Source: Anaeromyxobacter diazotrophicus (GTDB lineage: Bacteria > Myxococcota > Myxococcia > Myxococcales > Anaeromyxobacteraceae). From it: a stretch of 64,000 nucleotides of DNA. Numbering within the stretch: position 1 is the stretch's first letter; each line of letters starts with the position of its first letter. The stretch lies in assembly GCF_013340205.1 (NCBI RefSeq), contig NZ_BJTG01000003.1:434001-498000 (forward strand), read 5' to 3'. Shown one piece after another: positions 1-64,000 of this stretch. The translations under genes were made by a program, and so were the position numbers. The notes beneath the pieces are model-generated. The model did no database searches and was not told the origin of the DNA. It was given only the letters and a program-made list of their open reading frames with translations.

Positions 1-764
1 CCTTCGGCGCCCCCACCACCCCGGCCGGCCTGCGCAAGCGGCTCTTCCGCGATCCGATCCCGCCCCGCGCCCTCGAGCCCTCGGTGCCGCCGTGGCTGCA
101 GGAGATCGTGCTGCGCTGCCTCGAGCCCGACGCCCGCCAGCGCCACGCGTCCGCGGCGCAGGTCGCGTTCGACCTCACCCACCCGGACCAGGTCGCGCTC
201 GGCGAGCGGGCGGCGCGCCTGCGCCGCCGCGCCGGGCTGCGGGCCCTGCTCCGCTGGCTCCGCGCCGCCGGGCTGGAGCCTGCGCCCCCCGCCCGCCCCA
301 GCGCCCAGCTCTCGACCGCCCCCATCGTCGTGGCCGCCGTCGCCACCAGCCACGGCAACGAGGCGCAGTTCGAGGCGCTGCGCGAGGTGGTGGCGCGCCT
401 CCTCGCGCCCCGCGGCGAGACGCGCCTCGCCTGCGTCACCGTCGTCCGCCCCGCGCCGGAGCTGGGGGGCGCGACGCCCGACGACGCCGCCAGCCGGCAG
501 CGCATCAAGCACCTCGTGCTCCTGCGGCACTGGGCCGAGCCGCTCCACCTCCCGCCCGGCCGCGTCTCCTTCCACGTGCTCGAGTCCGCCGACCCCGCCG
601 CGGCGCTCGTCGACTACGCCCGCGTGAACCAGGTCGACCACGTGGTCCTGGGCGCCCCGCCGCCGGACCTGCCGTTCAAGGGGCTGCTCGGGACCATCCC
701 GACGCGGGTGGCCCTCGAGGCGCCCTGCACCGTGAGCATCGTGCGCCCGCGCGCGGAGCGGTGA
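1..764 (+). CDS. Ser/Thr protein kinase fused to universal stress protein domain (3' part)
   Basis: The reading frame is open from the left edge, so the start and the kinase N-lobe lie outside the window. The first ~60 visible residues are the end of a eukaryotic-type kinase C-lobe, with the subdomain XI arginine in RCLEPDARQRHASA. After a short basic linker, a UspA-type domain follows (about residues 105-250 of the visible part): it begins PIVVAAVATSHGNEAQFEALR and ends with the family pattern VDHVVLGAPP then CTVSIVRPR. The protein probably phosphorylates partners in response to a signal sensed by the Usp domain (nucleotide binding is typical of that family; inference). The gene ends 36 bases before repeat copy R1. 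Confidence 0.85.
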   Translation, partial: FGAPTTPAGLRKRLFRDPIPPRALEPSVPPWLQEIVLRCLEPDARQRHASAAQVAFDLTHPDQVALGERAARLRRRAGLRALLRWLRAAGLEPAPPARPSAQLSTAPIVVAAVATSHGNEAQFEALREVVARLLAPRGETRLACVTVVRPAPELGGATPDDAASRQRIKHLVLLRHWAEPLHLPPGRVSFHVLESADPAAALVDYARVNQVDHVVLGAPPPDLPFKGLLGTIPTRVALEAPCTVSIVRPRAER

Positions 765-800
765 AGTCCGCTCTCGGGCAGGGGTTCCGGGCGGGGCGGA

Positions 801-1016
801 GGGGTGGCCCTCCGCCGGAGCGCAGGCCGACCTGCGGAAGTTTGCCGTCCGCTGAACGGTGCGCTGCACCGCCGGTGCCGCGCCGGCGCGTGAGCCACGA
901 GCGCCTCCGCGGCGCGGCACGTTGCGGTGCAAGCCGCGGAGCGTTTCTGCACCGCCCGCCGTAGCAACCCGGCAGGTCGTTTGCCGAGCACCGCCGGAGG
1001 GCTACCCCGCAGCCCC
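801..1016. repeat. 216-bp nested inverted-repeat element, copy R1
   Basis: The ends are inverted repeats: GGGGTGGCCCTCCGCCGG at the left pairs with the complement of CCGCCGGAGGGCTACCCC at the right. A second inner pair, TGCACCGCCGGTGCCGCG and CGCGGCACGTTGCGGTGCA, brackets the centre, so a transcript could fold into one long hairpin. In this copy the terminal repeat extends outwards to about 781..1028. It is about 85% identical by eye to R2 (32859..33074) and, in reverse orientation, related to R3 (51680..51895). It lies between the convergent kinase-USP and MFS genes. With the hairpin at 1063..1094 it fills the 765..1105 gap; no gene is seen there. Confidence 0.85.
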
Positions 1017-1062
1017 GCCCGGAACCCCACCTGCGTGAACCCCGCCTGCGTGAAGCCGACCC

Positions 1063-1094
1063 GCGCGGAGGGGGACCCGGAGCCCCCTCCGCGC
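1063..1094 (-). terminator. Hairpin terminator downstream of MHS transporter
   Basis: A perfect 12-bp stem (GCGCGGAGGGGG at 1063-1074 with CCCCCTCCGCGC at 1083-1094) and an 8-base loop lie 12 bases past the transporter stop. There is no U-tract, as is common at very high GC. Just upstream a 10-bp direct repeat CCTGCGTGAA occurs twice (about 1030 and 1045). Confidence 0.6.
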
Positions 1095-1105
1095 TCCCAT
1101 CGGCT

Positions 1106-2791
1106 CTACGCGTGGTGGATCTCGCGGTCCTTCGTCTCCGGCAGGAACAAGGTCCCGATCACCGCCGTCATGACCGCGATGACGATCGGGTACCAGAGCC
1201 CGTAGTAGATGTCGCCGGTGGCGGCCACCATGGCGAAGGCGATGGTCGGCAGGAACCCGCCGAACCAACCGTTGCCGATGTGGTACGGCAGCGACATCGA
1301 GGTGTAGCGGATGCGCGCCGGGAAGAGCTCGACCAGCCAGGCCGCGATGGGCGCGTAGACGAGCGTCACGTAGATGGCGAGCAGCCAGAGCAGGAAGATC
1401 ACCATCGGCCGGTTGATCTTGTTCGGGTCGGCCTTGGTCGGGTACCCGGCGGCGTTCACCGCGTCGGTCATCTGCTTCTGGAACGCGGCGTTCTGCGTCT
1501 TGAACTCGGCCGGCGCGAGCTGCCGCCCCGGGAAGCTCGAGATGGTGGCGCCGCCGCCGATCTTGGCGCTCGCGATCGTCCCCGCGGGCGCCTCCTCGTT
1601 CGTGTAGGGGATGGCCCGCTTGGCGAGGAAGCTCTTCACGAGGTCACAGGAGGTCGTGAACTGAGTCTTGCCGATGGGGTCGAACTGGACGCTGCAGTCC
1701 TTCGGGTCGGCGACCACGGTGACCGGGTGCGCGGCCTCCGCGGCGGCGATGTCGGGGTTGGCGGCGCGGGTGAGCGCCTTGAACACGGGGAAGTAGGTGA
1801 GGGCCGCGATCACGCAGCCCGCCATGATGATCCGCTTCCGGCCGATCTTGTCCGAGAGCGCCCCGAACACGATGAAGAACGGCGTGGCCAGCACGAGCGC
1901 GATGGCGACCAGGATGTTGGCGGTGGAGGGGTCGACCTTGAGCGTCTGCTGCAGGAAGAACAGCTCGTAGAACATGCCGGTGTACCAGACGACGCCCTGC
2001 CCAGCCGTCCCGCCGAACAGGATGAGGAGCACGACCTTGAGGTTGCCCCAGCGCAGGAAGGACTCGGTGAGCGGCGCCTTGGAGGCCTTGCCCTCCTCCT
2101 TCATGCGCTTGAAGACCGGCGACTCGCTCAGCTTGAGGCGGATGTAGACCGAGATGGCGAGCAGCAGCGCGGAGAGGACGAACGGGATGCGCCAGCCCCA
2201 CGTGTCGAACGCGGGCCCGAGCAGGTTGCGGCAGCCGAGGATGACGAGCAGCGACAGGAACAGGCCGATGGTGGCCGTGGTCTGGATGAAGCTCGTGAAG
2301 AAGCCGCGCTTGCCCGGCGGCGCGTGCTCCGCCACGTAGGTGGCCGCGCCGCCGTACTCGCCGCCGAGCGCGAGCCCCTGCAGCAGGCGCAGGCCGATGA
2401 GGATGATGGGGGCCGCCACGCCGATGGTGGCGTAGGAGGGCAGCAGGCCGACGATGAACGTCGACAGGCCCATGATGAGGATGGTGACGAGGAACGTGTA
2501 CTTCCGGCCGATCATGTCGCCCAGCCGGCCGAAGACGATGGCGCCGAACGGCCGCACCGCGAAGCCCGCGGCGAAGGCGAGCAGGGCGAAGATGAACGCG
2601 CTCGTCTCGTTCAGCGCGGAGAAGAATTGCTTGCCGATGATCGCGGCCAGCGAGCCGTAGAGATAGAAGTCGTACCACTCGAACACGGTGCCGAGCGACG
2701 ACGCGAAGATGACGAGCTGCTCCTCCTTCGTGATGCCGCCGATGCTCCCGGCCGGCGGCGGGGGTTTGGGCGGGGCGAGGGTCGTGGCCAT
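1106..2791 (-). CDS. MFS transporter, metabolite:H+ symporter (MHS) family
   Basis: 561-residue inner-membrane secondary transporter. The N half carries the MHS/ProP-KgtP signature: EWYDFYLYGSLAAIIG, RPFGAIVFGRLGDMIGRK after TM2-TM3 and GLRLLQGLALGGEYGGAA around TM4. TM segments 7-8 contain the repeat motif GALSDKIGRKRIIM. A ~120-residue soluble insertion (about residues 365-480, with two cysteines) sits between late TM segments. The substrate is probably an organic acid or an osmolyte (family inference). The start at 2791 is chosen because GGAG lies 6 bases upstream; an open extension to 2857 lacks such a site. Confidence 0.85.
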   Translation of the reverse strand: MATTLAPPKPPPPAGSIGGITKEEQLVIFASSLGTVFEWYDFYLYGSLAAIIGKQFFSALNETSAFIFALLAFAAGFAVRPFGAIVFGRLGDMIGRKYTFLVTILIMGLSTFIVGLLPSYATIGVAAPIILIGLRLLQGLALGGEYGGAATYVAEHAPPGKRGFFTSFIQTTATIGLFLSLLVILGCRNLLGPAFDTWGWRIPFVLSALLLAISVYIRLKLSESPVFKRMKEEGKASKAPLTESFLRWGNLKVVLLILFGGTAGQGVVWYTGMFYELFFLQQTLKVDPSTANILVAIALVLATPFFIVFGALSDKIGRKRIIMAGCVIAALTYFPVFKALTRAANPDIAAAEAAHPVTVVADPKDCSVQFDPIGKTQFTTSCDLVKSFLAKRAIPYTNEEAPAGTIASAKIGGGATISSFPGRQLAPAEFKTQNAAFQKQMTDAVNAAGYPTKADPNKINRPMVIFLLWLLAIYVTLVYAPIAAWLVELFPARIRYTSMSLPYHIGNGWFGGFLPTIAFAMVAATGDIYYGLWYPIVIAVMTAVIGTLFLPETKDREIHHA

Positions 2792-2905
2792 GCTGTTCTC
2801 CGTCCGTGAAAAGGGTGTGCGCGGTCGAGCCGTGACGATGACCGCGCAAGTCCCCATAGGCGGCGCCGAGCCGTGCGCGAAAGGGAGACACCCAATTGAC
2901 CGGCG

Positions 2906-4066
2906 TCAGGAGCGGGGCCGGCCCGGCGAAGCGAGCGCGGCGGAGAGCGCGAGCGGGAGGAGCTCGGCGACGGCGGCCCAGCCGAAGAGGGGGCCGACCC
3001 CGCCGAACCGGTCGTAGCCCCACCCCGCCAGCTGGTACCCGAGCGCGTTCCCGGCCCCGAACACCACCGCCGCGTAGAGGGCCTGCCCGGTCGCCCGCAG
3101 CGGGCCCGGCACGAGCGCCGCCATCGCCTGCATGCTCGCTCCCCAGAAGAGGCCGAAGGTGAGGGCGTGCAGGAGCTGCAGGAGCACCAGCGCCGCGGCG
3201 CCCTCGACCCGGGCGAGGAGCGCCCAGCGGAGCGCGGTCCCGGCGAAGGCGACGGCGAAGAGCGCGCGCGCCCCGAAGCGGCGCGCCAGCCGGGGGTAGG
3301 CGAGCAGCGCCAGCACCTCGGCGCCCACCCCCGCCGCCATGGCGAGCCCGGTGACGCTGGCGGACAGCCGGAGGTCGCGCACGAACACGCCGAAGAGCAG
3401 GTGGAACGGCGCGCAGGCGCCCCAATGCACGGCGCAGGCGAGGAGCAGCGCCAGCAGCCGCCGGTCGCCCAGGAGCGCCAACGCGTCGCGCGCGCGCGGC
3501 CGCGGCCCGGCCGAGCCGGGGACGTCGAGCCGGCGCGCCGCGAGCGCGTACCCGGCGACGCAGAGCGCCACCGCCACCGGGACCAGCCGATCGCCCGGGC
3601 GATCGCCGCGCAGGGCGAGGAGGAGCCCCAGCCCCTGCGCCAGCGCGATGAAGCCGAGCGAGCCGAAGAGGCGGATGCGCGTGTAGGCGGCGCCCGCGCC
3701 GCGGCGGACCCACTCCAGCGTGACCGCGTCGGCGAGCGGCACCACCGCGCGCTCGCCCAGCGCCTGGGCGAGGACCACCGCCCCGAGCGCCAGCGGGGTC
3801 CGCGCCCAGGGCAGGAAGGCGGCCGCCGCCAGCGACCCGCCGGCGGCGAGCGCGAGCGCCCGCCCCGGCGCGCCGAGCCGGTCCGCCACCGCGCCCCAGG
3901 CCAGCGCCACCGGCGCGGCGAGCAGGGGGCCGATCATCTGCACCGAGCCGATCTGCTCGCCGGTGAAGCCGAGGCCCCGCAGGTACGGCGCGAAGTAGGG
4001 CAGGTTGGCGCCCACCGCGCCGTAGTACGCGAAGTAAAAGAGGCGCAGGCGCGAGGCGGTCGACAT
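2906..4066 (-). CDS. MFS transporter (MFS_1-like, HcaT/LacY-related)
   Basis: 386-residue, 12-TM permease beginning MSTASRLRLFYFAYYGAVGA, the N-terminal pattern of the MFS_1-like group (PF12832: phenylpropionate and nucleoside:H+ symporter relatives). The acidic-basic loop WGAVADRLGAPGRAL after TM2 fits. The substrate cannot be deduced. It is transcribed divergently from the nucleotidyltransferase at 4101 with only 34 bases between starts, so the two promoters must overlap. It ends 114 bases before the MHS transporter start. The in-frame extension to 4177 would run into the neighbouring gene and was not used. Confidence 0.8.
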   Translation of the reverse strand: MSTASRLRLFYFAYYGAVGANLPYFAPYLRGLGFTGEQIGSVQMIGPLLAAPVALAWGAVADRLGAPGRALALAAGGSLAAAAFLPWARTPLALGAVVLAQALGERAVVPLADAVTLEWVRRGAGAAYTRIRLFGSLGFIALAQGLGLLLALRGDRPGDRLVPVAVALCVAGYALAARRLDVPGSAGPRPRARDALALLGDRRLLALLLACAVHWGACAPFHLLFGVFVRDLRLSASVTGLAMAAGVGAEVLALLAYPRLARRFGARALFAVAFAGTALRWALLARVEGAAALVLLQLLHALTFGLFWGASMQAMAALVPGPLRATGQALYAAVVFGAGNALGYQLAGWGYDRFGGVGPLFGWAAVAELLPLALSAALASPGRPRS

Positions 4067-4083
4067 GGCGCGGGGGGCTCGTC

Positions 4084-4089
4084 TACATT
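4084..4089 (+). promoter_or_regulatory. -10-like hexamer TACATT of a near-leaderless promoter
   Basis: TACATT ends 11 bases before the ATG of the nucleotidyltransferase, and no Shine-Dalgarno sequence is present. The mRNA leader would be about 5 bases. No clear -35 is visible. Confidence 0.4.
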
Positions 4090-4100
4090 CGCGCTCTACC

Positions 4101-5141
4101 ATGGAACCCGTCGTCGGGATGGTCCTCTGTGCCGGGCTGGGCACGCGCCTGCGGCCGCTCACGGCGCGGCTCCCCAAGCCGGCGGTGCCGGTGTGCGGCC
4201 TCCCGCTGGTGCGCTACGCGCTCGCGCTGCTCGCCGGCGCCGGCGCCCGCCGCGCGGCCGTGAACGCGCACCACCTCCCGGACGCCATGGCCGCGGCGGC
4301 GCGGGCGTCGGCGGCCGCGCTCGGCCTGGAGCTGGCGGTGTCGCGCGAGCCGGTCATCGCCGGCACGGGCGGTGCGCTGCGCGAGGCCCGGGCGCTGCTC
4401 GGCGGCGCGGCGGCGGTGGTGGTGGTGAACGGCGACGTGCTGTTCGACGTCGACCTCGCGGCGGCCGTGCGCGCCCACCAAGCCTCCGGTGCGCTCGCCA
4501 CCATGGTCCTCACGCGCATGCCGGAGGGGGCGGGCTACGCCGCGGTCGAGACCGACGGCGCGGGCGCGGTGCGGCGCATCGCGGGCCGGTTCGGTCCGGG
4601 CGGCGAGGGCCTCGCGCCCTGGCACTTCACCGGCGTGCACGTCCTCTCCCCCGAGCTGCTGGCCCGGGTGCCGGCGGCGCCCTTCGAGCTCGACGTGAAC
4701 CGGCACGTCTACCCGCCGCTCATGGCGGCGGGCCTGGTGCGCGGCCACGTGGTGACGGGCGCCTGGGACGACCTCGGGACGCCCGCCCGCTACCTGGCCG
4801 CCAACGAGGACGTGCTCTCCGGGCGCTTCCCGCTGGGGCGCTTCCACGGCGCGAGCCCGTTCGCGGGGCACGAGCCGTTCGGGCACCCGGGCGTGTGGCT
4901 CGGTCCGGGCGCCCACGTCGACCCGGGCGCGGCGCTGCACGCCCCGGCGCTGATCGGTCCAGGCGCCCGCGTCGAGGCGGGCGCGACCGTCGGGCCGTCG
5001 GCGGTGGTGGGCGCGGGGGCGCGCGTGGGCGCCGGCGCGCGCGTCGCCCACGCGGTGGTGTGGGAGGGCACGCACGTCCGGCCGGGGGAGGAGCTCCTGC
5101 GCGCCGTGGCGGCGGGCGAGGAGCGGGTCGCGGCGGGCTGA
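4101..5141 (+). CDS. NDP-sugar nucleotidyltransferase (GlmU/RfbA-like) with left-handed beta-helix
   Basis: 346 residues. The N-terminal NTP_transferase domain has the signature MVLCAGLGTRLRPLT followed by PKPAVPVCG, and the metal-binding VVVVNGDVLFDVD. Residues ~260-335 form a hexapeptide-repeat beta-helix (repeating GAxV-type units such as GARVEAGATVGPSAVVGAGA), as in GlmU and mannose-1-phosphate guanylyltransferases. It should transfer a nucleotide to a sugar-1-phosphate for surface polysaccharide or cell-wall precursors; the exact sugar and base are not determinable. The start at 4101 is used because the ORF upstream of it overlaps the divergent MFS start. Confidence 0.82.
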   Translation: MEPVVGMVLCAGLGTRLRPLTARLPKPAVPVCGLPLVRYALALLAGAGARRAAVNAHHLPDAMAAAARASAAALGLELAVSREPVIAGTGGALREARALLGGAAAVVVVNGDVLFDVDLAAAVRAHQASGALATMVLTRMPEGAGYAAVETDGAGAVRRIAGRFGPGGEGLAPWHFTGVHVLSPELLARVPAAPFELDVNRHVYPPLMAAGLVRGHVVTGAWDDLGTPARYLAANEDVLSGRFPLGRFHGASPFAGHEPFGHPGVWLGPGAHVDPGAALHAPALIGPGARVEAGATVGPSAVVGAGARVGAGARVAHAVVWEGTHVRPGEELLRAVAAGEERVAAG

Positions 5142-5203
5142 AGCGCCCTTGCCCGCCGCGGCGGAGGTGACGACCTTCCAAGCCGTCGCGGGAGGGGGAC
5201 GTC

Positions 5204-5863
5204 ATGCGGGTAGGGATCATCGGCTCCGGGCACATCGGCGGGACCGCGGCCAGGCTCTTCGCCGAGGCCGGGCACGAGGTGGCGCTCAGCCACGCGGGGC
5301 CGCCGGACGCGCTGAGGGACGCGGTGGCGAAGCTCGGCCCGAACGCCCACGCCGCGACGGTGGAAGAGGCCGCGCGCTTCGGCGACGTCGTGCTGCTGGC
5401 GCTGCCCTGGCGCAGCCGCGGCGCGCTGCCGGCGCGGGCGCTCGACGGCAAGGTGGTGGTGGACGCGACCAACCCCTACGGCGCGGACGGGAAGGTGGAG
5501 GACCTGGGCGACGCCACCTCGAGCGAGGAGGTCCTGAAGGTCATCCCGCGCTCCCGGCTGGTGAAGGCCATGAACACCCTCTTCGCGCAGGACCTCGCGA
5601 GCCGGGGCCGCAAGGACCTCCCGCTGCCCGAGCGGACGGTGCTCCTCATGGCGGGCGACGACGAGGACGCGAAGCAGGTCGTGGCGGAGCTCATCCGCGA
5701 CATCGGCTACGCCGCCGTCGACCTCGGCGAGCTGCGCGAGGGCGGGAAGCTGCAGCAGCCCGGGTCGCCGCTGTACGCGAAGACGCTGCGCGCGAGCGAG
5801 GTACCGGCGGCGCTGGGGATGGAGGGCGGGGAGGGCGACGAGCCGCAGCCGGGGCCGCGCTAG
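5204..5863 (+). CDS. NADPH-dependent F420 reductase-like oxidoreductase
   Basis: 219 residues. The N-terminal Rossmann fold is clear in MRVGIIGSGHIGGTAARLFA (GxGxxG), followed by the COG2085 patterns VVLLALPW and VVVDATNPY and by LVKAMNTL near residue 120. The family includes F420H2:NADP oxidoreductases, though many bacterial members use unknown substrates. GGAGGGGG lies 6 bases upstream of the ATG. The stop codon shares a CTAG tetranucleotide with the stop of the convergent gene, so the two coding regions overlap by 3-4 bases. Confidence 0.75.
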   Translation: MRVGIIGSGHIGGTAARLFAEAGHEVALSHAGPPDALRDAVAKLGPNAHAATVEEAARFGDVVLLALPWRSRGALPARALDGKVVVDATNPYGADGKVEDLGDATSSEEVLKVIPRSRLVKAMNTLFAQDLASRGRKDLPLPERTVLLMAGDDEDAKQVVAELIRDIGYAAVDLGELREGGKLQQPGSPLYAKTLRASEVPAALGMEGGEGDEPQPGPR

Positions 5864-6756
5864 CCCGGCTCCACGGCGCGGCCGCACCGGTCGCAGAAAC
5901 GCGCTGGCGGGGCGAGGGCGTTCCCGCAGCCGGCGCAGGTCTTCCCGCCGGGCGCGGCGACGAGGCCGGGGACGAGCGGCGCCACGGCCGGCGCGGGCGG
6001 CGGCGCGGCCCGCCGCGCGCGGAGCGCGTCGCCGAGCGCGCGGTGGTCGTCGAACAGCTTCACCGCCTCCACCGCGAGGAGCACGAGCCCCACCACGAAC
6101 CACCAGGTGAGGAGCCCGCAGATGAAGAGCGCCTTGTGGGTGGCGTCGGAGGTGAGGACCGGCGCGACGGCGTGGCGCCTCACCACGTCGGCGCGGAGCG
6201 CGAGCAGCTCGAACAGGGTGAGGACGGTGAAGGCCACCGCCGCCAGGTGCGCCGTGAAGCCGGGGAACCCGCCCAGCGCGTGCAGCGGCCCGCCGGCGAC
6301 GCCGAGCCCGATCGCCAGCCAGAACCAGGTGGTGAAGCGGGAGGGGCGGCCCGCCAGCTCCCGGTAGGCGGAGCCCGCCTGGTAGAACTTCACCACGGGG
6401 TAGATGCCGAGCGTCACCGCCCCCAGGCCGAGCAGCGCGCCGGTGGAGACCGGCTCCATCCCCTCCGGCAGCGCGGCCGGACCCGCGGGCGCGGGCGCGG
6501 TCGCGGCCGAGGTCGAGGTCGAGGGGCCGGGCGGCGGGAACGTCGGCTCGGCCTGCTCGCTCGCGGGGGCGGACGTCGGCAGCGCCATCGCCACCTCCGG
6601 CACGTTCCGGAGCGCCTCCCACCCGCGCATGCCCGAGCGCCAGATCCGCGACTCGGCGCCGAGCCGGCCGGCGCGGACCAGCTCCACCAGCGCGCCGTGC
6701 TCGACGGGGCCGGCCTGCCGCCCTTCCCACTCGTACCACCAGATCGCGTCCGCCAT
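5860..6756 (-). CDS. GYF_2-DUF4234-zinc ribbon membrane protein
   Basis: 298 residues with three modules. Residues 1-60 are a GYF_2 (DUF4339) domain (IWWYEWEGRQAGPVEHGALV and W-R-S-G-M-R-G-W). A Pro/Ala linker follows. A DUF4234-like membrane region with about four TM helices spans residues ~115-255. The C-terminus (about 275-295) is a zinc ribbon of the form CAGCGN...FCDRCGRAVEPG with four cysteines. GYF domains bind proline-rich peptides, so it may tether signalling partners at the membrane (inference). It starts 17 bases after the PP2C gene and is probably co-transcribed with it. Confidence 0.75.
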   Translation of the reverse strand: MADAIWWYEWEGRQAGPVEHGALVELVRAGRLGAESRIWRSGMRGWEALRNVPEVAMALPTSAPASEQAEPTFPPPGPSTSTSAATAPAPAGPAALPEGMEPVSTGALLGLGAVTLGIYPVVKFYQAGSAYRELAGRPSRFTTWFWLAIGLGVAGGPLHALGGFPGFTAHLAAVAFTVLTLFELLALRADVVRRHAVAPVLTSDATHKALFICGLLTWWFVVGLVLLAVEAVKLFDDHRALGDALRARRAAPPPAPAVAPLVPGLVAAPGGKTCAGCGNALAPPARFCDRCGRAVEPG

Positions 6757-6773
6757 CCCCGTCCCCGTCCGCG

Positions 6774-7544
6774 TCAGCGGTGGACCTGCGCCAGCACGCA
6801 GGTGATGTTGTCGATGCCGCCCGCCTCGTTGGCGGCGGCGATGAGCCCCTGCACCGCGCGCGGCAGGTCCGCCCGGGCGCCGCGCAGGATCTCGGCGATG
6901 CGCGCGTCCGGCACCATCCCCGACAGCCCGTCGCAGCAGAGGAGGACCTCGTCGCCCTCCTCCAGCGGGACCCGCAGCAGGTCCACCTCCAGGTCGTCGC
7001 GCATGCCGAGCGCCCGCACGATGACGTTCTTGTGCGGGAACGCGTCGATCTCCGCCGCGCTGGGCCGGTGCACCCGGATGAAGTCGTTGAGGAGCGAGTG
7101 GTCCTCGGTGAGCTGGGCGAGCACGCCCCGCCGGTAGAGGTAGGCGCGGCTGTCGCCCACGTGGGCCACCAGCGCCTCGGGCGCGCGGTCGGAGAACCAG
7201 GCGGTGACGAGCGTCGTGCCCATCCCGCGCAGCCGCTCGTCCGCCCGGGCGCGCTGGCGGATGCGCTGGTTCGCGAGCTTCACCCCGGCGATGAGCCGGT
7301 TCTCGTGCTCGCCGCGGCGGGGATCCTCCGGGAAGGGCCAGGTGGCCTCCTCGTCGCGCCCGGTGAGGCTGAAGAACTCCGCCATCTCCTCGACCGCCAC
7401 GCGCGCGGCCACCTCGCCGGAGGCGTGGCCGCCCATCCCGTCCGCGACGCACAGGAGCCGCTCCTCGAGCAGGAGGAGGAACGCGTCCTCGTTGTGAGCG
7501 CGGCGGAGCCCGACATGGCTGTCGCCGGCGGCAGTGAGGCGCAT
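6774..7544 (-). CDS. PP2C-family Ser/Thr protein phosphatase
   Basis: 256 residues, the usual size of PrpC/Stp1 enzymes. All metal-binding motifs are intact: GLRRAHNEDAFL, VADGMGGHASGEVA, HVGDSRAYLYRRG with DHSLL, LLCCDGLSGMVPD, and GGIDNIT near the C-terminus. It dephosphorylates Ser/Thr-phosphorylated proteins with Mn/Mg and probably reverses eukaryotic-type kinases, one of which lies ~6 kb away. No strong Shine-Dalgarno is visible; a TAGATT -10-like hexamer lies 23 bases upstream of the start. Confidence 0.92.
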   Translation of the reverse strand: MRLTAAGDSHVGLRRAHNEDAFLLLLEERLLCVADGMGGHASGEVAARVAVEEMAEFFSLTGRDEEATWPFPEDPRRGEHENRLIAGVKLANQRIRQRARADERLRGMGTTLVTAWFSDRAPEALVAHVGDSRAYLYRRGVLAQLTEDHSLLNDFIRVHRPSAAEIDAFPHKNVIVRALGMRDDLEVDLLRVPLEEGDEVLLCCDGLSGMVPDARIAEILRGARADLPRAVQGLIAAANEAGGIDNITCVLAQVHR

Positions 7545-7662
7545 GGGGGCCGGTCCAGGGAGGGCGGGAATCTACCCGCCGCCCACCGGGCTGGTCAACG
7601 CAAGGTGAGCGGAGAGGGGGGGTCGCGGGGAGGCCAGCCGCCCGGCCTCGCCGGCGAGAGGG

Positions 7663-8601
7663 TCACGGCAGGACCAGCCGGACCGGCGGCCCGGTCCGGA
7701 CGCGCGTCTCCCGCTCCGCCTGGTCGAGGTCGCCGTCGACCGTGAAGCGCAGCGGCCCCTCGAGGAGGAAGTCGCGGGTGACGGCGTCGACGGCGAGGCT
7801 CCGGCGCCAGGGGCGGCCCGCCCAGATCTGCGGCAGCCGCGCCGCCACCTGGAGCGTCGAGCCGGTCACCCCCACCGCGTGGAAGAAGCCCGGCTGCTCG
7901 TCGCAGCGCGAGAACGGGGTGAAGCCGAACCCGAGCTCCGGGACCGCCCCCGCCAGGACCGCCAGGTACGGGCCGTCCGGCCAGTCCTCGCCGTCGGCCC
8001 GGATGCGCATGGGCTCGCGGGCGGTCAGCGCGGCGGCGAAGCGGCCGCCCACGAGCGAGGAGCCGACCGCCCGGACCAGCAGCGCGGCGGCGGTGCCGGG
8101 CGCCGGGTGGCCGGTGCCGTAGTAGGCGTCGAGGAAGGTGACGACCGCGCCGGTCCCGAACAGGAACCCGAACTGGGGCGGCGCGCCGTCCGCCTCGATC
8201 GCCAGGAGGTCGCGCTCCACCACCCGCCACGGCTGGCCTGCCCGCCGGCGCTCGAGCAGCGCCTTCAGGATGGACTCGGGGCTGCCGCGCAGCTGGTGGG
8301 CGTCGGCGACGGTGTTCATCGCGCCGCCGCGCAGGAGCGCCACCGCCGGCAGCGGCGCGGCGCCGTAGGCGCGCGCGAAGGCGGTCAGCACGACGTGGCC
8401 CGTGCCGTCCCCGCCGTTCACCCCCAGGAGCTCGATGCCCTGGGTCCGGAAGCGCTCCACGGCCCGGGCGAGCTCGTCGAGGGTGGAGGCCTCCGCGAGC
8501 TCGCCGTCGCCGCCGAGGAGCGCCCGGAGCCGCGCGGCCGTGCCGGGCGAGCGGAGGTTGCGCCGCGACCGAGGGTTGTGGATGACGCCGATCCCGCCCA
8601 T
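7663..8601 (-). CDS. Diacylglycerol kinase-family protein
   Basis: 312 residues. The N-terminus IGVIHNPRSRRN and the glycine-rich LGVNGGDGTGHVVL are the nucleotide-binding signature of DAGK_cat (PF00781; YegS/BmrU/sphingosine kinase group). The C-terminal half has the usual beta-sandwich pattern ending GPLRFTVDGDLDQAE. It probably phosphorylates a lipid hydroxyl at the inner membrane. The ATG at 8601 has GGAG directly before it and AGGAGG further upstream; a TTG at 8658 would add 19 residues and lacks a ribosome site. It is divergent from the J-domain gene. Confidence 0.82.
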   Translation of the reverse strand: MGGIGVIHNPRSRRNLRSPGTAARLRALLGGDGELAEASTLDELARAVERFRTQGIELLGVNGGDGTGHVVLTAFARAYGAAPLPAVALLRGGAMNTVADAHQLRGSPESILKALLERRRAGQPWRVVERDLLAIEADGAPPQFGFLFGTGAVVTFLDAYYGTGHPAPGTAAALLVRAVGSSLVGGRFAAALTAREPMRIRADGEDWPDGPYLAVLAGAVPELGFGFTPFSRCDEQPGFFHAVGVTGSTLQVAARLPQIWAGRPWRRSLAVDAVTRDFLLEGPLRFTVDGDLDQAERETRVRTGPPVRLVLP

Positions 8602-8705
8602 CTCCGCCGATCCCGCCTCCTTCCCGGCGACTCTGGGGGCGGCCCCGCTCCGGTCCAAGCGAAAAAACGGGCTGCGGGCGTGGTCGCGCCCGGGTTCCCT
8701 CGCGG

Positions 8706-8711
8706 TACACT
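8706..8711 (+). promoter_or_regulatory. -10-like hexamer TACACT of a near-leaderless promoter
   Basis: TACACT ends 9 bases before the ATG at 8721. There is no Shine-Dalgarno, so the transcript would have a leader of only a few bases. Confidence 0.4.
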
Positions 8712-8720
8712 GGGCCGCCG

Positions 8721-10553
8721 ATGTCCTTCCTCGACGAGCCGGGCGACCTCGCCCAGGTGCCGCTGGCGGCGGTCCTCCTCGAGGCGCTCAACCGGCGCGT
8801 CACCGGCGTCCTCACCGTCGAGCACGGCGGCGGCGCCTCGCGCGTCTACCTCCGCCACGGCGTCCCGGCCGGCGCGCAGTCGTTCGGCGGCTTCAGGCCG
8901 CTCGGCCAGGCGCTCCTCGCGGCCGGCCTCATCGACGTCGACGCGCTCGGGCGCAGCCTGGCCGAGATGGCGGCCACGGGTCGGCCCCAGGGCGAGGTCC
9001 TGGTCGCGATGGGGGTGGTGACCCGGGAGCAGGTCGACCAGGCGCTGTCGGACCAGCAGGGCGCCTACCTGCGCGAGATCGCGGCCCTCGCGGCCGGCCG
9101 CTTCTCGTTCGACGGCGCCGCGCCGGTGCCGGCCTGGACGGAGAGCATCCGCATCGCGCCGCTGCAGGCGATCGTCGAGGCGCTGCAGGAGCCGCAGGCG
9201 GGCTCGCTCGTCATGGCGGCGCTGCAGCCGGTCGCGGCGGGGCCGATCGCGCTCGCGCCGGGGTACGGCCAGCTGCAGGCCGCCTTCGGTTGGAGCGCCG
9301 CCGAGGCGGCGCTGGTGGAGCGGCTGCGCTCGCTCACCACGCTCGAGGCCTTCTTCGCCGACCCGGGCGTCGGGCCGGAGCGCGCCCGCGCCATCCTGGC
9401 GGCGATGCTCCTGCTCGGCCTCGCCTCCGGGCACGGCGGGCGCGAGGCCGCCGTCGAGACGGTGCCGGGCCTGGTGGTCGAGCTGGCGGATCTGGCGGGG
9501 ATGGCGGTGGAGCCCGTCGAGCCCCCCGAGCCCGCCGCGGCCGCGCCTCGCCCGGAGCCCGCCCCGGCCCCGCCGCCGTTCGCCGCCGCGCCCCCTCCCG
9601 GGCTGGAGCGCGCGCCCGCCCCGCCCGCGCCGGCCGCCCAGCCCGCCCCGCCCCCGCCCCCGCCCGCGCCGGCCGCGCCCGCGGGGCGCCGCAGCGATCC
9701 GGAGGAGGCGCGCCGCCGGCGGCAGCGCCTCCTCCAGCGGGCGATGCAGAACATGGGCGTCGGGCCGCTCTCCGGGCACGCCCAGCCGGCGCGCGAGGGC
9801 GCTCCGGCCGCGCGCGCCGCCCGCCCGGCGCCCACGGCGGCCGACGAGGAGCTGCGCCGGGCGCTCGAGGCCGCCGCGCCGCGGGCGCGCTCAGCCGACC
9901 TCTTCGAGCGGCTGGGGATCGGCCGCGGGGCGACGCGCGAGCAGGTCAAGACGGCCTACTTCCAGCTCGCCAAGCAGCTCCACCCCGATCGCTTCGCCTC
10001 GCCCGCCCTGGCCGACCTGGCGCCCCAGGTGAAGGACCTGTTCGCCGCCCTCAACGAGGCGTACGAGGTGCTCTCCGACGACCGCCGGCGCGCCGACTAC
10101 CTGGCGCGCCTCGCCGGCGACGCGGGCGCCGCCGCGCCCGCCGGGGATCCGGCCCGGGCCCGCGTGGACTTCGAGAAGGCGGAGGCGTGCGCCCGGACCC
10201 GCGACTACGCGCGCGCCCGCGGCTTCTACGAGGCGGCCCTGCGGGCCGATCCGCGCGCCGAGTACCAGGTCGCGTACGCGGGGGTGCTCCTCCAGGACCC
10301 GCGCGGCGACCGCGCCCGGGCGCGCGCGCTGGCCGAGGCGGCGCTCCGCGATCCCGCCTGCCTCGACCGCGCGGCGCTGGTGGCCGCCCTCCTGGCCCGG
10401 GACGAGGGCGACGACGAGGGCGCCGAGCGCCTGCTCCGCCGCGCGCTGGCGGCGAATCCCCGCAACGCCGAGGCCGAGCGGGAGCTGCGGGCCCTGGAGG
10501 CGCGCCGCGGGGCGCGCCCCTCCCGGCTCTCCACGCTGTTCCGCAAGAAGTGA
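8721..10553 (+). CDS. DUF4388 / J-domain / TPR protein
   Basis: 610 residues. Residues ~5-150 are a DUF4388 domain (PatA N-terminal-like; LAQVPLAAVLLEALNRRVTG at the start), common in myxobacteria. A low-complexity Pro/Ala stretch covers ~270-340. A J domain occupies ~391-460 with an intact HPD at about residue 421 (QLAKQLHPDRF) and the YEVLSDDRRR helix. The C-terminal ~140 residues read as TPR-like helices. The J domain should stimulate an Hsp70 partner; DUF4388 is usually linked to signalling or motility scaffolds. Its neighbour at 10636 shares the DUF4388-plus-TPR plan. Confidence 0.8.
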   Translation: MSFLDEPGDLAQVPLAAVLLEALNRRVTGVLTVEHGGGASRVYLRHGVPAGAQSFGGFRPLGQALLAAGLIDVDALGRSLAEMAATGRPQGEVLVAMGVVTREQVDQALSDQQGAYLREIAALAAGRFSFDGAAPVPAWTESIRIAPLQAIVEALQEPQAGSLVMAALQPVAAGPIALAPGYGQLQAAFGWSAAEAALVERLRSLTTLEAFFADPGVGPERARAILAAMLLLGLASGHGGREAAVETVPGLVVELADLAGMAVEPVEPPEPAAAAPRPEPAPAPPPFAAAPPPGLERAPAPPAPAAQPAPPPPPPAPAAPAGRRSDPEEARRRRQRLLQRAMQNMGVGPLSGHAQPAREGAPAARAARPAPTAADEELRRALEAAAPRARSADLFERLGIGRGATREQVKTAYFQLAKQLHPDRFASPALADLAPQVKDLFAALNEAYEVLSDDRRRADYLARLAGDAGAAAPAGDPARARVDFEKAEACARTRDYARARGFYEAALRADPRAEYQVAYAGVLLQDPRGDRARARALAEAALRDPACLDRAALVAALLARDEGDDEGAERLLRRALAANPRNAEAERELRALEARRGARPSRLSTLFRKK

Positions 10554-10635
10554 GGCGCTATCACACAGAGGCCGCGCCTTGACGCCCCGGCGTGTTCAAG
10601 GGGACGATCCGGAGCCGAGCGGGGAAGGGAACTTC

Positions 10636-12057
10636 TTGGACCACCGGCGGGGGCAGGAGCCCCTCGACACGCGCGACGCGCGCGCCATCTTCTCGGGCGA
10701 CCTCTCCGAGGTGGCGCTGGTGGACCTCGTCCAGACGCTCGAGCTGGGGCGGCGCACCGGCGTGGTGCACCTCACCGGCCCGGCAGGCCGCGCCGCCACC
10801 CTGTGGCTGCGCGACGGGCGGCCGGTCGACTGCGAGCTGGGGGCGATCCAGGGCGAGGCCGCCTTCCACCGGCTCCTGCGCTGGACCGAGGGCGGGTTCG
10901 CGGTGGAGTTCGAGCCGGTGACCCGCCCGGCGCGCATCGCGGCGTCGACCCAGGCGCTCGTGCTGGAGGGGCTGCGCCGCGCCGAGGCCTGGCGGGCGGC
11001 GGCGGCCCGGCTCCCCGACCTCGGGGCGCCGGTCGAGATCGACTACCGGCTGCTCTCGGATCGGCTGGCCGAGATCCCGGACGACGTGAACGCGCTGCTC
11101 CGGACCGTCGACGGGCGCCGCACGGTGGAGCAGGTCATCGACGACGCGGGCCTCGACGAGCTCGCCGCTGCCGCCATGGTCGAGCGCCTGTTCGCGGAGC
11201 AGATCCTGCGGCTCGCGCCCCCGCGCGCCGCCCCCGCGGCCCCGGCCCGCGCGGCGACCCCCGACCCGGAGCGCGTCACCTGGTTCGCGGGGCCCTCCGA
11301 GCGGGAGCCGGCCCCCACCGCTCCCGCCGCCCAGGCCGCCCCGGCCGCCAGGCCGCGGCCCGCGCCGGCCGCCGCCGCCCCCGCGCGCCCGCGCGCCGCC
11401 CCGCCCGACCCTGCCCCGCAGCCGGAGGGCCGCCCGGGCGAGCCGCGCCCGCCCCGCATCGTGCGCTTCCCTCCGCGGGAGAAGGTGCCCGCGCCGACGC
11501 CGCGGCCGGGCGACCCCGGGACGCCCCCGCCCGCGGCTCCGGAGCCTGCCGCGCGGCGCGCGCCGGCGCGCCCGCCGGCCGCCCGGCGCGCCCCGGCGTC
11601 CGGGAGCCGCGCCCTCCGCGTCGGCCTCGCGCTGGCGATGGTCGCGCTCGCCGCGGCGGTCGCCTGGGGGCGCTGGCGCGGCGGGGGCCGGGCGAGCGCG
11701 TCCGTGGCGTACGAGGCCGAGGTGGCCGAGGCGCGCCGGCTCCAGCAGGCGGGCCGCCTCGAGGAGGCGATCGCCGGCTACCGGCGGGCGCTCGCGGGGC
11801 ACGACACGAGCGACGGCGAGGCGGAGCTCGGGCGCATGCTCGCCCAGGCCGCGCAGCCGGCGGCCGCGATCGCGGCCCTCCAGCGCGCGGTGGAGCTGGA
11901 CGGCGCCAACGCCGGGGCCTATATCGCGCTCGGCGAGGCGCTCCTCGGCGAGCAGCGGGCCGCCGAGGCGCGGGGCGCCTTCGAGCGCTACCTGGCGCTC
12001 GAGCCGCAGGGCGGCCGCGCCGAAGAGGTCCGCGCGGCGCTGGAACGGATGAAGTAA
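10636..12057 (+). CDS. DUF4388 membrane protein with C-terminal TPR
   Basis: 473 residues from the TTG at 10636, preferred because GGAAGGGA lies 5 bases upstream; an earlier in-frame TTG at 10579 has a weaker site. DUF4388 covers roughly residues 10-110 (FSGDLSEVALVDLVQTLELG). A winged region follows (VNALLRTVDGRRTVEQVID), then a long Pro/Ala linker, one TM helix near residues 327-345, and two to three TPR units (EEAIAGYRRAL, PAAAIAALQRAVELDGANAG). Orientation suggests a cytoplasmic DUF4388 and a periplasmic TPR (inference). tsaD starts 5 bases after its stop. Confidence 0.72.
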   Translation: MDHRRGQEPLDTRDARAIFSGDLSEVALVDLVQTLELGRRTGVVHLTGPAGRAATLWLRDGRPVDCELGAIQGEAAFHRLLRWTEGGFAVEFEPVTRPARIAASTQALVLEGLRRAEAWRAAAARLPDLGAPVEIDYRLLSDRLAEIPDDVNALLRTVDGRRTVEQVIDDAGLDELAAAAMVERLFAEQILRLAPPRAAPAAPARAATPDPERVTWFAGPSEREPAPTAPAAQAAPAARPRPAPAAAAPARPRAAPPDPAPQPEGRPGEPRPPRIVRFPPREKVPAPTPRPGDPGTPPPAAPEPAARRAPARPPAARRAPASGSRALRVGLALAMVALAAAVAWGRWRGGGRASASVAYEAEVAEARRLQQAGRLEEAIAGYRRALAGHDTSDGEAELGRMLAQAAQPAAAIAALQRAVELDGANAGAYIALGEALLGEQRAAEARGAFERYLALEPQGGRAEEVRAALERMK

Positions 12058-12062
12058 ACAAA

Positions 12063-13064
12063 GTGAAAATTCTAGGAATCGAAACGAGCTGCGACGAGAC
12101 CGCGGCCGCCGTCGTCGAGGACGGCCGGCGGGCGCTCTCGGACGTGGTGGCGACGCAGATCGAGCTGCACCGGCGCTGGGGCGGGGTGGTGCCCGAGCTG
12201 GCGAGCCGCAACCACGTCATGCAGGTCCTGCCGGTCGTGGACGAGGCGCTCACCCGCGCCGGGGTCTCGCCGGCGGAGCTCGACGGCCTCGCGGTCACGA
12301 GCGGCCCGGGGCTCATCGGCGCCCTCCTGGTGGGCGTGCAGGTGGCGAAGGCGCTCGCCGCCGCCTGGGAGAAGCCTCTCGCGCGCGTGAACCACCTCGA
12401 GGGCCACCTCGTGGCGAGCTTCCTCGCCGAGCGGCCGCCGGAGTTCCCGTTCCTGGGACTGGTCGTGTCGGGCGGGCACACCTCCCTCTACGCGGCCGAG
12501 GGGTTCGGCCGGTACCGGCTGCTCGGCGCCACCCGGGACGACGCCGCCGGCGAGGCGTTCGACAAGGGGGCGAAGCTGCTCGGGCTGCCGTACCCGGGCG
12601 GCATCGCCATCGACCGGCTGGCGAAGGAGGGCGACGCGGCGGCGGTGCGCTTCCCGCGCGCGATCGTGCGCGGCAGCGAGCTCGACTTCAGCTTCTCGGG
12701 CCTCAAGACGGCGCTCCTCCACCACGTCCGGCGCCACGGCGTCCCCGAGGGGAAGGGGCTCGCCGACCTGTGCGCGAGCTACCAGGAGGCGATCGTGGGG
12801 GCGCTCGTCCACAAGCTCTTCCGCGCCGCGCGCACCTACCAGTTCCGGCGGGTGGTCCTGTCGGGCGGGGTGGCCGCCAACAGCCGCCTGCGGGCGGCGG
12901 TGGCCGCCCGCGCCGCCGAGTACGAGGACCTCGAGGTGTTCCTGCCGGCCCCGCGGCTCTGCACCGACAACGCGGCCATGATCGCGGTCGCCGGCACGCA
13001 CGCGCTCGAGCGCGGCGAGCGCGAGGGCCCGGGCCTCCATGCCGACGCCGGGTGGCGCCTGTGA
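12063..13064 (+). CDS. tsaD: tRNA N6-threonylcarbamoyladenosine transferase TsaD
   Basis: 333 residues, normal length. It transfers the threonylcarbamoyl group to A37 of ANN-decoding tRNAs together with TsaB and TsaE. Diagnostic features are the N-terminal ILGIETSCDETAAAVV, the iron-binding H111 and H115 in NHLEGHLVAS, GHTSLYAAEGFGRYRLLGAT, DFSFSGLKTAL, and the C-terminal LCTDNAAMIA aspartate. The start is the GTG at 12063, right after the previous stop. Its own stop overlaps the GTG of rsmA (GTGA). Confidence 0.96.
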   Translation: MKILGIETSCDETAAAVVEDGRRALSDVVATQIELHRRWGGVVPELASRNHVMQVLPVVDEALTRAGVSPAELDGLAVTSGPGLIGALLVGVQVAKALAAAWEKPLARVNHLEGHLVASFLAERPPEFPFLGLVVSGGHTSLYAAEGFGRYRLLGATRDDAAGEAFDKGAKLLGLPYPGGIAIDRLAKEGDAAAVRFPRAIVRGSELDFSFSGLKTALLHHVRRHGVPEGKGLADLCASYQEAIVGALVHKLFRAARTYQFRRVVLSGGVAANSRLRAAVAARAAEYEDLEVFLPAPRLCTDNAAMIAVAGTHALERGEREGPGLHADAGWRL

Positions 13065-13900
13065 GCGCGGGGTACCCGTCGCCGGCCGCGCTCCTCCACA
13101 AGTACGGGCTGCGGGCGAAGAAGAGCTGGGGCCAGAACTTCCTCGGCGACGAGGCCATCCTCGACGACATCGCGCGGCTGGCGGTCGAGGCGCCCGGCGA
13201 GCGGGTGGTGGAGCTGGGGGCCGGGCTCGGTCACCTGACGGCCCGGCTGCTGGCCCGGGGTGCCGAGGTCATCGCGGTGGAGCGCGACCGCGACATGGCC
13301 GCGGTGCTGCGGGGCGAGCTCGGCGAGCGCATCCGGCTCCTGGAGGCGGACGCGGTGAAGCTCGATTACCGCGCGCTCCACGGGGGCGGGAAGCTGGCGG
13401 TGGTCGGCAACCTGCCCTACCACCTCACGAGCCCCATCCTCTTCGCGCTGCTCGACCAGCCGGAGGCGGTGTCGCGGGCGGTGTTCCTCGTCCAGCGCGA
13501 GGTGGCCGAGCGGCTCGCGGCCGGGCCCGGGGGGAAGCAGTGGGGCCTCCTCTCGGTCCTCCTGCAGCACCGCGCGGCGGTGACGCTGGAGCGCCGGGTG
13601 CCGCGGGGCGCGTTCCTGCCGCCGCCGGAGGTGGAGAGCGCGGTGGTGCGGATCGCCTTCGGGCCGCCGCGCGCGCCGGTGACCGATCCGGCGCGGTTCC
13701 GGCGGCTCGTGAAGGCGGGCTTCGCGCAGCGCCGCAAGGTGCTCGCGAACGCGCTCGCCTCGGCCCGCCTCGCGCCGCCCGACGCGCTCGCGGCCGCGCT
13801 CGCTGGCGCCGGGATCGACGGGCGGCGGCGCGGCGAGACGCTCACCGTCGAGGAGTGGGCCGCGCTCGAGCGCGCGCTCGGTCCGGCCGGCGCCTCATGA
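13061..13900 (+). CDS. rsmA: 16S rRNA dimethyladenosine transferase RsmA (KsgA)
   Basis: 279 residues. It dimethylates A1518 and A1519 of 16S rRNA using SAM. Family motifs are KKSWGQNFLGD at the N-terminus, SAM-binding VVELGAGLGHLT, acidic EADAVKLD, the catalytic NLPYHLTSPIL, and the C-terminal FAQRRKVLANAL. It overlaps tsaD by 4 bases and the convergent DUF2339 gene by 6 bases at its 3' end. Confidence 0.95.
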   Translation: MSAGYPSPAALLHKYGLRAKKSWGQNFLGDEAILDDIARLAVEAPGERVVELGAGLGHLTARLLARGAEVIAVERDRDMAAVLRGELGERIRLLEADAVKLDYRALHGGGKLAVVGNLPYHLTSPILFALLDQPEAVSRAVFLVQREVAERLAAGPGGKQWGLLSVLLQHRAAVTLERRVPRGAFLPPPEVESAVVRIAFGPPRAPVTDPARFRRLVKAGFAQRRKVLANALASARLAPPDALAAALAGAGIDGRRRGETLTVEEWAALERALGPAGAS

Positions 13901-15649
13901 CGGGCCGCCCGCCGCGGACGGCGCCGCCCGCGCGGGCGGAGCGGGGCGGCGCAGCCTCGGCGAGAGGATGAGCGCGACCCCGAACAGCGCGAGGTCGACG
14001 AAGAGCGACGCCGGGCGGCCCCGCGCCAGGTTCTCCAGGAGGAGCTTCAGCCCGACCAGCCCCAGGAGCGGGTAGGCGAGCCAGCCGGCCTCGCGCCAGG
14101 GCTCGAGGCGGCCGGCCCAGGCGAGCAGCAGCACGCCCCCCACCAGCACCGCCGTCCGCAGCGCCGCCGCCAGCGGCGCGTTCACCCCCGGCCCCGGCGC
14201 GCCGGCGAGGAGCGGCACCAGCCAGCCCACGGCGAGCCCGGCGGCGCTGGCGGCCAGCGCGGCGAGCAGGACCGCGCGCGGCGCCCGCTGCCGCGGCGCG
14301 AGCGGCGCGGCGGCGGCGCTCCCGGTGAGCCAGGCGGAGAGCGCCATGGCCGCGACCACCAGCGCCAGCGCCGGGGGGGCGCCGGGCCAGCGCGCCGCCG
14401 GCGAGGCGAGCAGCGTGGTGGCGGCGTGGGGCAGCGCCCCGGCCTGCAGGCAGGCGGCGAGCGCGAACACGCACCCGTGGACGGCCAGCGTGAGGCGCCG
14501 GGTGGCCCGGGCCAGCGCCGACGCCAGGAGCGCCAGCGCGGCCCACCCGGCGGCCAGCGCGCCGCCCGAGAGGAGCTGGCCGGTGCCCGCCAGCAGGAAG
14601 ACCAGCCCGGACCACGCGTAGAAGTAGAAGTTCGCGCGGCCGCGCTGCCGGCGCTCGACGAAGGCGAACGCCACCGCGTACACGGCCGCGCCGAAGGCCG
14701 CGCTGAGGGCGCCGACCACGCCCTCGCCCAGCTTCGCTGCGGCGGTCACCCAGGCGGCGCCGCCCACGCCCACCGCGAGCAGGAGGGCCGTCTGCACCAC
14801 CTCGAAGTCGACCACCGGCCGCTGCAGGTGGAGCGTGCGCACCGCGATGCTCCCCAGGTAGAGCGCGGTCAGCGCGGCCTGCACCAGCAGCGCGGCGCGC
14901 GGGCCCTCCGCGGCCGCGGGCGCCACGGCGCGCAGGGCGAGCAGGGCCACCGCCGCGTCGGTCACCAGCGCCACCGGCCAGCGGAGCCGGGTCCAGCCGA
15001 GCACGTAGCCGAGCCAGAGCGCCGCCACGCCGAGGAGCGTGAGGTAGAGCGCCGGTGGCGCCAGGCGGCCGGTGGCGAGCATGAGCGCGACCGCGGTGGC
15101 GACGCCGCCCGCCTCGGCCAGCCAGGCGAGCGCGGGCGCGCGGCGCCGGGCCGCGACGCCGAGCGCCGCCGCGGTGAAGACCGCCAGCGCCGCCGCGCCG
15201 GCGGCCGGGGCGAGGAGGTGCAGGCGCGCGGTGACCTCGAAGAGCAGCGGGCAGGCGATGAGCAGGGCGGCGCCGCCGTGGAAGGTCGCGCTCCAGGGCT
15301 CCGCGCCCCCGGCGCGCCAGGCCAGGGCCAGCCAGGTGCCGGCGTATGCGAGGCCGAGCCCCGCCCCGGCCCAGGCCGGGATCGAGCCCGCCTCGGTGAG
15401 GGCGCGCAGCAGGAAGGCGCCGGCGAGCGCGAGGGACGTCCGCCCGGCCAGCGCCAGGTAGCGGGTGGCCGCGGCCGCCTCGCGCGCGAGGTCCGGGGCG
15501 GGGATCGCCGCGGCGCTGGCCGGCCGGGCGCGCGGGGCGGCGGGGGCCGCCGCGCCGCGCTCGAGCCGTGCCAGGCGCCGCTCGAGCTCGCGGTGCGCCT
15601 CGGCCAGCGCCGCGAGCCGTCCCTCCAGCTCCGAGATGCGATCCGGCAC
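13895..15649 (-). CDS. DUF2339 polytopic membrane protein
   Basis: 584 residues. A short N-terminal coiled coil (residues ~3-35, ISELEGRLAALAEAHRELER) is followed by an Ala/Pro linker and then some 14 or more TM helices rich in Ala, Leu and Gly, which is the DUF2339 pattern. Function is unknown. It starts at a GTG with AGGAGG 6 bases upstream, 23 bases after the NrfD stop, so it is probably the last gene of the cytochrome/FeS/NrfD operon, an uncommon partner for that module. Confidence 0.75.
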   Translation of the reverse strand: MPDRISELEGRLAALAEAHRELERRLARLERGAAAPAAPRARPASAAAIPAPDLAREAAAATRYLALAGRTSLALAGAFLLRALTEAGSIPAWAGAGLGLAYAGTWLALAWRAGGAEPWSATFHGGAALLIACPLLFEVTARLHLLAPAAGAAALAVFTAAALGVAARRRAPALAWLAEAGGVATAVALMLATGRLAPPALYLTLLGVAALWLGYVLGWTRLRWPVALVTDAAVALLALRAVAPAAAEGPRAALLVQAALTALYLGSIAVRTLHLQRPVVDFEVVQTALLLAVGVGGAAWVTAAAKLGEGVVGALSAAFGAAVYAVAFAFVERRQRGRANFYFYAWSGLVFLLAGTGQLLSGGALAAGWAALALLASALARATRRLTLAVHGCVFALAACLQAGALPHAATTLLASPAARWPGAPPALALVVAAMALSAWLTGSAAAAPLAPRQRAPRAVLLAALAASAAGLAVGWLVPLLAGAPGPGVNAPLAAALRTAVLVGGVLLLAWAGRLEPWREAGWLAYPLLGLVGLKLLLENLARGRPASLFVDLALFGVALILSPRLRRPAPPARAAPSAAGGPS

Positions 15650-15672
15650 GGCGGCCTCCTCGCGGGAGCGCG

Positions 15673-16908
15673 CTACGCGGCGTGGACCCCGCCCCCGGCG
15701 GCGGCGGCCGGGCGTCGCTCCTCCGGCGCGCCGCTGCCGCTGCCGGCCTCGGGCTCGCGCTCCTCGATCCCGAGCACGCGGTCGAAGACCCAGAGGATGA
15801 CGAACGGCGCCGCCACCAGCGCGATCGCCATGAGGACGCCCTCGCGGCCGAACAGCTCGGGCTCGTAGGGGGAGCGGAGCCCGCGCAGCGACTTCGACAT
15901 GAGCTGCCCGCCGACCACGATGTTCCAGCGCATCGAGAACACCTGCAGGAGGCACAGGAGCGCCGCCACGGTGGAGAGCGTGTTCCGCACCCGCTCGTGC
16001 AGGTAGCGGTTCATGAGCACCACCACCGCCAGCAGGATGAGGGGGATGAGCCCGCCCACGATCATCTGCATGGTCACGTAGGAGAACTGGAGCCGGGTGG
16101 TGAGGAGCTCGGAGATGATGAGCCACGACTCGGAGCGCTCGTACGCCATGACGATGATCTCGAGGAGCTCGAGCGTGAGCGTGAGGATGAGGAAGAACCA
16201 GAGCCAGCGCGCCAGCGCCGAGACGCAGGGCTGGTCGGGCGAGCGCCCCTGGAGCCGCGAGACCACCTGGTACAGGACCACCAGCAGCGCGATGCCGGAG
16301 ACCGCCGCCGAGACGAGGAAGATGACCGGCATGAGCGGCGTCGACCACCAGGGGTTCGCCTTGATGGCGCCGAAGATGAAGCCGACATAGCCGTGCAGCA
16401 TGCAGGCGCCGGGGAGGCCCAGGCCCGCCAAGAGGGTGATGGCGCGGTGGTCGACCTCCAGCGCCTGCGGCCCGGTGTCGTAGGTGCCGAGCGCGAGGGC
16501 CGCGTAGAAGGCGCGCCGGAGCCCCCGGCTGCGCCGTGCCCGCAGGATGATCTCCGGGCGCCAGACGAACCACACCTCGAGCACCAGGATGGCGAGGTAG
16601 CCGCTGTAGAGGATGCCGAACCCCGCCATCGCCGAGGTGAAGTGCGGCGTCACCATGACCTGGACCCCGCGCTCGGGGTGGCCGAGGTGGAGCTGGAGCG
16701 GCAGGGAGGCGACGAGCAGGAAGGCGAAGGAGGTGGCCATCGCCAGCCGCGCCACCGGCTTGAACTCGGTGCGCCCGAACAGGTGGTAGAGCGAGGTGAC
16801 GATGAAGGCGCCGGCCACGAAGCCCGTGATGTACGGGTACATCACGATCATGAGGCTCCACCACACGTGGACGTCGTTCGGGAAGGAGAAGCCGCTGATC
16901 TCCGGCAT
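15673..16908 (-). CDS. NrfD-family quinone-interacting membrane subunit (module 1)
   Basis: 411 residues with about ten TM helices, typical of NrfD/PsrC/DsrP subunits that oxidise or reduce menaquinone and pass electrons to an FeS partner. Family features include the early WSLMIVMYPYITGFVAGAF, the charged HLGHPER after TM3, and the FGAIKANPWWSTPLMPVIF loop. The ATG overlaps the stop of the FeS gene (ATGA). No molybdoenzyme or other catalytic subunit lies nearby, so the acceptor is probably the multiheme cytochrome of the same operon. Confidence 0.88.
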   Translation of the reverse strand: MPEISGFSFPNDVHVWWSLMIVMYPYITGFVAGAFIVTSLYHLFGRTEFKPVARLAMATSFAFLLVASLPLQLHLGHPERGVQVMVTPHFTSAMAGFGILYSGYLAILVLEVWFVWRPEIILRARRSRGLRRAFYAALALGTYDTGPQALEVDHRAITLLAGLGLPGACMLHGYVGFIFGAIKANPWWSTPLMPVIFLVSAAVSGIALLVVLYQVVSRLQGRSPDQPCVSALARWLWFFLILTLTLELLEIIVMAYERSESWLIISELLTTRLQFSYVTMQMIVGGLIPLILLAVVVLMNRYLHERVRNTLSTVAALLCLLQVFSMRWNIVVGGQLMSKSLRGLRSPYEPELFGREGVLMAIALVAAPFVILWVFDRVLGIEEREPEAGSGSGAPEERRPAAAAGGGVHAA

Positions 16909-17723
16909 CACCGGACCTCCTTGTCGAGGTGCAGGTAGTAGCACTGGGGCTCGGTGAGGAGGTGCCCCTGCAGCACCTCGACCCGGTCCTGCGCGATGGC
17001 GCGGCGCACCGGGTCGTCCTCGCGCTTGAGGTCGCCGAACTGGCGCGCGCCGGTCGGGCAGACCTCGACGCAGGCCGGCCGGAGTCCCTTCGTGACGCGG
17101 TGGTAGCACCAGGTGCACTTCTCGGCGGTGTGCGTGACCGGCGAGATGAAGCGGCTGCCGAACGGGCAGGCCTGCACGCAGTAGGCGCAGCCGATGCACC
17201 GCTCGCCGTCGACCATCACCACGCCGTCCTTCGTGCGGTAGGAGGCGCCCACCGGGCAGACCTGGACGCAGGGGGTGGCGCGGCAGTGGTTGCACATCTT
17301 CGGCACGAAGAACGACTTGGTGGCGGTGAAGCCGACCTGGATCGGGCCGAAGCCGTCCTTGCCGCCGTTCGGCGACTCGACGTGGGTCTGCTCCATGCCG
17401 ACGACGTAGCGCTCGATCCAGGTGCGGTAGAAGCCGTCCGGCACCTGGTTCTCGGCGGCGCAGGCGCGCACGCAGGAGCCGCAGCCGATGCACTTCGTGG
17501 TGTCGATGAGGTAGGCGTAGAGATGCTCGTCCCAGCGGTAGGCCTCGGGGTGCGGGGCCTGCACCGCCGCGAGCGCCTCCGCGGCCGAGCCGCCGGCGAG
17601 GAGCACCAGCGCGCCGCCCGACAGGCGCAGGGCGTCGGCGAGGAACCGGCGCCGCCCGACGCCGGGGGAGGGGCGCGCCGGGTCGGACTGGAGCACCGGG
17701 AGCGCGTTCGACTTGGGGGCCAT
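16908..17723 (-). CDS. Tat-exported 4x[4Fe-4S] ferredoxin-type protein (module 1)
   Basis: 271 residues. The N-terminus carries a twin-arginine signal (GRRRFLADALRLSGGALVLL). Four cysteine clusters follow in the DsrO/NrfC/HybA order: CIGCGSCVRAC, CNHCRATPCVQVCP, CIGCAYCVQACP and CTWCYHRVTKG...ACVEVCP, giving four [4Fe-4S] sites. It should sit on the periplasmic face and carry electrons between NrfD and the cytochrome. It is translationally coupled to nrfD, and its ATG lies 16 bases from the cytochrome stop. Confidence 0.92.
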   Translation of the reverse strand: MAPKSNALPVLQSDPARPSPGVGRRRFLADALRLSGGALVLLAGGSAAEALAAVQAPHPEAYRWDEHLYAYLIDTTKCIGCGSCVRACAAENQVPDGFYRTWIERYVVGMEQTHVESPNGGKDGFGPIQVGFTATKSFFVPKMCNHCRATPCVQVCPVGASYRTKDGVVMVDGERCIGCAYCVQACPFGSRFISPVTHTAEKCTWCYHRVTKGLRPACVEVCPTGARQFGDLKREDDPVRRAIAQDRVEVLQGHLLTEPQCYYLHLDKEVR

Positions 17724-17739
17724 GTCCTGGTCGCCTCCG

Positions 17740-18204
17740 CTAGAGCTTCGGGGAGTGAGGGTCGTGGCAGCCGAGGCAGACCTGGCCCTCGACCGGGCCG
17801 CTCACGTGCTGCTCCAGCACCACCTGGGGGAAGCTCGCCGGGCGGCCCTCGATCTTCCGGTGGCAGCGCGCGCACAGGCCGTACGAGCGGTCGACGGGCG
17901 GGGGCTCCACCGAGCCGTCGTCCTTCACGTGCAGCGCGAGCGGGCCGTGGCAGATCTCGCAGCTCACGCCCTTGTGGCTGCCGGCTGCGCGCTTCTTCGA
18001 TTGCTCGTCGTGGCACTCGCCGCAAGCGGCGGGGCCGCGGTGGACCGGCGCGCGGAGGTTCATCTGCTCGACGACGTTGTCGTACCGGTACGGGCCGTAC
18101 ATCCCGTACGACTTCGGGACCAGGAAGCCGCGGGTCACCAGGACGGCGGCGAGCACCGCCCCGAGGACGAGCGCGACGCGGAAGACGTGGCGGGCATGCT
18201 CCAT
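17740..18204 (-). CDS. Membrane-anchored tetraheme c-type cytochrome (module 1)
   Basis: 154 residues. One N-terminal TM helix or uncleaved signal (VFRVALVLGAVLAAVLVTRG) is followed by four CxxCH heme sites: CGECH, CEICH, CARCH and CLGCH, the last continuing into DPHSP. Distal histidines are available (for example APVHRGP and HVSGP). This is the cytochrome c3/NapC-like periplasmic architecture found with FeS-NrfD pairs. GAGG lies 7 bases upstream of the ATG. The adjacent small gene ends 9 bases earlier. Confidence 0.88.
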   Translation of the reverse strand: MEHARHVFRVALVLGAVLAAVLVTRGFLVPKSYGMYGPYRYDNVVEQMNLRAPVHRGPAACGECHDEQSKKRAAGSHKGVSCEICHGPLALHVKDDGSVEPPPVDRSYGLCARCHRKIEGRPASFPQVVLEQHVSGPVEGQVCLGCHDPHSPKL

Positions 18205-18213
18205 CGGTGAACC

Positions 18214-18453
18214 TCAGTCGGCCGGCGGCCGGTTCGGGTCGCGGTCGACGCGCTCGGGGAGGAACAGCCAGGAGAGCCACCGCGCGCGCCGCCGCGGCAG
18301 CTCGAGATCCATCGGCAGGGGCTCGGGCGCGAAGAGGGTCGCGAGGAGGCTGGGGCGGCCGCGCGGGCACGAGGGCGGGTCGAAGGGGAGCGGCTCGAGC
18401 GTGAAAAGCGCCCGGGTGAATCTGCGAAGCAGCCTCGCGAAGGGGTGCGACAT
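18214..18453 (-). CDS. Small protein with three LFxPEPLPxD-like repeats
   Basis: 79 residues from the ATG at 18453 (a TTG 15 bases upstream is an alternative). I do not recognise the family. The striking feature is one motif in three versions: LFTLEPLPFDP, LFAPEPLPMDL and LFLPERVDRDP, separated by basic stretches (RLLRRFTR, PRRRARW). No TM helix is evident. Codon pattern and position (first in the operon, 9 bases before the cytochrome) support a real gene. It could be an assembly or docking peptide for the complex (inference). Confidence 0.6.
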   Translation of the reverse strand: MSHPFARLLRRFTRALFTLEPLPFDPPSCPRGRPSLLATLFAPEPLPMDLELPRRRARWLSWLFLPERVDRDPNRPPAD

Positions 18454-18640
18454 TCTGTCAGCACGCAATCAGGTCGCGCGAGGCGCGGCAATCCCCCCCG
18501 AAAGTGAGGCGGTCGCCGAGGATGTCCGGCACCCAGGATCGGCCAGCGAACGCGGGGAGTTGCAGCGGCGTTCGCGGCTCGAGACGCCGCGCGTCAAGGC
18601 GAGATTGAGCTGGCGGGGAGGGCGGCAGACCCCGACGACC

Positions 18641-18658
18641 AATTGACGACGGTCAATT
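18641..18658 (-). promoter_or_regulatory. FNR/CRP-type palindrome upstream of NrfD module 1
   Basis: A perfect inverted repeat AATTGAC-gacg-GTCAATT contains TTGAC-N4-GTCAA at 18643-18656. Spacing and half-sites match FNR/CRP-family boxes (consensus TTGAT-N4-ATCAA). It lies about 190 bases upstream of the first gene of the operon (18453). No -10 hexamer is evident at the expected 41.5-base offset. The rest of 18454..18672 shows no gene. Confidence 0.5.
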
Positions 18659-18672
18659 AACGGTGCCGGCGG

Positions 18673-18855
18673 TCAGGCGCTTCGCGAAGCCGTGCGGGCG
18701 CGCGCTTGCTTCACCTTGAGTGGATGTAGCGCCGTCGCGCCGACGACCGGCGCGAGCCCGAGCGCGTGGTAGCCGCAGCGCCCGCCGAGGAAGCGCGGAC
18801 GGCGGCAGCCCTTCACCTGGCAGCGCTGAGCTGGAATGTCGCTGGGTGAAACCAT
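18673..18855 (-). CDS. Small Cys3His zinc-knuckle hypothetical protein
   Basis: 60 residues from the ATG at 18855. The core CQVKGCRRPRFLGGRCGYH follows the short zinc-binding pattern C-x4-C-x(8)-C-x2-H seen in many small bacterial and phage proteins. The C-terminus is basic (KVKQARARTASRSA), which could favour nucleic-acid contact. The ribosome site is weak and the reading frame continues upstream, so the start is uncertain. It lies downstream of the 94-residue gene and may be co-transcribed. Confidence 0.45.
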   Translation of the reverse strand: MVSPSDIPAQRCQVKGCRRPRFLGGRCGYHALGLAPVVGATALHPLKVKQARARTASRSA

Positions 18856-18926
18856 GAGCGCCCGCCCGCTATCTCCGCCCGCCCACGCCCATCGGTCGAG
18901 CGGGCGCCCATGTCCCTCCGGACCGC

Positions 18927-19211
18927 CTACAACCCCGGTCCGCGCGCGGTCGCGAGCAGGAGGCTCATGTTCCTCGCCCCGTTCTCGCCCAGGTACCGGC
19001 GAAAGCCCTCCGGATCGAGCTTCATCGTCCGGATGGTCCGCTCCACGATCGCGTCGTAGCCCTGCGCGCTCGGCTTCTTCAACTCGAGCGCGATCTTGAG
19101 GATCGCGCGGTGGTAGGCCGGATCTGCCTCGACCGGCGCGGCCGACCGGGCTGCGAGGGCGCCGGCCGTGGCCGTCTTCACCGCCGTCGCCGTCCGCCGT
19201 CCCGCTCGCAT
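18927..19211 (-). CDS. Hypothetical 94-residue protein
   Basis: A strong GAGGAGG lies 7 bases before the ATG and a TTGACA-type promoter lies upstream, so this is a real gene despite its size. The basic Ala/Thr-rich N-terminus (first ~25 residues) is followed by a helical, charged part: AILKIALELKK, AIVERTIRTMKLDPEGFRR, YLGENGARNMSLLLATA. No TM helix or cysteine is present. I do not recognise the family; the helical part could be a small regulator or partner protein. Confidence 0.65.
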   Translation of the reverse strand: MRAGRRTATAVKTATAGALAARSAAPVEADPAYHRAILKIALELKKPSAQGYDAIVERTIRTMKLDPEGFRRYLGENGARNMSLLLATARGPGL

Positions 19212-19245
19212 CGCCCGACCTCCTCAGCGCGTTCCCGACCCAGTG

Positions 19246-19274
19246 ACGGTACATGACGACACATGTGCTGTCAA
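19246..19274 (-). promoter_or_regulatory. Sigma-70-type promoter for the 94-residue gene
   Basis: On the minus strand TTGACA (19269-19274) is followed after exactly 17 bases by TACCGT (19246-19251), 34 bases before the ATG at 19211. It is one of the best -35 hexamers in the window. Confidence 0.55.
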
Positions 19275-19372
19275 CGCCGACCCTGATCTGGAGATCATGC
19301 CTGGTAGGATCGCGAGATCATAGATGACCGCGTCAGCCCCTCGTGGCACGCTCGCGAATCCGAGCCCCTGCC

Positions 19373-20005
19373 ATGGAACGCGCCCGCTACATCGCCATCG
19401 ACGGGCCCATCGGCGCGGGCAAGACCACCCTCGCCAACCTGCTCGTGGAGCGGCTCGGCGGGCGGCTGGTCGCCGAGCCGGTCGAGGAGAACCCGTTCCT
19501 GGCCGGCTTCTACGACGACCGGCGGAAGTTCGCGTTCCAGACCCAGCTCTTCTTCCTGCTGTCGCGCTTCCAGCAGCAGCAGACGCTCTTCCAGCAGGAC
19601 CTCTTCGGCCAGCTCACCGTCGCCGATTACCTGTTCGAGAAGGACCGGATCTTCGCCGCCCTGAACCTCGAGGCCCACGAGCTGGCGCTGTACGAGCAGG
19701 TCTTCTCGCTGCTCGGCGGCCGCATCGCCCGGCCCGACCTCGTCATCTACCTGCAGGCGCGGCAGGAGGTGCTCCAGGCGCGCATCCGCCGCCGCGGGCG
19801 CCCGTTCGAGCGGCACCTCGAGCCCGAGTACCTCCAGGCGCTCGCCAAGGCCTACAACGACTTCTTCTTCCACTACGACGACGCGCCCTTGCTGGTGGTC
19901 AACACGAGCGACCTCGACCTCGCCGCCGAGGCGGACCAGGACGCGCTGCTCGCGGTCATCCGCCGGCACAAGAGCGGCGTGCAGCACTACAACCCGGCGC
20001 GCTGA
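19373..20005 (+). CDS. Deoxynucleoside kinase (dGK/dAK-type)
   Basis: 210 residues. The P-loop GPIGAGKTTL (residues 11-20), the catalytic EPVEENPFLAGFY, the YDDRRKFAFQTQLFFL substrate region, DRS-equivalent YLFEKDRIFA and the LID RRRGRPFE are those of the bacterial deoxyadenosine/deoxyguanosine kinase family. It phosphorylates deoxynucleosides in the salvage pathway; the base preference is not certain. The start at 19373 is the ATG directly before the P-loop segment. It is followed 114 bases later by panB. Confidence 0.88.
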   Translation: MERARYIAIDGPIGAGKTTLANLLVERLGGRLVAEPVEENPFLAGFYDDRRKFAFQTQLFFLLSRFQQQQTLFQQDLFGQLTVADYLFEKDRIFAALNLEAHELALYEQVFSLLGGRIARPDLVIYLQARQEVLQARIRRRGRPFERHLEPEYLQALAKAYNDFFFHYDDAPLLVVNTSDLDLAAEADQDALLAVIRRHKSGVQHYNPAR

Positions 20006-20119
20006 CGCGGGCCGAGGGCGCCGATCCCGACAGGTCCATTGGCAAGGGTCCGCCTGCCGGGCTACATTGCCTCACCCACATGGGCGGGACCCCACCACGG
20101 GGCCTGCACCGGAGGTGAC

Positions 20120-21031
20120 ATGTCGACCCAGCCTCAGGCGCCGCGGCGGCGCCTCACCATCACCGATCTGCGCAAGATGAAGGTGGCCGGCGAGAAGATC
20201 GCCATGGTCACCGCGTACGACGCCGCCATGGCGCGCCTGGTGGACGAAGGCGGCGCGGACGCGGTGCTGGTGGGCGACTCGCTGGGGATGGTCTTCCAGG
20301 GGCACGACTCCACCCTGCCGGTCGCCCTGGAGCACATGATCTACCACGCGGCCGCGGTGCGGCGCGGCCTCGCCCGGAGCGCCGGCCGCGCCCACCTCAC
20401 CGTGGACATGCCGTTCGGCAGCTACCAGGCGGGGGCGGACGACGCGGTGCGCAGCGCGATGCGGCTCGCCGCCGAGGGCGGCGCCGAGGCGGTCAAGCTC
20501 GAGGGCGGGGCCGACTACGCGGACGTCATCCGCCGCATCGTCCGCGCCGGCGTGCCGGTGATGGGCCACATCGGGCTCACCCCGCAGTCGGTCCACCGGA
20601 TGGGCGGCTACGTGGTGCAGGGGAAGGACTCCGAGAAGGCGCGGCGGCTGCTCGACGACGCGCGCGCGGTGGAGGCGGCGGGGTGCTCCGCCATCGTGCT
20701 GGAGTGCATCCCGGCGGAGCTCGCCCGCGTCATCACCGGCGAGCTCTCCATCCCCACCATCGGCATCGGGGCCGGGCCGCACTGCGACGGACAGGTGCTG
20801 GTCGTGAACGACCTGCTCGGCCTCGACGGCGCCTTCAAGCCCAAGTTCGTGAAGCGCTACGCCGAGCAGGGCGCCTCCACGGCCGGCGCGGTGTCCGCCT
20901 ACGCGGCCGAGGTGAAGCAGGGGTCGTTCCCGGCGGAGGAGCACAGCTTCCACTCGAAGACGCTGCGGCTCGTACACGCGTCCGAGGAGGAGCGCCCCGA
21001 CGACGCCCAGGTCGTCGGCGCGCCGGTGTAG
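20120..21031 (+). CDS. panB: 3-methyl-2-oxobutanoate hydroxymethyltransferase PanB
   Basis: 303 residues. The first committed step of pantothenate synthesis makes ketopantoate from ketoisovalerate and methylene-THF. Motifs are [62 protein letters not shown] and the Mg/substrate region [23 protein letters not shown] stands just before the ATG, the strongest ribosome site in this block. The stop shares one base with the panC GTG (TAGTG). Confidence 0.96.
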
Positions 21032-21885
21032 TGGCCGAGCTCTACCGCGACCCGCGCGCCTGGCAGCGCCGGATGATCGCCGCTCGCGACGGGGGCCGGC
21101 GCGTGGCGCTCGTTCCCACCATGGGCTACCTGCACGAGGGGCACCTCTCGCTCATGCGCGAGGCGCGGCGGCGGGTCGGTCCGGAGGGGCTGGCGGTCGC
21201 CAGCATCTTCGTGAACCCGACCCAGTTCGGGCCGCAGGAGGACCTCGCCCGCTACCCGCGCGATCTCGAGGGCGACCTCGCCAAGTGCGCCGCGGCGGGC
21301 GTGGACGCGGTGCTCGCCCCCGAGCGCCCGGAGCAGGTCTTCGCGCCCGGGCACCAGACCTGGATCGAGGTCGGCCCGGTCGCCCAGGGGCTGTGCGGCG
21401 CGCGCCGGCCCGGGCACTTCCGCGGCGTGGCGACGGTGGTGATGAAGCTCTTCCAGCTGACGCGGCCGCAGGTGGCGCTCTTCGGCGAGAAGGACTGGCA
21501 GCAGCTGCAGGTGATCCGGGCCATGGTGCGCGACCTCGACCTCGACGTGGAGGTGGTGGGCATGCCCATCGTCCGCGAGCCGGACGGGCTCGCGCGCTCG
21601 TCGCGCAACGCCTACCTCTCGCCCGACGAGCGGCGCCGGGCGCTCGCCCTCTCGCGCACCCTGGCCGAGGCGCAGGAGCGGGCCCGCGCCGGCCAGCGCG
21701 ACGCCGCTCGGCTGGCGGAGTCGGCGCGGGCGGCGCTCGCGTCGGCGGGGGCGCGCGTCGACTACGTCGAGATCGTCGAGCCCGAGTCGCTCCAGCCGGT
21801 CGCCCGCGCGGCGCCGGGCAGCCGCATGCTCGTCGCCGCCTACCTGGGCACCACCCGCCTCATCGACAACGCGGCCCTGCCGTGA
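21031..21885 (+). CDS. panC: Pantothenate synthetase PanC
   Basis: 284 residues. ATP-dependent condensation of pantoate with beta-alanine. Signatures are VPTMGYLHEGHLSL (HxGH nucleotide motif), VASIFVNPTQFGPQEDL, RPGHFRGVATVV, FGEKDWQQLQVI and the KMSKS-like LARSSRNAYLS. Start is the GTG at 21031, overlapping the panB stop by one base, so expression is coupled. It ends 38 bases before smpB. Confidence 0.96.
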   Translation: MAELYRDPRAWQRRMIAARDGGRRVALVPTMGYLHEGHLSLMREARRRVGPEGLAVASIFVNPTQFGPQEDLARYPRDLEGDLAKCAAAGVDAVLAPERPEQVFAPGHQTWIEVGPVAQGLCGARRPGHFRGVATVVMKLFQLTRPQVALFGEKDWQQLQVIRAMVRDLDLDVEVVGMPIVREPDGLARSSRNAYLSPDERRRALALSRTLAEAQERARAGQRDAARLAESARAALASAGARVDYVEIVEPESLQPVARAAPGSRMLVAAYLGTTRLIDNAALP

Positions 21886-21911
21886 CCTTCGACGCCCGGC
21901 GCGCCGCGGGG

Positions 21912-21917
21912 TAGGGT
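21912..21917 (+). promoter_or_regulatory. -10-like hexamer TAGGGT of a leaderless promoter for smpB
   Basis: TAGGGT ends 6 bases before the GTG start of smpB, with no Shine-Dalgarno between, so transcription would begin at or next to the start codon. Confidence 0.4.
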
Positions 21918-21923
21918 GCGCGC

Positions 21924-22409
21924 GTGAGCAAGTCCGGCAAAGGGCGCGCCCCGGAGGGCGTGCAGGTCGTCGCCACCAACCGCCGCGCGCGCTTCGACTT
22001 CGAGGTCGAGGAGAGCTACGAGGCGGGCCTGGCGCTGACCGGCAGCGAGGTGAAGTCGCTCCGGGCGGGGAACCTCTCCCTGTCCGACGCCTACGCGCAG
22101 CCGCGGGGCGACGAGCTCTTCCTCTTCAACTGCCGGATCGGGGAGTACTCGGCCGCCGCGCAGTTCGGGCACGCGCCGCTGCGCGAGCGCAAGCTGCTCA
22201 TGAAGCGGGCGGAGATCGAGAAGATCCGCGTGAACGTCGAGCAGCGCGGCTACACGCTCGTGCCGCTCTCGCTCTACTTCAAGCAGGGGTGGGCCAAGGT
22301 CGAGCTCGGGCTCGCCAAGGGCCGCAAGCACGAGGATCGCCGCAACGCCATCGCCGAGCGGGAGACGAAGCGGGAGATGGACCGGGCGATGTCGCGCAAG
22401 CGGAGGTGA
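21924..22409 (+). CDS. smpB: SsrA-binding protein SmpB
   Basis: 161 residues, normal length. It binds tmRNA and brings it to stalled ribosomes. Family motifs are VVATNRRARFDFEVEESYEAG, LTGSEVKSLRAGNLSLSDAY, KRAEIEKI, LVPLSLYFKQGWAKVELGLA and the basic C-terminal GRKHEDRRNAIAERETKRE tail. Start is GTG without a ribosome site. No tmRNA gene is visible in the following 150 bases. Confidence 0.96.
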   Translation: MSKSGKGRAPEGVQVVATNRRARFDFEVEESYEAGLALTGSEVKSLRAGNLSLSDAYAQPRGDELFLFNCRIGEYSAAAQFGHAPLRERKLLMKRAEIEKIRVNVEQRGYTLVPLSLYFKQGWAKVELGLAKGRKHEDRRNAIAERETKREMDRAMSRKRR

Positions 22410-22559
22410 GCGCGTCCGTCGTATCCCACGTCAGCCTACATCGGGCTTCGTCCTCCGGCGGCGGCCCGGGGCGTGCGCAGGGCCGCCCGCCCCCCGCCCG
22501 CGCGGAGCGTCTCGCCGCGCGCGCCGCTTTGCTACGCTGGTCCGCTCCGGGGGACGTCC

Positions 22560-23462
22560 ATGTTCGACCGCGTGGTGCTGGCCAGCGACCTCGTTGACGC
22601 GACGGGCGCCGCGCTGGCGGGGGCGGGCGAGGTCGTCTCGGTCGCCTCCGTCCACGAGGCGGCGCGCGCCGCCCGCCCGCAGGCGCGCGTGCCGCTGGCG
22701 CGCAGCGCGGTGGCGAACGACCTCCACCTGCCGCTCGCCGAGCCGCCCTTCCGCCACCTCTTCCGCGGCGAGGAGGTCCGGTCGGCGGTGGCGCGGGTGG
22801 TGCTCTCGGCGCGGCTGCCGCCGGCGCTCTTCGAGGAGCTCGCCGCGCTGCGGGCGGCGGACCCCGGGCGCTACCGGCACGCCGTCGCGACCGCGGCCGT
22901 GACCGCGCGGCTGCTCATGGTGGCGGTGGGCGACGCGCCGGCGCTGCCGGACCTGGCCGCCGCCGGGCTGCTCCACGATCTCGGCATGCGGCACGTCCCG
23001 CCGGCGGTGGCGCGGGCCGCGGGCGCGCTCGACCGCGAGGGGACGCGGGCCCTCGCCGCGCACCCGCTGCTCGGCGGGCTGCACCTGGCGCGGCACCTGG
23101 GGGCGCACCCGGCCGTCGAGGCGGCGCTCGCCCATCACTGGAAGAGCGGCGCCGGTTACCCCGCGCTGGCGCGTTCGCCCTCGCGCTCGGTGGAGGTGGT
23201 CGGGGTGGCGAGCGCCTTCGTCGCGCTCACGCAGCCGCGCCCGTACCGCTCCTGCCCGTTCGACGCCCGCGGCGCCGCCGACGTGCTCATCGACGAGGCG
23301 CGGGCGCGCCTCGCCGACCCGAGCACGGTGCGGCTGCTCGTGCACGCGCTGCGCGGCGGGAGCGGCGAGTCGCGCGGGGTGCGGTTCGGGCGGCAGCGCG
23401 TCGGCCAGGCGCCGCTCGTGAACCGCCACACGCCCATCGCCCCCACCGCCGCCGCGCTCTAG
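22560..23462 (+). CDS. Divergent HD-GYP domain protein
   Basis: 300 residues. The C-terminal two thirds align by motif with HD-GYP c-di-GMP phosphodiesterases: GRYRHAVATAAV (first His), LLHDLGMRHVP (HD), AAHPLLGG (HP) and AHHWKSGAGYP (HH...GYP). The catalytic context is degraded: the HHE-DG acidic residues are replaced (HHWKSG), and the late VADxFDALT aspartate reads VASAFVALT. It may bind c-di-GMP without cleaving it (inference). The N-terminal ~80 residues have no recognised domain. GGGGGA precedes the ATG, and TACGCT lies 21 bases upstream as a possible -10. Confidence 0.72.
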   Translation: MFDRVVLASDLVDATGAALAGAGEVVSVASVHEAARAARPQARVPLARSAVANDLHLPLAEPPFRHLFRGEEVRSAVARVVLSARLPPALFEELAALRAADPGRYRHAVATAAVTARLLMVAVGDAPALPDLAAAGLLHDLGMRHVPPAVARAAGALDREGTRALAAHPLLGGLHLARHLGAHPAVEAALAHHWKSGAGYPALARSPSRSVEVVGVASAFVALTQPRPYRSCPFDARGAADVLIDEARARLADPSTVRLLVHALRGGSGESRGVRFGRQRVGQAPLVNRHTPIAPTAAAL

Positions 23463-23489
23463 GGGCCGCGCCCGAGCCAGCGGAGGGCC

Positions 23490-24668
23490 TCAGCCGCCGG
23501 CGCCCTGCCACCACTCGAAGGTGCGGCCGAGCGGGTCGTCCGCGCCGAAGAAGACCAGGTAGGCGGCCGCGTCGTAGGCCAGGAAGGCCGGCCGGCCGCG
23601 CGCCACGTTGCCGAGCTGCCGCAGCTGCCGCCAGGTGCCGGTGTTGAAGTAGCAGGCCGGCCGCCCGTTCACGAGCCCCAGCGGCGTCATCGCGGCGAAG
23701 TGGGTGTGGCCGTTCACGACGAAGCGCAGCCCGCGGTGCTCCCGCCGCTCCAGCGCCTTCACCGCCCGCCGGGCGAAGCGCGCGTCGAGGAGCCGCATGA
23801 GCAGGTAGTAGAGCTGGGTGAGCCGCGGCTCGTCGCGGGGCGGGGCGCGGGCCGAGAGGGCCAGCAGGAGCTTCACCCGCTGCGCGAAGTCGAGCTTGAG
23901 GCGCCGGTGGTGCTCGCGCATCCACCCCTTCACCCAGCCGCTGTCGAGGAACTCCTCCACGAGGTCGCGCCAGACGCGCCCCACCACCTGCGACAGGAAC
24001 TGCGGCCGCTCGCGGGCGGCGGCCCGCACCCAGCCCGGCACCGCCAGGATGGGCCGCACGTCGTCGATGTCGTCGAGGGCGGGGTCGGGCACCTCGGCGC
24101 GGCGCCGGATCTCGCCCGGGAAGCGCACGATGAGCTCGGCGGCGATCACGTCGCCGAGCGGCGCGCTGCCGTCCGGCTCGTGGCAGAGCAGGTCGACCTC
24201 GTGCCCGTGGTAGGCGAGCACCCCGTGCTCCGGGAAGACGAGCTCGGTGGGCAGCGCCGCGTCGCCGCCGGGCATGCCGAGCGCGGCCCGCACCGCGGCG
24301 CGGGCCGCCGGCGCGTGCGCGAGCAGGCGGTCGTGGTTGCCGAGCAGGTAGTGGACCTGGAGCGTGCCCTCCCGGACCCGCGCCCGCACCGCCTCGAAGA
24401 ACGGGCGATCGGCCTCGAGGGTGGCGCGGACGACCGCCTCGACCTGCGCCGCCAGCGCCGGCGAGGGCTCGTCGTACGGGCGCACCGCCGAGCCGAGCCA
24501 CTGGGGGGCGCGCACCAGGTCGAAGATGTCGCCCACCAGGCACAGCTCCACCGGCGCGCCCGGGCGCCCGCCCTCGAGCCGCTGCCACAGCCGGTCGAGC
24601 TGCGCCGCGCGCGAGACGGGGCTGGGGGCGCCGGGGCGGAGGTGGAGGTCGGAGACGAAGACGAGCAT
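23490..24668 (-). CDS. Metallophosphoesterase (calcineurin-like)
   Basis: 392 residues. All five metal motifs are present: VFVSDLHL, LVGDIFD, LLGNHD, AYHGHEVDLL and VVNGHTHFA. The order and the GxH-type ends recall LpxH-like UDP-2,3-diacylglucosamine hydrolases, but at 392 residues it is much longer than LpxH (~240), with a helical insertion at about residues 170-290. Substrate is unknown. No clear Shine-Dalgarno; it follows the DUF971 gene by 36 bases in the same direction. Confidence 0.8.
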   Translation of the reverse strand: MLVFVSDLHLRPGAPSPVSRAAQLDRLWQRLEGGRPGAPVELCLVGDIFDLVRAPQWLGSAVRPYDEPSPALAAQVEAVVRATLEADRPFFEAVRARVREGTLQVHYLLGNHDRLLAHAPAARAAVRAALGMPGGDAALPTELVFPEHGVLAYHGHEVDLLCHEPDGSAPLGDVIAAELIVRFPGEIRRRAEVPDPALDDIDDVRPILAVPGWVRAAARERPQFLSQVVGRVWRDLVEEFLDSGWVKGWMREHHRRLKLDFAQRVKLLLALSARAPPRDEPRLTQLYYLLMRLLDARFARRAVKALERREHRGLRFVVNGHTHFAAMTPLGLVNGRPACYFNTGTWRQLRQLGNVARGRPAFLAYDAAAYLVFFGADDPLGRTFEWWQGAGG

Positions 24669-24704
24669 GGAGGCGCGGCCCGTGGACGAGGGCCGCGGCC
24701 GGGC

Positions 24705-25046
24705 CTATCCCGGCGGGAGCCCCGAGGCGCGGCGGAGGAGGCCCCAGGTGTAGATGCCGGTGGAGTGCCCGTCCGACCACCGGATCTGGATGGCGTAGTT
24801 GCCGACCCCGTGCAGCTCGACCGGGCGGATGTCGGCCGGGATGGTGGCCGGATCGAGGAGCTTCCGGCCGGTGCCCTCCTCGATGCAGCTCGCGCACGGG
24901 CACTGGTCGCGGAGCTGCGCCGCGGGCAGCGCCACCCGCGGCCCGTCCGGCCAGACCACGAGCAGCTCGCCCTGCGCGCCGAGGTCGATGCTCTCCGGCG
25001 GGGCGGTGGTTTCCTGCTTGGAGGAGATCCGGTCGAGGAGGCCCAT
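24705..25046 (-). CDS. DUF971 domain protein
   Basis: 113 residues. DUF971 (PF06155) is the domain also found at the N-terminus of gamma-butyrobetaine dioxygenase and often linked to Fe-S assembly genes. Features: LLVVWPDGPRVALPAAQLRDQCPCASCIEE with the CxCxxC cysteines, IRPVELHGVGNYAIQIRWSD and the terminal HSTGIYTWGLLR. Function is probably metal or cluster related (family inference). A TTGACA promoter lies just upstream. Confidence 0.85.
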   Translation of the reverse strand: MGLLDRISSKQETTAPPESIDLGAQGELLVVWPDGPRVALPAAQLRDQCPCASCIEEGTGRKLLDPATIPADIRPVELHGVGNYAIQIRWSDGHSTGIYTWGLLRRASGLPPG

Positions 25047-25052
25047 GCGCGG

Positions 25053-25081
25053 GTTCTGTCCCCGGCCTGGCCGCCTGTCAA
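25053..25081 (-). promoter_or_regulatory. Promoter for DUF971 gene, TTGACA-17-CAGAAC
   Basis: On the minus strand a consensus TTGACA (25076-25081) overlaps the stop codon of the upstream TANGO2 gene. The hexamer CAGAAC follows after 17 bases and ends 6 bases before the ATG, so the transcript would be leaderless. The -10 is poor. Confidence 0.35.
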
Positions 25082-25818
25082 GCCGAGCGCGCCAGCTCCG
25101 CGAGCAGCCGCGAGCGGTCGTCGAACGGGGTGGTGCAGGGCCGGCCCTCCGCGACCCACAGCTCGGAGGCCTCGAGCGACGGCGCGAGCCGGAGCACCGA
25201 CGAGGAGCGCGTGCCGTAGTCGTGGTCGTCGAGGTGGACGCAGGTGGCCTCGAGCGGCGACGGCGCGTGCTGCACCAGCAGCTCGCGCAGCCGTGCCGGG
25301 TCGGGCTCGAGCGGCCAGCGGGAGCGCACCAGCTCGCCGCGCGGCCCGCGCCCCTCGGCGTCGCTCTCGGTCACCACGTGCAGCCCGGGGCCGAGCTCGA
25401 GCAGCGCCGCCTCGGCGCCGTCGTACAGCCACAGGAACGCCTGCGCCGCGTCGGCCACGAGGAGGTGGAACGGGTTGTAGCGCGCGGCGTCCTCGCCCGC
25501 GAACAGGGCCCGCGCCGCGCCGGCGCTCTCCTGTGCGAGCGCCTGCACCACCAGCTCGCCGCGCGAGCGGCGGCGCGGGTCGGGGAACCCGCCCTGCCGC
25601 GCGTGGTGGTTCGTGAGCGCGGCGAAGACGCCGCGCGCCGAGACGCCGATCCAGGTGCCCCCGCCCACCCGGTCGAGCGGGGCGGCGTAGCGCGGCCCGA
25701 GCCCGGGCTCGCGCAGGCCCCATGGCTCCGCCGCCCGCTTGAGCCGCTCGTCGCGGTTCGCGGCCACCACCACCGGCCAGCGGCGGTCGGTGCGCCAGGC
25801 GACGGCGAGCGTGCACAT
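25078..25818 (-). CDS. NRDE/TANGO2 family protein
   Basis: 246 residues. It begins with Met-Cys and has the family signature VVVAANRDERLKRAAEPW, then GGGTWIGVSARGVFAALTNH. TANGO2 relatives have an Ntn-hydrolase-like fold with the N-terminal cysteine as likely nucleophile; eukaryotic members are tied to heme or lipid trafficking. Given the many cytochromes here a heme link is tempting but unproven. AGGAGG lies about 10 bases upstream, and a strong hairpin (25842..25869) separates it from pckG. Confidence 0.85.
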   Translation of the reverse strand: MCTLAVAWRTDRRWPVVVAANRDERLKRAAEPWGLREPGLGPRYAAPLDRVGGGTWIGVSARGVFAALTNHHARQGGFPDPRRRSRGELVVQALAQESAGAARALFAGEDAARYNPFHLLVADAAQAFLWLYDGAEAALLELGPGLHVVTESDAEGRGPRGELVRSRWPLEPDPARLRELLVQHAPSPLEATCVHLDDHDYGTRSSSVLRLAPSLEASELWVAEGRPCTTPFDDRSRLLAELARSA

Positions 25819-25841
25819 GGGGTCGCCGCCTCCTCTCCCGG

Positions 25842-25869
25842 CCCTCTCCTCCGGGGCCGGAGGAGAGGG
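25842..25869 (-). terminator. Terminator hairpin downstream of pckG
   Basis: Perfect 13-bp stem CCCTCTCCTCCGG / CCGGAGGAGAGGG with a 2-base GG loop, 30 bases past the pckG stop. No U-tract. It isolates pckG from the TANGO2 gene. Confidence 0.65.
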
Positions 25870-25898
25870 ATCGCGGCCGCGCCGGGGCGCGGGTGGCG

Positions 25899-27686
25899 CT
25901 ACTTCGCCGCCTTCACCTTGGCGAGCAGGTCCTGGCGCTGCTGCTCGAGCTCGCGGGGGAGCGTCTTGCCGATCTTCTGGAACCACTCGGTCTGGCTCTC
26001 GAGCTCGCCCGCCCACTCGCCGAGGTCGATGCGCGTCGCGCCGGCGATGTCCGCGTGCTCCAGGCCGCGCACGTCGAGGTCGCCCGCCTTCGGGGTGAAG
26101 CCGAGCGCCGTCTCCTGGGCGCCGACGGCGCCCTGGCACCGGTCGAGCATCCACTTGAGGACGCGCATGTTGTCGCCGTAGCCGGGCCACAGGAACTTGC
26201 CGTCCTGGCTCTTGCGGAACCAGTTGACGAGGAAGACCTTCGGCGGCTTCGGGATGCGCTTCTCCATGTCGAGCCAGTGCCGCAGGTAGCTGCCCATGTC
26301 GTAGCCGCAGAACGGCAGCATGGCCATCGGGTCCCGGCGCACGACGCCGACCGCGCCGGTGGCGGCGGCGGTGGTCTCGGAGCCCATGGTCGCGCCCAGG
26401 TAGACGCCGTGCTTCCAGTCGAAGGACTGCAGCACCAGCGGCACCGTCGTCGAGCGGCGGCCGCCGAAGATGATGGCGTCGATGGGCACGCCCTTCGGGT
26501 CGTCGTAGGACGGGGAGAGGGCGGGGTTGTTCTGCACCGGCGCCGTGAAGCGGCTGTTCGGGTGGGCGGCCTTCTCGGCGGAGCCCTTCTTCCAGGGCTG
26601 GCCCTTCCAGTCGATGAGCTCGGCCGGCACCTCGCCGTCCATGCCCTCCCACCACACGTCGCCGTCCTTGGTGCGGGCGACGTTGGTGTAGAGCGTGTCC
26701 TTCTTGATGGTGTCCATCGCGTTGGGGTTCGTCTTGCGGTTCGTCCCCGGCGCGACCCCGAAGTACCCGTACTCGGGGTTCACGGCCCACAGCCGGCCGT
26801 CCTCGCCCACGCGCATCCAGGCGATGTCGTCGCCGACGGTGCGGATCTTCCAGCCCTGGAACGCCTTGGGCGGGATCATCATGGCGAAGTTGGTCTTGCC
26901 GCAGGCCGAGGGGAACGCGCCCGCGACGTACCGCTTCTCGCCCGTCGGGCTCTCCGCCTCGAGGATGAGCATGTGCTCGGCGAGCCAGCCCTCGTTCTTC
27001 GCCAGGTAGGAGGCGATGCGCAGCGCGAGGCACTTCTTCCCGAGCAGCGCGTTGCCGCCGTAGCCGGAGCCCACCGACCAGATGGTGTTGTCCTGCGGGA
27101 AGTGGCAGATGAACCGCCGCTCCGGGTTGCAGTCGGCCACCGAGTGGAGGCCCTTGTTGAACTCGGCGCTGGTGGGGCCGAGGCGGTCGAGCGCCACCTT
27201 CCCCATGCGCGTCATGATCCCCATGTTGAGCGCCACGTACACGGAGTCGGTGAGCTCGATGCCCACCTTGGCGAAGGGCGAGCGCGCCGGGCCCATGACG
27301 TAGGGCACGACGTACAGGGTGCGGCCCTTCATGGCGCCGTCGTAGATCGCGGCGAGCTTGTGGTACGCCTCCTGCGGCGCCATCCAGTTGTTGGTGGGGC
27401 CGGCCTCCTCCTTCGTCGGCGTGCAGATGAAGGTGAGGTGCTCGACGCGCGCCACGTCGTTCGGGTTCGAGTGGTGGAAGTAGCAGCCGGGCAGCTTCTT
27501 CTGGTCGAGCGGGATGAGCACGCCGCCGGCGACCGCCTCCTCGGTGAGCCGCTGCTTCTCCTCGGGTGAGCCGTCGCACCAGTAGACGCGGTCGGGCTTG
27601 CACATCTTCGCCATCTCGTCGACCCACGCCAGCAGCGACGGGTTCGACGTGGGGCGCTTCTGACCGCTCTCGACAGGTGCGCGCAT
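25899..27686 (-). CDS. pckG: Phosphoenolpyruvate carboxykinase (GTP)
   Basis: 595 residues, normal for the GTP-dependent class. It converts oxaloacetate plus GTP to PEP, CO2 and GDP. Key motifs are AGAFPSACGKTNFAMM (P-loop with the reactive Cys), VGDDIAWMR (Mn-binding Asp), FICTPTKEEAGPTNNW, GIMTRMG, the NPEYGYFGVAPGT loop and IIFGGRRSTTVPLV. GGGAAGG lies 5 bases upstream of the ATG at 27686. The reading frame stays open far upstream, antisense to treZ, which is a GC artefact. Confidence 0.96.
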   Translation of the reverse strand: MRAPVESGQKRPTSNPSLLAWVDEMAKMCKPDRVYWCDGSPEEKQRLTEEAVAGGVLIPLDQKKLPGCYFHHSNPNDVARVEHLTFICTPTKEEAGPTNNWMAPQEAYHKLAAIYDGAMKGRTLYVVPYVMGPARSPFAKVGIELTDSVYVALNMGIMTRMGKVALDRLGPTSAEFNKGLHSVADCNPERRFICHFPQDNTIWSVGSGYGGNALLGKKCLALRIASYLAKNEGWLAEHMLILEAESPTGEKRYVAGAFPSACGKTNFAMMIPPKAFQGWKIRTVGDDIAWMRVGEDGRLWAVNPEYGYFGVAPGTNRKTNPNAMDTIKKDTLYTNVARTKDGDVWWEGMDGEVPAELIDWKGQPWKKGSAEKAAHPNSRFTAPVQNNPALSPSYDDPKGVPIDAIIFGGRRSTTVPLVLQSFDWKHGVYLGATMGSETTAAATGAVGVVRRDPMAMLPFCGYDMGSYLRHWLDMEKRIPKPPKVFLVNWFRKSQDGKFLWPGYGDNMRVLKWMLDRCQGAVGAQETALGFTPKAGDLDVRGLEHADIAGATRIDLGEWAGELESQTEWFQKIGKTLPRELEQQRQDLLAKVKAAK

Positions 27687-27830
27687 GCGGGCCTTCCCTT
27701 GGGGCAAGTGGTTCGAGTGAAAGGTAGGGAAAGCGGAGATTATCCGAGACGCGACCGCGCCGCCACCGCGGAGATGTGCGGCCGCCCCGCCCCAATTGCC
27801 GCGGCGCCGGTCCGCCCGCACCGCGCGGCC

Positions 27831-27836
27831 TATCTT
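27831..27836 (+). promoter_or_regulatory. -10-like hexamer TATCTT of a leaderless promoter for treZ
   Basis: TATCTT ends 6 bases before the treZ ATG with no Shine-Dalgarno, placing the likely transcription start at the start codon. Confidence 0.4.
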
Positions 27837-27842
27837 TGGCGG

Positions 27843-29510
27843 ATGACGCTCCCCGTCCATGGCCCCCAGCTCCTCGACCGCGGCGTGCGCTTCTCGGTCT
27901 GGGCTCCCGCGCAGGAGCGGCTGGCGGTGCGGGTGGCCGGCGAGGAGCGCCCGCTCGCGCGGGAGGACGGCGGGTGGTGGTCGGGGGTGGTGCGCGAGGC
28001 GAAGCTCGGCGATCGCTACCAGCTCGTGCTGCCGGACGGACGAGCGCTCCCCGATCCGGCGTCGCGCCGCCAGCCGGACGGGGTGCACGGGCCGTCGCAG
28101 GTGTGGGACGCGCGCCGGTACGCCTGGCGGCACGCCTTCCCCGGCCTGCCGCTCGAGGAGCTGGCGTTCTACGAGCTGCACGTCGGCACCTTCACGCCCG
28201 AGGGGACGCTCGACGCGGCCGCGGCCCGGCTGCGGGACCTCGTCGACCTGGGCGTGACCTGCGTCGAGCTGCTCCCGGTCCAGCCGTTCCCGGGGAACCG
28301 CAACTGGGGGTACGACGGCGTCTCGCTGCACGCGGTCCACGAGGGCTACGGCGGGCCGGAGGCGCTGCAGCGCTTCGTGGATCAGGCGCACGCGCTCGGC
28401 CTCGCCGTCTGCCTCGACGTCGTCTACAACCACCTCGGGCCGGAGGGGAACTACCTGTCGGTGTGGGCCCCGTACTTCACCGATCGGCACAAGTCGCCCT
28501 GGGGCGATGGGGTCAACTACGACGGGCCGGACGCGGGGCCCGTGCGCGCCTACGTCCTCCAGGCCGCGCTGCAGTGGGTGCGCGACTTCCGGGTGGACGC
28601 GCTGCGCCTCGACGCCGTCCACGCCATCCCGGACGACAGCCCGCGCCACCTCGTCGGGGCGCTCTCCGACGCCGTGCGCGCGTTCGCCGACGGGAGCGGG
28701 CGCCGGATCCACGTGGTGGCGGAGAGCGATCTCGAGGACCGCAAGGTGGTGGACCCGCCGCCCGGAGGCTGGGGCTGCGCCGCCATGTGGGCGGACGACT
28801 TCCACCACGCGGTGCACGCGCTGCTCACCGGGGAGCGGGGCGCCTTCTACCAGGACTTCGGCGGGATGGCGCCGCTCGCCCGCGCCCTCGCCGAGGGGTT
28901 CGCCTTCCAGGGCGAGCCGTCGCGCTTCAGGAAGAAGCCGTGGGGGACGGACACCCGGGGCCTCGCCCCGTCGCAGTTCGTCTTCTCCCTCCAGAACCAC
29001 GATCAGGTGGGGAACCGGCCGGCCGGGGAGCGCCTCGCGGCGCTGGTGCCGGGCGAGGCGCTCTTCCCGCTGGCCGCGCTCCTGCTCCTCGGGCCCGGCC
29101 TGCCGCTCCTCTTCATGGGCGAGGAGTACGGGGAGGAGCGGCCGTTCCTCTACTTCACGAGCCACGGCGACCCGGCGCTGGCGAAGGCGGTGAGCGAGGG
29201 CCGCAAGGCGGAGCACCTCGCCGAGGCCGGCGCGGGCGGGGTGCCCGATCCCCAGGACGAGGACACCTTCCGCCGCTCGATCCTCGCGCACCGCCGCGAC
29301 GGGCGGCACGGTGAGCTCTGGCGGCACCACCGCGAGCTGCTGCGGATCCGCCGCCGGCACGCCGCCGCCCTCGGCCAGCGCTGGCCGGAGGTGGCGGTGG
29401 ACGGGACGAGCCTCGCGCTGCGCCGGCCGGGCCTGGAGGTGGAGGTGAACCTCGGCCCTTCCCCGGCCGGCGGGCTGCCGGCCTGGGGGTGGCGCGTGCG
29501 CGAGGGGTGA
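27843..29510 (+). CDS. treZ: Malto-oligosyltrehalose trehalohydrolase TreZ
   Basis: 555 residues. A GH13 enzyme releasing trehalose from maltooligosyl-trehalose. An N-terminal E-set/CBM48 domain (GVRFSVWAPAQERLAVRVAG) precedes the barrel. Catalytic motifs are DVVYNHLGPEGNY, nucleophile D257 in VDALRLDAVH, acid/base E294 in VVAESDL, and the late SLQNHDQVGNR. The TreZ-typical LFMGEEYGEERPF is present. The usual partner treY is not in this window. It converges on the S1-domain gene with 6 bases between stops. Confidence 0.92.
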   Translation: MTLPVHGPQLLDRGVRFSVWAPAQERLAVRVAGEERPLAREDGGWWSGVVREAKLGDRYQLVLPDGRALPDPASRRQPDGVHGPSQVWDARRYAWRHAFPGLPLEELAFYELHVGTFTPEGTLDAAAARLRDLVDLGVTCVELLPVQPFPGNRNWGYDGVSLHAVHEGYGGPEALQRFVDQAHALGLAVCLDVVYNHLGPEGNYLSVWAPYFTDRHKSPWGDGVNYDGPDAGPVRAYVLQAALQWVRDFRVDALRLDAVHAIPDDSPRHLVGALSDAVRAFADGSGRRIHVVAESDLEDRKVVDPPPGGWGCAAMWADDFHHAVHALLTGERGAFYQDFGGMAPLARALAEGFAFQGEPSRFRKKPWGTDTRGLAPSQFVFSLQNHDQVGNRPAGERLAALVPGEALFPLAALLLLGPGLPLLFMGEEYGEERPFLYFTSHGDPALAKAVSEGRKAEHLAEAGAGGVPDPQDEDTFRRSILAHRRDGRHGELWRHHRELLRIRRRHAAALGQRWPEVAVDGTSLALRRPGLEVEVNLGPSPAGGLPAWGWRVREG

Positions 29511-29516
29511 GCGCCG

Positions 29517-31097
29517 TCAGCGCTTCAGCTTCTCGCGCAGCAGATCGCCGAGGGTGCCGAAGCCCTTGCCCCCGCGCCCCTGCGGCGCGGCCTGGCGCAG
29601 GTACTCCTGCGCCTCCTTGCGCTCCGCGGCCTGCTCCGCCTCGGTCTTGGAGAGCCGGAGCCGGCCCTGCTCGTCGATGGCGGAGATGGCGCAGTCGAGC
29701 TGGTCGCCCACCTTGAACGCGCGGCGCAGGTCGGTGCCGCGCGGCGTCCCGGTCTCGCTGGCGGGCACGAGCCCCCGGCCGCCGGCGAAGCGCACGAAGA
29801 GCCCGAACGGCTCGATCTTGTCCACGGAGGCCTTCACCACGTCGCCCACCCTGGGGGGCGGCGGCGGCGCGGTGACGGGCCGCGCCTCGCCGGGCGCGGG
29901 CGCCTTCGGCTCGGGGCGCGGGGCGAGCGCGCGCACGGAGAGGCCGATGCGCTCGCCGCGCTTCGCGTCCTGCTCCAGCTTCACCACCTGGACCGTGACC
30001 GCGTCGCCGGCCTTCAGGAGCTCCTGCGGCTTCGAGACGCGATCCCAGGAGAGCTCGGAGACGTGGACCAGGCCCTCCAGGCCGCCGATGTCCACGAACG
30101 CGCCGTAGTCCTGCACGCTCGTGACGGTGCCCTGGAAGACGGCGCCCTCCGCGAGCTGCTCGCGCGTCTTCCGGGCGCGCTCCGCCTTCTCCTCCTCGAG
30201 GAGCGCGCGGCGCGACAGCACCGCGTCGCGGCCGTCGGCGCGCTGGACCTTGAACTGCAGCTTCTGGCCGACGAAGGCCGAGGGATCGCCGACGAACCGG
30301 ACGTCGATCTGCGAGACGGGGCAGAAGGCGCGCTGGCCCATCACCTCCACCTCGAGGCCGCCCTTGTTGACCGCCTTCACGACGCCGTCCACCGGCAGGC
30401 CGGTGCGGGCGGCCTCGACCAGGGCCTCGCGGTCGTGGGCGCCCTTGTGCCCCCGCCCCTTCGAGATCACCACCCCGCGCTCGCCGCCCTTCACCACCAC
30501 GCCGTCGACGATGTCGCCGACCCGGGCGGTCACCTCGCCGTCGTCGCCCTTGAGCTCGGCGATCTCGATCATGCCCTCGGCGAGCCCGGTCCCGAGCTCG
30601 AGGAAGGCGACGTCGTGGCCGAGCTGGATGATCTTGGCGGCGACCTTCTCGCCCACCTGCCAGCGCTTGCGCGGGCCGGCCTCGCTGCCGGCCAGCAGGT
30701 CGGCGAAGGAGCCCTCCTCCGGGATCGGCGCCTCGGGCGGCGGCGGCGGCGGCTCGCCGCGGAGCTGCGGCTCGCGCGGCGCGGCCTCGCGGGCCGGCCC
30801 CTCCTCGCGCTCGCGCCGCGGGCGATCGCCGCGCGGCCGGTCCCCGCGCCCGCGCGGAGCGCCGGAGCGGGCAGGGCCGGGGCGGCCAGGCCCGCGCGCG
30901 CCGCCCGGGCCACCGCCGGGCGCGCCGCCGGGGGCGCCGCGCCGGTCGGCGACGCGCTGCCAGAGCGGCCGGGCGTCGGCCTTCTCCGGCGGGGGCGCGC
31001 GGTCGGCCTGCGGGGCAGGTTCGGGAGGGAGCGGCGTCACGACGCCCTTGCGGATCACCACCGGGCCCGCCGAACCGGGCTTCTTCTCGTCGGCCAT
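29517..31097 (-). CDS. Multi-S1-domain RNA-binding protein
   Basis: 526 residues. The first ~150 residues are disordered and rich in Pro, Gly and Arg (RGG-like). Then come about four S1 (OB-fold) repeats: WQVGEKVAAKIIQLGHDVAF, GLPVDGVVKAVNKGGLEVEV, AEGAVFQGTVTSVQDYGAFV and RVGDVVKASVDKIEPFGLFV. The third, with GLEGLVHVSELSWDRV, is the most canonical. It resembles ribosomal protein S1 or S1-like translation factors but is too short and too RGG-rich for the housekeeping S1. A TATAAA lies 9 bases before the ATG and no Shine-Dalgarno is seen. Confidence 0.82.
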   Translation of the reverse strand: MADEKKPGSAGPVVIRKGVVTPLPPEPAPQADRAPPPEKADARPLWQRVADRRGAPGGAPGGGPGGARGPGRPGPARSGAPRGRGDRPRGDRPRREREEGPAREAAPREPQLRGEPPPPPPEAPIPEEGSFADLLAGSEAGPRKRWQVGEKVAAKIIQLGHDVAFLELGTGLAEGMIEIAELKGDDGEVTARVGDIVDGVVVKGGERGVVISKGRGHKGAHDREALVEAARTGLPVDGVVKAVNKGGLEVEVMGQRAFCPVSQIDVRFVGDPSAFVGQKLQFKVQRADGRDAVLSRRALLEEEKAERARKTREQLAEGAVFQGTVTSVQDYGAFVDIGGLEGLVHVSELSWDRVSKPQELLKAGDAVTVQVVKLEQDAKRGERIGLSVRALAPRPEPKAPAPGEARPVTAPPPPPRVGDVVKASVDKIEPFGLFVRFAGGRGLVPASETGTPRGTDLRRAFKVGDQLDCAISAIDEQGRLRLSKTEAEQAAERKEAQEYLRQAAPQGRGGKGFGTLGDLLREKLKR

Positions 31098-31106
31098 GGG
31101 GCGCGG

Positions 31107-31112
31107 TTTATA
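31107..31112 (-). promoter_or_regulatory. -10-like hexamer TATAAA near the S1-protein start
   Basis: Minus-strand TATAAA ends 9 bases before the ATG at 31097. This is unusually AT-rich for the genome and implies a leader of only a few bases. Confidence 0.45.
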
Positions 31113-31185
31113 GCAGAGGAGAGAAGGGGCGGCACCCGTCGTCGGGGTGGGGGCCGGGCGGCGAAAATGTTATGGACCCGCCTCC

Positions 31186-31530
31186 ATGGCCGGCCGGGTG
31201 GTGATCTTCGTGACGCGAGGGGACGAGTCGGCGCTCCGCCTGGCGGGCGCGTGCGCCCTCGCCGCCGCCGCGATGGACGACCGGGTGGACCTCTTCCTGT
31301 TCGGCCGGGCGGTCGCGGCCGCGGTCGAGGCGGCGGGTGACCCCGAGCACCCGGCGGCGCTGCTCCACCAGGCGCGGGCGGCCGGCCGCTGCCGGCTCCT
31401 CGGGTGCAGCGCGAGCGCGGTGGCCGAAGGGGTGGACCTCGCCCGGGCGGAGGCGGCCCTGGACGCGGTGGTGGGGTGGCCGACGGTGCTGGAGTGGAGC
31501 CGCGGCGTGGTCGATCGCTTCTACTTTTGA
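31186..31530 (+). CDS. DsrE-like small protein
   Basis: 114 residues. The pattern VVIFVTRGDESALRLAGACALAAAA, then DDRVDLFLFGRAVAAAVE, then a Cys region (CRLLGCSASAVAEGVD) matches the DsrE/DsrF fold, where one cysteine can carry sulfur. Here two cysteines lie in CRLLGC. Role could be sulfur relay or simply a structural homologue. The ribosome site is weak and the start is somewhat uncertain. Confidence 0.6.
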   Translation: MAGRVVIFVTRGDESALRLAGACALAAAAMDDRVDLFLFGRAVAAAVEAAGDPEHPAALLHQARAAGRCRLLGCSASAVAEGVDLARAEAALDAVVGWPTVLEWSRGVVDRFYF

Positions 31531-31601
31531 CGTTTTCGCGTGGCGAGGAAGAGCCGCCTCCTCCCGGGCGTTCTTCCGGCTGCCCTCTTCCCCGGTGAGC
31601 C

Positions 31602-32786
31602 ATGGTGAACCTGTCGATCGATCCCCCTCCTTTTGGCGGCGGCCCTGGTGGCGGCGGCCTCGCGCGCTGGCTCGTGTACCCGGCGCTGCTCGTCGTCGGC
31701 CTCGCCGGCGGCTTCGTGGCCGGCCGCAAGACCGCGCCGCGGCTGCCCGCCGGGCCGGTGGCGGCCGCGCCCGCGCCCGCCCGGCCCCAGCCTCCGCCGG
31801 CCCCGCCGGCCGCGGGCGCCCCCGCACCGGCCCCCGCTCCTGCCGCGCCCGGTAGCGCCGCCGTCGCGGCCGCCCCGGCCGCCCCGGCCGGCAACGCCGC
31901 GCAGCCGCCGGCGGCGGTCACGCCGCCCGGCGCGCCGCAGGGCCCGCTCGTCAGGCGCATCAGCGTGACGCTCCAGGGACCGCTCGAGGAGAGCATCTCG
32001 CGGGCGCTGCCCGAGGCGGAGCGGAGCTGGGGCGAGGAGCTCACCCAGGTGGTGAACCGGCTGCTCGTGTGGTCGATGCAGGTGAGCCGCGACGGCCGCA
32101 AGGGCGACAAGCTCGAGGTGCTGTACGAGCTCCCGACGGCGCAGCCGAGCGAGGTGCAGGCCATCGGCGACGCGGGCCCGGCCTCGAAGGAGCCCACCGT
32201 GCTCGCGCTGCGCTACGGCTCGCAGAAGCTCGGCAAGCTCCTCACCGCCTACCGCTTCAAGCCCGAGGGCGCGCCCTTCGCGCGCTACTACACGGCCGAG
32301 GGCGTCGAGGTCGAGGAGCACCTCCAGGACAGCCCGGTCGAGGGGTACGAGCAGATCACCTCGCTCCTGCGCGACGGCCGCCGGCACAAGGGCGTCGACT
32401 ACAAGACGCCGGTGGGCACCCCGGTGAAGGCGCCCTTCGACGGGCAGATCACCCGCCGCAACTGGCACTTCGGCGCCAACGGCAACTGCCTGGAGCTCGT
32501 CGACGCGAAGAGCGGGCGCCACGCCATCTTCCTCCACCTGGAGGCGGCCCCGAAGGAGATGCAGCCGGGCACGAAGGTGGCGAAGGGCCAGGTCATCGCG
32601 AAGTCCGGCAACAGCGGGCACTCCACGGCGCCGCACCTCCACTACCAGCTGGAGGCGCCGGACGGCCGCGTGCTCGACCCGTTCGCGGTCCTGCCGACCC
32701 GGCAGGTGAAGCTCGACGGGGCGTCGAAGGGCGCGTTCGATCAGGAGCGCAGCCGGCTGGAGCCGATGCTGATCGCCAAGCGCTAG
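31602..32786 (+). CDS. M23 family metallopeptidase (LytM-like), membrane anchored
   Basis: 394 residues. One N-terminal TM helix (LVYPALLVVGLAGGFVAG, ~residues 23-40), a long Ala/Pro linker, a stalk domain and a C-terminal LytM domain. Zinc ligands are intact: HKGVDY (about residue 262) and PHLHYQL (about 345), with GKNSGHST-like SGNSGHSTAPHLHY before it. It should cleave peptidoglycan cross-bridges in the periplasm or activate amidases if part of a divisome (inference). The mid-part (WSMQVSRDGRKGDKLEVLYE) resembles the OapA/NlpD-type stalk of MepM-like enzymes. Confidence 0.88.
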   Translation: MVNLSIDPPPFGGGPGGGGLARWLVYPALLVVGLAGGFVAGRKTAPRLPAGPVAAAPAPARPQPPPAPPAAGAPAPAPAPAAPGSAAVAAAPAAPAGNAAQPPAAVTPPGAPQGPLVRRISVTLQGPLEESISRALPEAERSWGEELTQVVNRLLVWSMQVSRDGRKGDKLEVLYELPTAQPSEVQAIGDAGPASKEPTVLALRYGSQKLGKLLTAYRFKPEGAPFARYYTAEGVEVEEHLQDSPVEGYEQITSLLRDGRRHKGVDYKTPVGTPVKAPFDGQITRRNWHFGANGNCLELVDAKSGRHAIFLHLEAAPKEMQPGTKVAKGQVIAKSGNSGHSTAPHLHYQLEAPDGRVLDPFAVLPTRQVKLDGASKGAFDQERSRLEPMLIAKR

Positions 32787-32858
32787 CTGCGGGGGTGATT
32801 CCCTGCCGTCCCTCAGGGTCCGCGGCGTTCCGCGCGATCGGGTCCGAGCGGGGGCGGC

Positions 32859-33074
32859 GGGGTAGCCCTCCGCCGGAGCGCAGGCTGACCTGCGGAAGAC
32901 TACGATCGCCCGGCGGGCGCTGCACCGCCGGTGCCGCGCCGGCGCTAGCTTCCCCGGGCGCCACCGCGGCGCGGCACGTTGCGGTGCAAGCCGCAGAGCG
33001 TTTCTGAGACGCTGGCCGTAGCAACCCCGGCAGGTCATTTGCCGAGCACCGCCGGAGGGCTACCCCACAGCCCC
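32859..33074. repeat. 216-bp nested inverted-repeat element, copy R2
   Basis: Same length and same orientation as R1 (801..1016). Ends are GGGGTAGCCCTCCGCCGG and CCGCCGGAGGGCTACCCC; the inner pair TGCACCGCCGGTGCCGCG / CGCGGCACGTTGCGGTGCA is unchanged, while the loop segments between arms differ. It lies between the convergent M23 peptidase and citrate synthase genes. The gap 32787..33232 holds only this element, the pentamer repeat (33093..33117) and the gltA terminator. Confidence 0.85.
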
Positions 33075-33092
33075 GGCGACCGTACCCTCGAT

Positions 33093-33117
33093 TGGCGTGG
33101 CGTGGCGTGGCGTGGCG
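33093..33117. repeat. Pentanucleotide tandem repeat (TGGCG)x5
   Basis: Five perfect TGGCG units followed by one TTGCG variant. It is non-coding, between R2 and the citrate synthase terminator. Confidence 0.9.
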
Positions 33118-33177
33118 TTGCGCCCCTGCGCTCGCGCGCGAGCCTCTCGAAGAGGAGGGCGTCGCCGGAAAACGAAA

Positions 33178-33203
33178 GAGCCGCCCGGGTTCCCGGGCGG
33201 CTC
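33178..33203 (-). terminator. Rho-independent terminator of citrate synthase
   Basis: Perfect 12-bp stem GAGCCGCCCGGG / CCCGGGCGGCTC with a 2-base loop, 30 bases past the stop. On the minus strand it is followed by TTTCGTTTTC, the best U-rich tail in the window. Confidence 0.85.
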
Positions 33204-33232
33204 TCGTGTTTCAGGGCTGCGTCAGGCGAGGG

Positions 33233-34579
33233 CTACTCTTCCTTGCCCTTGCGGCCGCCGGCGGCGGCCCACTGCTCGAGCATCGCGGTGGTGACCGACT
33301 TCGGGCGCTCGATGGCGTAGCCGAGGCCGCGGTCCCACACGATGTTGGCGAGCACGCCGAGCGCGCGGCCGACGCCGAACTCGACCGTGTAGAAGTCCCA
33401 CTCGCGGACGCCGTAGTACCACTGGATGACGCCGGACTGCGCGTCGACGTTCGGCCAGGGGTTCTTGGTCTTGCCGTGCTCGGTGAGGACGCCCGGGGCG
33501 ACCTTGTAGATCATGTTGACGAGCTTGAAGAGCGGGTCATCCGGCAGGTGCTTCTGGCAGTACTCCATCTGCGCGGTGTAGCGCGGGTCGGTCTTGCGGA
33601 GCACCGCGTGCCCGTAGCCCGGGATGACCTGGCCGCCCTTGAGGGTGTCCCAGAGGAACGCCTTCAGCTCCTCCTCGGTCGGGATCTTCCCGCCGAGCTT
33701 CTTCATCACGTTCTGGATCCAGCCCAGGACCTCCTGGTTGGCGAGGCCGTGCAGCGGGCCGGCCAGGCCGTTCAGGCCGGCGGAGAACGCGTAGTACGGG
33801 TCGGACAGCGCCGAGGCCACGAGGTGCGTCGTGTGCGCGGAGACGTTCCCCGACTCGTGGTCCGAGTGGAGGATGAAGTACATGCGCGAGACGTCGTCGT
33901 ACGGCTTCGCGATGCCCATCATGTGGGCGAAGTTCCCGCCGAAGTCGAGCTTGGCGTCCGGCTCGATGTGCGTGTCGCCCTTGTACTTCATGCGGTAGAT
34001 GTACGCGGCGATGTGCGGCAGCTTCGCCAGCAGGTTCATCGCGTCCTCGTACGTCGCGTCCCAGTAGTCGGTCTTCTTCATGCCCTCGGCGTACCGGTGG
34101 GCGAAGACCGACTCGCGCTGCATGGCGAGGACGGCGGTCGAGAACATCGTCATCGGGTGCGTGTCGCGCGGCATGGCGCGGAGCACGTCGAAGACGTACG
34201 CGGGCACCTCGGCGCGGGAGCGCCAGTCGGCCTCGACCTCGAGGGCCTGCTCGGCGGTCGGGACGTCGCCGGTGAGCAGGAAGTAGAAGAAGGACTCGAC
34301 CGTCGGCTGCTCGAAGCCGGCCTTGCGGGGCAGCGCCGCGAAGGTCTCCGGGATCGTCTTGCCGCGGAAGCGGATGCCTTCCTGCGGATCGAGGTAGGAG
34401 ATGTCGGTCACGAGGCAGCGGACGTCGCGCGCCCCGCCGATCGCCTGCCCGATGTTGACGGAGTCGATGACGACGTTGCCGAACTCCTTGTTCAGCTTTT
34501 GCGTCCTCGGCCGGAAGGCCTCGATCTTCTCGAACAGCTTTGCTTTGAGGGCGGTGGTCCTCGGCTTCGCGTTGGCCAT
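33233..34579 (-). CDS. gltA: Citrate synthase, eukaryotic (mitochondrial)-like type
   Basis: 448 residues. It condenses acetyl-CoA with oxaloacetate. Sequence style is that of the mitochondrial type I enzyme: HSDHESGNVSAHT, NGLAGPLHGLANQEV with catalytic H277, GYGHAVLRKTDPR with H324, and D379 in NVDAQSG. Its closest relatives are therefore the eukaryote-like citrate synthases found in some deltaproteobacteria (Geobacter is the known example), unlike the NADH-regulated E. coli form. GGAG lies 7 bases upstream. A weak promoter TTGCGC-18-TAGGAT is visible about 65 bases upstream on the minus strand. Confidence 0.95.
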   Translation of the reverse strand: MANAKPRTTALKAKLFEKIEAFRPRTQKLNKEFGNVVIDSVNIGQAIGGARDVRCLVTDISYLDPQEGIRFRGKTIPETFAALPRKAGFEQPTVESFFYFLLTGDVPTAEQALEVEADWRSRAEVPAYVFDVLRAMPRDTHPMTMFSTAVLAMQRESVFAHRYAEGMKKTDYWDATYEDAMNLLAKLPHIAAYIYRMKYKGDTHIEPDAKLDFGGNFAHMMGIAKPYDDVSRMYFILHSDHESGNVSAHTTHLVASALSDPYYAFSAGLNGLAGPLHGLANQEVLGWIQNVMKKLGGKIPTEEELKAFLWDTLKGGQVIPGYGHAVLRKTDPRYTAQMEYCQKHLPDDPLFKLVNMIYKVAPGVLTEHGKTKNPWPNVDAQSGVIQWYYGVREWDFYTVEFGVGRALGVLANIVWDRGLGYAIERPKSVTTAMLEQWAAAGGRKGKEE

Positions 34580-34796
34580 GCGGGCTCCGATGGATCGGCG
34601 TGAGGGACTGCGTCAAAATGAATCGGACGCGAAATCCTACATGCGCAGCCGCGCGCGGCGCAATCGTCACATGAGGCAGGATGACGCGCGACAAGCGGAT
34701 GCTTGCGCCGCATCAAGCTCACCGGCCGAGCGGCTCGCCGGCCGCCCGCCAAGGTGGTGCGAGATCAGGCGCGTAGCAGCTCGGACCACGGACGGG

Positions 34797-34812
34797 GCGC
34801 CCTGGAGGGCGC
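34797..34812 (-). terminator. Small hairpin downstream of the Cys4 gene
   Basis: GCGCCCT-gg-AGGGCGC, a 7-bp stem with a minimal loop, 26 bases past the stop at 34838. It may end that transcript. The remaining 34580..34837 stretch holds the gltA upstream region and no gene. Confidence 0.35.
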
Positions 34813-34837
34813 GGCACCATGCCGCACCATGAGTGCG

Positions 34838-35272
34838 CTAGCGCCGGCCGCCGTGCAGCGCCGCCACCACCTGTGCCGCGAGGAGCCCGGCGTCCACGGG
34901 CAGCTCGGCCGCCGCGCCGGGGGCGGCGTCGGGGAGCGCGGGCGTCGGCTCGGCGCCGGCGGCTTCCTCGCGGCGCCGCGGCTTCCCGGCGCTCGCGCCG
35001 GAGCGGCAGGGCCGGCACCAGGGCTGGTTGCGGATGGCGCCGTCCGCCATCCGGCGCAGCCCGAACTGCGCCAGCGGCCGCATCTTGTGGCACTTGAGGC
35101 ACATGAGCGTGATGAAGACCTCGTTGCCGTCCGCGTCGTAGACGCTCGAGCGGCGGCGCTTCGGCTTCGCCTCGCCCGCCTCCTGGCGCGCGTTCGACTT
35201 CTCCGCGCGCGAGGCGGCGACCTCGGCGTCGCGCTTCGCGATGGCAGGGGCGAGCATCACCTTGACGGCCAT
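34838..35272 (-). CDS. Cys4 zinc-binding hypothetical protein
   Basis: 144 residues. A basic N-terminus (KPKRRRSSVYDADGNEVF) is followed by FITLMCLKCHKMRPLAQFG and, 24 residues on, NQPWCRPCRSG, which together give a C-x2-C...C-x2-C site fitting a zinc ribbon. The C-terminal third is Ala/Pro-rich and likely disordered apart from a final helix. CLKCH resembles a heme motif, but there is no signal peptide, so zinc is more likely. GAGGTG lies 9 bases upstream. It sits between two TCA-cycle genes on the same strand. Confidence 0.65.
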   Translation of the reverse strand: MAVKVMLAPAIAKRDAEVAASRAEKSNARQEAGEAKPKRRRSSVYDADGNEVFITLMCLKCHKMRPLAQFGLRRMADGAIRNQPWCRPCRSGASAGKPRRREEAAGAEPTPALPDAAPGAAAELPVDAGLLAAQVVAALHGGRR

Positions 35273-35547
35273 TCTTCACACCTCGCGGGAGAGACACCTC
35301 CGGCGCGGGGCCGGGCGGTGGCGAGGGTCTTCGTAGCGGGTCGGTCTGACAGCGGAGCTCACTTGGCCAGAGCCCGTCGCGAGGCACACGATGCCGTCGG
35401 CGAGCCGGGCACACGACGACGGAGCAGCGGAGGCGTGCCTGAAAGGCACGTCGAGCAGCGGACGGAGGAGTCTGCCCGGCGCAGCCAGGCAGCGTGCGCC
35501 GCAGCAGGGATCAGGCCAAGTGGGCTTCGCTATGAAAGCCCGCCGGG

Positions 35548-38391
<2,844 letters not shown>

Positions 38392-38479
38392 GTCGCTCCT
38401 CCGGCGCTGTTCCTTACGACGGCGGCGCGGCGGCGCAACGCGCGGCGGGGGCGGCCGGATGCCGCGGCGCCGGCCCGCG

Positions 38480-39655
38480 CTACGCGACCCAGTAGAAGCG
38501 GCTCCAGGCGAAGAACAGCAGCGCCTGGGCGAAGGTGAACAGGATCACCACCGCGCGGTCGACCGCCTCGCGCTCGCCGGCCTTCGCCAGCGGGATGAAC
38601 GCGGGGAAGACCACCGCCAGGAAGCGCGTCGCCGACATGAGCGTGCCGGAGAGCAGGACCGGCGCGAGCGAGAGGAGCGCGAAGGCCGCCAGCGCCCAGC
38701 GCCGCAGCGCGAGGAGCGCCAGGCCGAGCGCGAGGAAGAGGACCGCCCCCGCGAGCTCGAGCGGGCCCATCTTCGGGTGGAAGGCGGCGGGCTCGAGGAG
38801 GGTGCGCCAGGGCGCGGCCACCGCCCGGTGCCAGGCGGCCTGGGCGTGGAAGAGCGCCAGCGGGTCGCCGGTGAGGAGCGCCAGGTGGACCGCGTGCGCC
38901 AGGAGCCCGGCCGGCGCCGCGGTGATCGCCAGCGCGTCCCAGCGCACGGCGCGGAGGCGCCACCCGCGCTGCGACAGGTAGAGGAGGCCGAGCGCGGGGG
39001 CGACCAGGATCCCCGACGCGCGGGTGAGCCCGAGCAGGAGGCCGGTTGCGGCGGCCCAGGCCCAGCGCTCGCGCTGCGCGAGCCAGAAGGTGCCGGCGGC
39101 GAGCGCCAGGTAGAGCGACTCGGTGTAGGCGCAGGAGAGGAAGAAGCCGGCCGGGAAGAGGAGCAGGTAGAGCGCCGTCCGGCGCGCGAGCCGCTCGTCG
39201 GAGAACGCGTCGCGCACCACCAGGTAGACGAGCGCCAGGCCGAGGAGGGCGCAGGCGTTCGCGAGCGCCACCGCCACGAGATAGGGCCCGGCCTCGCCGG
39301 CCCGGGCGGCGGGCGGGAGGAGCGCCGTCCCGGCGCGCACCAGCCAGGAGTAGAGCGGGAAGAAGGCCAGGTTCGACTGCTCGCGCAGCAGCTCGGCGGG
39401 CGGCCGGTAGCCGTGCCGCGCCAGGTCGAGATACCAGGCGGTGTCGTACCGCCCCCACACGTCGAGGGCGAGCCAGGGGAGGCGCGACCAGCCGCGCGCC
39501 GCGCCGGTGGGATCGAAGTAGGTCCAGCTCGGCGCGAACTGCGCCGCGAACCAGGCGACGAGCAGGAGCCCGGCCCGCGTGAGCAGGAAGGGGTAGAGGA
39601 CGGCCGCGGCGAGCGCGGCGCCGGGTCCTCGCGCGTCGGGAGGCCGTCCAGGCAC
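38480..39655 (-). CDS. PIG-V-like membrane mannosyltransferase
   Basis: 391 residues with about ten TM helices. The luminal/periplasmic loop after TM1 has [19 protein letters not shown], matching the PIG-V (GPI mannosyltransferase II, GT76; PF04188) pattern with the catalytic acidic pair, then [13 protein letters not shown]. Later features are [20 protein letters not shown] and [15 protein letters not shown]. It should transfer a sugar from a polyprenyl-phosphate donor on the outer face of the membrane. Start is GTG at 39655; the TAGAAC hexamer 6 bases upstream may be its -10. Confidence 0.8.
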
Positions 39656-39747
39656 AGGCGCGTTCTACACCGCCGCGCCTCGGCGCGCCCCTGGGCTCAC
39701 GCACCGTGAAAAACTGCGCATTCCGGCAGGGTTCTTTGGGCTGTGGC

Positions 39748-39761
39748 TTGACGCCGATCAA
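39748..39761 (+). promoter_or_regulatory. FNR-type box TTGAC-N4-ATCAA upstream of NrfD module 2
   Basis: TTGACgccgATCAA differs by one base from the FNR consensus TTGAT-N4-ATCAA. Its centre (39754.5) lies 41-42 bases upstream of a transcription start predicted from the -10-like TAGGCT at 39783-39788, the exact geometry of a class II activator site. Confidence 0.6.
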
Positions 39762-39782
39762 ACGGTTTGGCGCGGGGAGCGC

Positions 39783-39788
39783 TAGGCT
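39783..39788 (+). promoter_or_regulatory. -10 hexamer TAGGCT of NrfD module 2 operon
   Basis: TAGGCT lies 21 bases after the FNR-type box and would start transcription near 39795, giving a ~44-base leader with a GGAGGAGG ribosome site before the GTG at 39839. Confidence 0.5.
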
Positions 39789-39838
39789 GGACCCCTCGAG
39801 TCCATGGGCCGCGCCGGGTCGCGCGGAGGAGGCAGGTC

Positions 39839-40375
39839 GTGAGACGAGTCGTGCAGGACGTGGTGCGGGTCCTGGCGCTGGCGGCGCTGTGCGCCCGGCC
39901 CGCGCTGGCGAGCGAGGCCGCGCCGGCGCCCGCAGCGCGGCCGCCGCCGGAGAAGCCGGGCCAGTTCCAGGCCGAGCCGCCGCCCTTCACGCCCGGGATC
40001 TTCCCCTGCACCCAGTGCCACACCACCCCCGGCGACAGGACCCGCCGGGAGCTGGGCTTCCACGACGACATCCACTTCGAGCACGACGCCGAGCACCGGT
40101 GGTGCCTCGACTGTCACTCCAACGAGAACCGCGACGTGCTCCACCTCTCGAACGGGGATCCGGTGCCCTTCACCGAGTCCTACCGGCTGTGCGGGCAGTG
40201 CCACGGCGACAAGTACCGCGACTGGCGGGTGGGGGTGCACGGGAAGCGGGTCGGCCAGTGGAACGGCCAGAAGACCTACTTCCTGTGCGTGAACTGCCAC
40301 AACCCGCACTCGCCCCGCTTCAAGCCCCTCACGCCCGAGCCGCGCCCCGCGCGGCCGGAGGAGATGCGCCGATGA
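39839..40375 (+). CDS. Periplasmic tetraheme c-type cytochrome (module 2)
   Basis: 178 residues from GTG at 39839 (GGAGGAGG 8 bases upstream). A Sec signal peptide (VVRVLALAALCARPALASEA) is followed by four heme sites: CTQCH, CLDCH, CGQCH and CVNCH. The fourth is followed by NPHSP, as in the module 1 cytochrome. Several single histidines (GFHDDIHFEHDAEHRW) can serve as distal ligands. It should accept or donate electrons next to the FeS/NrfD pair. Its stop overlaps the start of the FeS gene (ATGA). Confidence 0.9.
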   Translation: MRRVVQDVVRVLALAALCARPALASEAAPAPAARPPPEKPGQFQAEPPPFTPGIFPCTQCHTTPGDRTRRELGFHDDIHFEHDAEHRWCLDCHSNENRDVLHLSNGDPVPFTESYRLCGQCHGDKYRDWRVGVHGKRVGQWNGQKTYFLCVNCHNPHSPRFKPLTPEPRPARPEEMRR

Positions 40376-41301
40376 GCGGCGAGCGAAGGACCCCGCAGAG
40401 CCTCCCGGTCCTCCCGGAGGCGCCGGCTGACCCGGGGCGGCGCAGCTTCATGCGGACGGCGGCCGCCGGCGCCGCCGTGGCGGCGCTCTCCGGCTGCGGG
40501 CTGGAGGACTTCTTCCGCAAGAGCTTCCGCGAGCTCTCGAAGGGCGACGTGCAGAAGGTGCTCGCCAGCCTGGAGCGGAAGCACAGCGCGAAGTACGGCC
40601 GGGCGGTGACCGTCTCCGGCGCGCCGGCGCAGCCCGGGGTCGAGTTCGGCTACGGGCTCGACCTCTCGCGCTGCGTCGGCTGCCGCCGGTGCGTCTACGC
40701 GTGCGTGAAGGAGAACAACCAGAGCCGCAAGAACCCCCAGATCCACTGGATCCGGGTGCTCGAGATGGACAAGGCGCGCGGCGTGGACCTCGCCCACGCC
40801 GAGGTCTACTACGAGGCCGACCAGGTGCCGCGGCCCGGCCACTTCTACATGCCGGTGCAGTGCCAGCAGTGCCGGAACCCGCCCTGCGTGAAGGTGTGCC
40901 CGGTGCAGGCGACGTGGAAGGAGCCGGACGGCATCGTGGTCGTCGACTACGACTGGTGCATCGGCTGCCGCTGCTGCATGTCGGCCTGTCCGTACGGCGC
41001 GCGCCACTTCAACTGGGCCGAGCCGACGCTGCCGAAGGAGGAGCTGAACCCGGTCACCCACTACCTGGGCAACCGGCCCCGGCCGAAGGGCGTGGTCGAG
41101 AAGTGCACCTTCTGCATCCAGCGCACGCGCGCCGGCCGCTACCCGGCCTGCGTCGAGGTGTGCCCGGTGGGCGCGCGCAAGTTCGGGAACCTCCTCGACC
41201 CGGAGAGCGAGATCCGGCGCGTGATGGACACCAAGCGCGTCTTCGTCTTCAAGGAGGAGCTCGCGACGCACCCGCAGTTCTATTACTTCTACGCCACGTG
41301 A
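40372..41301 (+). CDS. Tat-exported 4x[4Fe-4S] ferredoxin-type protein, possible lipoprotein (module 2)
   Basis: 309 residues. The N-terminus RRSFMRTAAAGAAVAALSGC combines a twin-arginine signal with a lipobox ending at Cys (LSGC), so it may be a Tat lipoprotein. Cluster motifs are CVGCRRCVYAC, CQQCRNPPCVKVCP, CIGCRCCMSACP and CTFCIQRTRAG...ACVEVCP, i.e. four [4Fe-4S] centres as in DsrO/HybA. It links the cytochrome to NrfD at the periplasmic face. It is translationally coupled to the cytochrome and 16 bases from nrfD. Confidence 0.92.
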   Translation: MSGERRTPQSLPVLPEAPADPGRRSFMRTAAAGAAVAALSGCGLEDFFRKSFRELSKGDVQKVLASLERKHSAKYGRAVTVSGAPAQPGVEFGYGLDLSRCVGCRRCVYACVKENNQSRKNPQIHWIRVLEMDKARGVDLAHAEVYYEADQVPRPGHFYMPVQCQQCRNPPCVKVCPVQATWKEPDGIVVVDYDWCIGCRCCMSACPYGARHFNWAEPTLPKEELNPVTHYLGNRPRPKGVVEKCTFCIQRTRAGRYPACVEVCPVGARKFGNLLDPESEIRRVMDTKRVFVFKEELATHPQFYYFYAT

Positions 41302-41317
41302 ACGGAGCGACGGCCCC

Positions 41318-42571
41318 ATGAGCGGAATCCTCGGCTTCCTGCGCGGGTGCGCGCGGCTCGTCGCGCGCGGCAACCGCGCCTACTACGCCTGGCTGGGCGT
41401 GCTGGCGGCGGCCATCCTGATCGGGCTCCTCGCCTACGCCCACCAGTTCCGCACCGGCCTCATCGCGACGAACATGCGGGACCAGGTGAGCTGGGCCTTC
41501 TACGTGGGCAACTTCACCTTCCTCGTCGGGGTGGCGGCGGCGGCGGTGCTGCTCGTCATCCCCGCCTACGTGTACGAGTGGGAGCCCATCAAGGAGGTGG
41601 TGATCCTGGGCGAGCTGCTCGCCGTCAGCGCCATCACCATGTGCCTGCTCTTCATCCTGGTGGACATGGGGCGCCCGGATCGCTTCCTCCACATCCTGCC
41701 GCTGCTCGGCTCGCCCAACTGGCCACACTCGATGCTGACCTGGGACGCGCTGGTGCTGAACGGCTACCTGGCGCTCAACCTCACGGTCGTGGTCCACATC
41801 CTCTACAAGGGCTACCGCGGCGAGCACTACAACCGGAAGCTCATCGTCCCGCTCGTCCTCGCCTCGATCCCGGGCGCCGTCTCCATCCACACCGTGACGG
41901 CCTTCCTCTACAACGGGATGGCGGCGCGGCCCTTCTGGAACGCGTCGATCCTCGCCCCGCGCTTCATCGCCTCGGCCTTCTGCTCGGGGCCCGCGGTCAT
42001 GATCATCCTCTTCCAGATCCTCCGGAAGACCACCCGCATCGCCGTGAAGGACGAGGCCATCTTCAAGGTCGCCGAGCTCATGGCGTACGCCATGTTCGTG
42101 AACCTGTTCCTGCTCGGCGCCGAGGTGTTCAAGGAGTACTACTCCGCCACCGAGCACCTGCTCTACACGCAGTACCTCTGGAGCGGCATCGGGCCGCACC
42201 GCGCGCTGGTGCCGTTCGCCTGGCTGGCGCTCGCCTGCAGCGTCTCGGCCTTCCTGCTCTTCCTCGTCCCGCGCACGCGCCGGAACTTCGTCACCCTCAA
42301 CGCAGGGTGCGTCCTCATCTGGGCGGGCGTCTACATCGAGAAGGGGATGGGGCTCGTCATCCCCGGCATGACCCCCGACACGCTCGGCGAGATCTACGAG
42401 TACCGGCCCACCGCCACCGAGTGGGCCATCGCGGCCGGCATCTTCGGCGTCGGCTTCCTCGTCTTCACGGTGCTGGTCAAGGTGGCGGTGCCCATCATGA
42501 CCGGCACGTTCCAGGCTCCCGACCGCGCGGCGGATCACCCCTCGCCAGGGAAGTCCGCCGCCGTGGCCTGA
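41318..42571 (+). CDS. NrfD/DsrP-family quinone-interacting membrane subunit (module 2)
   Basis: 417 residues and about ten TM helices. Features of the DsrP/HybB branch are NMRDQVSWAFYVGNFTFLVG, the VDMGRPDRFLHILP loop, SPNWPHSMLTWDALVLNGYL and YIEKGMGLVIPGMTPDTLGE. It exchanges electrons with menaquinol and passes them to the FeS subunit. Together with the tetraheme protein it forms a CbcSTU/DsrJOP-like set without a catalytic subunit. Module 1 (15673..18453) is a more distant version on the other strand. Confidence 0.9.
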   Translation: MSGILGFLRGCARLVARGNRAYYAWLGVLAAAILIGLLAYAHQFRTGLIATNMRDQVSWAFYVGNFTFLVGVAAAAVLLVIPAYVYEWEPIKEVVILGELLAVSAITMCLLFILVDMGRPDRFLHILPLLGSPNWPHSMLTWDALVLNGYLALNLTVVVHILYKGYRGEHYNRKLIVPLVLASIPGAVSIHTVTAFLYNGMAARPFWNASILAPRFIASAFCSGPAVMIILFQILRKTTRIAVKDEAIFKVAELMAYAMFVNLFLLGAEVFKEYYSATEHLLYTQYLWSGIGPHRALVPFAWLALACSVSAFLLFLVPRTRRNFVTLNAGCVLIWAGVYIEKGMGLVIPGMTPDTLGEIYEYRPTATEWAIAAGIFGVGFLVFTVLVKVAVPIMTGTFQAPDRAADHPSPGKSAAVA

Positions 42572-42607
42572 GCCGCCCACGCGCACCGCGTCACCCAGGA
42601 GACCCGC

Positions 42608-42922
42608 ATGAACCGCATCGTCGCCTCCCTCGCCATCTGCCTCGCCGTCGCCGTGGCCGCGCCCGCCCGCGCGGCCGAGGACGGCAAGGCCCTCTTCGCG
42701 CAGAAGTGCGCGAGCTGCCACGGCCCCGACGGCAAGGGCCAGACGCCCATGGGCAAGAAGCTCGGCGCCAAGGACCTCACCCACGAGGACAAGGAGCCGC
42801 TCGACGAGATCGTGAAGGACATCGAGAACGGCAAGCCGCCCAAGATGCTGGCGTACAAGGGGAAGCTCACCCCCGAGCAGATCAAGGCCGTCGCCACCTA
42901 TATCAAGGGCGGCCTGAAGTAG
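42608..42922 (+). CDS. Monoheme class I cytochrome c
   Basis: 104 residues. A signal peptide (MNRIVASLAICLAVAVAAPARAA) is followed by the single site CASCHGPDGKGQ. The likely Met ligand is in PPKMLAYKGKL, followed by the terminal helix TPEQIKAVATYIKG. It is a small soluble periplasmic carrier, probably the electron partner of the upstream complex. GGAG lies ~8 bases before the ATG, 36 bases after nrfD. Confidence 0.92.
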   Translation: MNRIVASLAICLAVAVAAPARAAEDGKALFAQKCASCHGPDGKGQTPMGKKLGAKDLTHEDKEPLDEIVKDIENGKPPKMLAYKGKLTPEQIKAVATYIKGGLK

Positions 42923-42950
42923 CCTGCCGGGCCGGAGGAGCGCCCGCGAG

Positions 42951-44426
42951 ATGCCCGTCCCGACCGATCTGTACCGGCCCTCGCTGGCGCTCCTCACCGA
43001 CTTCTACGAGCTCACCATGGCGGCGGCCGCCTGGAAGAGCGGCATCGCCGGGGAGGAGGCGGTCTTCACGCTCTCCTTCCGCAAGAACCCCTTCGAGGGC
43101 GGCTTCACGCTGGCGGCGGGCCTCGAGTCGGTCATCGACCACGTCTCCCGCCACCGCTTCGACGCGAGCGACCTCGCCTACCTCGCCGAGCAGCGCGACG
43201 GGCACGGGAAGCCGCTCTTCGAGCCGGGCTTCCTCGAGTACCTGGGGCGGCTCGAGCTGGCGGTGGACGTCGACGCGGTGCCGGAGGGCACCGCCGTCTT
43301 CCCCTGGGAGCCGGTGCTGCGCGTCCGCGGGCCGGTCATCCCGTGCATGCTGCTCGAGACCCCGCTGCTCACGCTGGTGAACTTCCAGACGCTCATCGCC
43401 ACCAAGGCGGCGCGGGTCTGCCTGGCGGCGGGCGGCGCGCCGGTGCTCGAGTTCGGGGCGCGGCGGGCGCAGGGCTTCGACGGCGCGCTCTCCGCCTCGC
43501 GCGCCGCCTACCTCGGCGGCTGTGCCGGCACCTCCAACGTCCTCGCCGGGAAGCTGTTCGGGATCCCGGTGAAGGGCACGCACGCCCACGCGTGGGTCAT
43601 GCTGTTCGACGACGAGCGCGAGGCGTTCCGGGCCTACGCCGGCGCGATGCCGGGGAACTGCGTGCTGCTCGTCGACACCTACGACTCGCTGGCGGGGGTC
43701 GAGCGCGCCATCGAGACCGGCCGCTGGCTGCGCGAGCACGGGGGCGAGCTGGCCGGCATCCGCCTCGACTCCGGCGACCTGGCCTGGCTCTCCCAGGAGG
43801 CGCGGCGGCGCCTCGACGCGGCGGGGTTCGAGCGCACCGCCATCATGGCGTCGAACGAGCTCGACGAGCACATCATCGTCAGCCTGCGCGACCAGGGCGC
43901 GTGCATCGCGGCCTGGGGGGTGGGGACGCGGCTCGTCACCGGCGCCGACGACGGGGCGCTGGGCGGCGTCTACAAGCTCGGCGCCGTGCGGCGCGGCGGC
44001 GGGCCCTGGCAGCACCGGGTGAAGCTCTCCGAGCAGTCGTCCAAGACGAGCGTGCCGGGCGTGCTGCAGGTGCGCCGCTTCCGCCACGACGGCGTCTACC
44101 TGGCCGACTGCATCTACGACGAGCTGACCGGGCTGCCGGCGGCGCCGACCATCGTCGACCCGACCGACCATACCCGGCGCCGCGAGATCCCGGCCGGCAC
44201 CCCGGGGGAGGACCTCCTCGCGCCCATCTTCCGGGGCGGGCGGCTGGTCTACGCGCCGCCCGCGCTGGAGGAGGCGCGCCGGCACGCCGCGCGCGAGCTC
44301 GCCGCGCTCCACGCCGGGGTGAAGCGGTTCGTGTACCCGCACCAGTTCCCGGCCGGGCTGGAGCGGAACCTGTTCGACCTGCGCACGCGCCTCGTCCTGG
44401 AGGCGCGCGGGCTGCCCGCGGCCTGA
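42951..44426 (+). CDS. pncB: Nicotinate phosphoribosyltransferase
   Basis: 491 residues. It forms nicotinate mononucleotide from nicotinate and PRPP for NAD salvage. Motifs are LLTDFYELTMAAAAW, FRKNPFEGGFTLAAGLE, the EFGARRAQGFDGALSASRA loop, GTHAHAWVMLF with the histidine phosphorylated in the family, IRLDSGDLAWLS and GVGTRLVTG. GGAGGAG lies ~13 bases upstream of the ATG, a long spacing, so initiation may be weak. It is not obviously linked to the cytochrome operon before it. Confidence 0.94.
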   Translation: MPVPTDLYRPSLALLTDFYELTMAAAAWKSGIAGEEAVFTLSFRKNPFEGGFTLAAGLESVIDHVSRHRFDASDLAYLAEQRDGHGKPLFEPGFLEYLGRLELAVDVDAVPEGTAVFPWEPVLRVRGPVIPCMLLETPLLTLVNFQTLIATKAARVCLAAGGAPVLEFGARRAQGFDGALSASRAAYLGGCAGTSNVLAGKLFGIPVKGTHAHAWVMLFDDEREAFRAYAGAMPGNCVLLVDTYDSLAGVERAIETGRWLREHGGELAGIRLDSGDLAWLSQEARRRLDAAGFERTAIMASNELDEHIIVSLRDQGACIAAWGVGTRLVTGADDGALGGVYKLGAVRRGGGPWQHRVKLSEQSSKTSVPGVLQVRRFRHDGVYLADCIYDELTGLPAAPTIVDPTDHTRRREIPAGTPGEDLLAPIFRGGRLVYAPPALEEARRHAARELAALHAGVKRFVYPHQFPAGLERNLFDLRTRLVLEARGLPAA

Positions 44427-44449
44427 CGCCGCGCGAGAGGGGGAGCCGC

Positions 44450-45502
44450 ATGCCGAACGAGCTGGTCCGCCCCGGCGCGCTGCGGCCGGGCGACACGGTG
44501 GCCCTCTTCTCCCCGTCCTCCGGGCTCGCCGCGCGCTTCCCGCGGGCGTACGAGCAGGGCGTGGCGGTGCTGCGGCAGGAGCTCGGGCTCGAGGTGCGCG
44601 CCCTCCCGACGGCCCGCGCCGACCAGGCGTGGCTGCGCGCCAACCCGCGCGCCCGCGCGGACGACCTGCACCGCGCCTTCCGCGATCCGGAGATCCGGGC
44701 CGTGCTCGCCACCGCCGGCGGCGAGGACGTGGTGCGCCTGCTGCCCTTCGTCGACCAGACGGTGTTCCAGACCTGTCCCAAGATCCTGATGGCGACCTCG
44801 GACGCGACGCCGCTCCTGGCGCTCGCGCACCAGGCCGGCCTCGTCACCTTCCACGGCCCGAGCGTCATGTCCGGGCTCGCCCAGGCGCGCGGCCTCCCCA
44901 CCGCCTTCCTGACCCACGTCCGCGCCATGCTCTTCGAGGGGCGCGAGAGCTACGAGTACCACCCGTACGGCAGCTACCTCGAGCGCGACCCCGAGCGCGC
45001 CAGCGACGCGGAGCTGCCGCGGCTCCGGCGCGACGAGCGCGGCTGGCGGGTGGTGCAGGGCGCCGGCCGGGTGCGCGGGCGGCTCTTCGGCGGCGGGCTC
45101 GAGGCGCTGGAGCTGGTGAAGGGGACGCCCTGGTGGCCGGCCCCCTCCTTCTTCGACGGGAAGGTGCTGTTCCTCGAGATCTCGAAGGTGCTGCCCGGGC
45201 CGGAGGCGGTCCGGAGGACGCTGCGCGGCTACGGGGTGGCGGGGCTCTTCGACCGGATCGCGGGCCTGCTGGTGGGGCGGCCGCGCGGCTACGACGAGGG
45301 GCAGCGCGACGCGCTGGAGAAGGACCTGGTCGAGGTCGTGGCGGGGGACTTCGGGCGCCGCGATCTGCCCATCGTCACCCACGTGGACTTCGGTCGCACG
45401 GACCCACAGCTGATCGTCCCGCTGGGCGGCCTGGTCGAGATCGACTGCCAGGCGCGGCGGCTCTGGCTGGCGGAGGCGGCGGTGGCGAGGCCGGCCCGCT
45501 AG
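44450..45502 (+). CDS. S66-family LD-carboxypeptidase (LdcA/MccF-like)
   Basis: 350 residues. Ser-peptidase family S66 with the triad visible as the Ser in MATSDATPLLALA, the Glu in VLFLEIS and the His in IVTHVDFGRTDP. Other marks are LRPGDTVALFSPSSGLAARFP, RAVLATAGGEDVVRLLPFVD and GRLFGGGLEALELV. It either trims the L,D-bond of tetrapeptide murein stems or, like MccF, inactivates a peptidyl-nucleotide antibiotic; context does not decide. AGAGGGGGAG lies just upstream of the ATG. Confidence 0.87.
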   Translation: MPNELVRPGALRPGDTVALFSPSSGLAARFPRAYEQGVAVLRQELGLEVRALPTARADQAWLRANPRARADDLHRAFRDPEIRAVLATAGGEDVVRLLPFVDQTVFQTCPKILMATSDATPLLALAHQAGLVTFHGPSVMSGLAQARGLPTAFLTHVRAMLFEGRESYEYHPYGSYLERDPERASDAELPRLRRDERGWRVVQGAGRVRGRLFGGGLEALELVKGTPWWPAPSFFDGKVLFLEISKVLPGPEAVRRTLRGYGVAGLFDRIAGLLVGRPRGYDEGQRDALEKDLVEVVAGDFGRRDLPIVTHVDFGRTDPQLIVPLGGLVEIDCQARRLWLAEAAVARPAR

Positions 45503-45591
45503 GCGCGCCGCGGCCGGCTCGGCCGGCCGACGCAGCGCGGCGTCGTCCCCCGTCGTAGGGCGCGGGGAGACCGGCACCCACCACGTGGACC

Positions 45592-45645
45592 CGGCACTGT
45601 CGGTGTGACAGGGGACGGGGAAGCCCCTTGTCAGGGCCGGTGCCG
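45592..45645. other. Nested inverted repeat between LD-carboxypeptidase and LPP20 genes
   Basis: An outer arm CGGCAC (45592) pairs with GTGCCG (to 45645), and an inner arm TGACAGGGG pairs with CCCCTTGTCA with one bulge, giving a ~54-base structured region. It may terminate the upstream gene or fold in the lipoprotein mRNA leader. Confidence 0.5.
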
Positions 45646-45665
45646 TCTGCCACCATCCACGCTCT

Positions 45666-45686
45666 GTGACTGTCACGAAAAGTCAC
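45666..45686 (+). promoter_or_regulatory. GTGAC/GTCAC operator-like sites upstream of LPP20 operon
   Basis: GTGAC-t-GTCAC (45666-45676) is a perfect palindrome, and a third GTCAC follows at 45682-45686. They end 25 bases before the ATG at 45711, where a repressor or activator could act. Confidence 0.4.
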
Positions 45687-45710
45687 GATCACTTCGCCTC
45701 CGGAGGTTTC

Positions 45711-46313
45711 ATGTCCCGTCGCGCCCTTCCGTTCGCGGGCTCCGCCGCCGCGCTGCTGCTGGCCGCCTGCTCCGGCCAGCCGGTGCGGCCCACCATCGCC
45801 GCCCCGGAGTGCCCGGGGCCGGCCTGGACCTGCTTCCAGTCGGGGCCGTGCCCCTTCGCCGAGTGGAAGGACAGCCTGTGCGCGGTCGGGACCGCCGACT
45901 CGATCTCGTCCCAGAGCCTGGGCATCGAGGCGGCCAAGACCCGCGCCCGCCGCGAGATGGGGGCAGTGCTGAAGTCGCAGGTCGACGGGTTCACCCGCAT
46001 CACGCAGGACAGCCTCTCGAAGGCCGGGGCGGGCGAGGACTCGACGCAGAAGGTGGGCGACCTGGCGCAGAACGTCGTCGAGCAGACGCTCCACGGCGTG
46101 TCCGTCCCGCGCACCTGGTACAGCCCCGACAGCAAGGTCTACTACGCCATCGCGGTCGTCGACGCGTCCACCTTCGCCAGCGCGCTCAAGGGCATGCGCG
46201 ACGCGAAGGGGCTCTCCGACGCGATGAAGGAGGAGATCGACCGCCGGGCCGACGGCATCGCCAAGGACTGGGCGGCCGAGCGCGACCGGAAGAACGGCGT
46301 CGCCCACCCGTAG
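45711..46313 (+). CDS. LPP20-family lipoprotein
   Basis: 200 residues. The signal peptide ends in the lipobox LLLAAC, so the mature protein is a lipid-anchored periplasmic protein. The body has the LPP20 pattern: LCAVGTADSISSQSLGIEAAKTRARREM, then TWYSPDSKVYYAIAVVDASTF. Two extra cysteines near the N-terminus (CPGPAWTCFQSGPC) could form a disulfide. It opens a four-gene lipoprotein operon with LpoB and COG3014. GGAGG lies 5 bases upstream of the ATG. Confidence 0.8.
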   Translation: MSRRALPFAGSAAALLLAACSGQPVRPTIAAPECPGPAWTCFQSGPCPFAEWKDSLCAVGTADSISSQSLGIEAAKTRARREMGAVLKSQVDGFTRITQDSLSKAGAGEDSTQKVGDLAQNVVEQTLHGVSVPRTWYSPDSKVYYAIAVVDASTFASALKGMRDAKGLSDAMKEEIDRRADGIAKDWAAERDRKNGVAHP

Positions 46314-46342
46314 CCCGCCCAGCGCCCCACCGCGGAGACCTC

Positions 46343-46939
46343 ATGCTCGCACGCCCCCTCAAGCTCGCCGCCACCCTTTTCCTCTGCGCCGGCTGCGCCA
46401 CCACCCAGGTGCGCCGCATGGACGTGAACGAGGTGAAGGACCTGAGCGGCCGGTGGAACGACACCGACTCCCGGCTGGTGGCGGAGGAGATGATCGAGGA
46501 CAGCCTCACGCGCCCGTGGCTCGCGAACGCGCAGGCGCGCAAGGGGGCCGCCCCGACCGTCATCGTCCAGACGGTCCGGAACAACAGCATGGAGCACATC
46601 AACACCGAGACCTTCGTGGAGGACCTGCAGCGCGCGCTCATCAACTCGGGCCGCGTGCAGTTCGTGGCCAGCGCGTCCGAGCGCGGCGAGCTGCGGATGG
46701 AGCGGGCCGACCAGGACCTCAACGCCTCGGACGCGACGCGCAAGGCGCACGGGCAGGAGTCGGGCGCCGACTACGCGCTCTCCGGCACGATCAACTCGGT
46801 CCGCGACCGCGACGGTGGCGAGTCGGTCGTGCTGTACCAGGTGAACCTCAAGCTGCTCGACCTGAAGTCGAACCAGATCGTCTGGAACGGACAGAAGAAG
46901 ATCAAGAAGAACGTCGCGCGCGCCTCGGCGTCGTTCTAG
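46343..46939 (+). CDS. Penicillin-binding protein activator LpoB-like lipoprotein
   Basis: 198 residues, lipobox LCAGC at residue ~18. The LpoB family (PF13036) is recognised from VRRMDVNEVKDLSGRWNDTDSRLVAEEMIEDSL, VIVQTVRNNSMEHINTETF, FVEDLQRALINSGRVQFVA and the late GADYALSGTINSV. E. coli LpoB activates PBP1b; in this context the partner is unknown. GGAG lies 6 bases upstream of the ATG, 29 bases after the LPP20 gene. Confidence 0.85.
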   Translation: MLARPLKLAATLFLCAGCATTQVRRMDVNEVKDLSGRWNDTDSRLVAEEMIEDSLTRPWLANAQARKGAAPTVIVQTVRNNSMEHINTETFVEDLQRALINSGRVQFVASASERGELRMERADQDLNASDATRKAHGQESGADYALSGTINSVRDRDGGESVVLYQVNLKLLDLKSNQIVWNGQKKIKKNVARASASF

Positions 46940-46959
46940 CCCGTCACCTGGGGGAACAC

Positions 46960-48276
46960 ATGATCGGCAAGCGCTGGAGTGGGGCCTGCCTGGCCTGGGC
47001 AGCCCTGGTGGTCGTCGCTTGCGCGGGGCCGTCCCGCGCGCACAAGCTGGAGCTGAACGCCAAGATCGCGGCCAAGGACTGGGCCGGCGCCGAGGCGCAG
47101 CTCGAGGCCGGCAAGGACAGCCAGTACGGCGACAACAACTCGGTCCTGTTCTGGCTCGACAAGGCCGCCGTGCTGCACGACGCCGGGCGCTTCCAGGAGA
47201 GCGACGCGCTGCTCGACCTGGCCGAGCAGAAGCTCGACGCGCTCTACACCCAGAGCATCAGCCGCGCCGCCGGCACCTTCTTCGTCAACGACAACACGGA
47301 CGAGTACCGGGGCGAGCCGCACGAGCGCGCGCTCCTCCACGTGCTGCGGGCCCTCAACTACGCCTACCAGGATCAGAACGAGGGGGCGGTGGTGGAGGCG
47401 CGGAAGGTGAGCGAGTTCCTCACCGAGCTGGGCGACAAGCTCGGGGCGAAGGACGTGTACCGCGGCGACGCCTTCGCCGAGTACCTCGCCGCGCTCCTGT
47501 TCGAGGACGGCGGCCGGGCCGACGACGCCCGCATCTCCATCGCGAGCGCCCGCGAGCACTACGGGTGGTACACCGAGCGCTACGGGACCCCCGAGCCGAT
47601 CCTCGACCCCGGGGTCGGCACGCCCGGCGACGGCGAGCTGGTCCTGCTCCACTACAACGGCGTCGCGCCCCGCCGCGTGTCGCAGACCATCCAGGTGGCC
47701 TGGAACGACGCCATGGCGGTGGTGAACGCCAGCGCCCAGGACGAGGACAACGCGGAGGCGAAGAACGCGCTCGTCGCGGGCGTGTCCGCCGACGCGGTGA
47801 CGGTGGCGTTCCCGGCGCAGATCCAGGACCCATTCCGCGTCCGCGCCTCGGAGATCGAGGTGGATGGGGTGAAGGCCCGGACCGTCCTCATGGAGGACAT
47901 CGCCGCCATCTCCACCAAGGCGCTGGAGGACCGCAACGCCGCCATCCGCGCCCGCGCCGTGGCGCGCGCCACGCTCAAGTTCATCGCCGCCAAGGTGGCC
48001 GAGGAGACGACGAAGCAGCAGCTCGGCCAGGGGTGGGGCATGCTGGCCGGCATGGTGGCGCGCGCCGCCTCCGCCGCCACCGAGGTGGCCGACACCCGCT
48101 GCTGGGGCACCCTGCCGGCGGAGATCCGCATGGCCCGCCTGCGGCTGCCCGCCGGCCACCACCTCGTGAACGTGAGCTACCTCGACGAGAACGGCGCCGT
48201 GGTCGGGGTCGAGACGCTCGAGGTCGACACCAAGCCCGGCAAGCGCACCTGGGCGCACGTCCGGTCGGCCATCTAG
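46960..48276 (+). CDS. COG3014-type lipoprotein with helical repeats
   Basis: 438 residues, lipobox LVVVAC at residues ~17-21. The first ~200 residues read as TPR-like helices (KDWAGAEAQLEAGKDSQYGD, ALLHVLRALNYAYQDQNEGA, DDARISIASAREHYG). A beta-rich part follows (GDGELVLLHYNGVAPRRVSQ; RLPAGHHLVNVSYLDENGAVVG). COG3014 members repeatedly accompany LpoB and LPP20 lipoproteins but have no assigned activity. It may scaffold an outer-membrane complex (inference). GGGGGA lies 4 bases before the ATG. Confidence 0.8.
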   Translation: MIGKRWSGACLAWAALVVVACAGPSRAHKLELNAKIAAKDWAGAEAQLEAGKDSQYGDNNSVLFWLDKAAVLHDAGRFQESDALLDLAEQKLDALYTQSISRAAGTFFVNDNTDEYRGEPHERALLHVLRALNYAYQDQNEGAVVEARKVSEFLTELGDKLGAKDVYRGDAFAEYLAALLFEDGGRADDARISIASAREHYGWYTERYGTPEPILDPGVGTPGDGELVLLHYNGVAPRRVSQTIQVAWNDAMAVVNASAQDEDNAEAKNALVAGVSADAVTVAFPAQIQDPFRVRASEIEVDGVKARTVLMEDIAAISTKALEDRNAAIRARAVARATLKFIAAKVAEETTKQQLGQGWGMLAGMVARAASAATEVADTRCWGTLPAEIRMARLRLPAGHHLVNVSYLDENGAVVGVETLEVDTKPGKRTWAHVRSAI

Positions 48277-48345
48277 GGCCGCGCCGCGGAGGGGCCCGGG
48301 CCGCGCGCTCGAGGCGTCCTCCGCGGCCCTTCGCGGGAGGCTTCC

Positions 48346-49359
48346 ATGCCGCACCTCGCCGTCGCAGCCGTCGCACTGTGCTTGCTGGCCGGCCCCGCTC
48401 CCGCGCGCGACGGCCGTCCGGACTGGGTCGACGGGGAGAGCCTCGAGTGGCCCCGCCACCGGTACCTGACCGGCGTCGGCTCCGCCGACGACCGCGCCAC
48501 GGCCGAGGACCGGGGCCGGGCCGAGATCGCGCGCGTCTTCACGGCGCGCGTGCTCTCCACCACCACCAGCTTCGCCTCGGAGTCGACGGCCACCGTCCGG
48601 GGCGCCTCCGCCACGGCGGCGCAGGTGGCGGTCAGCGACGACACGCGCACCAGCACGGACAAGGTGCTGGAGGGGGTCGAGATCGCCGCCACCTGGCAGG
48701 ACCCGGCCACGCGCCGGATCTTCGCGCTGGCGGTGCTGGACCGCCGCAGCGGGGCCGAGCGGCTCCGGGCGCGCCTGGCCGCGCTGGACGCCTCGGCACG
48801 GCCGGCGGAGGCGGAGCTGGCGTCGGCCTCCGACCCGGTGGCCGCGGCCATGGCGGGGCTGCGCCTGCGCGCGCTGGCGCGCCGCCGCGAGCCGCTCGCG
48901 GCCGACCTGCGCCTGCTCGACCCGGCGCCGGAGGGCGGGGCGGCCCGGTACGCCAGGCTGGACGCGGCCGCGAGCGCCGCGCTGGCGCGGCTGGTGGTGG
49001 TGGCGAGCGCCGCGGGCGAGACCGCCCCCGCGCTCGAGGAGGGCGTCACCCAGGGGCTCGCCGCGCTCGGGATGAAGGCCGCCCCGGCGGCGCCCGGGGT
49101 CGCGCCGGATCTGGTGGTCGAGGTCGCCGGCGCGCTGGAGGACCTGGGCCACCGCGACGGGTGGGCCTGGTGGACGGCGCACGCGTCGCTCGCGATGCGC
49201 GAGGCGAAGAGCGGGCGGGTGCTGGTGCGCTTCGAGGAGAGCGCCCGCGAGGCGGCCACCCTCGACGCGGACGCCCGCCGCCGCGCCGCCCAGAGCGCGG
49301 GCGCCCGCGTCGCGGAGCGGCTCCCGGCCGCGCTGCTGGCGTGGGCGGACGCGCCCTGA
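48346..49359 (+). CDS. LPP20-like periplasmic protein with C-terminal lipoprotein-like domain
   Basis: 337 residues with a signal peptide (AVAAVALCLLAGPAPA) but no lipobox cysteine, so it is exported and soluble. Residues ~25-150 form an LPP20/FlgT-N-type domain (DWVDGESLEWPRHRYLTGVG, RAEIARVFTARVLS, FALAVLDRRSGAERLR). The C-terminal part has a second alpha/beta domain (PDLVVEVAGALEDLG, AHASLAMREAKSGRVLVRFEE). It ends the operon; GGAGG lies ~4 bases upstream of the ATG. Confidence 0.7.
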   Translation: MPHLAVAAVALCLLAGPAPARDGRPDWVDGESLEWPRHRYLTGVGSADDRATAEDRGRAEIARVFTARVLSTTTSFASESTATVRGASATAAQVAVSDDTRTSTDKVLEGVEIAATWQDPATRRIFALAVLDRRSGAERLRARLAALDASARPAEAELASASDPVAAAMAGLRLRALARRREPLAADLRLLDPAPEGGAARYARLDAAASAALARLVVVASAAGETAPALEEGVTQGLAALGMKAAPAAPGVAPDLVVEVAGALEDLGHRDGWAWWTAHASLAMREAKSGRVLVRFEESAREAATLDADARRRAAQSAGARVAERLPAALLAWADAP

Positions 49360-49400
49360 TGGCGCAGCCCAGTTGAAGTTGCGCTTGCGATGGGGGGTGT

Positions 49401-49428
49401 TTGCGGGGGGAGAGTTCTCCCCCCGCAA
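49401..49428. terminator. Terminator hairpin between convergent genes
   Basis: Perfect 13-bp stem TTGCGGGGGGAGA / TCTCCCCCCGCAA with a GT loop, 42 bases after the LPP20-like gene. It is symmetric and could serve either strand; no U-tract. Confidence 0.6.
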
Positions 49429-49432
49429 GTGA

Positions 49433-49509
49433 GGCGCCGAAAGGCGCCGGACCTGATCTCACGGCGGGGCGGCGCCGCCGCGATCAACTCAACCGAGCGC
49501 CGCCGTGAG
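49433..49509. other. Two further hairpins in the convergent gap
   Basis: GGCGCC-gaaa-GGCGCC (49433-49448) has a stable GNRA-type tetraloop, followed by a long-range pair CTCACGGCGG / CCGCCGTGAG (49458-49509). Together with 49401-49428 three helices stack in 110 bases, just before the barrel gene's stop. Confidence 0.5.
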
Positions 49510-49535
49510 CCTGGCGGCGCGGCCCGGTCCGCCGG

Positions 49536-50105
49536 TCAGAAGCTCGCGCCCAGGCTCAGGTACGGCCACGGCACGACGCCCGCCTTCTCGGGGTCCTTCG
49601 CGTCGAAGCCGAGGCCCTTGCCGGCCAGCGCCGAGACGCCGACGCGGAACATGAAGCCGCCGTTCAGCGGCTGGCGGCGGTAGCCGAGGACCGCCGTACC
49701 CCACAGCACGTCGCCGGCGCGCGTCGCGAGCATGCCGCCGCCGGTGGCGCTCCCGGAGGCGTGCGTGTAGATGCCGCCCGCGCCGAGCTCGAGGATGTTG
49801 TTGCCGGAGCGAAGGCCGAGGTACGTCGCCACCACCGGGACCGAGAACCACCCCACCGACGCGGAGCTGACCGTGCCGCCGGTGCTCGAGGAGAGCCCCG
49901 CCGTGAAGGACATGTAGCTGAAGCCGGCGCGCAGGCCGAAGTCGTCCGCGAAGACGCGCTCGATGTTGATCGAGTAGAGCAGCCCGGGGCCGAGGCCCTC
50001 GGCGAAGATGGAGTTGGGCGCGCTGCGCTCCTGGGCGGCGGCCGGGGTGCCCTGAGCCAGGGCGAGCGCCGCGAGCGCGGCGAGGGCGAGACGGGACATC
50101 CGCAT
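49536..50105 (-). CDS. Small outer-membrane beta-barrel protein
   Basis: 189 residues. A signal peptide (RLALAALAALALAQGTPAAA, cleavage near AAAQE) is followed by alternating hydrophobic strands (FGLRAGFSYMSFTAGLSS, SVGWFSVPVVATYLGLRSG, NILELGAGGIYTHASG, FMFRVGVSALAGKGLGF) and the C-terminal Phe (YLSLGASF) recognised by BamA. It resembles 8-stranded OmpW/OmpX-type barrels; its function is unknown. GGAG lies 9 bases upstream. The 50106..50400 gap upstream is GC-rich with no gene recognised. Confidence 0.8.
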   Translation of the reverse strand: MRMSRLALAALAALALAQGTPAAAQERSAPNSIFAEGLGPGLLYSINIERVFADDFGLRAGFSYMSFTAGLSSSTGGTVSSASVGWFSVPVVATYLGLRSGNNILELGAGGIYTHASGSATGGGMLATRAGDVLWGTAVLGYRRQPLNGGFMFRVGVSALAGKGLGFDAKDPEKAGVVPWPYLSLGASF

Positions 50106-50386
50106 GGTCGTTGCTCCGTAGGGCTGGGGTCAGGGCGCGGATCGCGCTCCGGCGCGCATGAGGGCAGATGCACCACCGGTGCGTCAACGGAGTCGCGCGT
50201 GACGCAGCGTGTAGCCGCCGGGCCCCGGCGCAACCCCGCGGCACGACGGGGGTGCGGGCGCCCGCGCTGCGCCGCGGCGCGCACCGCGGCGCACCCGATA
50301 GCGCGGCGCGGCTGCGGTCCCGCCCACAGCGGCGGCGCGGGTGGGCCGCGGAGGGCGATCCTCCCGCGCGCTGCGCGCCGGTGGGC

Positions 50387-50392
50387 TAGGCT
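50387..50392 (+). promoter_or_regulatory. -10-like hexamer TAGGCT of a near-leaderless promoter
   Basis: TAGGCT ends 8 bases before the ATG at 50401 with no Shine-Dalgarno. The same hexamer is used at 39783. Confidence 0.4.
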
Positions 50393-50400
50393 ACGCGGGC

Positions 50401-51045
50401 ATGGCACGCGCGAACCCCTGGTCCCTCGTCCCGGCCGCCGACTACGAGGCGTGGATGGGGCCCGCCGGCGCGGGCCTCACCGCGCCGCTCTCGGCCCTCT
50501 TCGAGAAGGTGTACGCGGCCCGCCAGCCGCGGCGGCTGGCGGTGCTGGGGGTCGCGACCGGCAACGGCCTCGAGCACGTCGACCCGGCCGTCACCCGCGT
50601 CGTCGCCGCGGTGGACGTGAACCTCTCCTACCTGGCGGTCGCCCGGCAGCGCTTCATGCGGCTCGGGCCCTCGCTGCAGCTCCTCTGCGCGGACGCCGAG
50701 CAGGTGGAGCTCGAGCCGGGCGGCTTCGACCTGGTCCACGCGGCGATGGTGCTCGAGCACCTGGATCCGCGGGCGCTCCTGCCGCGCGCGGCGAGCTGGC
50801 TCGCGCCGGGCGGGGCGCTCTCGGTCGTGCTGCGGCTGCCGGGCGGCGACCCGGTGCCGGCGCAGCCCGGCGCGGCGGCGCTGCGGGAGGCGGTCGAGCA
50901 GACACGGCTCGTCCCCCCGGAGGAGCTGCGCCAGCTCGCGGCCGCGAGCGGTCTCGCCGAGCGGCGCGCCTTCGTGGTGCCGCTCCCGGGCGGGCGCCGC
51001 CTGTTCACGGCGCTCTACGGAAGGTCCGGGGAGGGGCGCCCGTGA
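50401..51045 (+). CDS. Class I SAM-dependent methyltransferase
   Basis: 214 residues. The Rossmann-like SAM fold is seen in RLAVLGVATGNGLEHVDP (motif I), VVAAVDVNLSYLAVAR (acidic end of strand 2) and FDLVHAAMVLEHLDPRALLPR (motif IV), then WLAPGGALSVVLRLPG. The substrate is not apparent. It is coupled to the histidine phosphatase by a GTGA overlap. Confidence 0.8.
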   Translation: MARANPWSLVPAADYEAWMGPAGAGLTAPLSALFEKVYAARQPRRLAVLGVATGNGLEHVDPAVTRVVAAVDVNLSYLAVARQRFMRLGPSLQLLCADAEQVELEPGGFDLVHAAMVLEHLDPRALLPRAASWLAPGGALSVVLRLPGGDPVPAQPGAAALREAVEQTRLVPPEELRQLAAASGLAERRAFVVPLPGGRRLFTALYGRSGEGRP

Positions 51046-51623
51046 CGGAGCGCGCCCGCGAGCTCTGGCTGGTGCGGCACGGCGAGACGGAGTGGAGCCG
51101 CATCGGCAAGCACACCGGGCGGAGCGACATCCCGCTCACCGCCGAGGGCGAGCGGCAGGCGCGCGCCGTGGGCGCCTACCTCGCCGGCCGCCCCTTCGGG
51201 CAGGTGCTGGTGAGCCCGCTGCGCCGCGCCCGCCAGACCTGCGCGCTCGCCGGCTACGAGGCGCTCGCCCGCGTCGTGCCGGACCTGGCGGAGTGGGACT
51301 ACGGCCCGTACGAACGGCGGCTCAGCAGCGAGGTGCGCGCCGAGATCCCGGGGTGGACCGTCTGGACCCACGGCGTCCCGTCTCCCGGCGAGACCCTCGA
51401 CCAGGTGGCCGGCCGGGCGCGGCGCGTGCTGGCCGAGGTGGAGGCGGGGGAGGGCGACGCGCTCCTCTTCGCGCACGGCCACCTCCTGCGCGTGCTCGCC
51501 GCCTGCTGGGCCGGGCTGCCCCCCGCTGCCGGCGGCGTGCTCGCCCTGGGCCCGGGCAGCGTGTCGGTGCTGGGCTTCGAGACGGAGCGGCGCGTGATCA
51601 GGCGGTGGAACCTGGCGCCCTGA
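51042..51623 (+). CDS. Histidine phosphatase (phosphoglycerate mutase-like)
   Basis: 193 residues. The catalytic RHG motif is in LVRHGETEWSRIGKHTGRSD, followed by PLTAEGERQARAVG, SPLRRARQTC, EWDYGPYERR and the second His in LLFAHGHLLRVLA. This is the broad-specificity cofactor-independent dPGM branch (CobC/GpmB type), so the substrate is probably a small phosphate ester. The GTG start overlaps the previous stop; the R3 element begins 57 bases after its stop. Confidence 0.88.
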   Translation: MTERARELWLVRHGETEWSRIGKHTGRSDIPLTAEGERQARAVGAYLAGRPFGQVLVSPLRRARQTCALAGYEALARVVPDLAEWDYGPYERRLSSEVRAEIPGWTVWTHGVPSPGETLDQVAGRARRVLAEVEAGEGDALLFAHGHLLRVLAACWAGLPPAAGGVLALGPGSVSVLGFETERRVIRRWNLAP

Positions 51624-51679
51624 CCCAGTCGCCCTGGCCCTGGGATTCACTCCCGTCCGAGCGCAGAGCGGGTCCGAGC

Positions 51680-51895
51680 GGGGCGGCGGGGTGGCCCTCC
51701 GGCGTCGGCTCCGGACGACCTGCCGGGAGGGATCCGGCGGCCGGCTCGGAAACGCTCGGCGGCTTGCACCGCAACGTGCCGCGCCGCAGAGGCGCTCGCG
51801 GGGCGCGCGCCGGCGCGGCACCGGCGGTGCAGCGCCCAGTTCATCGGGCGGGGAGCTCCCGCAGGTCGACCTCCGCTCCTTCGGAGGACCACCCC
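51680..51895. repeat. 216-bp nested inverted-repeat element, copy R3 (reverse orientation)
   Basis: The left end GGGGTGGCCCTCCGGCG corresponds to the right end of R1/R2 read on the other strand; the inner arms TTGCACCGCAACGTGCCGCG and CGCGGCACCGGCGGTGCA are kept. Right end is GGACCACCCC. It is more diverged than R1 versus R2 but has exactly the same 216-base length. It lies between the convergent histidine phosphatase and HNH pseudogene; nothing else is seen in 51624..51963. Confidence 0.8.
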
Positions 51896-51963
51896 GCCGC
51901 CACCCGGCGAACGGCGCCGGCGAGGCGTCGCCCCGCGGCCGCGGCGCCCTTCGCAAGATCGGC

Positions 51964-52706
51964 TCACGATCCGGTACCTCGCCGGCCCGGCGTAGGCGTC
52001 GGCGTCGCGCCAGCGGTTTGCGCGCTCTCGCCGCACGCCCCAGAAGTGCTTCCGCCAGCGGCGGTGGGTGGAGCGCTCCGGTCCGTATTCTTCCGGAACC
52101 GGTCCATGTGCTCCCTCCCGAAGACCTGCTCCGCGTGCAGCGAATTGTGAGTGCGGCACACCAGTCTCAGGTTGTCGGCGGTGCTGCGCCCGCCGAGCGC
52201 CACCGGGTGGATGTGGTCGAGCTCCAGCATCCAGGTGCTCCCGCAGCGGCGGCCGTCCGGTGAGCACCAGGCGCAGCGCCCGCCGTCCCGCCGCCAGACC
52301 TCGCGGCGCACCGCGGCCGGGATGGGCTCGCGCTCACCGGGGGCCGGGGCTGGAGCCTTCTCCGCCGGCTCGGGGCTCTTCCGATTCCGGGAAGGCGCGA
52401 CCGCGCCGGGGCGCTTGCCGTGCTTCTCCAGCGCCCGTCGCGCAGAGGTTCCGCGAGCCCGTGGAGCCGGCGCAGCACGCGCATGGCGGCGATGCGCCGG
52501 CCGGCGGCTCCCTCGCTGAGGTGGAGGGTGCGGAGGCACCACTCCCACAACGACGGGTACCCGGCCTCGGCCCAGGCCCGGCGCTGGTCGAAGACGTCAA
52601 GGTGGAGGAGGAACTCGACCTGCGCCTGGCGCTCGTGGCCGGCCAGCTCGGCCAGGCGGTGGACGAGGGAGGCGTTGTCGAGGGAAGCGGGAGCGGCGTC
52701 GAGCAT
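51964..52706 (-). pseudogene. HNH endonuclease, frameshifted by internal deletion
   Basis: From ATG 52706 (GGAGG 5 bases upstream) one frame encodes ~92 residues of an N-terminal helical domain (LVHRLAELAGHERQAQVEFL, AGYPSLWEWCLRTLHLSEGA, RRLHGLAEPLRDGR). At about 52430-52440 the sequence jumps into another frame that carries ALEKHGKRPGAV and a full HNH core: WRRDGGRCAWC, GSTWMLELDHIHPVALGG, STADNLRLVCRTHNSLHA, EQVFGREHMDRFR. A segment linking the two halves is missing and the halves are out of frame, so no intact enzyme is made. This family is often multi-copy in myxobacteria (recollection, not searched). Confidence 0.75.
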
Positions 52707-52716
52707 GAGACCTCCG

Positions 52717-52744
52717 GTGCGTGTTGTCTGACGGTAACACGCAC
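52717..52744 (-). promoter_or_regulatory. 9-bp perfect inverted repeat upstream of HNH pseudogene
   Basis: GTGCGTGTT and AACACGCAC are separated by 10 bases and end 10 bases before the ATG. On the plus strand the second arm is followed by TTTT. It could be an operator for the minus-strand gene or a plus-strand terminator. Confidence 0.45.
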
Positions 52745-53172
52745 TTTTCGAGCCTCCGGGGGGCCCCTGGCCCCCACGCCCGCGCCTCTTCAGAAGGGGG
52801 CCGCCGACTTCGCCTTCGGCTGCGCCGAGCGCCTCGCAGCCGCCAAGCATGGCGCGCTGGCGCGTGGTTCCGAAGAGGCGTGAGCGCGCGAGCGCTCTTG
52901 GCTGCGAAGGCAGTCAAGCGCGAACCGCGCTCACCGTTGGGGCGTGCGCCGCGGGCGCAACGTCATTCACGATCGGCGAATACACGTAAGCCGGGCACGC
53001 GCCGCCGCCGCGAACGCGCGGCTCCGCCTCGCGTGCGCCGCCCGCAGGCCAACGCCGCTCGGCGTCGCGCCACCGGCCGCCCACCTGCCGCGCGCCGTCG
53101 CTGCCGAAGCCGCCGGCCCGCCGCCAAGACCGCCCGCGGCTGCTGGGCCGCATGCCCTCGAAGATGTGAGTC
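52745..53172. other. Non-coding or unrecognised stretch between HNH remnants
   Basis: This 428-base stretch has open frames giving Arg/Ala/Pro-rich translations but no recognisable domain, ribosome site or start context. It separates two inverted HNH remnants and is probably decayed DNA. Confidence 0.4.
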
Positions 53173-53174
53173 AT

Positions 53175-53345
53175 GATGAGGGAAGCACGGCAGGCGCCGC
53201 GGAGCGGTCCCACCCTCCCGGCAGCGGAAGGCCCCGCGCCGGCGGCGAAGGGTCCGAGCCCAGGGCGCACATGGACCAGTTCCGGAAGGGCGCGGACCGG
53301 AGCGCTCCACCAACTATCGCCAGCGGAAGCACTTCTGGGGCGTGA
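53175..53345 (+). pseudogene. Second HNH endonuclease remnant, inverted relative to the first
   Basis: The plus strand 53179-53262 matches the linker of the first copy (sense of 52350-52435; GAAGCACGGCA... and the CGGAAG...CCGGCGG segment). After a junction that drops the whole HNH core, 53268-53345 encodes HMDQFRKGADRSAPPT, matching HMDRFRKNTDRSAPPT. The homology continues past the coding part to about 53418 (CGGTACCGGATCGTGAG shared with 51965-51980 on the other strand). Confidence 0.65.
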
Positions 53346-53462
53346 GCGCCGGGCACTGCGGTACCGGATCGTGAGTCGATGTGCGGCCGGCGCCGCGGCT
53401 GGAATGCGACGCCTCGCCGGCGCCGGCCGGCCGACGCGTGGCCAGCGGCGCGGCCCGCGCCC

Positions 53463-54284
53463 TCAGCTCTCCGCGGCCCCGACCACTCCCGTCGTCGCGA
53501 CCCGCAGGTCCTCGTGCGTCACGCGGCCGAGCAGGCGGAGGAGGCCGTCGCCGATGGTGATGGGGTGAGGGGGGCAGCCGGGGATGAAGAGATCGACCGG
53601 CACGCCGGGGATGGCGCCCGCGACGCCGTCGTTCACGACCGGGCTGCCGGCGAAGGGTCCCCCGGAGATGGCGCAGGCGCCGACCGCGATGACGAGCTTG
53701 GGGGCGGGCGTCGCCTCGTAGGTCTTGCGGAGCGCGGTGAGCATGTTCTCCGTCACCGGGCCGGTGACGACCAGGCCGTCGGCGTGGCGCGGCGACGCCA
53801 CGAACTGGACGCCGAAGCGCGACAGGTCGAACTGGATGTTGCCGGTGGCGTTGAGCTCCGCCTCGCAGCCGTTGCAGCCGCCGGCCGAGACCTGCCGCAG
53901 GCGCAGCGAGCGCCCGAAGAGCGCGCGCATCCGCGCGTCGAGGGCGCGGGCGAGCTTCGCCTCGTCCCCGGCGACGACGAGCTCCTCGCGCGTCCGCGTC
54001 GCCAGGCGGAAGTCGCGGGTGAACGTGAGCGCGCCCTCGGAGCAGGCCTCGGCGCACGCGCCGCAGAAGAGGCAGCGGCCGAGGTCGAGCGCCATCTCCG
54101 GCGTCCCGGGCGCGGTGACGGCGGCGGTCGCGCAGGCCTCGAGGCAGGCGGCGCAGCCGGCGGTGCAGCGCGCCGGGTCGAGGACGGGCCGCCCGCGGAA
54201 GCGCTCGGGGAAGCGCGCCGGCCCGTCCGGCCACGCCACCGTCTGGCGGCCGAGGCGCAGCCGCGCCTTGAGGATCTCGATCAC
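53463..54284 (-). CDS. ehrS: Ehr complex small subunit: NuoB-like with N-terminal 2x[4Fe-4S] ferredoxin domain
   Basis: 273 residues. Residues ~40-90 hold two ferredoxin clusters (CTAGCAACLEAC, with one extra residue in the first spacing, and CLFCGACAEACSEGAL), as in NuoI. The C-terminal half is NuoB/HycG-like and keeps the proximal-cluster cysteines: GGCNGCEAELNATG, VGACAISGGPFAGS and FIPGCPPHPITIGDG. It should carry electrons to or from the large subunit on the cytoplasmic side of the membrane arm. GTG start overlaps the large-subunit stop (GTGA). The name follows ehrS of Geobacter from memory; treat as provisional. Confidence 0.85.
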   Translation of the reverse strand: MIEILKARLRLGRQTVAWPDGPARFPERFRGRPVLDPARCTAGCAACLEACATAAVTAPGTPEMALDLGRCLFCGACAEACSEGALTFTRDFRLATRTREELVVAGDEAKLARALDARMRALFGRSLRLRQVSAGGCNGCEAELNATGNIQFDLSRFGVQFVASPRHADGLVVTGPVTENMLTALRKTYEATPAPKLVIAVGACAISGGPFAGSPVVNDGVAGAIPGVPVDLFIPGCPPHPITIGDGLLRLLGRVTHEDLRVATTGVVGAAES

Positions 54285-55798
54285 AGGTCGTGCCCCGCGT
54301 AGGAGAGGTTGAAGCTCTTGTTGCAGAGCGGGAAGTCGCTCACCTGCTCGCCGCGCAGCGCCTGGGCGAGCCCCATCCAGTTGTGGAACGAGGGGTCCTT
54401 CACCTTGTAGCGCCCGAGCCGGCCCTGGTCGTCCGTCAGCGCGACGTGGGCGATCTCGCCGCGCCAGCCCTCGACCATCGAGACGGCCAGCCGCCCCGGA
54501 GGGAGCGCCGGGAGCGCGGCGCGCACCGGGCCCTCCGGGAGGCCGCGCAGGTGATCGAGCACGAAGCCGGCGCTCCGGTCGATCTCGAGCCACCGCACCC
54601 AGGCCCGGGCGAAGACGTCGCCCGACTCGCCGGTCGCGACCGGCAGGTGGGTGAAGCGGTAGAGGCCGAACGGGTGGTCCCGCCGGACGTCGCGCGAGGC
54701 GCCCGAGGCGCGCGCCGCCGGGCCCACCAGCCCGAGCGCGTCGCACAGCTCGCGCGAGACGACGCCGGTGCCGTCGGTGCGGTTGCGGGCCGAGGGCGAG
54801 CGGAAGAGGAGCGCCACCGACTCGCGCACCCGCGCGAAGGCGTTCGCCAGCTTGTCGGCGAGCCGCGCCGCGTCGCCGGCGGACAGGTCCACCCGCACGC
54901 CGCCGGGGACGAGCAGGCCGCGGCCGAAGCGGTTCCCGCACAGCTCGGCGGTGGCGTTGAGGAACTCGGCCCGCAGCGCGCCGCAGCCGGCGGCGGTGGG
55001 CTGGAACCCGACGTCGCCGGCGATGGCGCCCAAATCGCCCACGTGGTTCGCGAGCCGCTCCAGCTCGAGCGCGATCCCGCGCAGGTAGGAGCCGCGCGGC
55101 GGGGCCTCGACGCCCGCCAGCGCCTCCATCGCGCGGCAGAAGGCGAGCCCGTGGCCGATGGAGGTGTCGCCGGCGAGGCTCTCCGCCAGGCGCAGCGCGC
55201 GCGGCAGGCTCGCCCCCTCCAGCAGCCGCTCCGCGCCGCGGTGCTGGTAGCCGAGGCTGATCTCGAGGTGGAGCACCTGCTCGCCGTGGCACTGGAAGCG
55301 GAAGTGGCCGGGCTCGATGATCCCGGCGTGCACCGGGCCGACCGCCACCTCGTGGATCTCCTCGCCCTCGACCCGGAAGAACGGGTAGTCGCCCGGGATG
55401 TCGGGGAAGGGCTCGCTGCGGCCGAAGGCGTCCCGCACCGGCATCCGGGCGTGCTCGAACCGCAGCGGCTTCAGCCAGGGGTGGCCCTCCGGGACCACGC
55501 CGTACTGCTCGGCCAGCTCGCGCTCGAAGGCCTGCAGCGCGGGGAACTCGTCCGACAGCGAGGGCCAGCGGGCGCCGACCACGGTGGAGAGGAGCCCGAG
55601 CCGGCTCTCGCGGTCGTCCGCGAGGACCGCCGTGACCAGCACCCGGTTCTCCTCGTGGCGCCGGCCGAAGAGCGCCGAGACGCGGCCGCCGGCCGCGATG
55701 GCCTGGCACAGCCCGTCCTGGAAGCGGTCCACCGGGACGAGCGGGACCTCGCGCGCCTCCACCGCCTCGCCGTTCCACGTCTCGAGCAGGCCGGACAC
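54281..55798 (-). CDS. ehrL: Ehr complex large subunit: NuoC-NuoD/HycE-like, lacking NiFe ligands
   Basis: 505 residues. Residues ~1-130 are NuoC-like (FERELAEQYGVVPEGHPWLKPLRF); the rest is NuoD/HycE-like (GPVHAGIIEPGHFRF, LGYQHRGAERLLEG, RGIALELERLANHVGDLGAI, WRGEIAHVALTDDQGRLGRY). Where group 4 hydrogenases have ER-x-C-G-I-C, this protein reads ESLAGDTSIGH, and the C-terminal DPCxxC is replaced by FPLCNKS. A nickel-iron site therefore cannot form. This matches the Ehr (energy-converting hydrogenase-related) group described between complex I and hydrogenases. GTG start is one base past the previous stop. Confidence 0.88.
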   Translation of the reverse strand: MSGLLETWNGEAVEAREVPLVPVDRFQDGLCQAIAAGGRVSALFGRRHEENRVLVTAVLADDRESRLGLLSTVVGARWPSLSDEFPALQAFERELAEQYGVVPEGHPWLKPLRFEHARMPVRDAFGRSEPFPDIPGDYPFFRVEGEEIHEVAVGPVHAGIIEPGHFRFQCHGEQVLHLEISLGYQHRGAERLLEGASLPRALRLAESLAGDTSIGHGLAFCRAMEALAGVEAPPRGSYLRGIALELERLANHVGDLGAIAGDVGFQPTAAGCGALRAEFLNATAELCGNRFGRGLLVPGGVRVDLSAGDAARLADKLANAFARVRESVALLFRSPSARNRTDGTGVVSRELCDALGLVGPAARASGASRDVRRDHPFGLYRFTHLPVATGESGDVFARAWVRWLEIDRSAGFVLDHLRGLPEGPVRAALPALPPGRLAVSMVEGWRGEIAHVALTDDQGRLGRYKVKDPSFHNWMGLAQALRGEQVSDFPLCNKSFNLSYAGHDL

Positions 55799-55799
55799 G

Positions 55800-57224
55800 C
55801 TAACCCCCCACCCGCGCCGCGGCGGCGTCGAAGAGGCTCGCCAGCTCCCGCGGCAGGAAGAGCCCGAGCAGGAGCACCACCGCCATCAGGAAGAGCGGCG
55901 GCCCGGCGGTGAGCCAGCTGTCGCCGTGCGCCTTCACCTCCGGCGCGCCGGCCGGGTCGCCCAGCACCACCTTCAGCACGGTGGCGCCCATCCCCACGAA
56001 GATGATGGAGAGGAAGGCGAGGTAGAGCGCGCCCACCACCCAGCGGCCGCCGCCCAGCGCGCCGTTCAGGATGGAGAACTCGGAGAAGAACGGGCCGAAC
56101 GGCGGCGAGCCGGTGACGGCCAGGAACCCGGCCAGGAAGAGCGGGCCCGAGACCGGCAGGCGCCGCGCCGCGCCCCGCACGTCGTCGACGCGCTTCGAGC
56201 CGTAGGAGCGGTGGAGGTTGCCGGCGGTGAGGAACAGGACGCCCTTGGTGAGCCCGTTGTTGACGGTGTGGAACATGGCGCCGGAGGCGGCCGCCCCGCC
56301 CAGCCCGAGCCCCAGGGTGAGGATGCCCATGTGCTCGACCGACGAGTAGGCCAGCATGCGCTTGAAGTCGCGCTGGCCGATCATGAACACCGCCGCGAGC
56401 GCCATCGAGAGGAGCCCGATGCCCACCAGCGCGTCGCGCGCGAAGGGCGCCTCGCCGGCCGCGGAGCACACCTGCAGCACGCGGGCGAGCGCGACGAACC
56501 CGACGCTCGTCACGCCGCCGGAGAGGAGCGCGCCCAGGACGCCGGGCGCCTCGCCGTAGGCGTCGGGCTTCCAGGAGTGGAGGGGCGCGAGGCCCATCTT
56601 CGTGCCGTAGCCGACCAGCAGGAACACGAAGCCGGCCCGGACCCAGGGCGACGAGAGCGCGGCGCCGGCGCGGGTGAGGTCGCCGAGGAGCAGCGAGCGC
56701 GGCCCCCCCGGGCCGGCGCCGGCCAGCGCCAGGAAGAAGGTGCCGAGCAGCGCCAGCGCGATGCCGAGCGAGCAGACGAGGAGGTACTTCCAGGCCGCCT
56801 CGAGCGAGCGCGCGGTCTTGTCGAAGTAGATGAGCGGCGCGGTGGAGAGGGTGGTGAGCTCGATGGCCACCCAGAGCAGGCCGAGGTGCTGCGACAGGGT
56901 CACCACCGTCATGGCGGAGAGCAGGACGAGCAGCCCGCCCACGAAGACGCGGTTGTCGCGGTCGGGGCGGCGCTTCAGGTAGCCCTGCGCGTAGACGGCG
57001 CAGACGCAGAAGAGCGCGCTCGTCATGGGCAGGACGATCCGCGCCAGCGGGTCGAGCTCGAGCCAGCCGCCGAGCGCCGGGCCCGGCCGCGTCACCCAGA
57101 GGACGGCGACGCCGCCGAGGTGGAGGACCGCCCCCGCCAGCAGCGCGAGCGGCCGGCGCGCCTGCGAGGGTCCGGCGAAGGCGACCGCCGCGAGCGCGAG
57201 CGGGGCGAGGATGACGAAGAACAT
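55800..57224 (-). CDS. Ehr complex antiporter-like subunit (HyfF/NuoN-like)
   Basis: 474 residues, about 13-14 TM helices of the Mrp/NuoL-M-N proton-translocating family (PF00361). Key residues are the TM5 Glu in LLWVAIELTTLSTAPLIYF, the Lys in GYGTKMGLAPLHSW, and the Lys in QRDFKRMLAYSSVEHMG followed by GAMFHTVNNGLTKGVLFLTA. It is the smallest of three antiporter-like subunits in the operon. The ATG lies 6 bases after the HyfE-like stop. Confidence 0.88.
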   Translation of the reverse strand: MFFVILAPLALAAVAFAGPSQARRPLALLAGAVLHLGGVAVLWVTRPGPALGGWLELDPLARIVLPMTSALFCVCAVYAQGYLKRRPDRDNRVFVGGLLVLLSAMTVVTLSQHLGLLWVAIELTTLSTAPLIYFDKTARSLEAAWKYLLVCSLGIALALLGTFFLALAGAGPGGPRSLLLGDLTRAGAALSSPWVRAGFVFLLVGYGTKMGLAPLHSWKPDAYGEAPGVLGALLSGGVTSVGFVALARVLQVCSAAGEAPFARDALVGIGLLSMALAAVFMIGQRDFKRMLAYSSVEHMGILTLGLGLGGAAASGAMFHTVNNGLTKGVLFLTAGNLHRSYGSKRVDDVRGAARRLPVSGPLFLAGFLAVTGSPPFGPFFSEFSILNGALGGGRWVVGALYLAFLSIIFVGMGATVLKVVLGDPAGAPEVKAHGDSWLTAGPPLFLMAVVLLLGLFLPRELASLFDAAAARVGG

Positions 57225-57230
57225 CGGCGG

Positions 57231-57878
57231 TCAATCCTTCAACGCGGAGAGCTTCTCCGTGTCGAGCGACGAGAACTCGCGGTTGATGTGGAACATGACG
57301 ATCCCCATCACGAACACCGCCGCGAAGAGGTCGAGCAGCACGCCGGCCTCGACCATGGTCGGCATGAAGTCCGAGAGGAGCAGGCCGAAGACGAACACGC
57401 CGTTCTCCAGCACCAGGAACCCGATCACCTGGGAGACCGCCTTGCGCCGCGACACGACGAGCAGGAGGCCGGTCCACACCGTGGAGAGCGCGGTGGGCAC
57501 GATGAAGTCGTGCTTCTCGGGGGTGGGCAGCGGCATGGCGCTCGAGAAGGCGAAGGCGAGCGCGACCCCCAGGCCGCCCAGGATGAGCGACGGGATGAAC
57601 CCGACGATGGGCTCCACCTCGCGGCGGATGGCGGCCTCGCGGATGGCCCACAGGAGCAGCCACGGGATGACGACGCCCTTCACCACCAGCGCGCCGACGG
57701 AGAGGGCGAGGACGTGGCCGAGCTCGGCGGCGTGCGAGGCGAGGAGCAGCGGCAGGACCGCCAGCAGCGCGCCCTGGGCGGCGGCGGCGCGGATGACGGC
57801 CTTGAGGCGGCTCGACGCGAGCAGGAAGAAGTCGAGGACCACCACCAGGATGAACACCATCTCGGTCCAGGCGGACAT
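57231..57878 (-). CDS. Ehr complex HyfE-like membrane subunit (NuoK-related)
   Basis: 215 residues with about six TM helices. The pattern of HyfE proteins is seen in ALSVGALVVKGVVIPWLLLW, RRKAVSQVIGFLVLENGVFVFGLLL with a conserved Glu in LEN, and MVEAGVLLDLFAAVFVMGIVMFHI. NuoK homologues carry similar Glu residues in the proton path. Starts 5 bases after the HyfC-like stop; GGTGA-rich leader. Confidence 0.85.
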   Translation of the reverse strand: MSAWTEMVFILVVVLDFFLLASSRLKAVIRAAAAQGALLAVLPLLLASHAAELGHVLALSVGALVVKGVVIPWLLLWAIREAAIRREVEPIVGFIPSLILGGLGVALAFAFSSAMPLPTPEKHDFIVPTALSTVWTGLLLVVSRRKAVSQVIGFLVLENGVFVFGLLLSDFMPTMVEAGVLLDLFAAVFVMGIVMFHINREFSSLDTEKLSALKD

Positions 57879-57883
57879 GGAGG

Positions 57884-58795
57884 TCACCGGAGCAGGAGGA
57901 CGAGGCCGAAGGCGGAGAGGACGGACGCGCCCACCAGGAGTTGCGGCACCCGCACCAGCCGCAGCCGCGCCATGATCGACTCGATGACCCCGACCAGCGC
58001 CGCGAACCCCGCCAGCCCGGCCAGGAACATCGCCAGCCCGGCCAGGCCCTCGACCGGGAAGCCGAGGACGAGCCGGACGAAGAGCGCGCCGAACAGGAAC
58101 AGCTTGAGCGACGCGCCGTAGAGGATGAGCGCGAGGTCCGGCCCGGAGTGGTCGAGCACCATGACCTCGTGGATCATGGTGAGCTCGAGGTGGGTGTTGG
58201 GGTCGTCCACCGGGATGCGCGCGTTCTCGGCCAGCGCCACCACGAAGAGCGCGATGGCGGTGAGCAGGAGCGCCGGGGCGGCGCGCCCCCAGGCGAGCGG
58301 GAGGGCCGGGCCGAACATCCCGCCCAGCGAGAGCGACCCGGTGGCGCGCGCCAGGGTCATGAGGCAGAGGAAGAGGGCGGGCTCCGCCAGGCTGGAGAAG
58401 GTCACCTCGCGCGCGGCGCCCATGCCCTCGAAGGACGAGCCGGTGTCGAGCGCGGCGAGCACGGTGAAGAAGCGCGCCAGCCCGAGCAGGTAGGCGAAGA
58501 GGACGAAGTCGCCCGCGAACCCGATCGCGGCCGGCGCGCCGCCGAAGGGGGTGAGCAGGCCGGCGGTGGCCACCGCGGCGAGGCCCACCACCGGGCCGGC
58601 GCGGAACACCCAGGTCGTGGTGCGGCTGTAGACGGCGCCCTTGCGCAGCAGCCGCGCCAGGTCGGCGTAGAGCTGCCACGGCGGCGGCCCCTCGCGCCCG
58701 GCGAAGCGCGACTTCACGCGGTTCACGATCCCGAGCAGGAGCGGCGGGAGGGCGAGGAAGGCCGCCAGGTAGGCGAGGGCGAGGAGCATCGTCAC
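57884..58795 (-). CDS. Ehr complex HyfC/NuoH-like membrane subunit
   Basis: 303 residues, ~8 TM helices, the quinone-chamber/anchor subunit that joins the membrane and peripheral arms. Motifs are LLGIVNRVKSRFAGREGPPP, WQLYADLARLLRKGAVYS, and the ENARIPVDDPNTHLELTMIHE acidic loop typical of HycD/NuoH. GTG at 58795 is chosen because GGTGGT lies 7 bases upstream; an ATG two codons later is the alternative. Confidence 0.88.
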   Translation of the reverse strand: MTMLLALAYLAAFLALPPLLLGIVNRVKSRFAGREGPPPWQLYADLARLLRKGAVYSRTTTWVFRAGPVVGLAAVATAGLLTPFGGAPAAIGFAGDFVLFAYLLGLARFFTVLAALDTGSSFEGMGAAREVTFSSLAEPALFLCLMTLARATGSLSLGGMFGPALPLAWGRAAPALLLTAIALFVVALAENARIPVDDPNTHLELTMIHEVMVLDHSGPDLALILYGASLKLFLFGALFVRLVLGFPVEGLAGLAMFLAGLAGFAALVGVIESIMARLRLVRVPQLLVGASVLSAFGLVLLLR

Positions 58796-58800
58796 GGGCT

Positions 58801-60780
58801 TTACCACCAGAGGAAGCGCCAGGCGAGGAGGGCGAGGAGGGTGAGGCCGACGAGCAGCGCCTGCCCCTGCACCTGGCCGCGGTGGAGGCGCCGCACGCGC
58901 TCCGCGCCCCAGCTCGCGCTCGCGAGCAGGGGCAGGAGCGCGACGTCGAGGACGGTGTCGGGGACGTGCGAGCTGAAGGTGGCGCGCCGCGGGAAGGGGC
59001 CGCGCGGCGGCTCGACGCGGGCGCGGGGGAAGAACGCCCAGCCGAAGCGCAGGGTCAGCATCTCGGCGAAGGAGGAGCCGGTGTACTGCATCCGCGCGGT
59101 GGGCCGGGTGTAGCCGCAGCCCCACGTCTCGGCCGCCGGCGCCCCGCGCGCGCGCCGCCGCCGCCAGGCGGCGAGGAGCCCGGCCGCCGCGAGGAGCACG
59201 GCGGCGCAGCCGGTGAGGGCGCTCGCGGAGTCCACCGCGGACCGCGCCGCCCCGGCGGCGAGGCCGGCCGCCGGGGGCGCCCAGGCCGAGGCCGCCCGGC
59301 GCAGCGCCGGCAGGAGCAGCCCGGGGAAGAGGCCGATGAGCACGCAGCAGGCGGCGAGCCCCGCCATGGGGGCGAGCATCGCCCGCGCCGCCTCGTGCGC
59401 GCGCGCGCCCTGGTCCGAGCGCGGCGTCCCCAGGAAGACCGTCCCGAACACCTTCGCGAAGCAGGCCGCCGCGAGGCCGCCCACCAGGGCCAGCGCCGGC
59501 GCCGCCAGCGCGGCCCACGCCGCCAGCGACGGGGCCGACAGCGCCCGCAGCGCCCCGAGGTAGACGAGCCACTCGGAGACGAAGCCGTTGAGCGGCGGGA
59601 GCGCGCTGATGGCGACCGCGCCGAGCAGGAACAGCGCCGCGGTGAGCGGCATCGCGCGCGCCAGGCCCCCCAGCCGGTCGAGCTCGCGCGTCCCGCAGGC
59701 GTGGTCGACCGCGCCGGCGCCGAGGAAGAGCAGCGCCTTGAAGAGCGCGTGGTTCACGACGTGGAGCGCGCCGCCGGCGAAGCCGAGCAGGACCAGGGCG
59801 GGATCGCCCACGGCGCGGCCCACCAGCGCGAGCCCGATCCCCATGGCGATGATGCCGACGTTCTCCACCGAGTGGTAGGCGAGCAGGCGCTTCAGGTCGT
59901 GCTGCGCCAGCGCGAAGGCGACCCCCAGCACCGCCGAGGCGGCGCCCACCGCGAGGAGCGCGAGCCCCCAGCCGAGCGGCGGGGCGGCGAAGAAGCCGGT
60001 CACGCGCAAGATCCCGTAGAGGCCGGTCTTGAGCAGGACGCCCGAGAGGAGCGCCGAGACGTGGCTGGGCGCGGCGGCGTGCGCGCCGGGGAGCCAGAAG
60101 TGGAGCGGCATGAGCCCGGCCTTGAGGCCGAACCCGAGCAGCGCCAGCGCGAACACCCCCCAGGTCGCGGGCAGGCCCGCGCCGGCCATGCGCGCGAAGT
60201 CGAAGGAGCCGGCCGCGCTCCCGAGCAGCGCGAAGAGCGCGAAGAGCGCCAGGGTGCCGACGTGGGTCGCGGCCAGGTAGACGAAGCCCGCGCGCTGCAC
60301 CTCCGGCTTCTCCTGCTCGGTGAGCACGAGCAGGAAGCCGCACAGCGCCATCACCTCCCAGGCGGCGAGGAACAGCATCGCGTTGGCCGCCAGCACCACC
60401 AGCGCCATCGCGCCGGTGACGAGCCCGTAGAACCCCTGCAGCCGGAGCGCCTGCGCGCCGCGGCGCGCCTGCGCGAAGTAGGCGAGGCCGTAGACCGAGC
60501 CCGCCGCCGGGATCCCGAACACGGGCAGGAGGAAGACCGCGCCCAGCGCGTCCAGGCGCACCGCGAGCGCGCCGCCCGGGACGCTCCAGCGGGCGTGCAG
60601 CCCGGCCGGCGCCGCGCCGCCGAGCGCCAGGGCGGCGCCGGCGATCCCGAGCGCCGCCCCGGCCACGAGCACCGCGCAGGCGGCGCGCTGGGCGAGGGCG
60701 GGCGCGCGCCGCAGCGCGAGCGCGGCACCTCCGGAGCAGGACGCCAGCACGAGACCCGCGAGGACGAGGGCGAGGCTCAC
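58801..60780 (-). CDS. Ehr complex antiporter-like subunit (HyfB/NuoL-like), proximal copy
   Basis: 659 residues, ~16 TM helices. Proton-path motifs: TM5 Glu in LFLAAWEVMALCGFLLV, Lys in GFGLKAGLMPLHFWLP, His/Lys in QHDLKRLLAYHSVENVG, GALHVVNHALFKALLFLGAG. The C-terminal extension has ETWGCGYTRPTARMQYTGSS, characteristic of HyfB/HycC and shared with the next gene. GTG start at 60780, 10 bases after the upstream stop. It is a paralogue of 60791..62788. Confidence 0.88.
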   Translation of the reverse strand: MSLALVLAGLVLASCSGGAALALRRAPALAQRAACAVLVAGAALGIAGAALALGGAAPAGLHARWSVPGGALAVRLDALGAVFLLPVFGIPAAGSVYGLAYFAQARRGAQALRLQGFYGLVTGAMALVVLAANAMLFLAAWEVMALCGFLLVLTEQEKPEVQRAGFVYLAATHVGTLALFALFALLGSAAGSFDFARMAGAGLPATWGVFALALLGFGLKAGLMPLHFWLPGAHAAAPSHVSALLSGVLLKTGLYGILRVTGFFAAPPLGWGLALLAVGAASAVLGVAFALAQHDLKRLLAYHSVENVGIIAMGIGLALVGRAVGDPALVLLGFAGGALHVVNHALFKALLFLGAGAVDHACGTRELDRLGGLARAMPLTAALFLLGAVAISALPPLNGFVSEWLVYLGALRALSAPSLAAWAALAAPALALVGGLAAACFAKVFGTVFLGTPRSDQGARAHEAARAMLAPMAGLAACCVLIGLFPGLLLPALRRAASAWAPPAAGLAAGAARSAVDSASALTGCAAVLLAAAGLLAAWRRRRARGAPAAETWGCGYTRPTARMQYTGSSFAEMLTLRFGWAFFPRARVEPPRGPFPRRATFSSHVPDTVLDVALLPLLASASWGAERVRRLHRGQVQGQALLVGLTLLALLAWRFLWW

Positions 60781-60790
60781 GCGGCCGCTC

Positions 60791-62788
60791 TCATGGCGCT
60801 CGCAGGACGAGCAGCGCGGCGAAGGCGAGGAGGGTCGCGACCGTGTAGACGAGCTGGAGGTTGAGCCGCTGGGCCTGGTAGCGGCGCAGGCGGCTGGCGC
60901 GGTCGCCGAAGGCGCGGAAGAGCGGGTCGAAGAGCCGCGTGCGCGCCGGGTCGCGCGCCTCGAACCGCGCCGAGGCGCGGGCGGGCAGGACGCCCTTCGG
61001 CGGCACGACGCGGCCTCGCGGCTGCAGGAGGCGCGGGGCGAGGCCCGACAGGAAGAGCTGCCCGAACGAGGCGCCGGTGTACTGCACCCGCGGGCTCGGG
61101 CGGGTGAAGCCGCAGCCCCAGGTCTCGCTGGCGGCGACGGGCCGGCCCCGGCGCGCGCGCCGCGCGAAGAGCGCGAGGGCACCGGCCACGAGGAGCAGCG
61201 CGGCGAAGCCCAGCCGGACCGGCACCGCCAGCGCGTGCACCGCCGGCGCGAGGTGGGCGGCCGCCCGCGCCCCGCCCACCTGCGCCAGGGCGGGCGCGGC
61301 GAGCCGGAGCGCGAGGTCCGGAAAGAGCCCGAGCGCGGCGCAGAGCGCCGCCAGCGCGGCGAGCGGCGCCCACAGCCCGCGCGAGGGCTCGTGGGCCGCC
61401 GCGGCCTCCGGGCTGCGCGGCTCGCCGAGGAGCGCGATCCCGCCCAGGCGCGCGAAGGCGAGCGCCGCGACCCCGCCCACGAACGCGAGCGTCGCCACCG
61501 CCACCCAGGCCACGATCGACGCGCCGCCGGGCGCGGTGGCGGCCGTCCGCAGGAGGCCGAGGTAGACGAGCCACTCGGAGGAGAAGCCGTTGAGCGGCGG
61601 GAGCGCTGCCAGCGCCGCCAGCCCGAGGAGGAACAGGCTCGCCGTGCGCGGCAGGCGGGCGAGGAGCCCGCCCATGCGCTCGAGGTCGCGGCCGTGCGCG
61701 GCGTGCGCCACCGCCCCCGCGCCCATGAAGGCGAGGCCCTTCATGAAGGCGTGGTTCCAGACGTGGAGGAGCGCCCCCGCCCAGGCGAGCGCCGCCACCG
61801 CGGGCTCGCCGCGCGCGCCGGCCGCCACCGCCAGCCCGACGCCGAGCGCGATGATCCCGACGTTCTCCACGCTCGAGTAGGCGAGGACCCGCTTCACGTC
61901 GCGCTGGCCGAGCGCGAGCGTGATGGCGGCGAGCGCTCCGGCGAGCCCGACGCCGCCCAGCACCAGCCCGAACCCGGCCGGCGCGGGGGCGAGCCACAGG
62001 AGCGCGCGGAGGATCCCGTAGACGCCGGTCTTGATCATGACGCCGGAGAGGAGCGCCGAGATGTGGCTCGGGGCGGCGGGGTGCGCCTCGGGCAGCCAGA
62101 CGTGGAGCGGGACGAGGCCGGCCTTGGTGCCGAAGCCCACCACCGCCAGCGCGAAGAGGAGGGCGGCCGGGACGGCCGGACCGGCGCCGCGCGCCGCCGC
62201 GAACGCCTCGAAGTCGAACGACCCCGCCTGGCGCCCGAGCAGCACGAAGAGCGCGAAGAGGAAGGCGGTGCCGAGGTGCGAGGCGACGAGGTAGACGAGC
62301 CCGGCGCCGCGCACCTCCGCGTCCTCGTGCTCGAAGACGACCAGCAGGAACGAGGCGGCCGCCATCACCTCCCACGCCACCAGGAACAGCACCGCCTGGC
62401 GCGCCGAGAAGACGAGCGCCATCGCGGCGAGGAGCAGATTCTGGAAGAAGAGGAAGCCCGGCAGCCCGCGCCGCCCGAGGTGCGGCCGCATGTAGGCGTG
62501 GCCGAAGATCGCGGCGGGGATGGCCAGCGCGAAGAGCGCCACCTCGAAGAAGGCGGAGAGCGGGTCGAGCCCCACGCGGAAGGCGGCGAGCGGCGCGGTC
62601 CAGGGCAGGGTGAAGAGCTGCTCGCCGCCGCCGGCGAGCGCGGCCAGGGCGGCCGCCAGGCCGAGCGCGCTGCCCGCCACCGCGCTGGCGGTGCCGGCGC
62701 GCAGCGCGAGCGCCGGCCAGCGCCCGAGCGCGAGCGCGGCGAGGCCGCCCAGGAGGAGCAGGGCGAGCGCGGCGAGGTGGAGGGTCAC
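60791..62788 (-). CDS. Ehr complex antiporter-like subunit (HyfB/NuoL-like), distal copy
   Basis: 665 residues, ~16 TM helices. Same motif set as its paralogue: LFLVAWEVMAAASFLLV, GFGTKAGLVPLHVWLPEAHP, QRDVKRVLAYSSVENVG, LHVWNHAFMKGLAFMGAG, and the C-terminal ETWGCGFTRPSPRVQYTGAS. With the HyfF-like protein it makes three antiporter-type channels, as in complex I, suggesting strong ion pumping. GTG at 62788 overlaps the stop of the EIIA gene (GTGA). Confidence 0.88.
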   Translation of the reverse strand: MTLHLAALALLLLGGLAALALGRWPALALRAGTASAVAGSALGLAAALAALAGGGEQLFTLPWTAPLAAFRVGLDPLSAFFEVALFALAIPAAIFGHAYMRPHLGRRGLPGFLFFQNLLLAAMALVFSARQAVLFLVAWEVMAAASFLLVVFEHEDAEVRGAGLVYLVASHLGTAFLFALFVLLGRQAGSFDFEAFAAARGAGPAVPAALLFALAVVGFGTKAGLVPLHVWLPEAHPAAPSHISALLSGVMIKTGVYGILRALLWLAPAPAGFGLVLGGVGLAGALAAITLALGQRDVKRVLAYSSVENVGIIALGVGLAVAAGARGEPAVAALAWAGALLHVWNHAFMKGLAFMGAGAVAHAAHGRDLERMGGLLARLPRTASLFLLGLAALAALPPLNGFSSEWLVYLGLLRTAATAPGGASIVAWVAVATLAFVGGVAALAFARLGGIALLGEPRSPEAAAAHEPSRGLWAPLAALAALCAALGLFPDLALRLAAPALAQVGGARAAAHLAPAVHALAVPVRLGFAALLLVAGALALFARRARRGRPVAASETWGCGFTRPSPRVQYTGASFGQLFLSGLAPRLLQPRGRVVPPKGVLPARASARFEARDPARTRLFDPLFRAFGDRASRLRRYQAQRLNLQLVYTVATLLAFAALLVLRAP

Positions 62789-63495
62789 GTGGGCTCCTCG
62801 GCGGGGCCGGCGCGCCGCTGCGCGAGGGCGGCCTCGACCCGGTCGAACGCCTCGAGCAGCGCGGGCTCGCCGGCGCGGGAGGCGACGAGCTCCGCCACCG
62901 CCGGGTCGCGCAGCGCCGCCGCGAGCACGGCCAGGAGGTGCAGGTGGACCCGCATCGAGCGGGAGACGAGCGTGAAGAGGGTGTGCACGGGGGCGCCGTC
63001 GAGCGCGTCGTAGGCGATGGGCTGCGCCAGGTACGACACCGCCACCATCGGCGCCGGCACCCGCAGCAGGATGGGGTTGCGCGGGTGCGGGATGGCGACG
63101 CCGTGGCCGAGCCCGGTGGAGCCGAGGTGCTCGCGCGCGAGCAACATCTGGTGGAGGAAGCCGCGGTCGACGGCCGGCGGCAGCCGCAGCGCGTCCACCA
63201 CCGCGCGCAGCACCGAGGCCTTGTCGGTCCCCGGGACGGCGTGCTGGACGCCGCCCGCGCGCACCGCCTCCGAGAGGCGGGGCAGCGCCGGGCCGCCCTC
63301 GTCCGGCTCGGCCAGCATCTCGGGGGGCACCGCCAGGCCGCGCGCCGCGGCGAACTCGAGCAGGTCGAAGCGGTCGAGCTGCCACTGCTCGTGGACGCGC
63401 CGGGCGGAGATCTCGCCCCGGCGGATCCACCGCGTCAGCGTGGCGTCGTCCACGCCCAGGAACTTGGCTGCGGAGCGGAGGTCGAGCTGCGTCAT
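62785..63495 (-). CDS. HTH-EIIA(Ntr) fusion protein (PtsN-like)
   Basis: 236 residues. Residues ~5-50 form an excisionase/MerR-like winged helix (AAKFLGVDDATLTRWIRRGE, then VHEQWQLDRFDLLEF). Residues ~85-225 are a PTS EIIA type-2 (PtsN) domain with the phospho-acceptor His in HGVAIPHPRNP and the family pattern YDALDGAPVHTLFTLVSRSM, HLHLLAVLAAALRDP. It probably senses the phosphorylation state of a PTS-Ntr chain and binds DNA or the complex. As first gene of the Ehr operon (overlapping by 4 bases) it is a likely regulator. Confidence 0.82.
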   Translation of the reverse strand: MTQLDLRSAAKFLGVDDATLTRWIRRGEISARRVHEQWQLDRFDLLEFAAARGLAVPPEMLAEPDEGGPALPRLSEAVRAGGVQHAVPGTDKASVLRAVVDALRLPPAVDRGFLHQMLLAREHLGSTGLGHGVAIPHPRNPILLRVPAPMVAVSYLAQPIAYDALDGAPVHTLFTLVSRSMRVHLHLLAVLAAALRDPAVAELVASRAGEPALLEAFDRVEAALAQRRAGPAEEPT

Positions 63496-63540
63496 CGCGA
63501 TGGGCGGGGCCTGAGGGGGCCGCACCGCCCGTGTCGCCGC

Positions 63541-63569
63541 ACACTACTCGTCCGGGGATCGTGGCGCAA
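63541..63569 (-). promoter_or_regulatory. Candidate promoter of the Ehr operon
   Basis: Minus-strand TTGCGC (63564-63569), 17 bases, TAGTGT (63541-63546), 45 bases before the ATG at 63495. Each hexamer matches consensus at three positions, which is usual here but not strong. Confidence 0.35.
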
Positions 63570-63584
63570 GAACGCGCCGCGCCG

Positions 63585-64000
63585 TCAGCCGCCGCGCGGC
63601 GGTCCGCCGGCCACCTCGCCCGGCGCGGCCTGCGCGGCGCGCAGCTCGGCGAGCTCGACCGCCTCGCCCACCGCGCGCAGCCGCGGCTGCTCCGGGGTCC
63701 CGAAGTTCCCCACCAGCGCCGGGCCGGACGCCACCCCGACGCGGACGGCGAGGCGGGGCGCCGCGCGCGCCGCCTCCAGGTCCCGCGCCAGCTCGGCGAG
63801 CGCGGCGCCGCAGCGCGCGGCGCTGGCGGGCGCGCCGTCGTCGCGGGCGACCAGCCCGAAGACCGCCAGCAGCCCGCCGCCGAGCCGCTCCTCGACGGCG
63901 GCGCCCGCGGCGCGGGCGGCGGCCGCGAGCGCGGCCTGCAGCGCCAGCACGCGCGCGGTCACCTCCGCCGCCGGCAGCGCCGCCGCGGCCGCGTCGAGCC
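63585..64000 (-). CDS. Class III nucleotidyl cyclase-like domain protein (C-terminal part)
   Basis: The frame is open to the right edge, so the start is outside. The visible ~138 residues carry the end of an adenylate/guanylate cyclase catalytic domain: LDAAAAALPAAEVTARVLAL, then GGGLLAVFG, then LAVRVGVASGPALVGNFGTPEQPRL followed by VGEAVELAELRA in place of the usual TVIGDTVNLAARL. The replacement of the late DTVN by EAVE suggests a degenerate or regulatory domain. It ends 89 bases before the EIIA start on the same strand, so it lies upstream of the Ehr operon. Confidence 0.65.
   Translation of the reverse strand, partial: LDAAAAALPAAEVTARVLALQAALAAAARAAGAAVEERLGGGLLAVFGLVARDDGAPASAARCGAALAELARDLEAARAAPRLAVRVGVASGPALVGNFGTPEQPRLRAVGEAVELAELRAAQAAPGEVAGGPPRGG

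Follow-up and report, generated by a model that had tools for sequence, protein, structure and literature searches.

LpoB is the textbook outer-membrane trigger of peptidoglycan synthesis, and to our knowledge work on it has been almost confined to Escherichia coli and its close relatives. In E. coli LpoB, a tether described as long and disordered spans about 54 residues (PMC9593243). In Campylobacterota, Helicobacter pylori HP0018 is reported to be a TPR lipoprotein that is linked to an LpoB homologue in several Helicobacter; without it, cells become less helical and hypervesiculate, and AmiA and MltD co-precipitate with it, partners that rest on co-IP plus AlphaFold models (PMC11394524). For Campylobacter jejuni Cj0091, the reported phenotype concerns adherence and colonisation (PMC3100323). 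The literature searched does not describe the four genes presented here as a unit, nor does it name LpoB, the LPP20 family and the COG3014 family together.

A four-gene operon in Anaeromyxobacter diazotrophicus

The window analysed here is a stretch of 64,000 nucleotides from A. diazotrophicus (contig NZ_BJTG01000003.1). At 45711-49359, its plus strand encodes first an LPP20 lipoprotein, then the LpoB-family and TPR (COG3014) lipoproteins and finally a two-domain LPP20-like exported protein. The four ORFs are separated by 29, 20 and 69 bp:

45628..45656, + strand: candidate promoter TTGTCA-17-CACCAT, weak, found by eye; like layout upstream of the operon in two relatives (L004, L005)
45711..46313, + strand: gene 1, LPP20-family lipoprotein, 200 aa; PF02169 29.3 bits, residues 54-151; lipobox LAAC
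46343..46939, + strand: gene 2, LpoB-family lipoprotein, 198 aa, short tether; PF13036 149.5 bits; lipobox CAGC
46960..48276, + strand: gene 3, TPR lipoprotein (COG3014), 438 aa; TPR fold matches, structure model; lipobox VVAC
48346..49359, + strand: gene 4, two-domain LPP20-like exported protein, 337 aa; PF02169 51.1 bits, structure model, fold matches
49401..49428, + strand: 13-bp perfect inverted repeat, 41 bp after gene 4, a possible end-of-operon hairpin with no T-run; repeat search, RNA fold

An earlier note on this DNA had described three lipobox proteins and one exported protein with an upstream control region of their own. The protein types are borne out: all four proteins have signal peptides, that of gene 4 without a lipobox cysteine. 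As to the control region, a 208-bp gap does separate gene 1 from an S66 peptidase gene upstream, but a sigma-70 consensus scan of this region called no promoter, which leaves the weak match found by eye. The S66 peptidase was not kept as an operon partner; by eye, the upstream sequence differs in L004 and L005, and this neighbour seems local to the A. diazotrophicus genome. Downstream of the operon, the stretch with the inverted repeat (49360-49450) has a fold z of -4.32.

Genes 1 and 4 both pass the PF02169 cut-off of 25.9 bits, with the gene 4 match at residues 25-132 in the Pfam search. The structure model of gene 4 (pLDDT 84.5) begins with an SHS2/LPP20 domain into which a beta-hairpin is inserted and continues through a helical linker to a CsgG/PelC/LptE-like domain (about residues 215-337). 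Strands of the insert are modelled at 72-84 and 87-99, between the SHS2 helix and strand 2, with pLDDT 41-67, and the length of this stretch is conserved (median 67 residues between anchors, 30/39 measured). In fold searches, residues 215-337 matched CsgG (Z 11.3, rmsd 3.3, 120 aligned) and PelC (Z 10.1, rmsd 3.0, 111 aligned), followed by LptE (Z 9.2) and TolB (Z 8.6). Over its whole length, gene 4 was best matched by H. pylori HP1454 among the matches listed (Z 9.9, 225 aligned); FlgT also reached Z 8.6, but at an rmsd of 15.1. As modelled, gene 4 would combine a CsgG/PelC-like domain with an SHS2/LPP20 domain whose hairpin insert resembles that of FlgP.

Gene 3 gave no Pfam or NCBIfam match; COG3014 is the label of the earlier note and serves here as a provisional name. 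Its model (pLDDT 83.7, pTM 0.85) shows an N-terminal TPR domain (about 24-220) and a C-terminal beta-rich domain (about 224-436). Searching PDB sequences with profiles of the LPP20-like and COG3014 alignments yielded nothing credible, and the viral structure library gave one phage lipoprotein match (E 6e-5) that is hard to interpret.

Conservation and ancestry of the LpoB-COG3014 pair

Independent occurrence of the four families in most genomes would, according to the earlier note, speak against a common unit. LpoB and COG3014 rather occur together. Among the matches listed, 117 Myxococcota-order genomes contained LpoB in 74 and COG3014 in 74, both in 73 and adjacent in 72; for 274 Gammaproteobacteria, the corresponding numbers were 54, 52, 50 and 47. 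Only LpoB rows with E 2.1e-14 or stronger (Gammaproteobacteria) or 7.3e-29 or stronger (Myxococcota, best per genome) were counted, and weaker, CsgG-like rows were excluded. Fisher tests, which ignore relatedness, gave P 1.9e-47 for Gammaproteobacteria and 1.6e-29 for Myxococcota; together with the co-occurrence and locus counts, they rule out chance adjacency. LpoB and COG3014 are a nearly obligate pair in the Gammaproteobacteria and Myxococcota sampled.

Gene order was followed in a sample of loci that drew on the best 80 of 213 candidates from a single peptide pattern, which therefore favours relatives of the query and contains some genomes repeatedly. In 77 of the 81 loci listed, COG3014 directly follows LpoB; four loci lack LpoB (L045, L054, L078 and, at a contig edge, L100). 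The full four-gene order is found in 20 of the 81, spread over several phyla, and in 14/274 gammaproteobacterial genomes. No LPP20 was detected on either side of the pair at 33 of the 81 loci, including 17/18 from Omnitrophota; in any of these loci, LPP20 may be too divergent to detect. The two-domain LPP20-like protein largely keeps company with COG3014 as well (26 of the 29 gammaproteobacterial genomes that match its profile). The four genes hence form a real conserved unit, but one made of a core pair plus optional parts. LpoB, COG3014 and the LPP20-like protein also have correlated tree distances (r 0.69-0.84) in a comparison that left out 22 duplicate, incomplete or fused loci. Two of the family alignments include some members ended by contig edges (L007 and L010 in one). 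Across phyla, no peptidoglycan gene is a conserved neighbour of the module, and no conserved cargo or machine gene lies beside it. A search of the plasmid collection gave a single Aeromonas record, of chromosome size.

In Aeromonas, the order is hinT-COG3014-ycfL-lpoB-thiK, and the same locus of E. coli K-12 reads hinT-ycfL-lpoB-thiK-nagZ without COG3014. From this gene order, COG3014 looks like the ancestral partner of LpoB that was lost in E. coli. Furthermore, that the full gene order persists in bacteria so remote from one another suggests an origin of LpoB within a larger envelope complex.

Possible functions of the module

One reading would be that gene 2 activates a class A PBP as LpoB does in E. 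coli, its neighbours being bystanders. Its PF13036 score lies far above the cut-off of 22.3 bits, and two class A PBPs in the A. diazotrophicus genome are possible targets. However, gene 2 fails the stricter NCBIfam equivalog TIGR02722 (104.2 against 110.55), and its likeness to E. coli LpoB is weak (BLASTP E 0.40, phmmer E 0.044). We found no PBP with a detectable UB2H domain in this genome, where a very divergent UB2H could escape detection; the sole UB2H match is sub-threshold and lies in a 1318-aa ORF, and in both class A PBPs (L123, L124) the glycosyltransferase domain, as read from sequence, closely follows the membrane anchor. The tether, moreover, is about half that of E. coli. From the cysteine to the strand-1 motif, 150 module LpoBs (some genomes counted in two sets) measure 54-66 residues versus 90 in E. 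coli, and the Pfam domain of gene 2 begins at residue 42, 24 residues after Cys18, compared with about 50 after the cysteine in E. coli. Because of the missing UB2H partner and the half-length tether, the E. coli mechanism is not transferable unchanged. Since the neighbour genes are conserved too, we consider plain E. coli-type activation improbable. That LpoB-type activators work with a PBP, as the earlier note had put it, is true of E. coli, but no UB2H-bearing PBP is detectable in this genome; its remark that there is no PBP here holds for the stretch examined.

Tether length was also considered as a general mark of COG3014 loss and rejected, a clear shift being seen in E. coli only; among the three measured of four other LpoB-only genomes, two have 63 (L159) and 66 (L160) residues, and a third value of 55 (L162) probably stems from a wrongly picked cysteine. 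In Gammaproteobacteria, UB2H is weakly associated with the module: among the matches listed, it occurs in 36/50 module-bearing and 123/224 other genomes (odds ratio 2.1, P 0.028, ignoring relatedness). This count was limited to gammaproteobacterial matches with E <= 1e-9, because most Myxococcota matches listed fall in ORFs near 700 or 1200 aa in length, sizes that presumably point to UvrB- and Mfd-like proteins.

Alternatively, the proteins might assemble into a ring or a channel-like scaffold in the outer membrane and there stabilise or serve an envelope machine other than the flagellum. Parts of this scaffold would resemble the Vibrio H-ring (FlgO/FlgP/FlgT) or CsgG/PelC. SHS2 domains of LPP20-like proteins would then oligomerise via the hairpin insert, CsgG-like domains would form an inner ring, LpoB would be a FlgO-like part and COG3014 an adaptor. 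The modelled insert, a feature said to correlate with ring formation (PMC12222027), and its conserved length are consistent with such a scaffold, as are the fold matches of gene 4 from CsgG to FlgT and a weak FlgO match of gene 2 (18.8 bits, under the cut-off of 22.6). Against it stand the low pLDDT of the hairpin, the poor FlgT superposition, the 33 listed loci where the pair has no detected LPP20 parts and the lack of a conserved machine gene alongside. Furthermore, LptE and TolB-N, which are not known to form rings, also have CsgG-like folds. We regard a ring scaffold as possible, though rather unlikely.

The kinship of LPP20 and SHS2 proteins with FlgP and FlgT (PMC12222027), the binding of HP1456 and HP1454 to FlgP and FapH (PMC11756786) and the presence of FlgH in the A. 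diazotrophicus genome could also point to a flagellar accessory, i.e., an H-ring or sheath-base component. For hp1456 (Lpp20) itself, PMC11756786 describes a deletion with no flagellar or bacitracin phenotype. However, among the matches listed, FlgH is present in 21/117 Myxococcota-order genomes versus 73 with the LpoB-COG3014 pair. FlgH was not found in two genomes that are 98-99% complete and carry LpoB, COG3014 and the LPP20-like protein (G012, G050), nor in an Elusimicrobiota genome with all four genes (G121; completeness figures refer to the former two). Flagella are not required for the module, and these genomes rule out a flagellar accessory as its general role, a reading that is largely refuted and to which we give hardly any weight.

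We favour, still tentatively, the view that the operon encodes an outer-membrane-anchored, periplasm-facing complex acting on peptidoglycan metabolism. Anchoring, which the earlier note had proposed, is supported by lipoboxes in 38/39 LPP20, 75/79 COG3014 and 19/30 LPP20-like proteins measured; in gene 2, the lipobox follows a hydrophobic stretch, and outer-membrane sorting is a prediction. The note's action on the cell wall we infer. LPP20, LpoB and COG3014 would carry lipid anchors and point into the periplasm. LpoB and a peptidoglycan enzyme (a PBP1A-type class A PBP, an amidase or a lytic transglycosylase) might dock on the TPR domain of COG3014, with LPP20 and the LPP20-like protein adding an oligomerising layer. 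The complex could thereby determine at which sites beneath the outer membrane peptidoglycan is made or cleaved, and the E. coli LpoB-PBP1B system would descend from it in simplified form, after losing COG3014 and lengthening the tether. This view draws on the LpoB family score, the conserved linkage and gene order, the correlated tree distances, the shared Aeromonas locus, the HP0018 phenotype and partners, and the LpoP superposition described below. Less favourable to it are the lack of a conserved peptidoglycan gene nearby, the undetected UB2H, the weak association of the module with UB2H, and the phenotypes reported for hp1456 and Cj0091. That COG3014 has no known role, as noted earlier, is nearly true, but its probable Campylobacterota relatives Cj0089 and HP0018, TPR lipoproteins linked to LpoB homologues, have been studied (PMC11394524).

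More boldly, and with considerable doubt, we may speculate that LpoB originally belonged to a ring complex of LPP20, LpoB, COG3014 and LPP20-CsgG-like proteins in the outer membrane, widespread and unconnected with flagella, through which this membrane is coupled to the synthesis and cleavage of peptidoglycan. E. coli LpoB-PBP1B would be a reduced relic of this complex, and the flagellar H-ring/FlgP disk would share its building blocks.

Comparison with known systems

Almost every LpoB in the sampled Gammaproteobacteria and Myxococcota stands beside a TPR lipoprotein that is missing from the E. coli locus, and LpoB often also occurs with two SHS2/CsgG-like proteins. Where bacteria have an orphan LpoB homologue but no UB2H-bearing PBP1B, the module thus suggests which proteins may be its partners. 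The E. coli lpoB locus shares the LpoB family and, via Aeromonas, a common locus ancestry with the module, but has no COG3014 or LPP20 genes; E. coli LpoB differs by its longer tether and by a partner, PBP1B, that has UB2H. The C. jejuni cj0089-cj0090-cj0091 operon differs by the presence of Cj0090, which we take to have an Ig-like fold, and by the absence of LPP20 genes. Like the module, it combines a TPR lipoprotein and an LpoB homologue in one operon (PMC3100323, PMC11394524). In H. pylori, HP0018, HP1457, HP1456 and HP1454 resemble the module in that HP1456 is Lpp20 and HP1454 matches the fold of gene 4, but the parts lie at separate loci; our comparison places HP0018, Lpp20 and HP1454 in one possible system.

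LpoP, the PBP1B activator of Pseudomonas aeruginosa, is likewise a TPR lipoprotein and superposes on the COG3014 TPR domain (Z 13.1, rmsd 2.1, 104 aligned), a similarity that is generic, as other TPRs score equally. It is described as a tandem-TPR protein with a long disordered tether (PMC7267771). Unlike COG3014, LpoP has no beta-rich C-terminal domain. The Vibrio H-ring proteins FlgO, FlgP and FlgT share SHS2/LPP20 and LpoB/CsgG-type folds in outer-membrane proteins with the module, and we know of no COG3014 counterpart among them. In contrast to the H-ring, the module is present in non-flagellar genomes. It also allows a common origin of flagellar disk proteins and a general envelope module to be tested.

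Organization and linkage of the operon

The earlier note had placed four genes in one operon between 45711 and 49359, and all four are found as open reading frames at these positions in genome G000 (4.83 Mb in 17 contigs; window, G000:C3:434001-498000):

45711-46313, LPP20 lipoprotein (gene 1)
46343-46939, LpoB-family lipoprotein (gene 2)
46960-48276, TPR lipoprotein of 438 aa (gene 3, 'COG3014')
48346-49359, LPP20-like exported protein (gene 4)

The genes are separated by 29, 20 and 69 bp. An S66 LD-carboxypeptidase gene lies 208 bp upstream of the operon, and a perfect 13-bp inverted repeat is located 41 bp 3' of gene 4. All four products carry signal peptides, gene order is conserved, and a lipobox was present in 19 of 30 measured relatives of gene 4. 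Gene 3 had no match in Pfam or NCBIfam; its name COG3014 is the label of the earlier note.

Co-occurrence and gene order across the window's order of Myxococcota, Gammaproteobacteria and other phyla bore out that the four genes are a real unit. Among 117 genomes of the order, the gene 3 protein was found in 74, a strong LpoB match in 74 and both in 73; the pair were same-strand neighbors in 72, with LpoB first in 71 of these. The gammaproteobacterial set, 274 genomes of the class of the Ectothiorhodospiraceae genome G117 (reached via locus L108), contained COG3014 in 52, strong LpoB in 54 and both in 50 genomes. Here, 47 pairs were adjacent, 28 in the order LpoB-COG3014 and 19 in the order COG3014-LpoB, the latter mostly with a gap of 540-750 bp. 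Fisher tests of the co-occurrence (P 1.6e-29 in the order, 1.9e-47 in Gammaproteobacteria) took no account of relatedness. Fourteen of the 274 genomes had the full four-gene order and 19, these 14 included, LpoB-COG3014-LPP20-like; COG3014 was present in 26 of the 29 genomes matching the LPP20-like profile. In 81 loci, i.e., the best 80 of 213 and the window's own, COG3014 was directly preceded by LpoB in 77, the full order LPP20-LpoB-COG3014-LPP20-like occurred in 20 (Myxococcota, Elusimicrobiota, Desulfobacterota/'Deltaproteobacteria', Nitrospirota and one proteobacterial genome), and the pair stood alone, by our own profiles, in 33. From the counts in the 81 loci and 274 genomes it follows that LpoB-COG3014 is the core, with the LPP20 proteins frequent but optional.

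Individual loci showed further arrangements. The gammaproteobacterial genome G212 has both LPP20-LpoB-COG3014-LPP20-like and COG3014-LpoB-LPP20-like, on C6 and C8. Three COG3014 loci labelled Elusimicrobia (L045, L054, L078) had no detectable LpoB, and in L045 and L054 a different lipoprotein-like ORF lies upstream of COG3014. In L061, the LPP20-like gene is separated from an additional LPP20 gene by one for a trypsin-like (HtrA-type) protease (8626-9783), and likewise in L063, L064 and L065. In Myxococcus and relatives (6 loci), the next gene 3' of COG3014 encodes a ZIP zinc transporter (L102, 7210-7995). In the Myxococcota genus f3 g15, COG3014 ORFs of 553-620 aa contain extra sequence between their two matched parts:

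L011, 1471-3330, long COG3014 ORF
L013, 1465-3294, long COG3014 ORF
L012, 544-2202, long COG3014 ORF

The operon seems to travel as a block, since tree distances of LpoB, COG3014 and LPP20-like correlate (r 0.78, 0.69 and 0.84), the window operon stands nearest in all three trees to Elusimicrobiota and a small number of own-family genomes, and the distant type (29% identity) is the only one in G056, the other sampled genome of the window's genus. In the LpoB and COG3014 trees, the window operon lies far from the type of Myxococcus and other own-family genomes; COG3014 identity to the window protein is mostly 42-49% in Elusimicrobiota (L042, L044, L046 and others) versus about 30% for the Myxococcus type. 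By these comparisons, the window operon looks like an acquisition by whole-operon transfer.

Predicted folds and proposed role

In the COG3014 model (pLDDT 83.7, pTM 0.85), an N-terminal TPR domain is followed by a C-terminal domain rich in beta structure. The TPR fold matched BamD (Z 13.2) and the LpoP TPR domain (Z 13.1, rmsd 2.1, 104 aligned), and unrelated TPRs matched it at equal score. We consider it quite possible, if tentative, that the operon encodes a regulator of peptidoglycan enzymes. Three outer-membrane lipoproteins and the fourth protein, with a lipobox in many relatives, would assemble under the outer membrane; COG3014 could provide the scaffold, LpoB could be the effector or clamp, and the assembled complex would act on peptidoglycan enzymes.

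In the gene 4 model (pLDDT 84.5), an SHS2/LPP20 domain is connected through a helical linker to a C-terminal domain with the CsgG/PelC/LptE/TolB-N fold, the latter matching CsgG (Z 11.3) and PelC (10.1). A modeled beta-hairpin, formed by strands 72-84 and 87-99 at a pLDDT of only 41-67, separates the SHS2 helix from the second strand; the length of this stretch is conserved (61-99 residues between anchors, with a median of 67; 30 of 39 measured). In this family, such an insert correlates with ring formation, according to PMC12222027. The operon might form a ring or scaffold serving another envelope machine, which we regard as rather unlikely, yet this is compatible with peptidoglycan enzyme regulation, and the two readings are not mutually exclusive. 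In a viral structure library, gene 4 matched the Caudovirales lipoprotein A0A6J5LK82 (E 6e-5); two more phage proteins, a CsgG and an LPP20 lipoprotein, matched it more weakly.

Relation to UB2H and to flagella

In PBP1B of E. coli, the UB2H domain is the docking site of LpoB, as described in PMC9593243 and PMC7267771. G000 has four transglycosylase genes: two class A PBPs, both with the catalytic domain close behind the membrane anchor, and two others that we read as monofunctional. The Pfam UB2H model also matches ORFs of ~700 and ~1200 aa in most of the 117 genomes, the sizes of UvrB and Mfd; UB2H counts therefore needed a strict cut-off. G000 gave a single UB2H match, sub-threshold and in a 1318-aa ORF. 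In Gammaproteobacteria, clear UB2H was found in 36 of the 50 genomes that have the pair versus 123 of the 224 that lack it (odds ratio 2.1 with P 0.028, uncorrected for relatedness), and in 4 of 4 genomes having LpoB without COG3014. From these counts, the module does not need UB2H, and lone LpoB, in very small numbers, was seen only with UB2H. That the operon is a plain LpoB system, acting as in E. coli, appears improbable.

The TPR lipoproteins HP0018 (H. pylori) and Cj0089 (C. jejuni), both from Campylobacterota, are, we infer, putative COG3014 relatives. PMC3100323 and PMC11394524 report HP1457 as an LpoB homologue with Cj0091 as its orthologue, a cj0089-0091 operon, and the HP0018 gene preceding that of HP1457 in several Helicobacter; HP0018 loss led to hypervesiculation and less helical cells, and AmiA and MltD co-precipitated with HP0018. 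HP1456 (Lpp20) and HP1454 share one operon and bind FlgP and FapH, and deletion of hp1456 left both flagella and bacitracin resistance unaltered, according to PMC11756786. HP1454 was the best whole-length fold match of gene 4 (Z 9.9 and rmsd 6.2 with 225 residues aligned); the gene 4 model aligned with FlgT over 167 residues at an rmsd of 15.1. FlgH occurred in 21 of the 117 order genomes; none was found in G012 and G050 (98-99% complete), which both carry LpoB-COG3014-LPP20-like, nor in the Elusimicrobiota genome G121, which has all four module genes. We consider a flagellar role of the operon highly improbable.

Comparison with the E. coli lpoB locus

All parts of the operon belong to known or named families, and both the E. 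coli locus and that of Campylobacter have already been published; a search of literature mostly outside subscription journals returned no description of the four genes as a unit, nor any of COG3014 as an LpoB partner. An Aeromonas caviae chromosome-sized record from a plasmid collection reads hinT-COG3014-ycfL(DUF1425)-lpoB-thiK, with COG3014 at 182 and LpoB at 154 bits by our profiles; hinT and thiK are named from HIT and APH family matches and the E. coli locus. The corresponding order in E. coli K-12 is hinT-ycfL-lpoB-thiK-nagZ, and no COG3014 is present there, as only 2 bp separate hinT and ycfL. Because COG3014 accompanies LpoB in many phyla, its loss on the E. coli side would be the simpler reading of these two gene orders. 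Among the four remaining genomes with LpoB but no COG3014, tether lengths were usable for L159 and L160 (63 and 66 residues; L161 and L162 were left out), and clear lengthening was seen in E. coli only. E. coli LpoB differs from its module counterparts in a PF13036 score of 128 bits versus 149.5 for the window LpoB, and in a longer tether, with 90 residues from the Cys to the strand-1 motif versus 54-66 in module LpoBs (n=150, some genomes counted in two sets).
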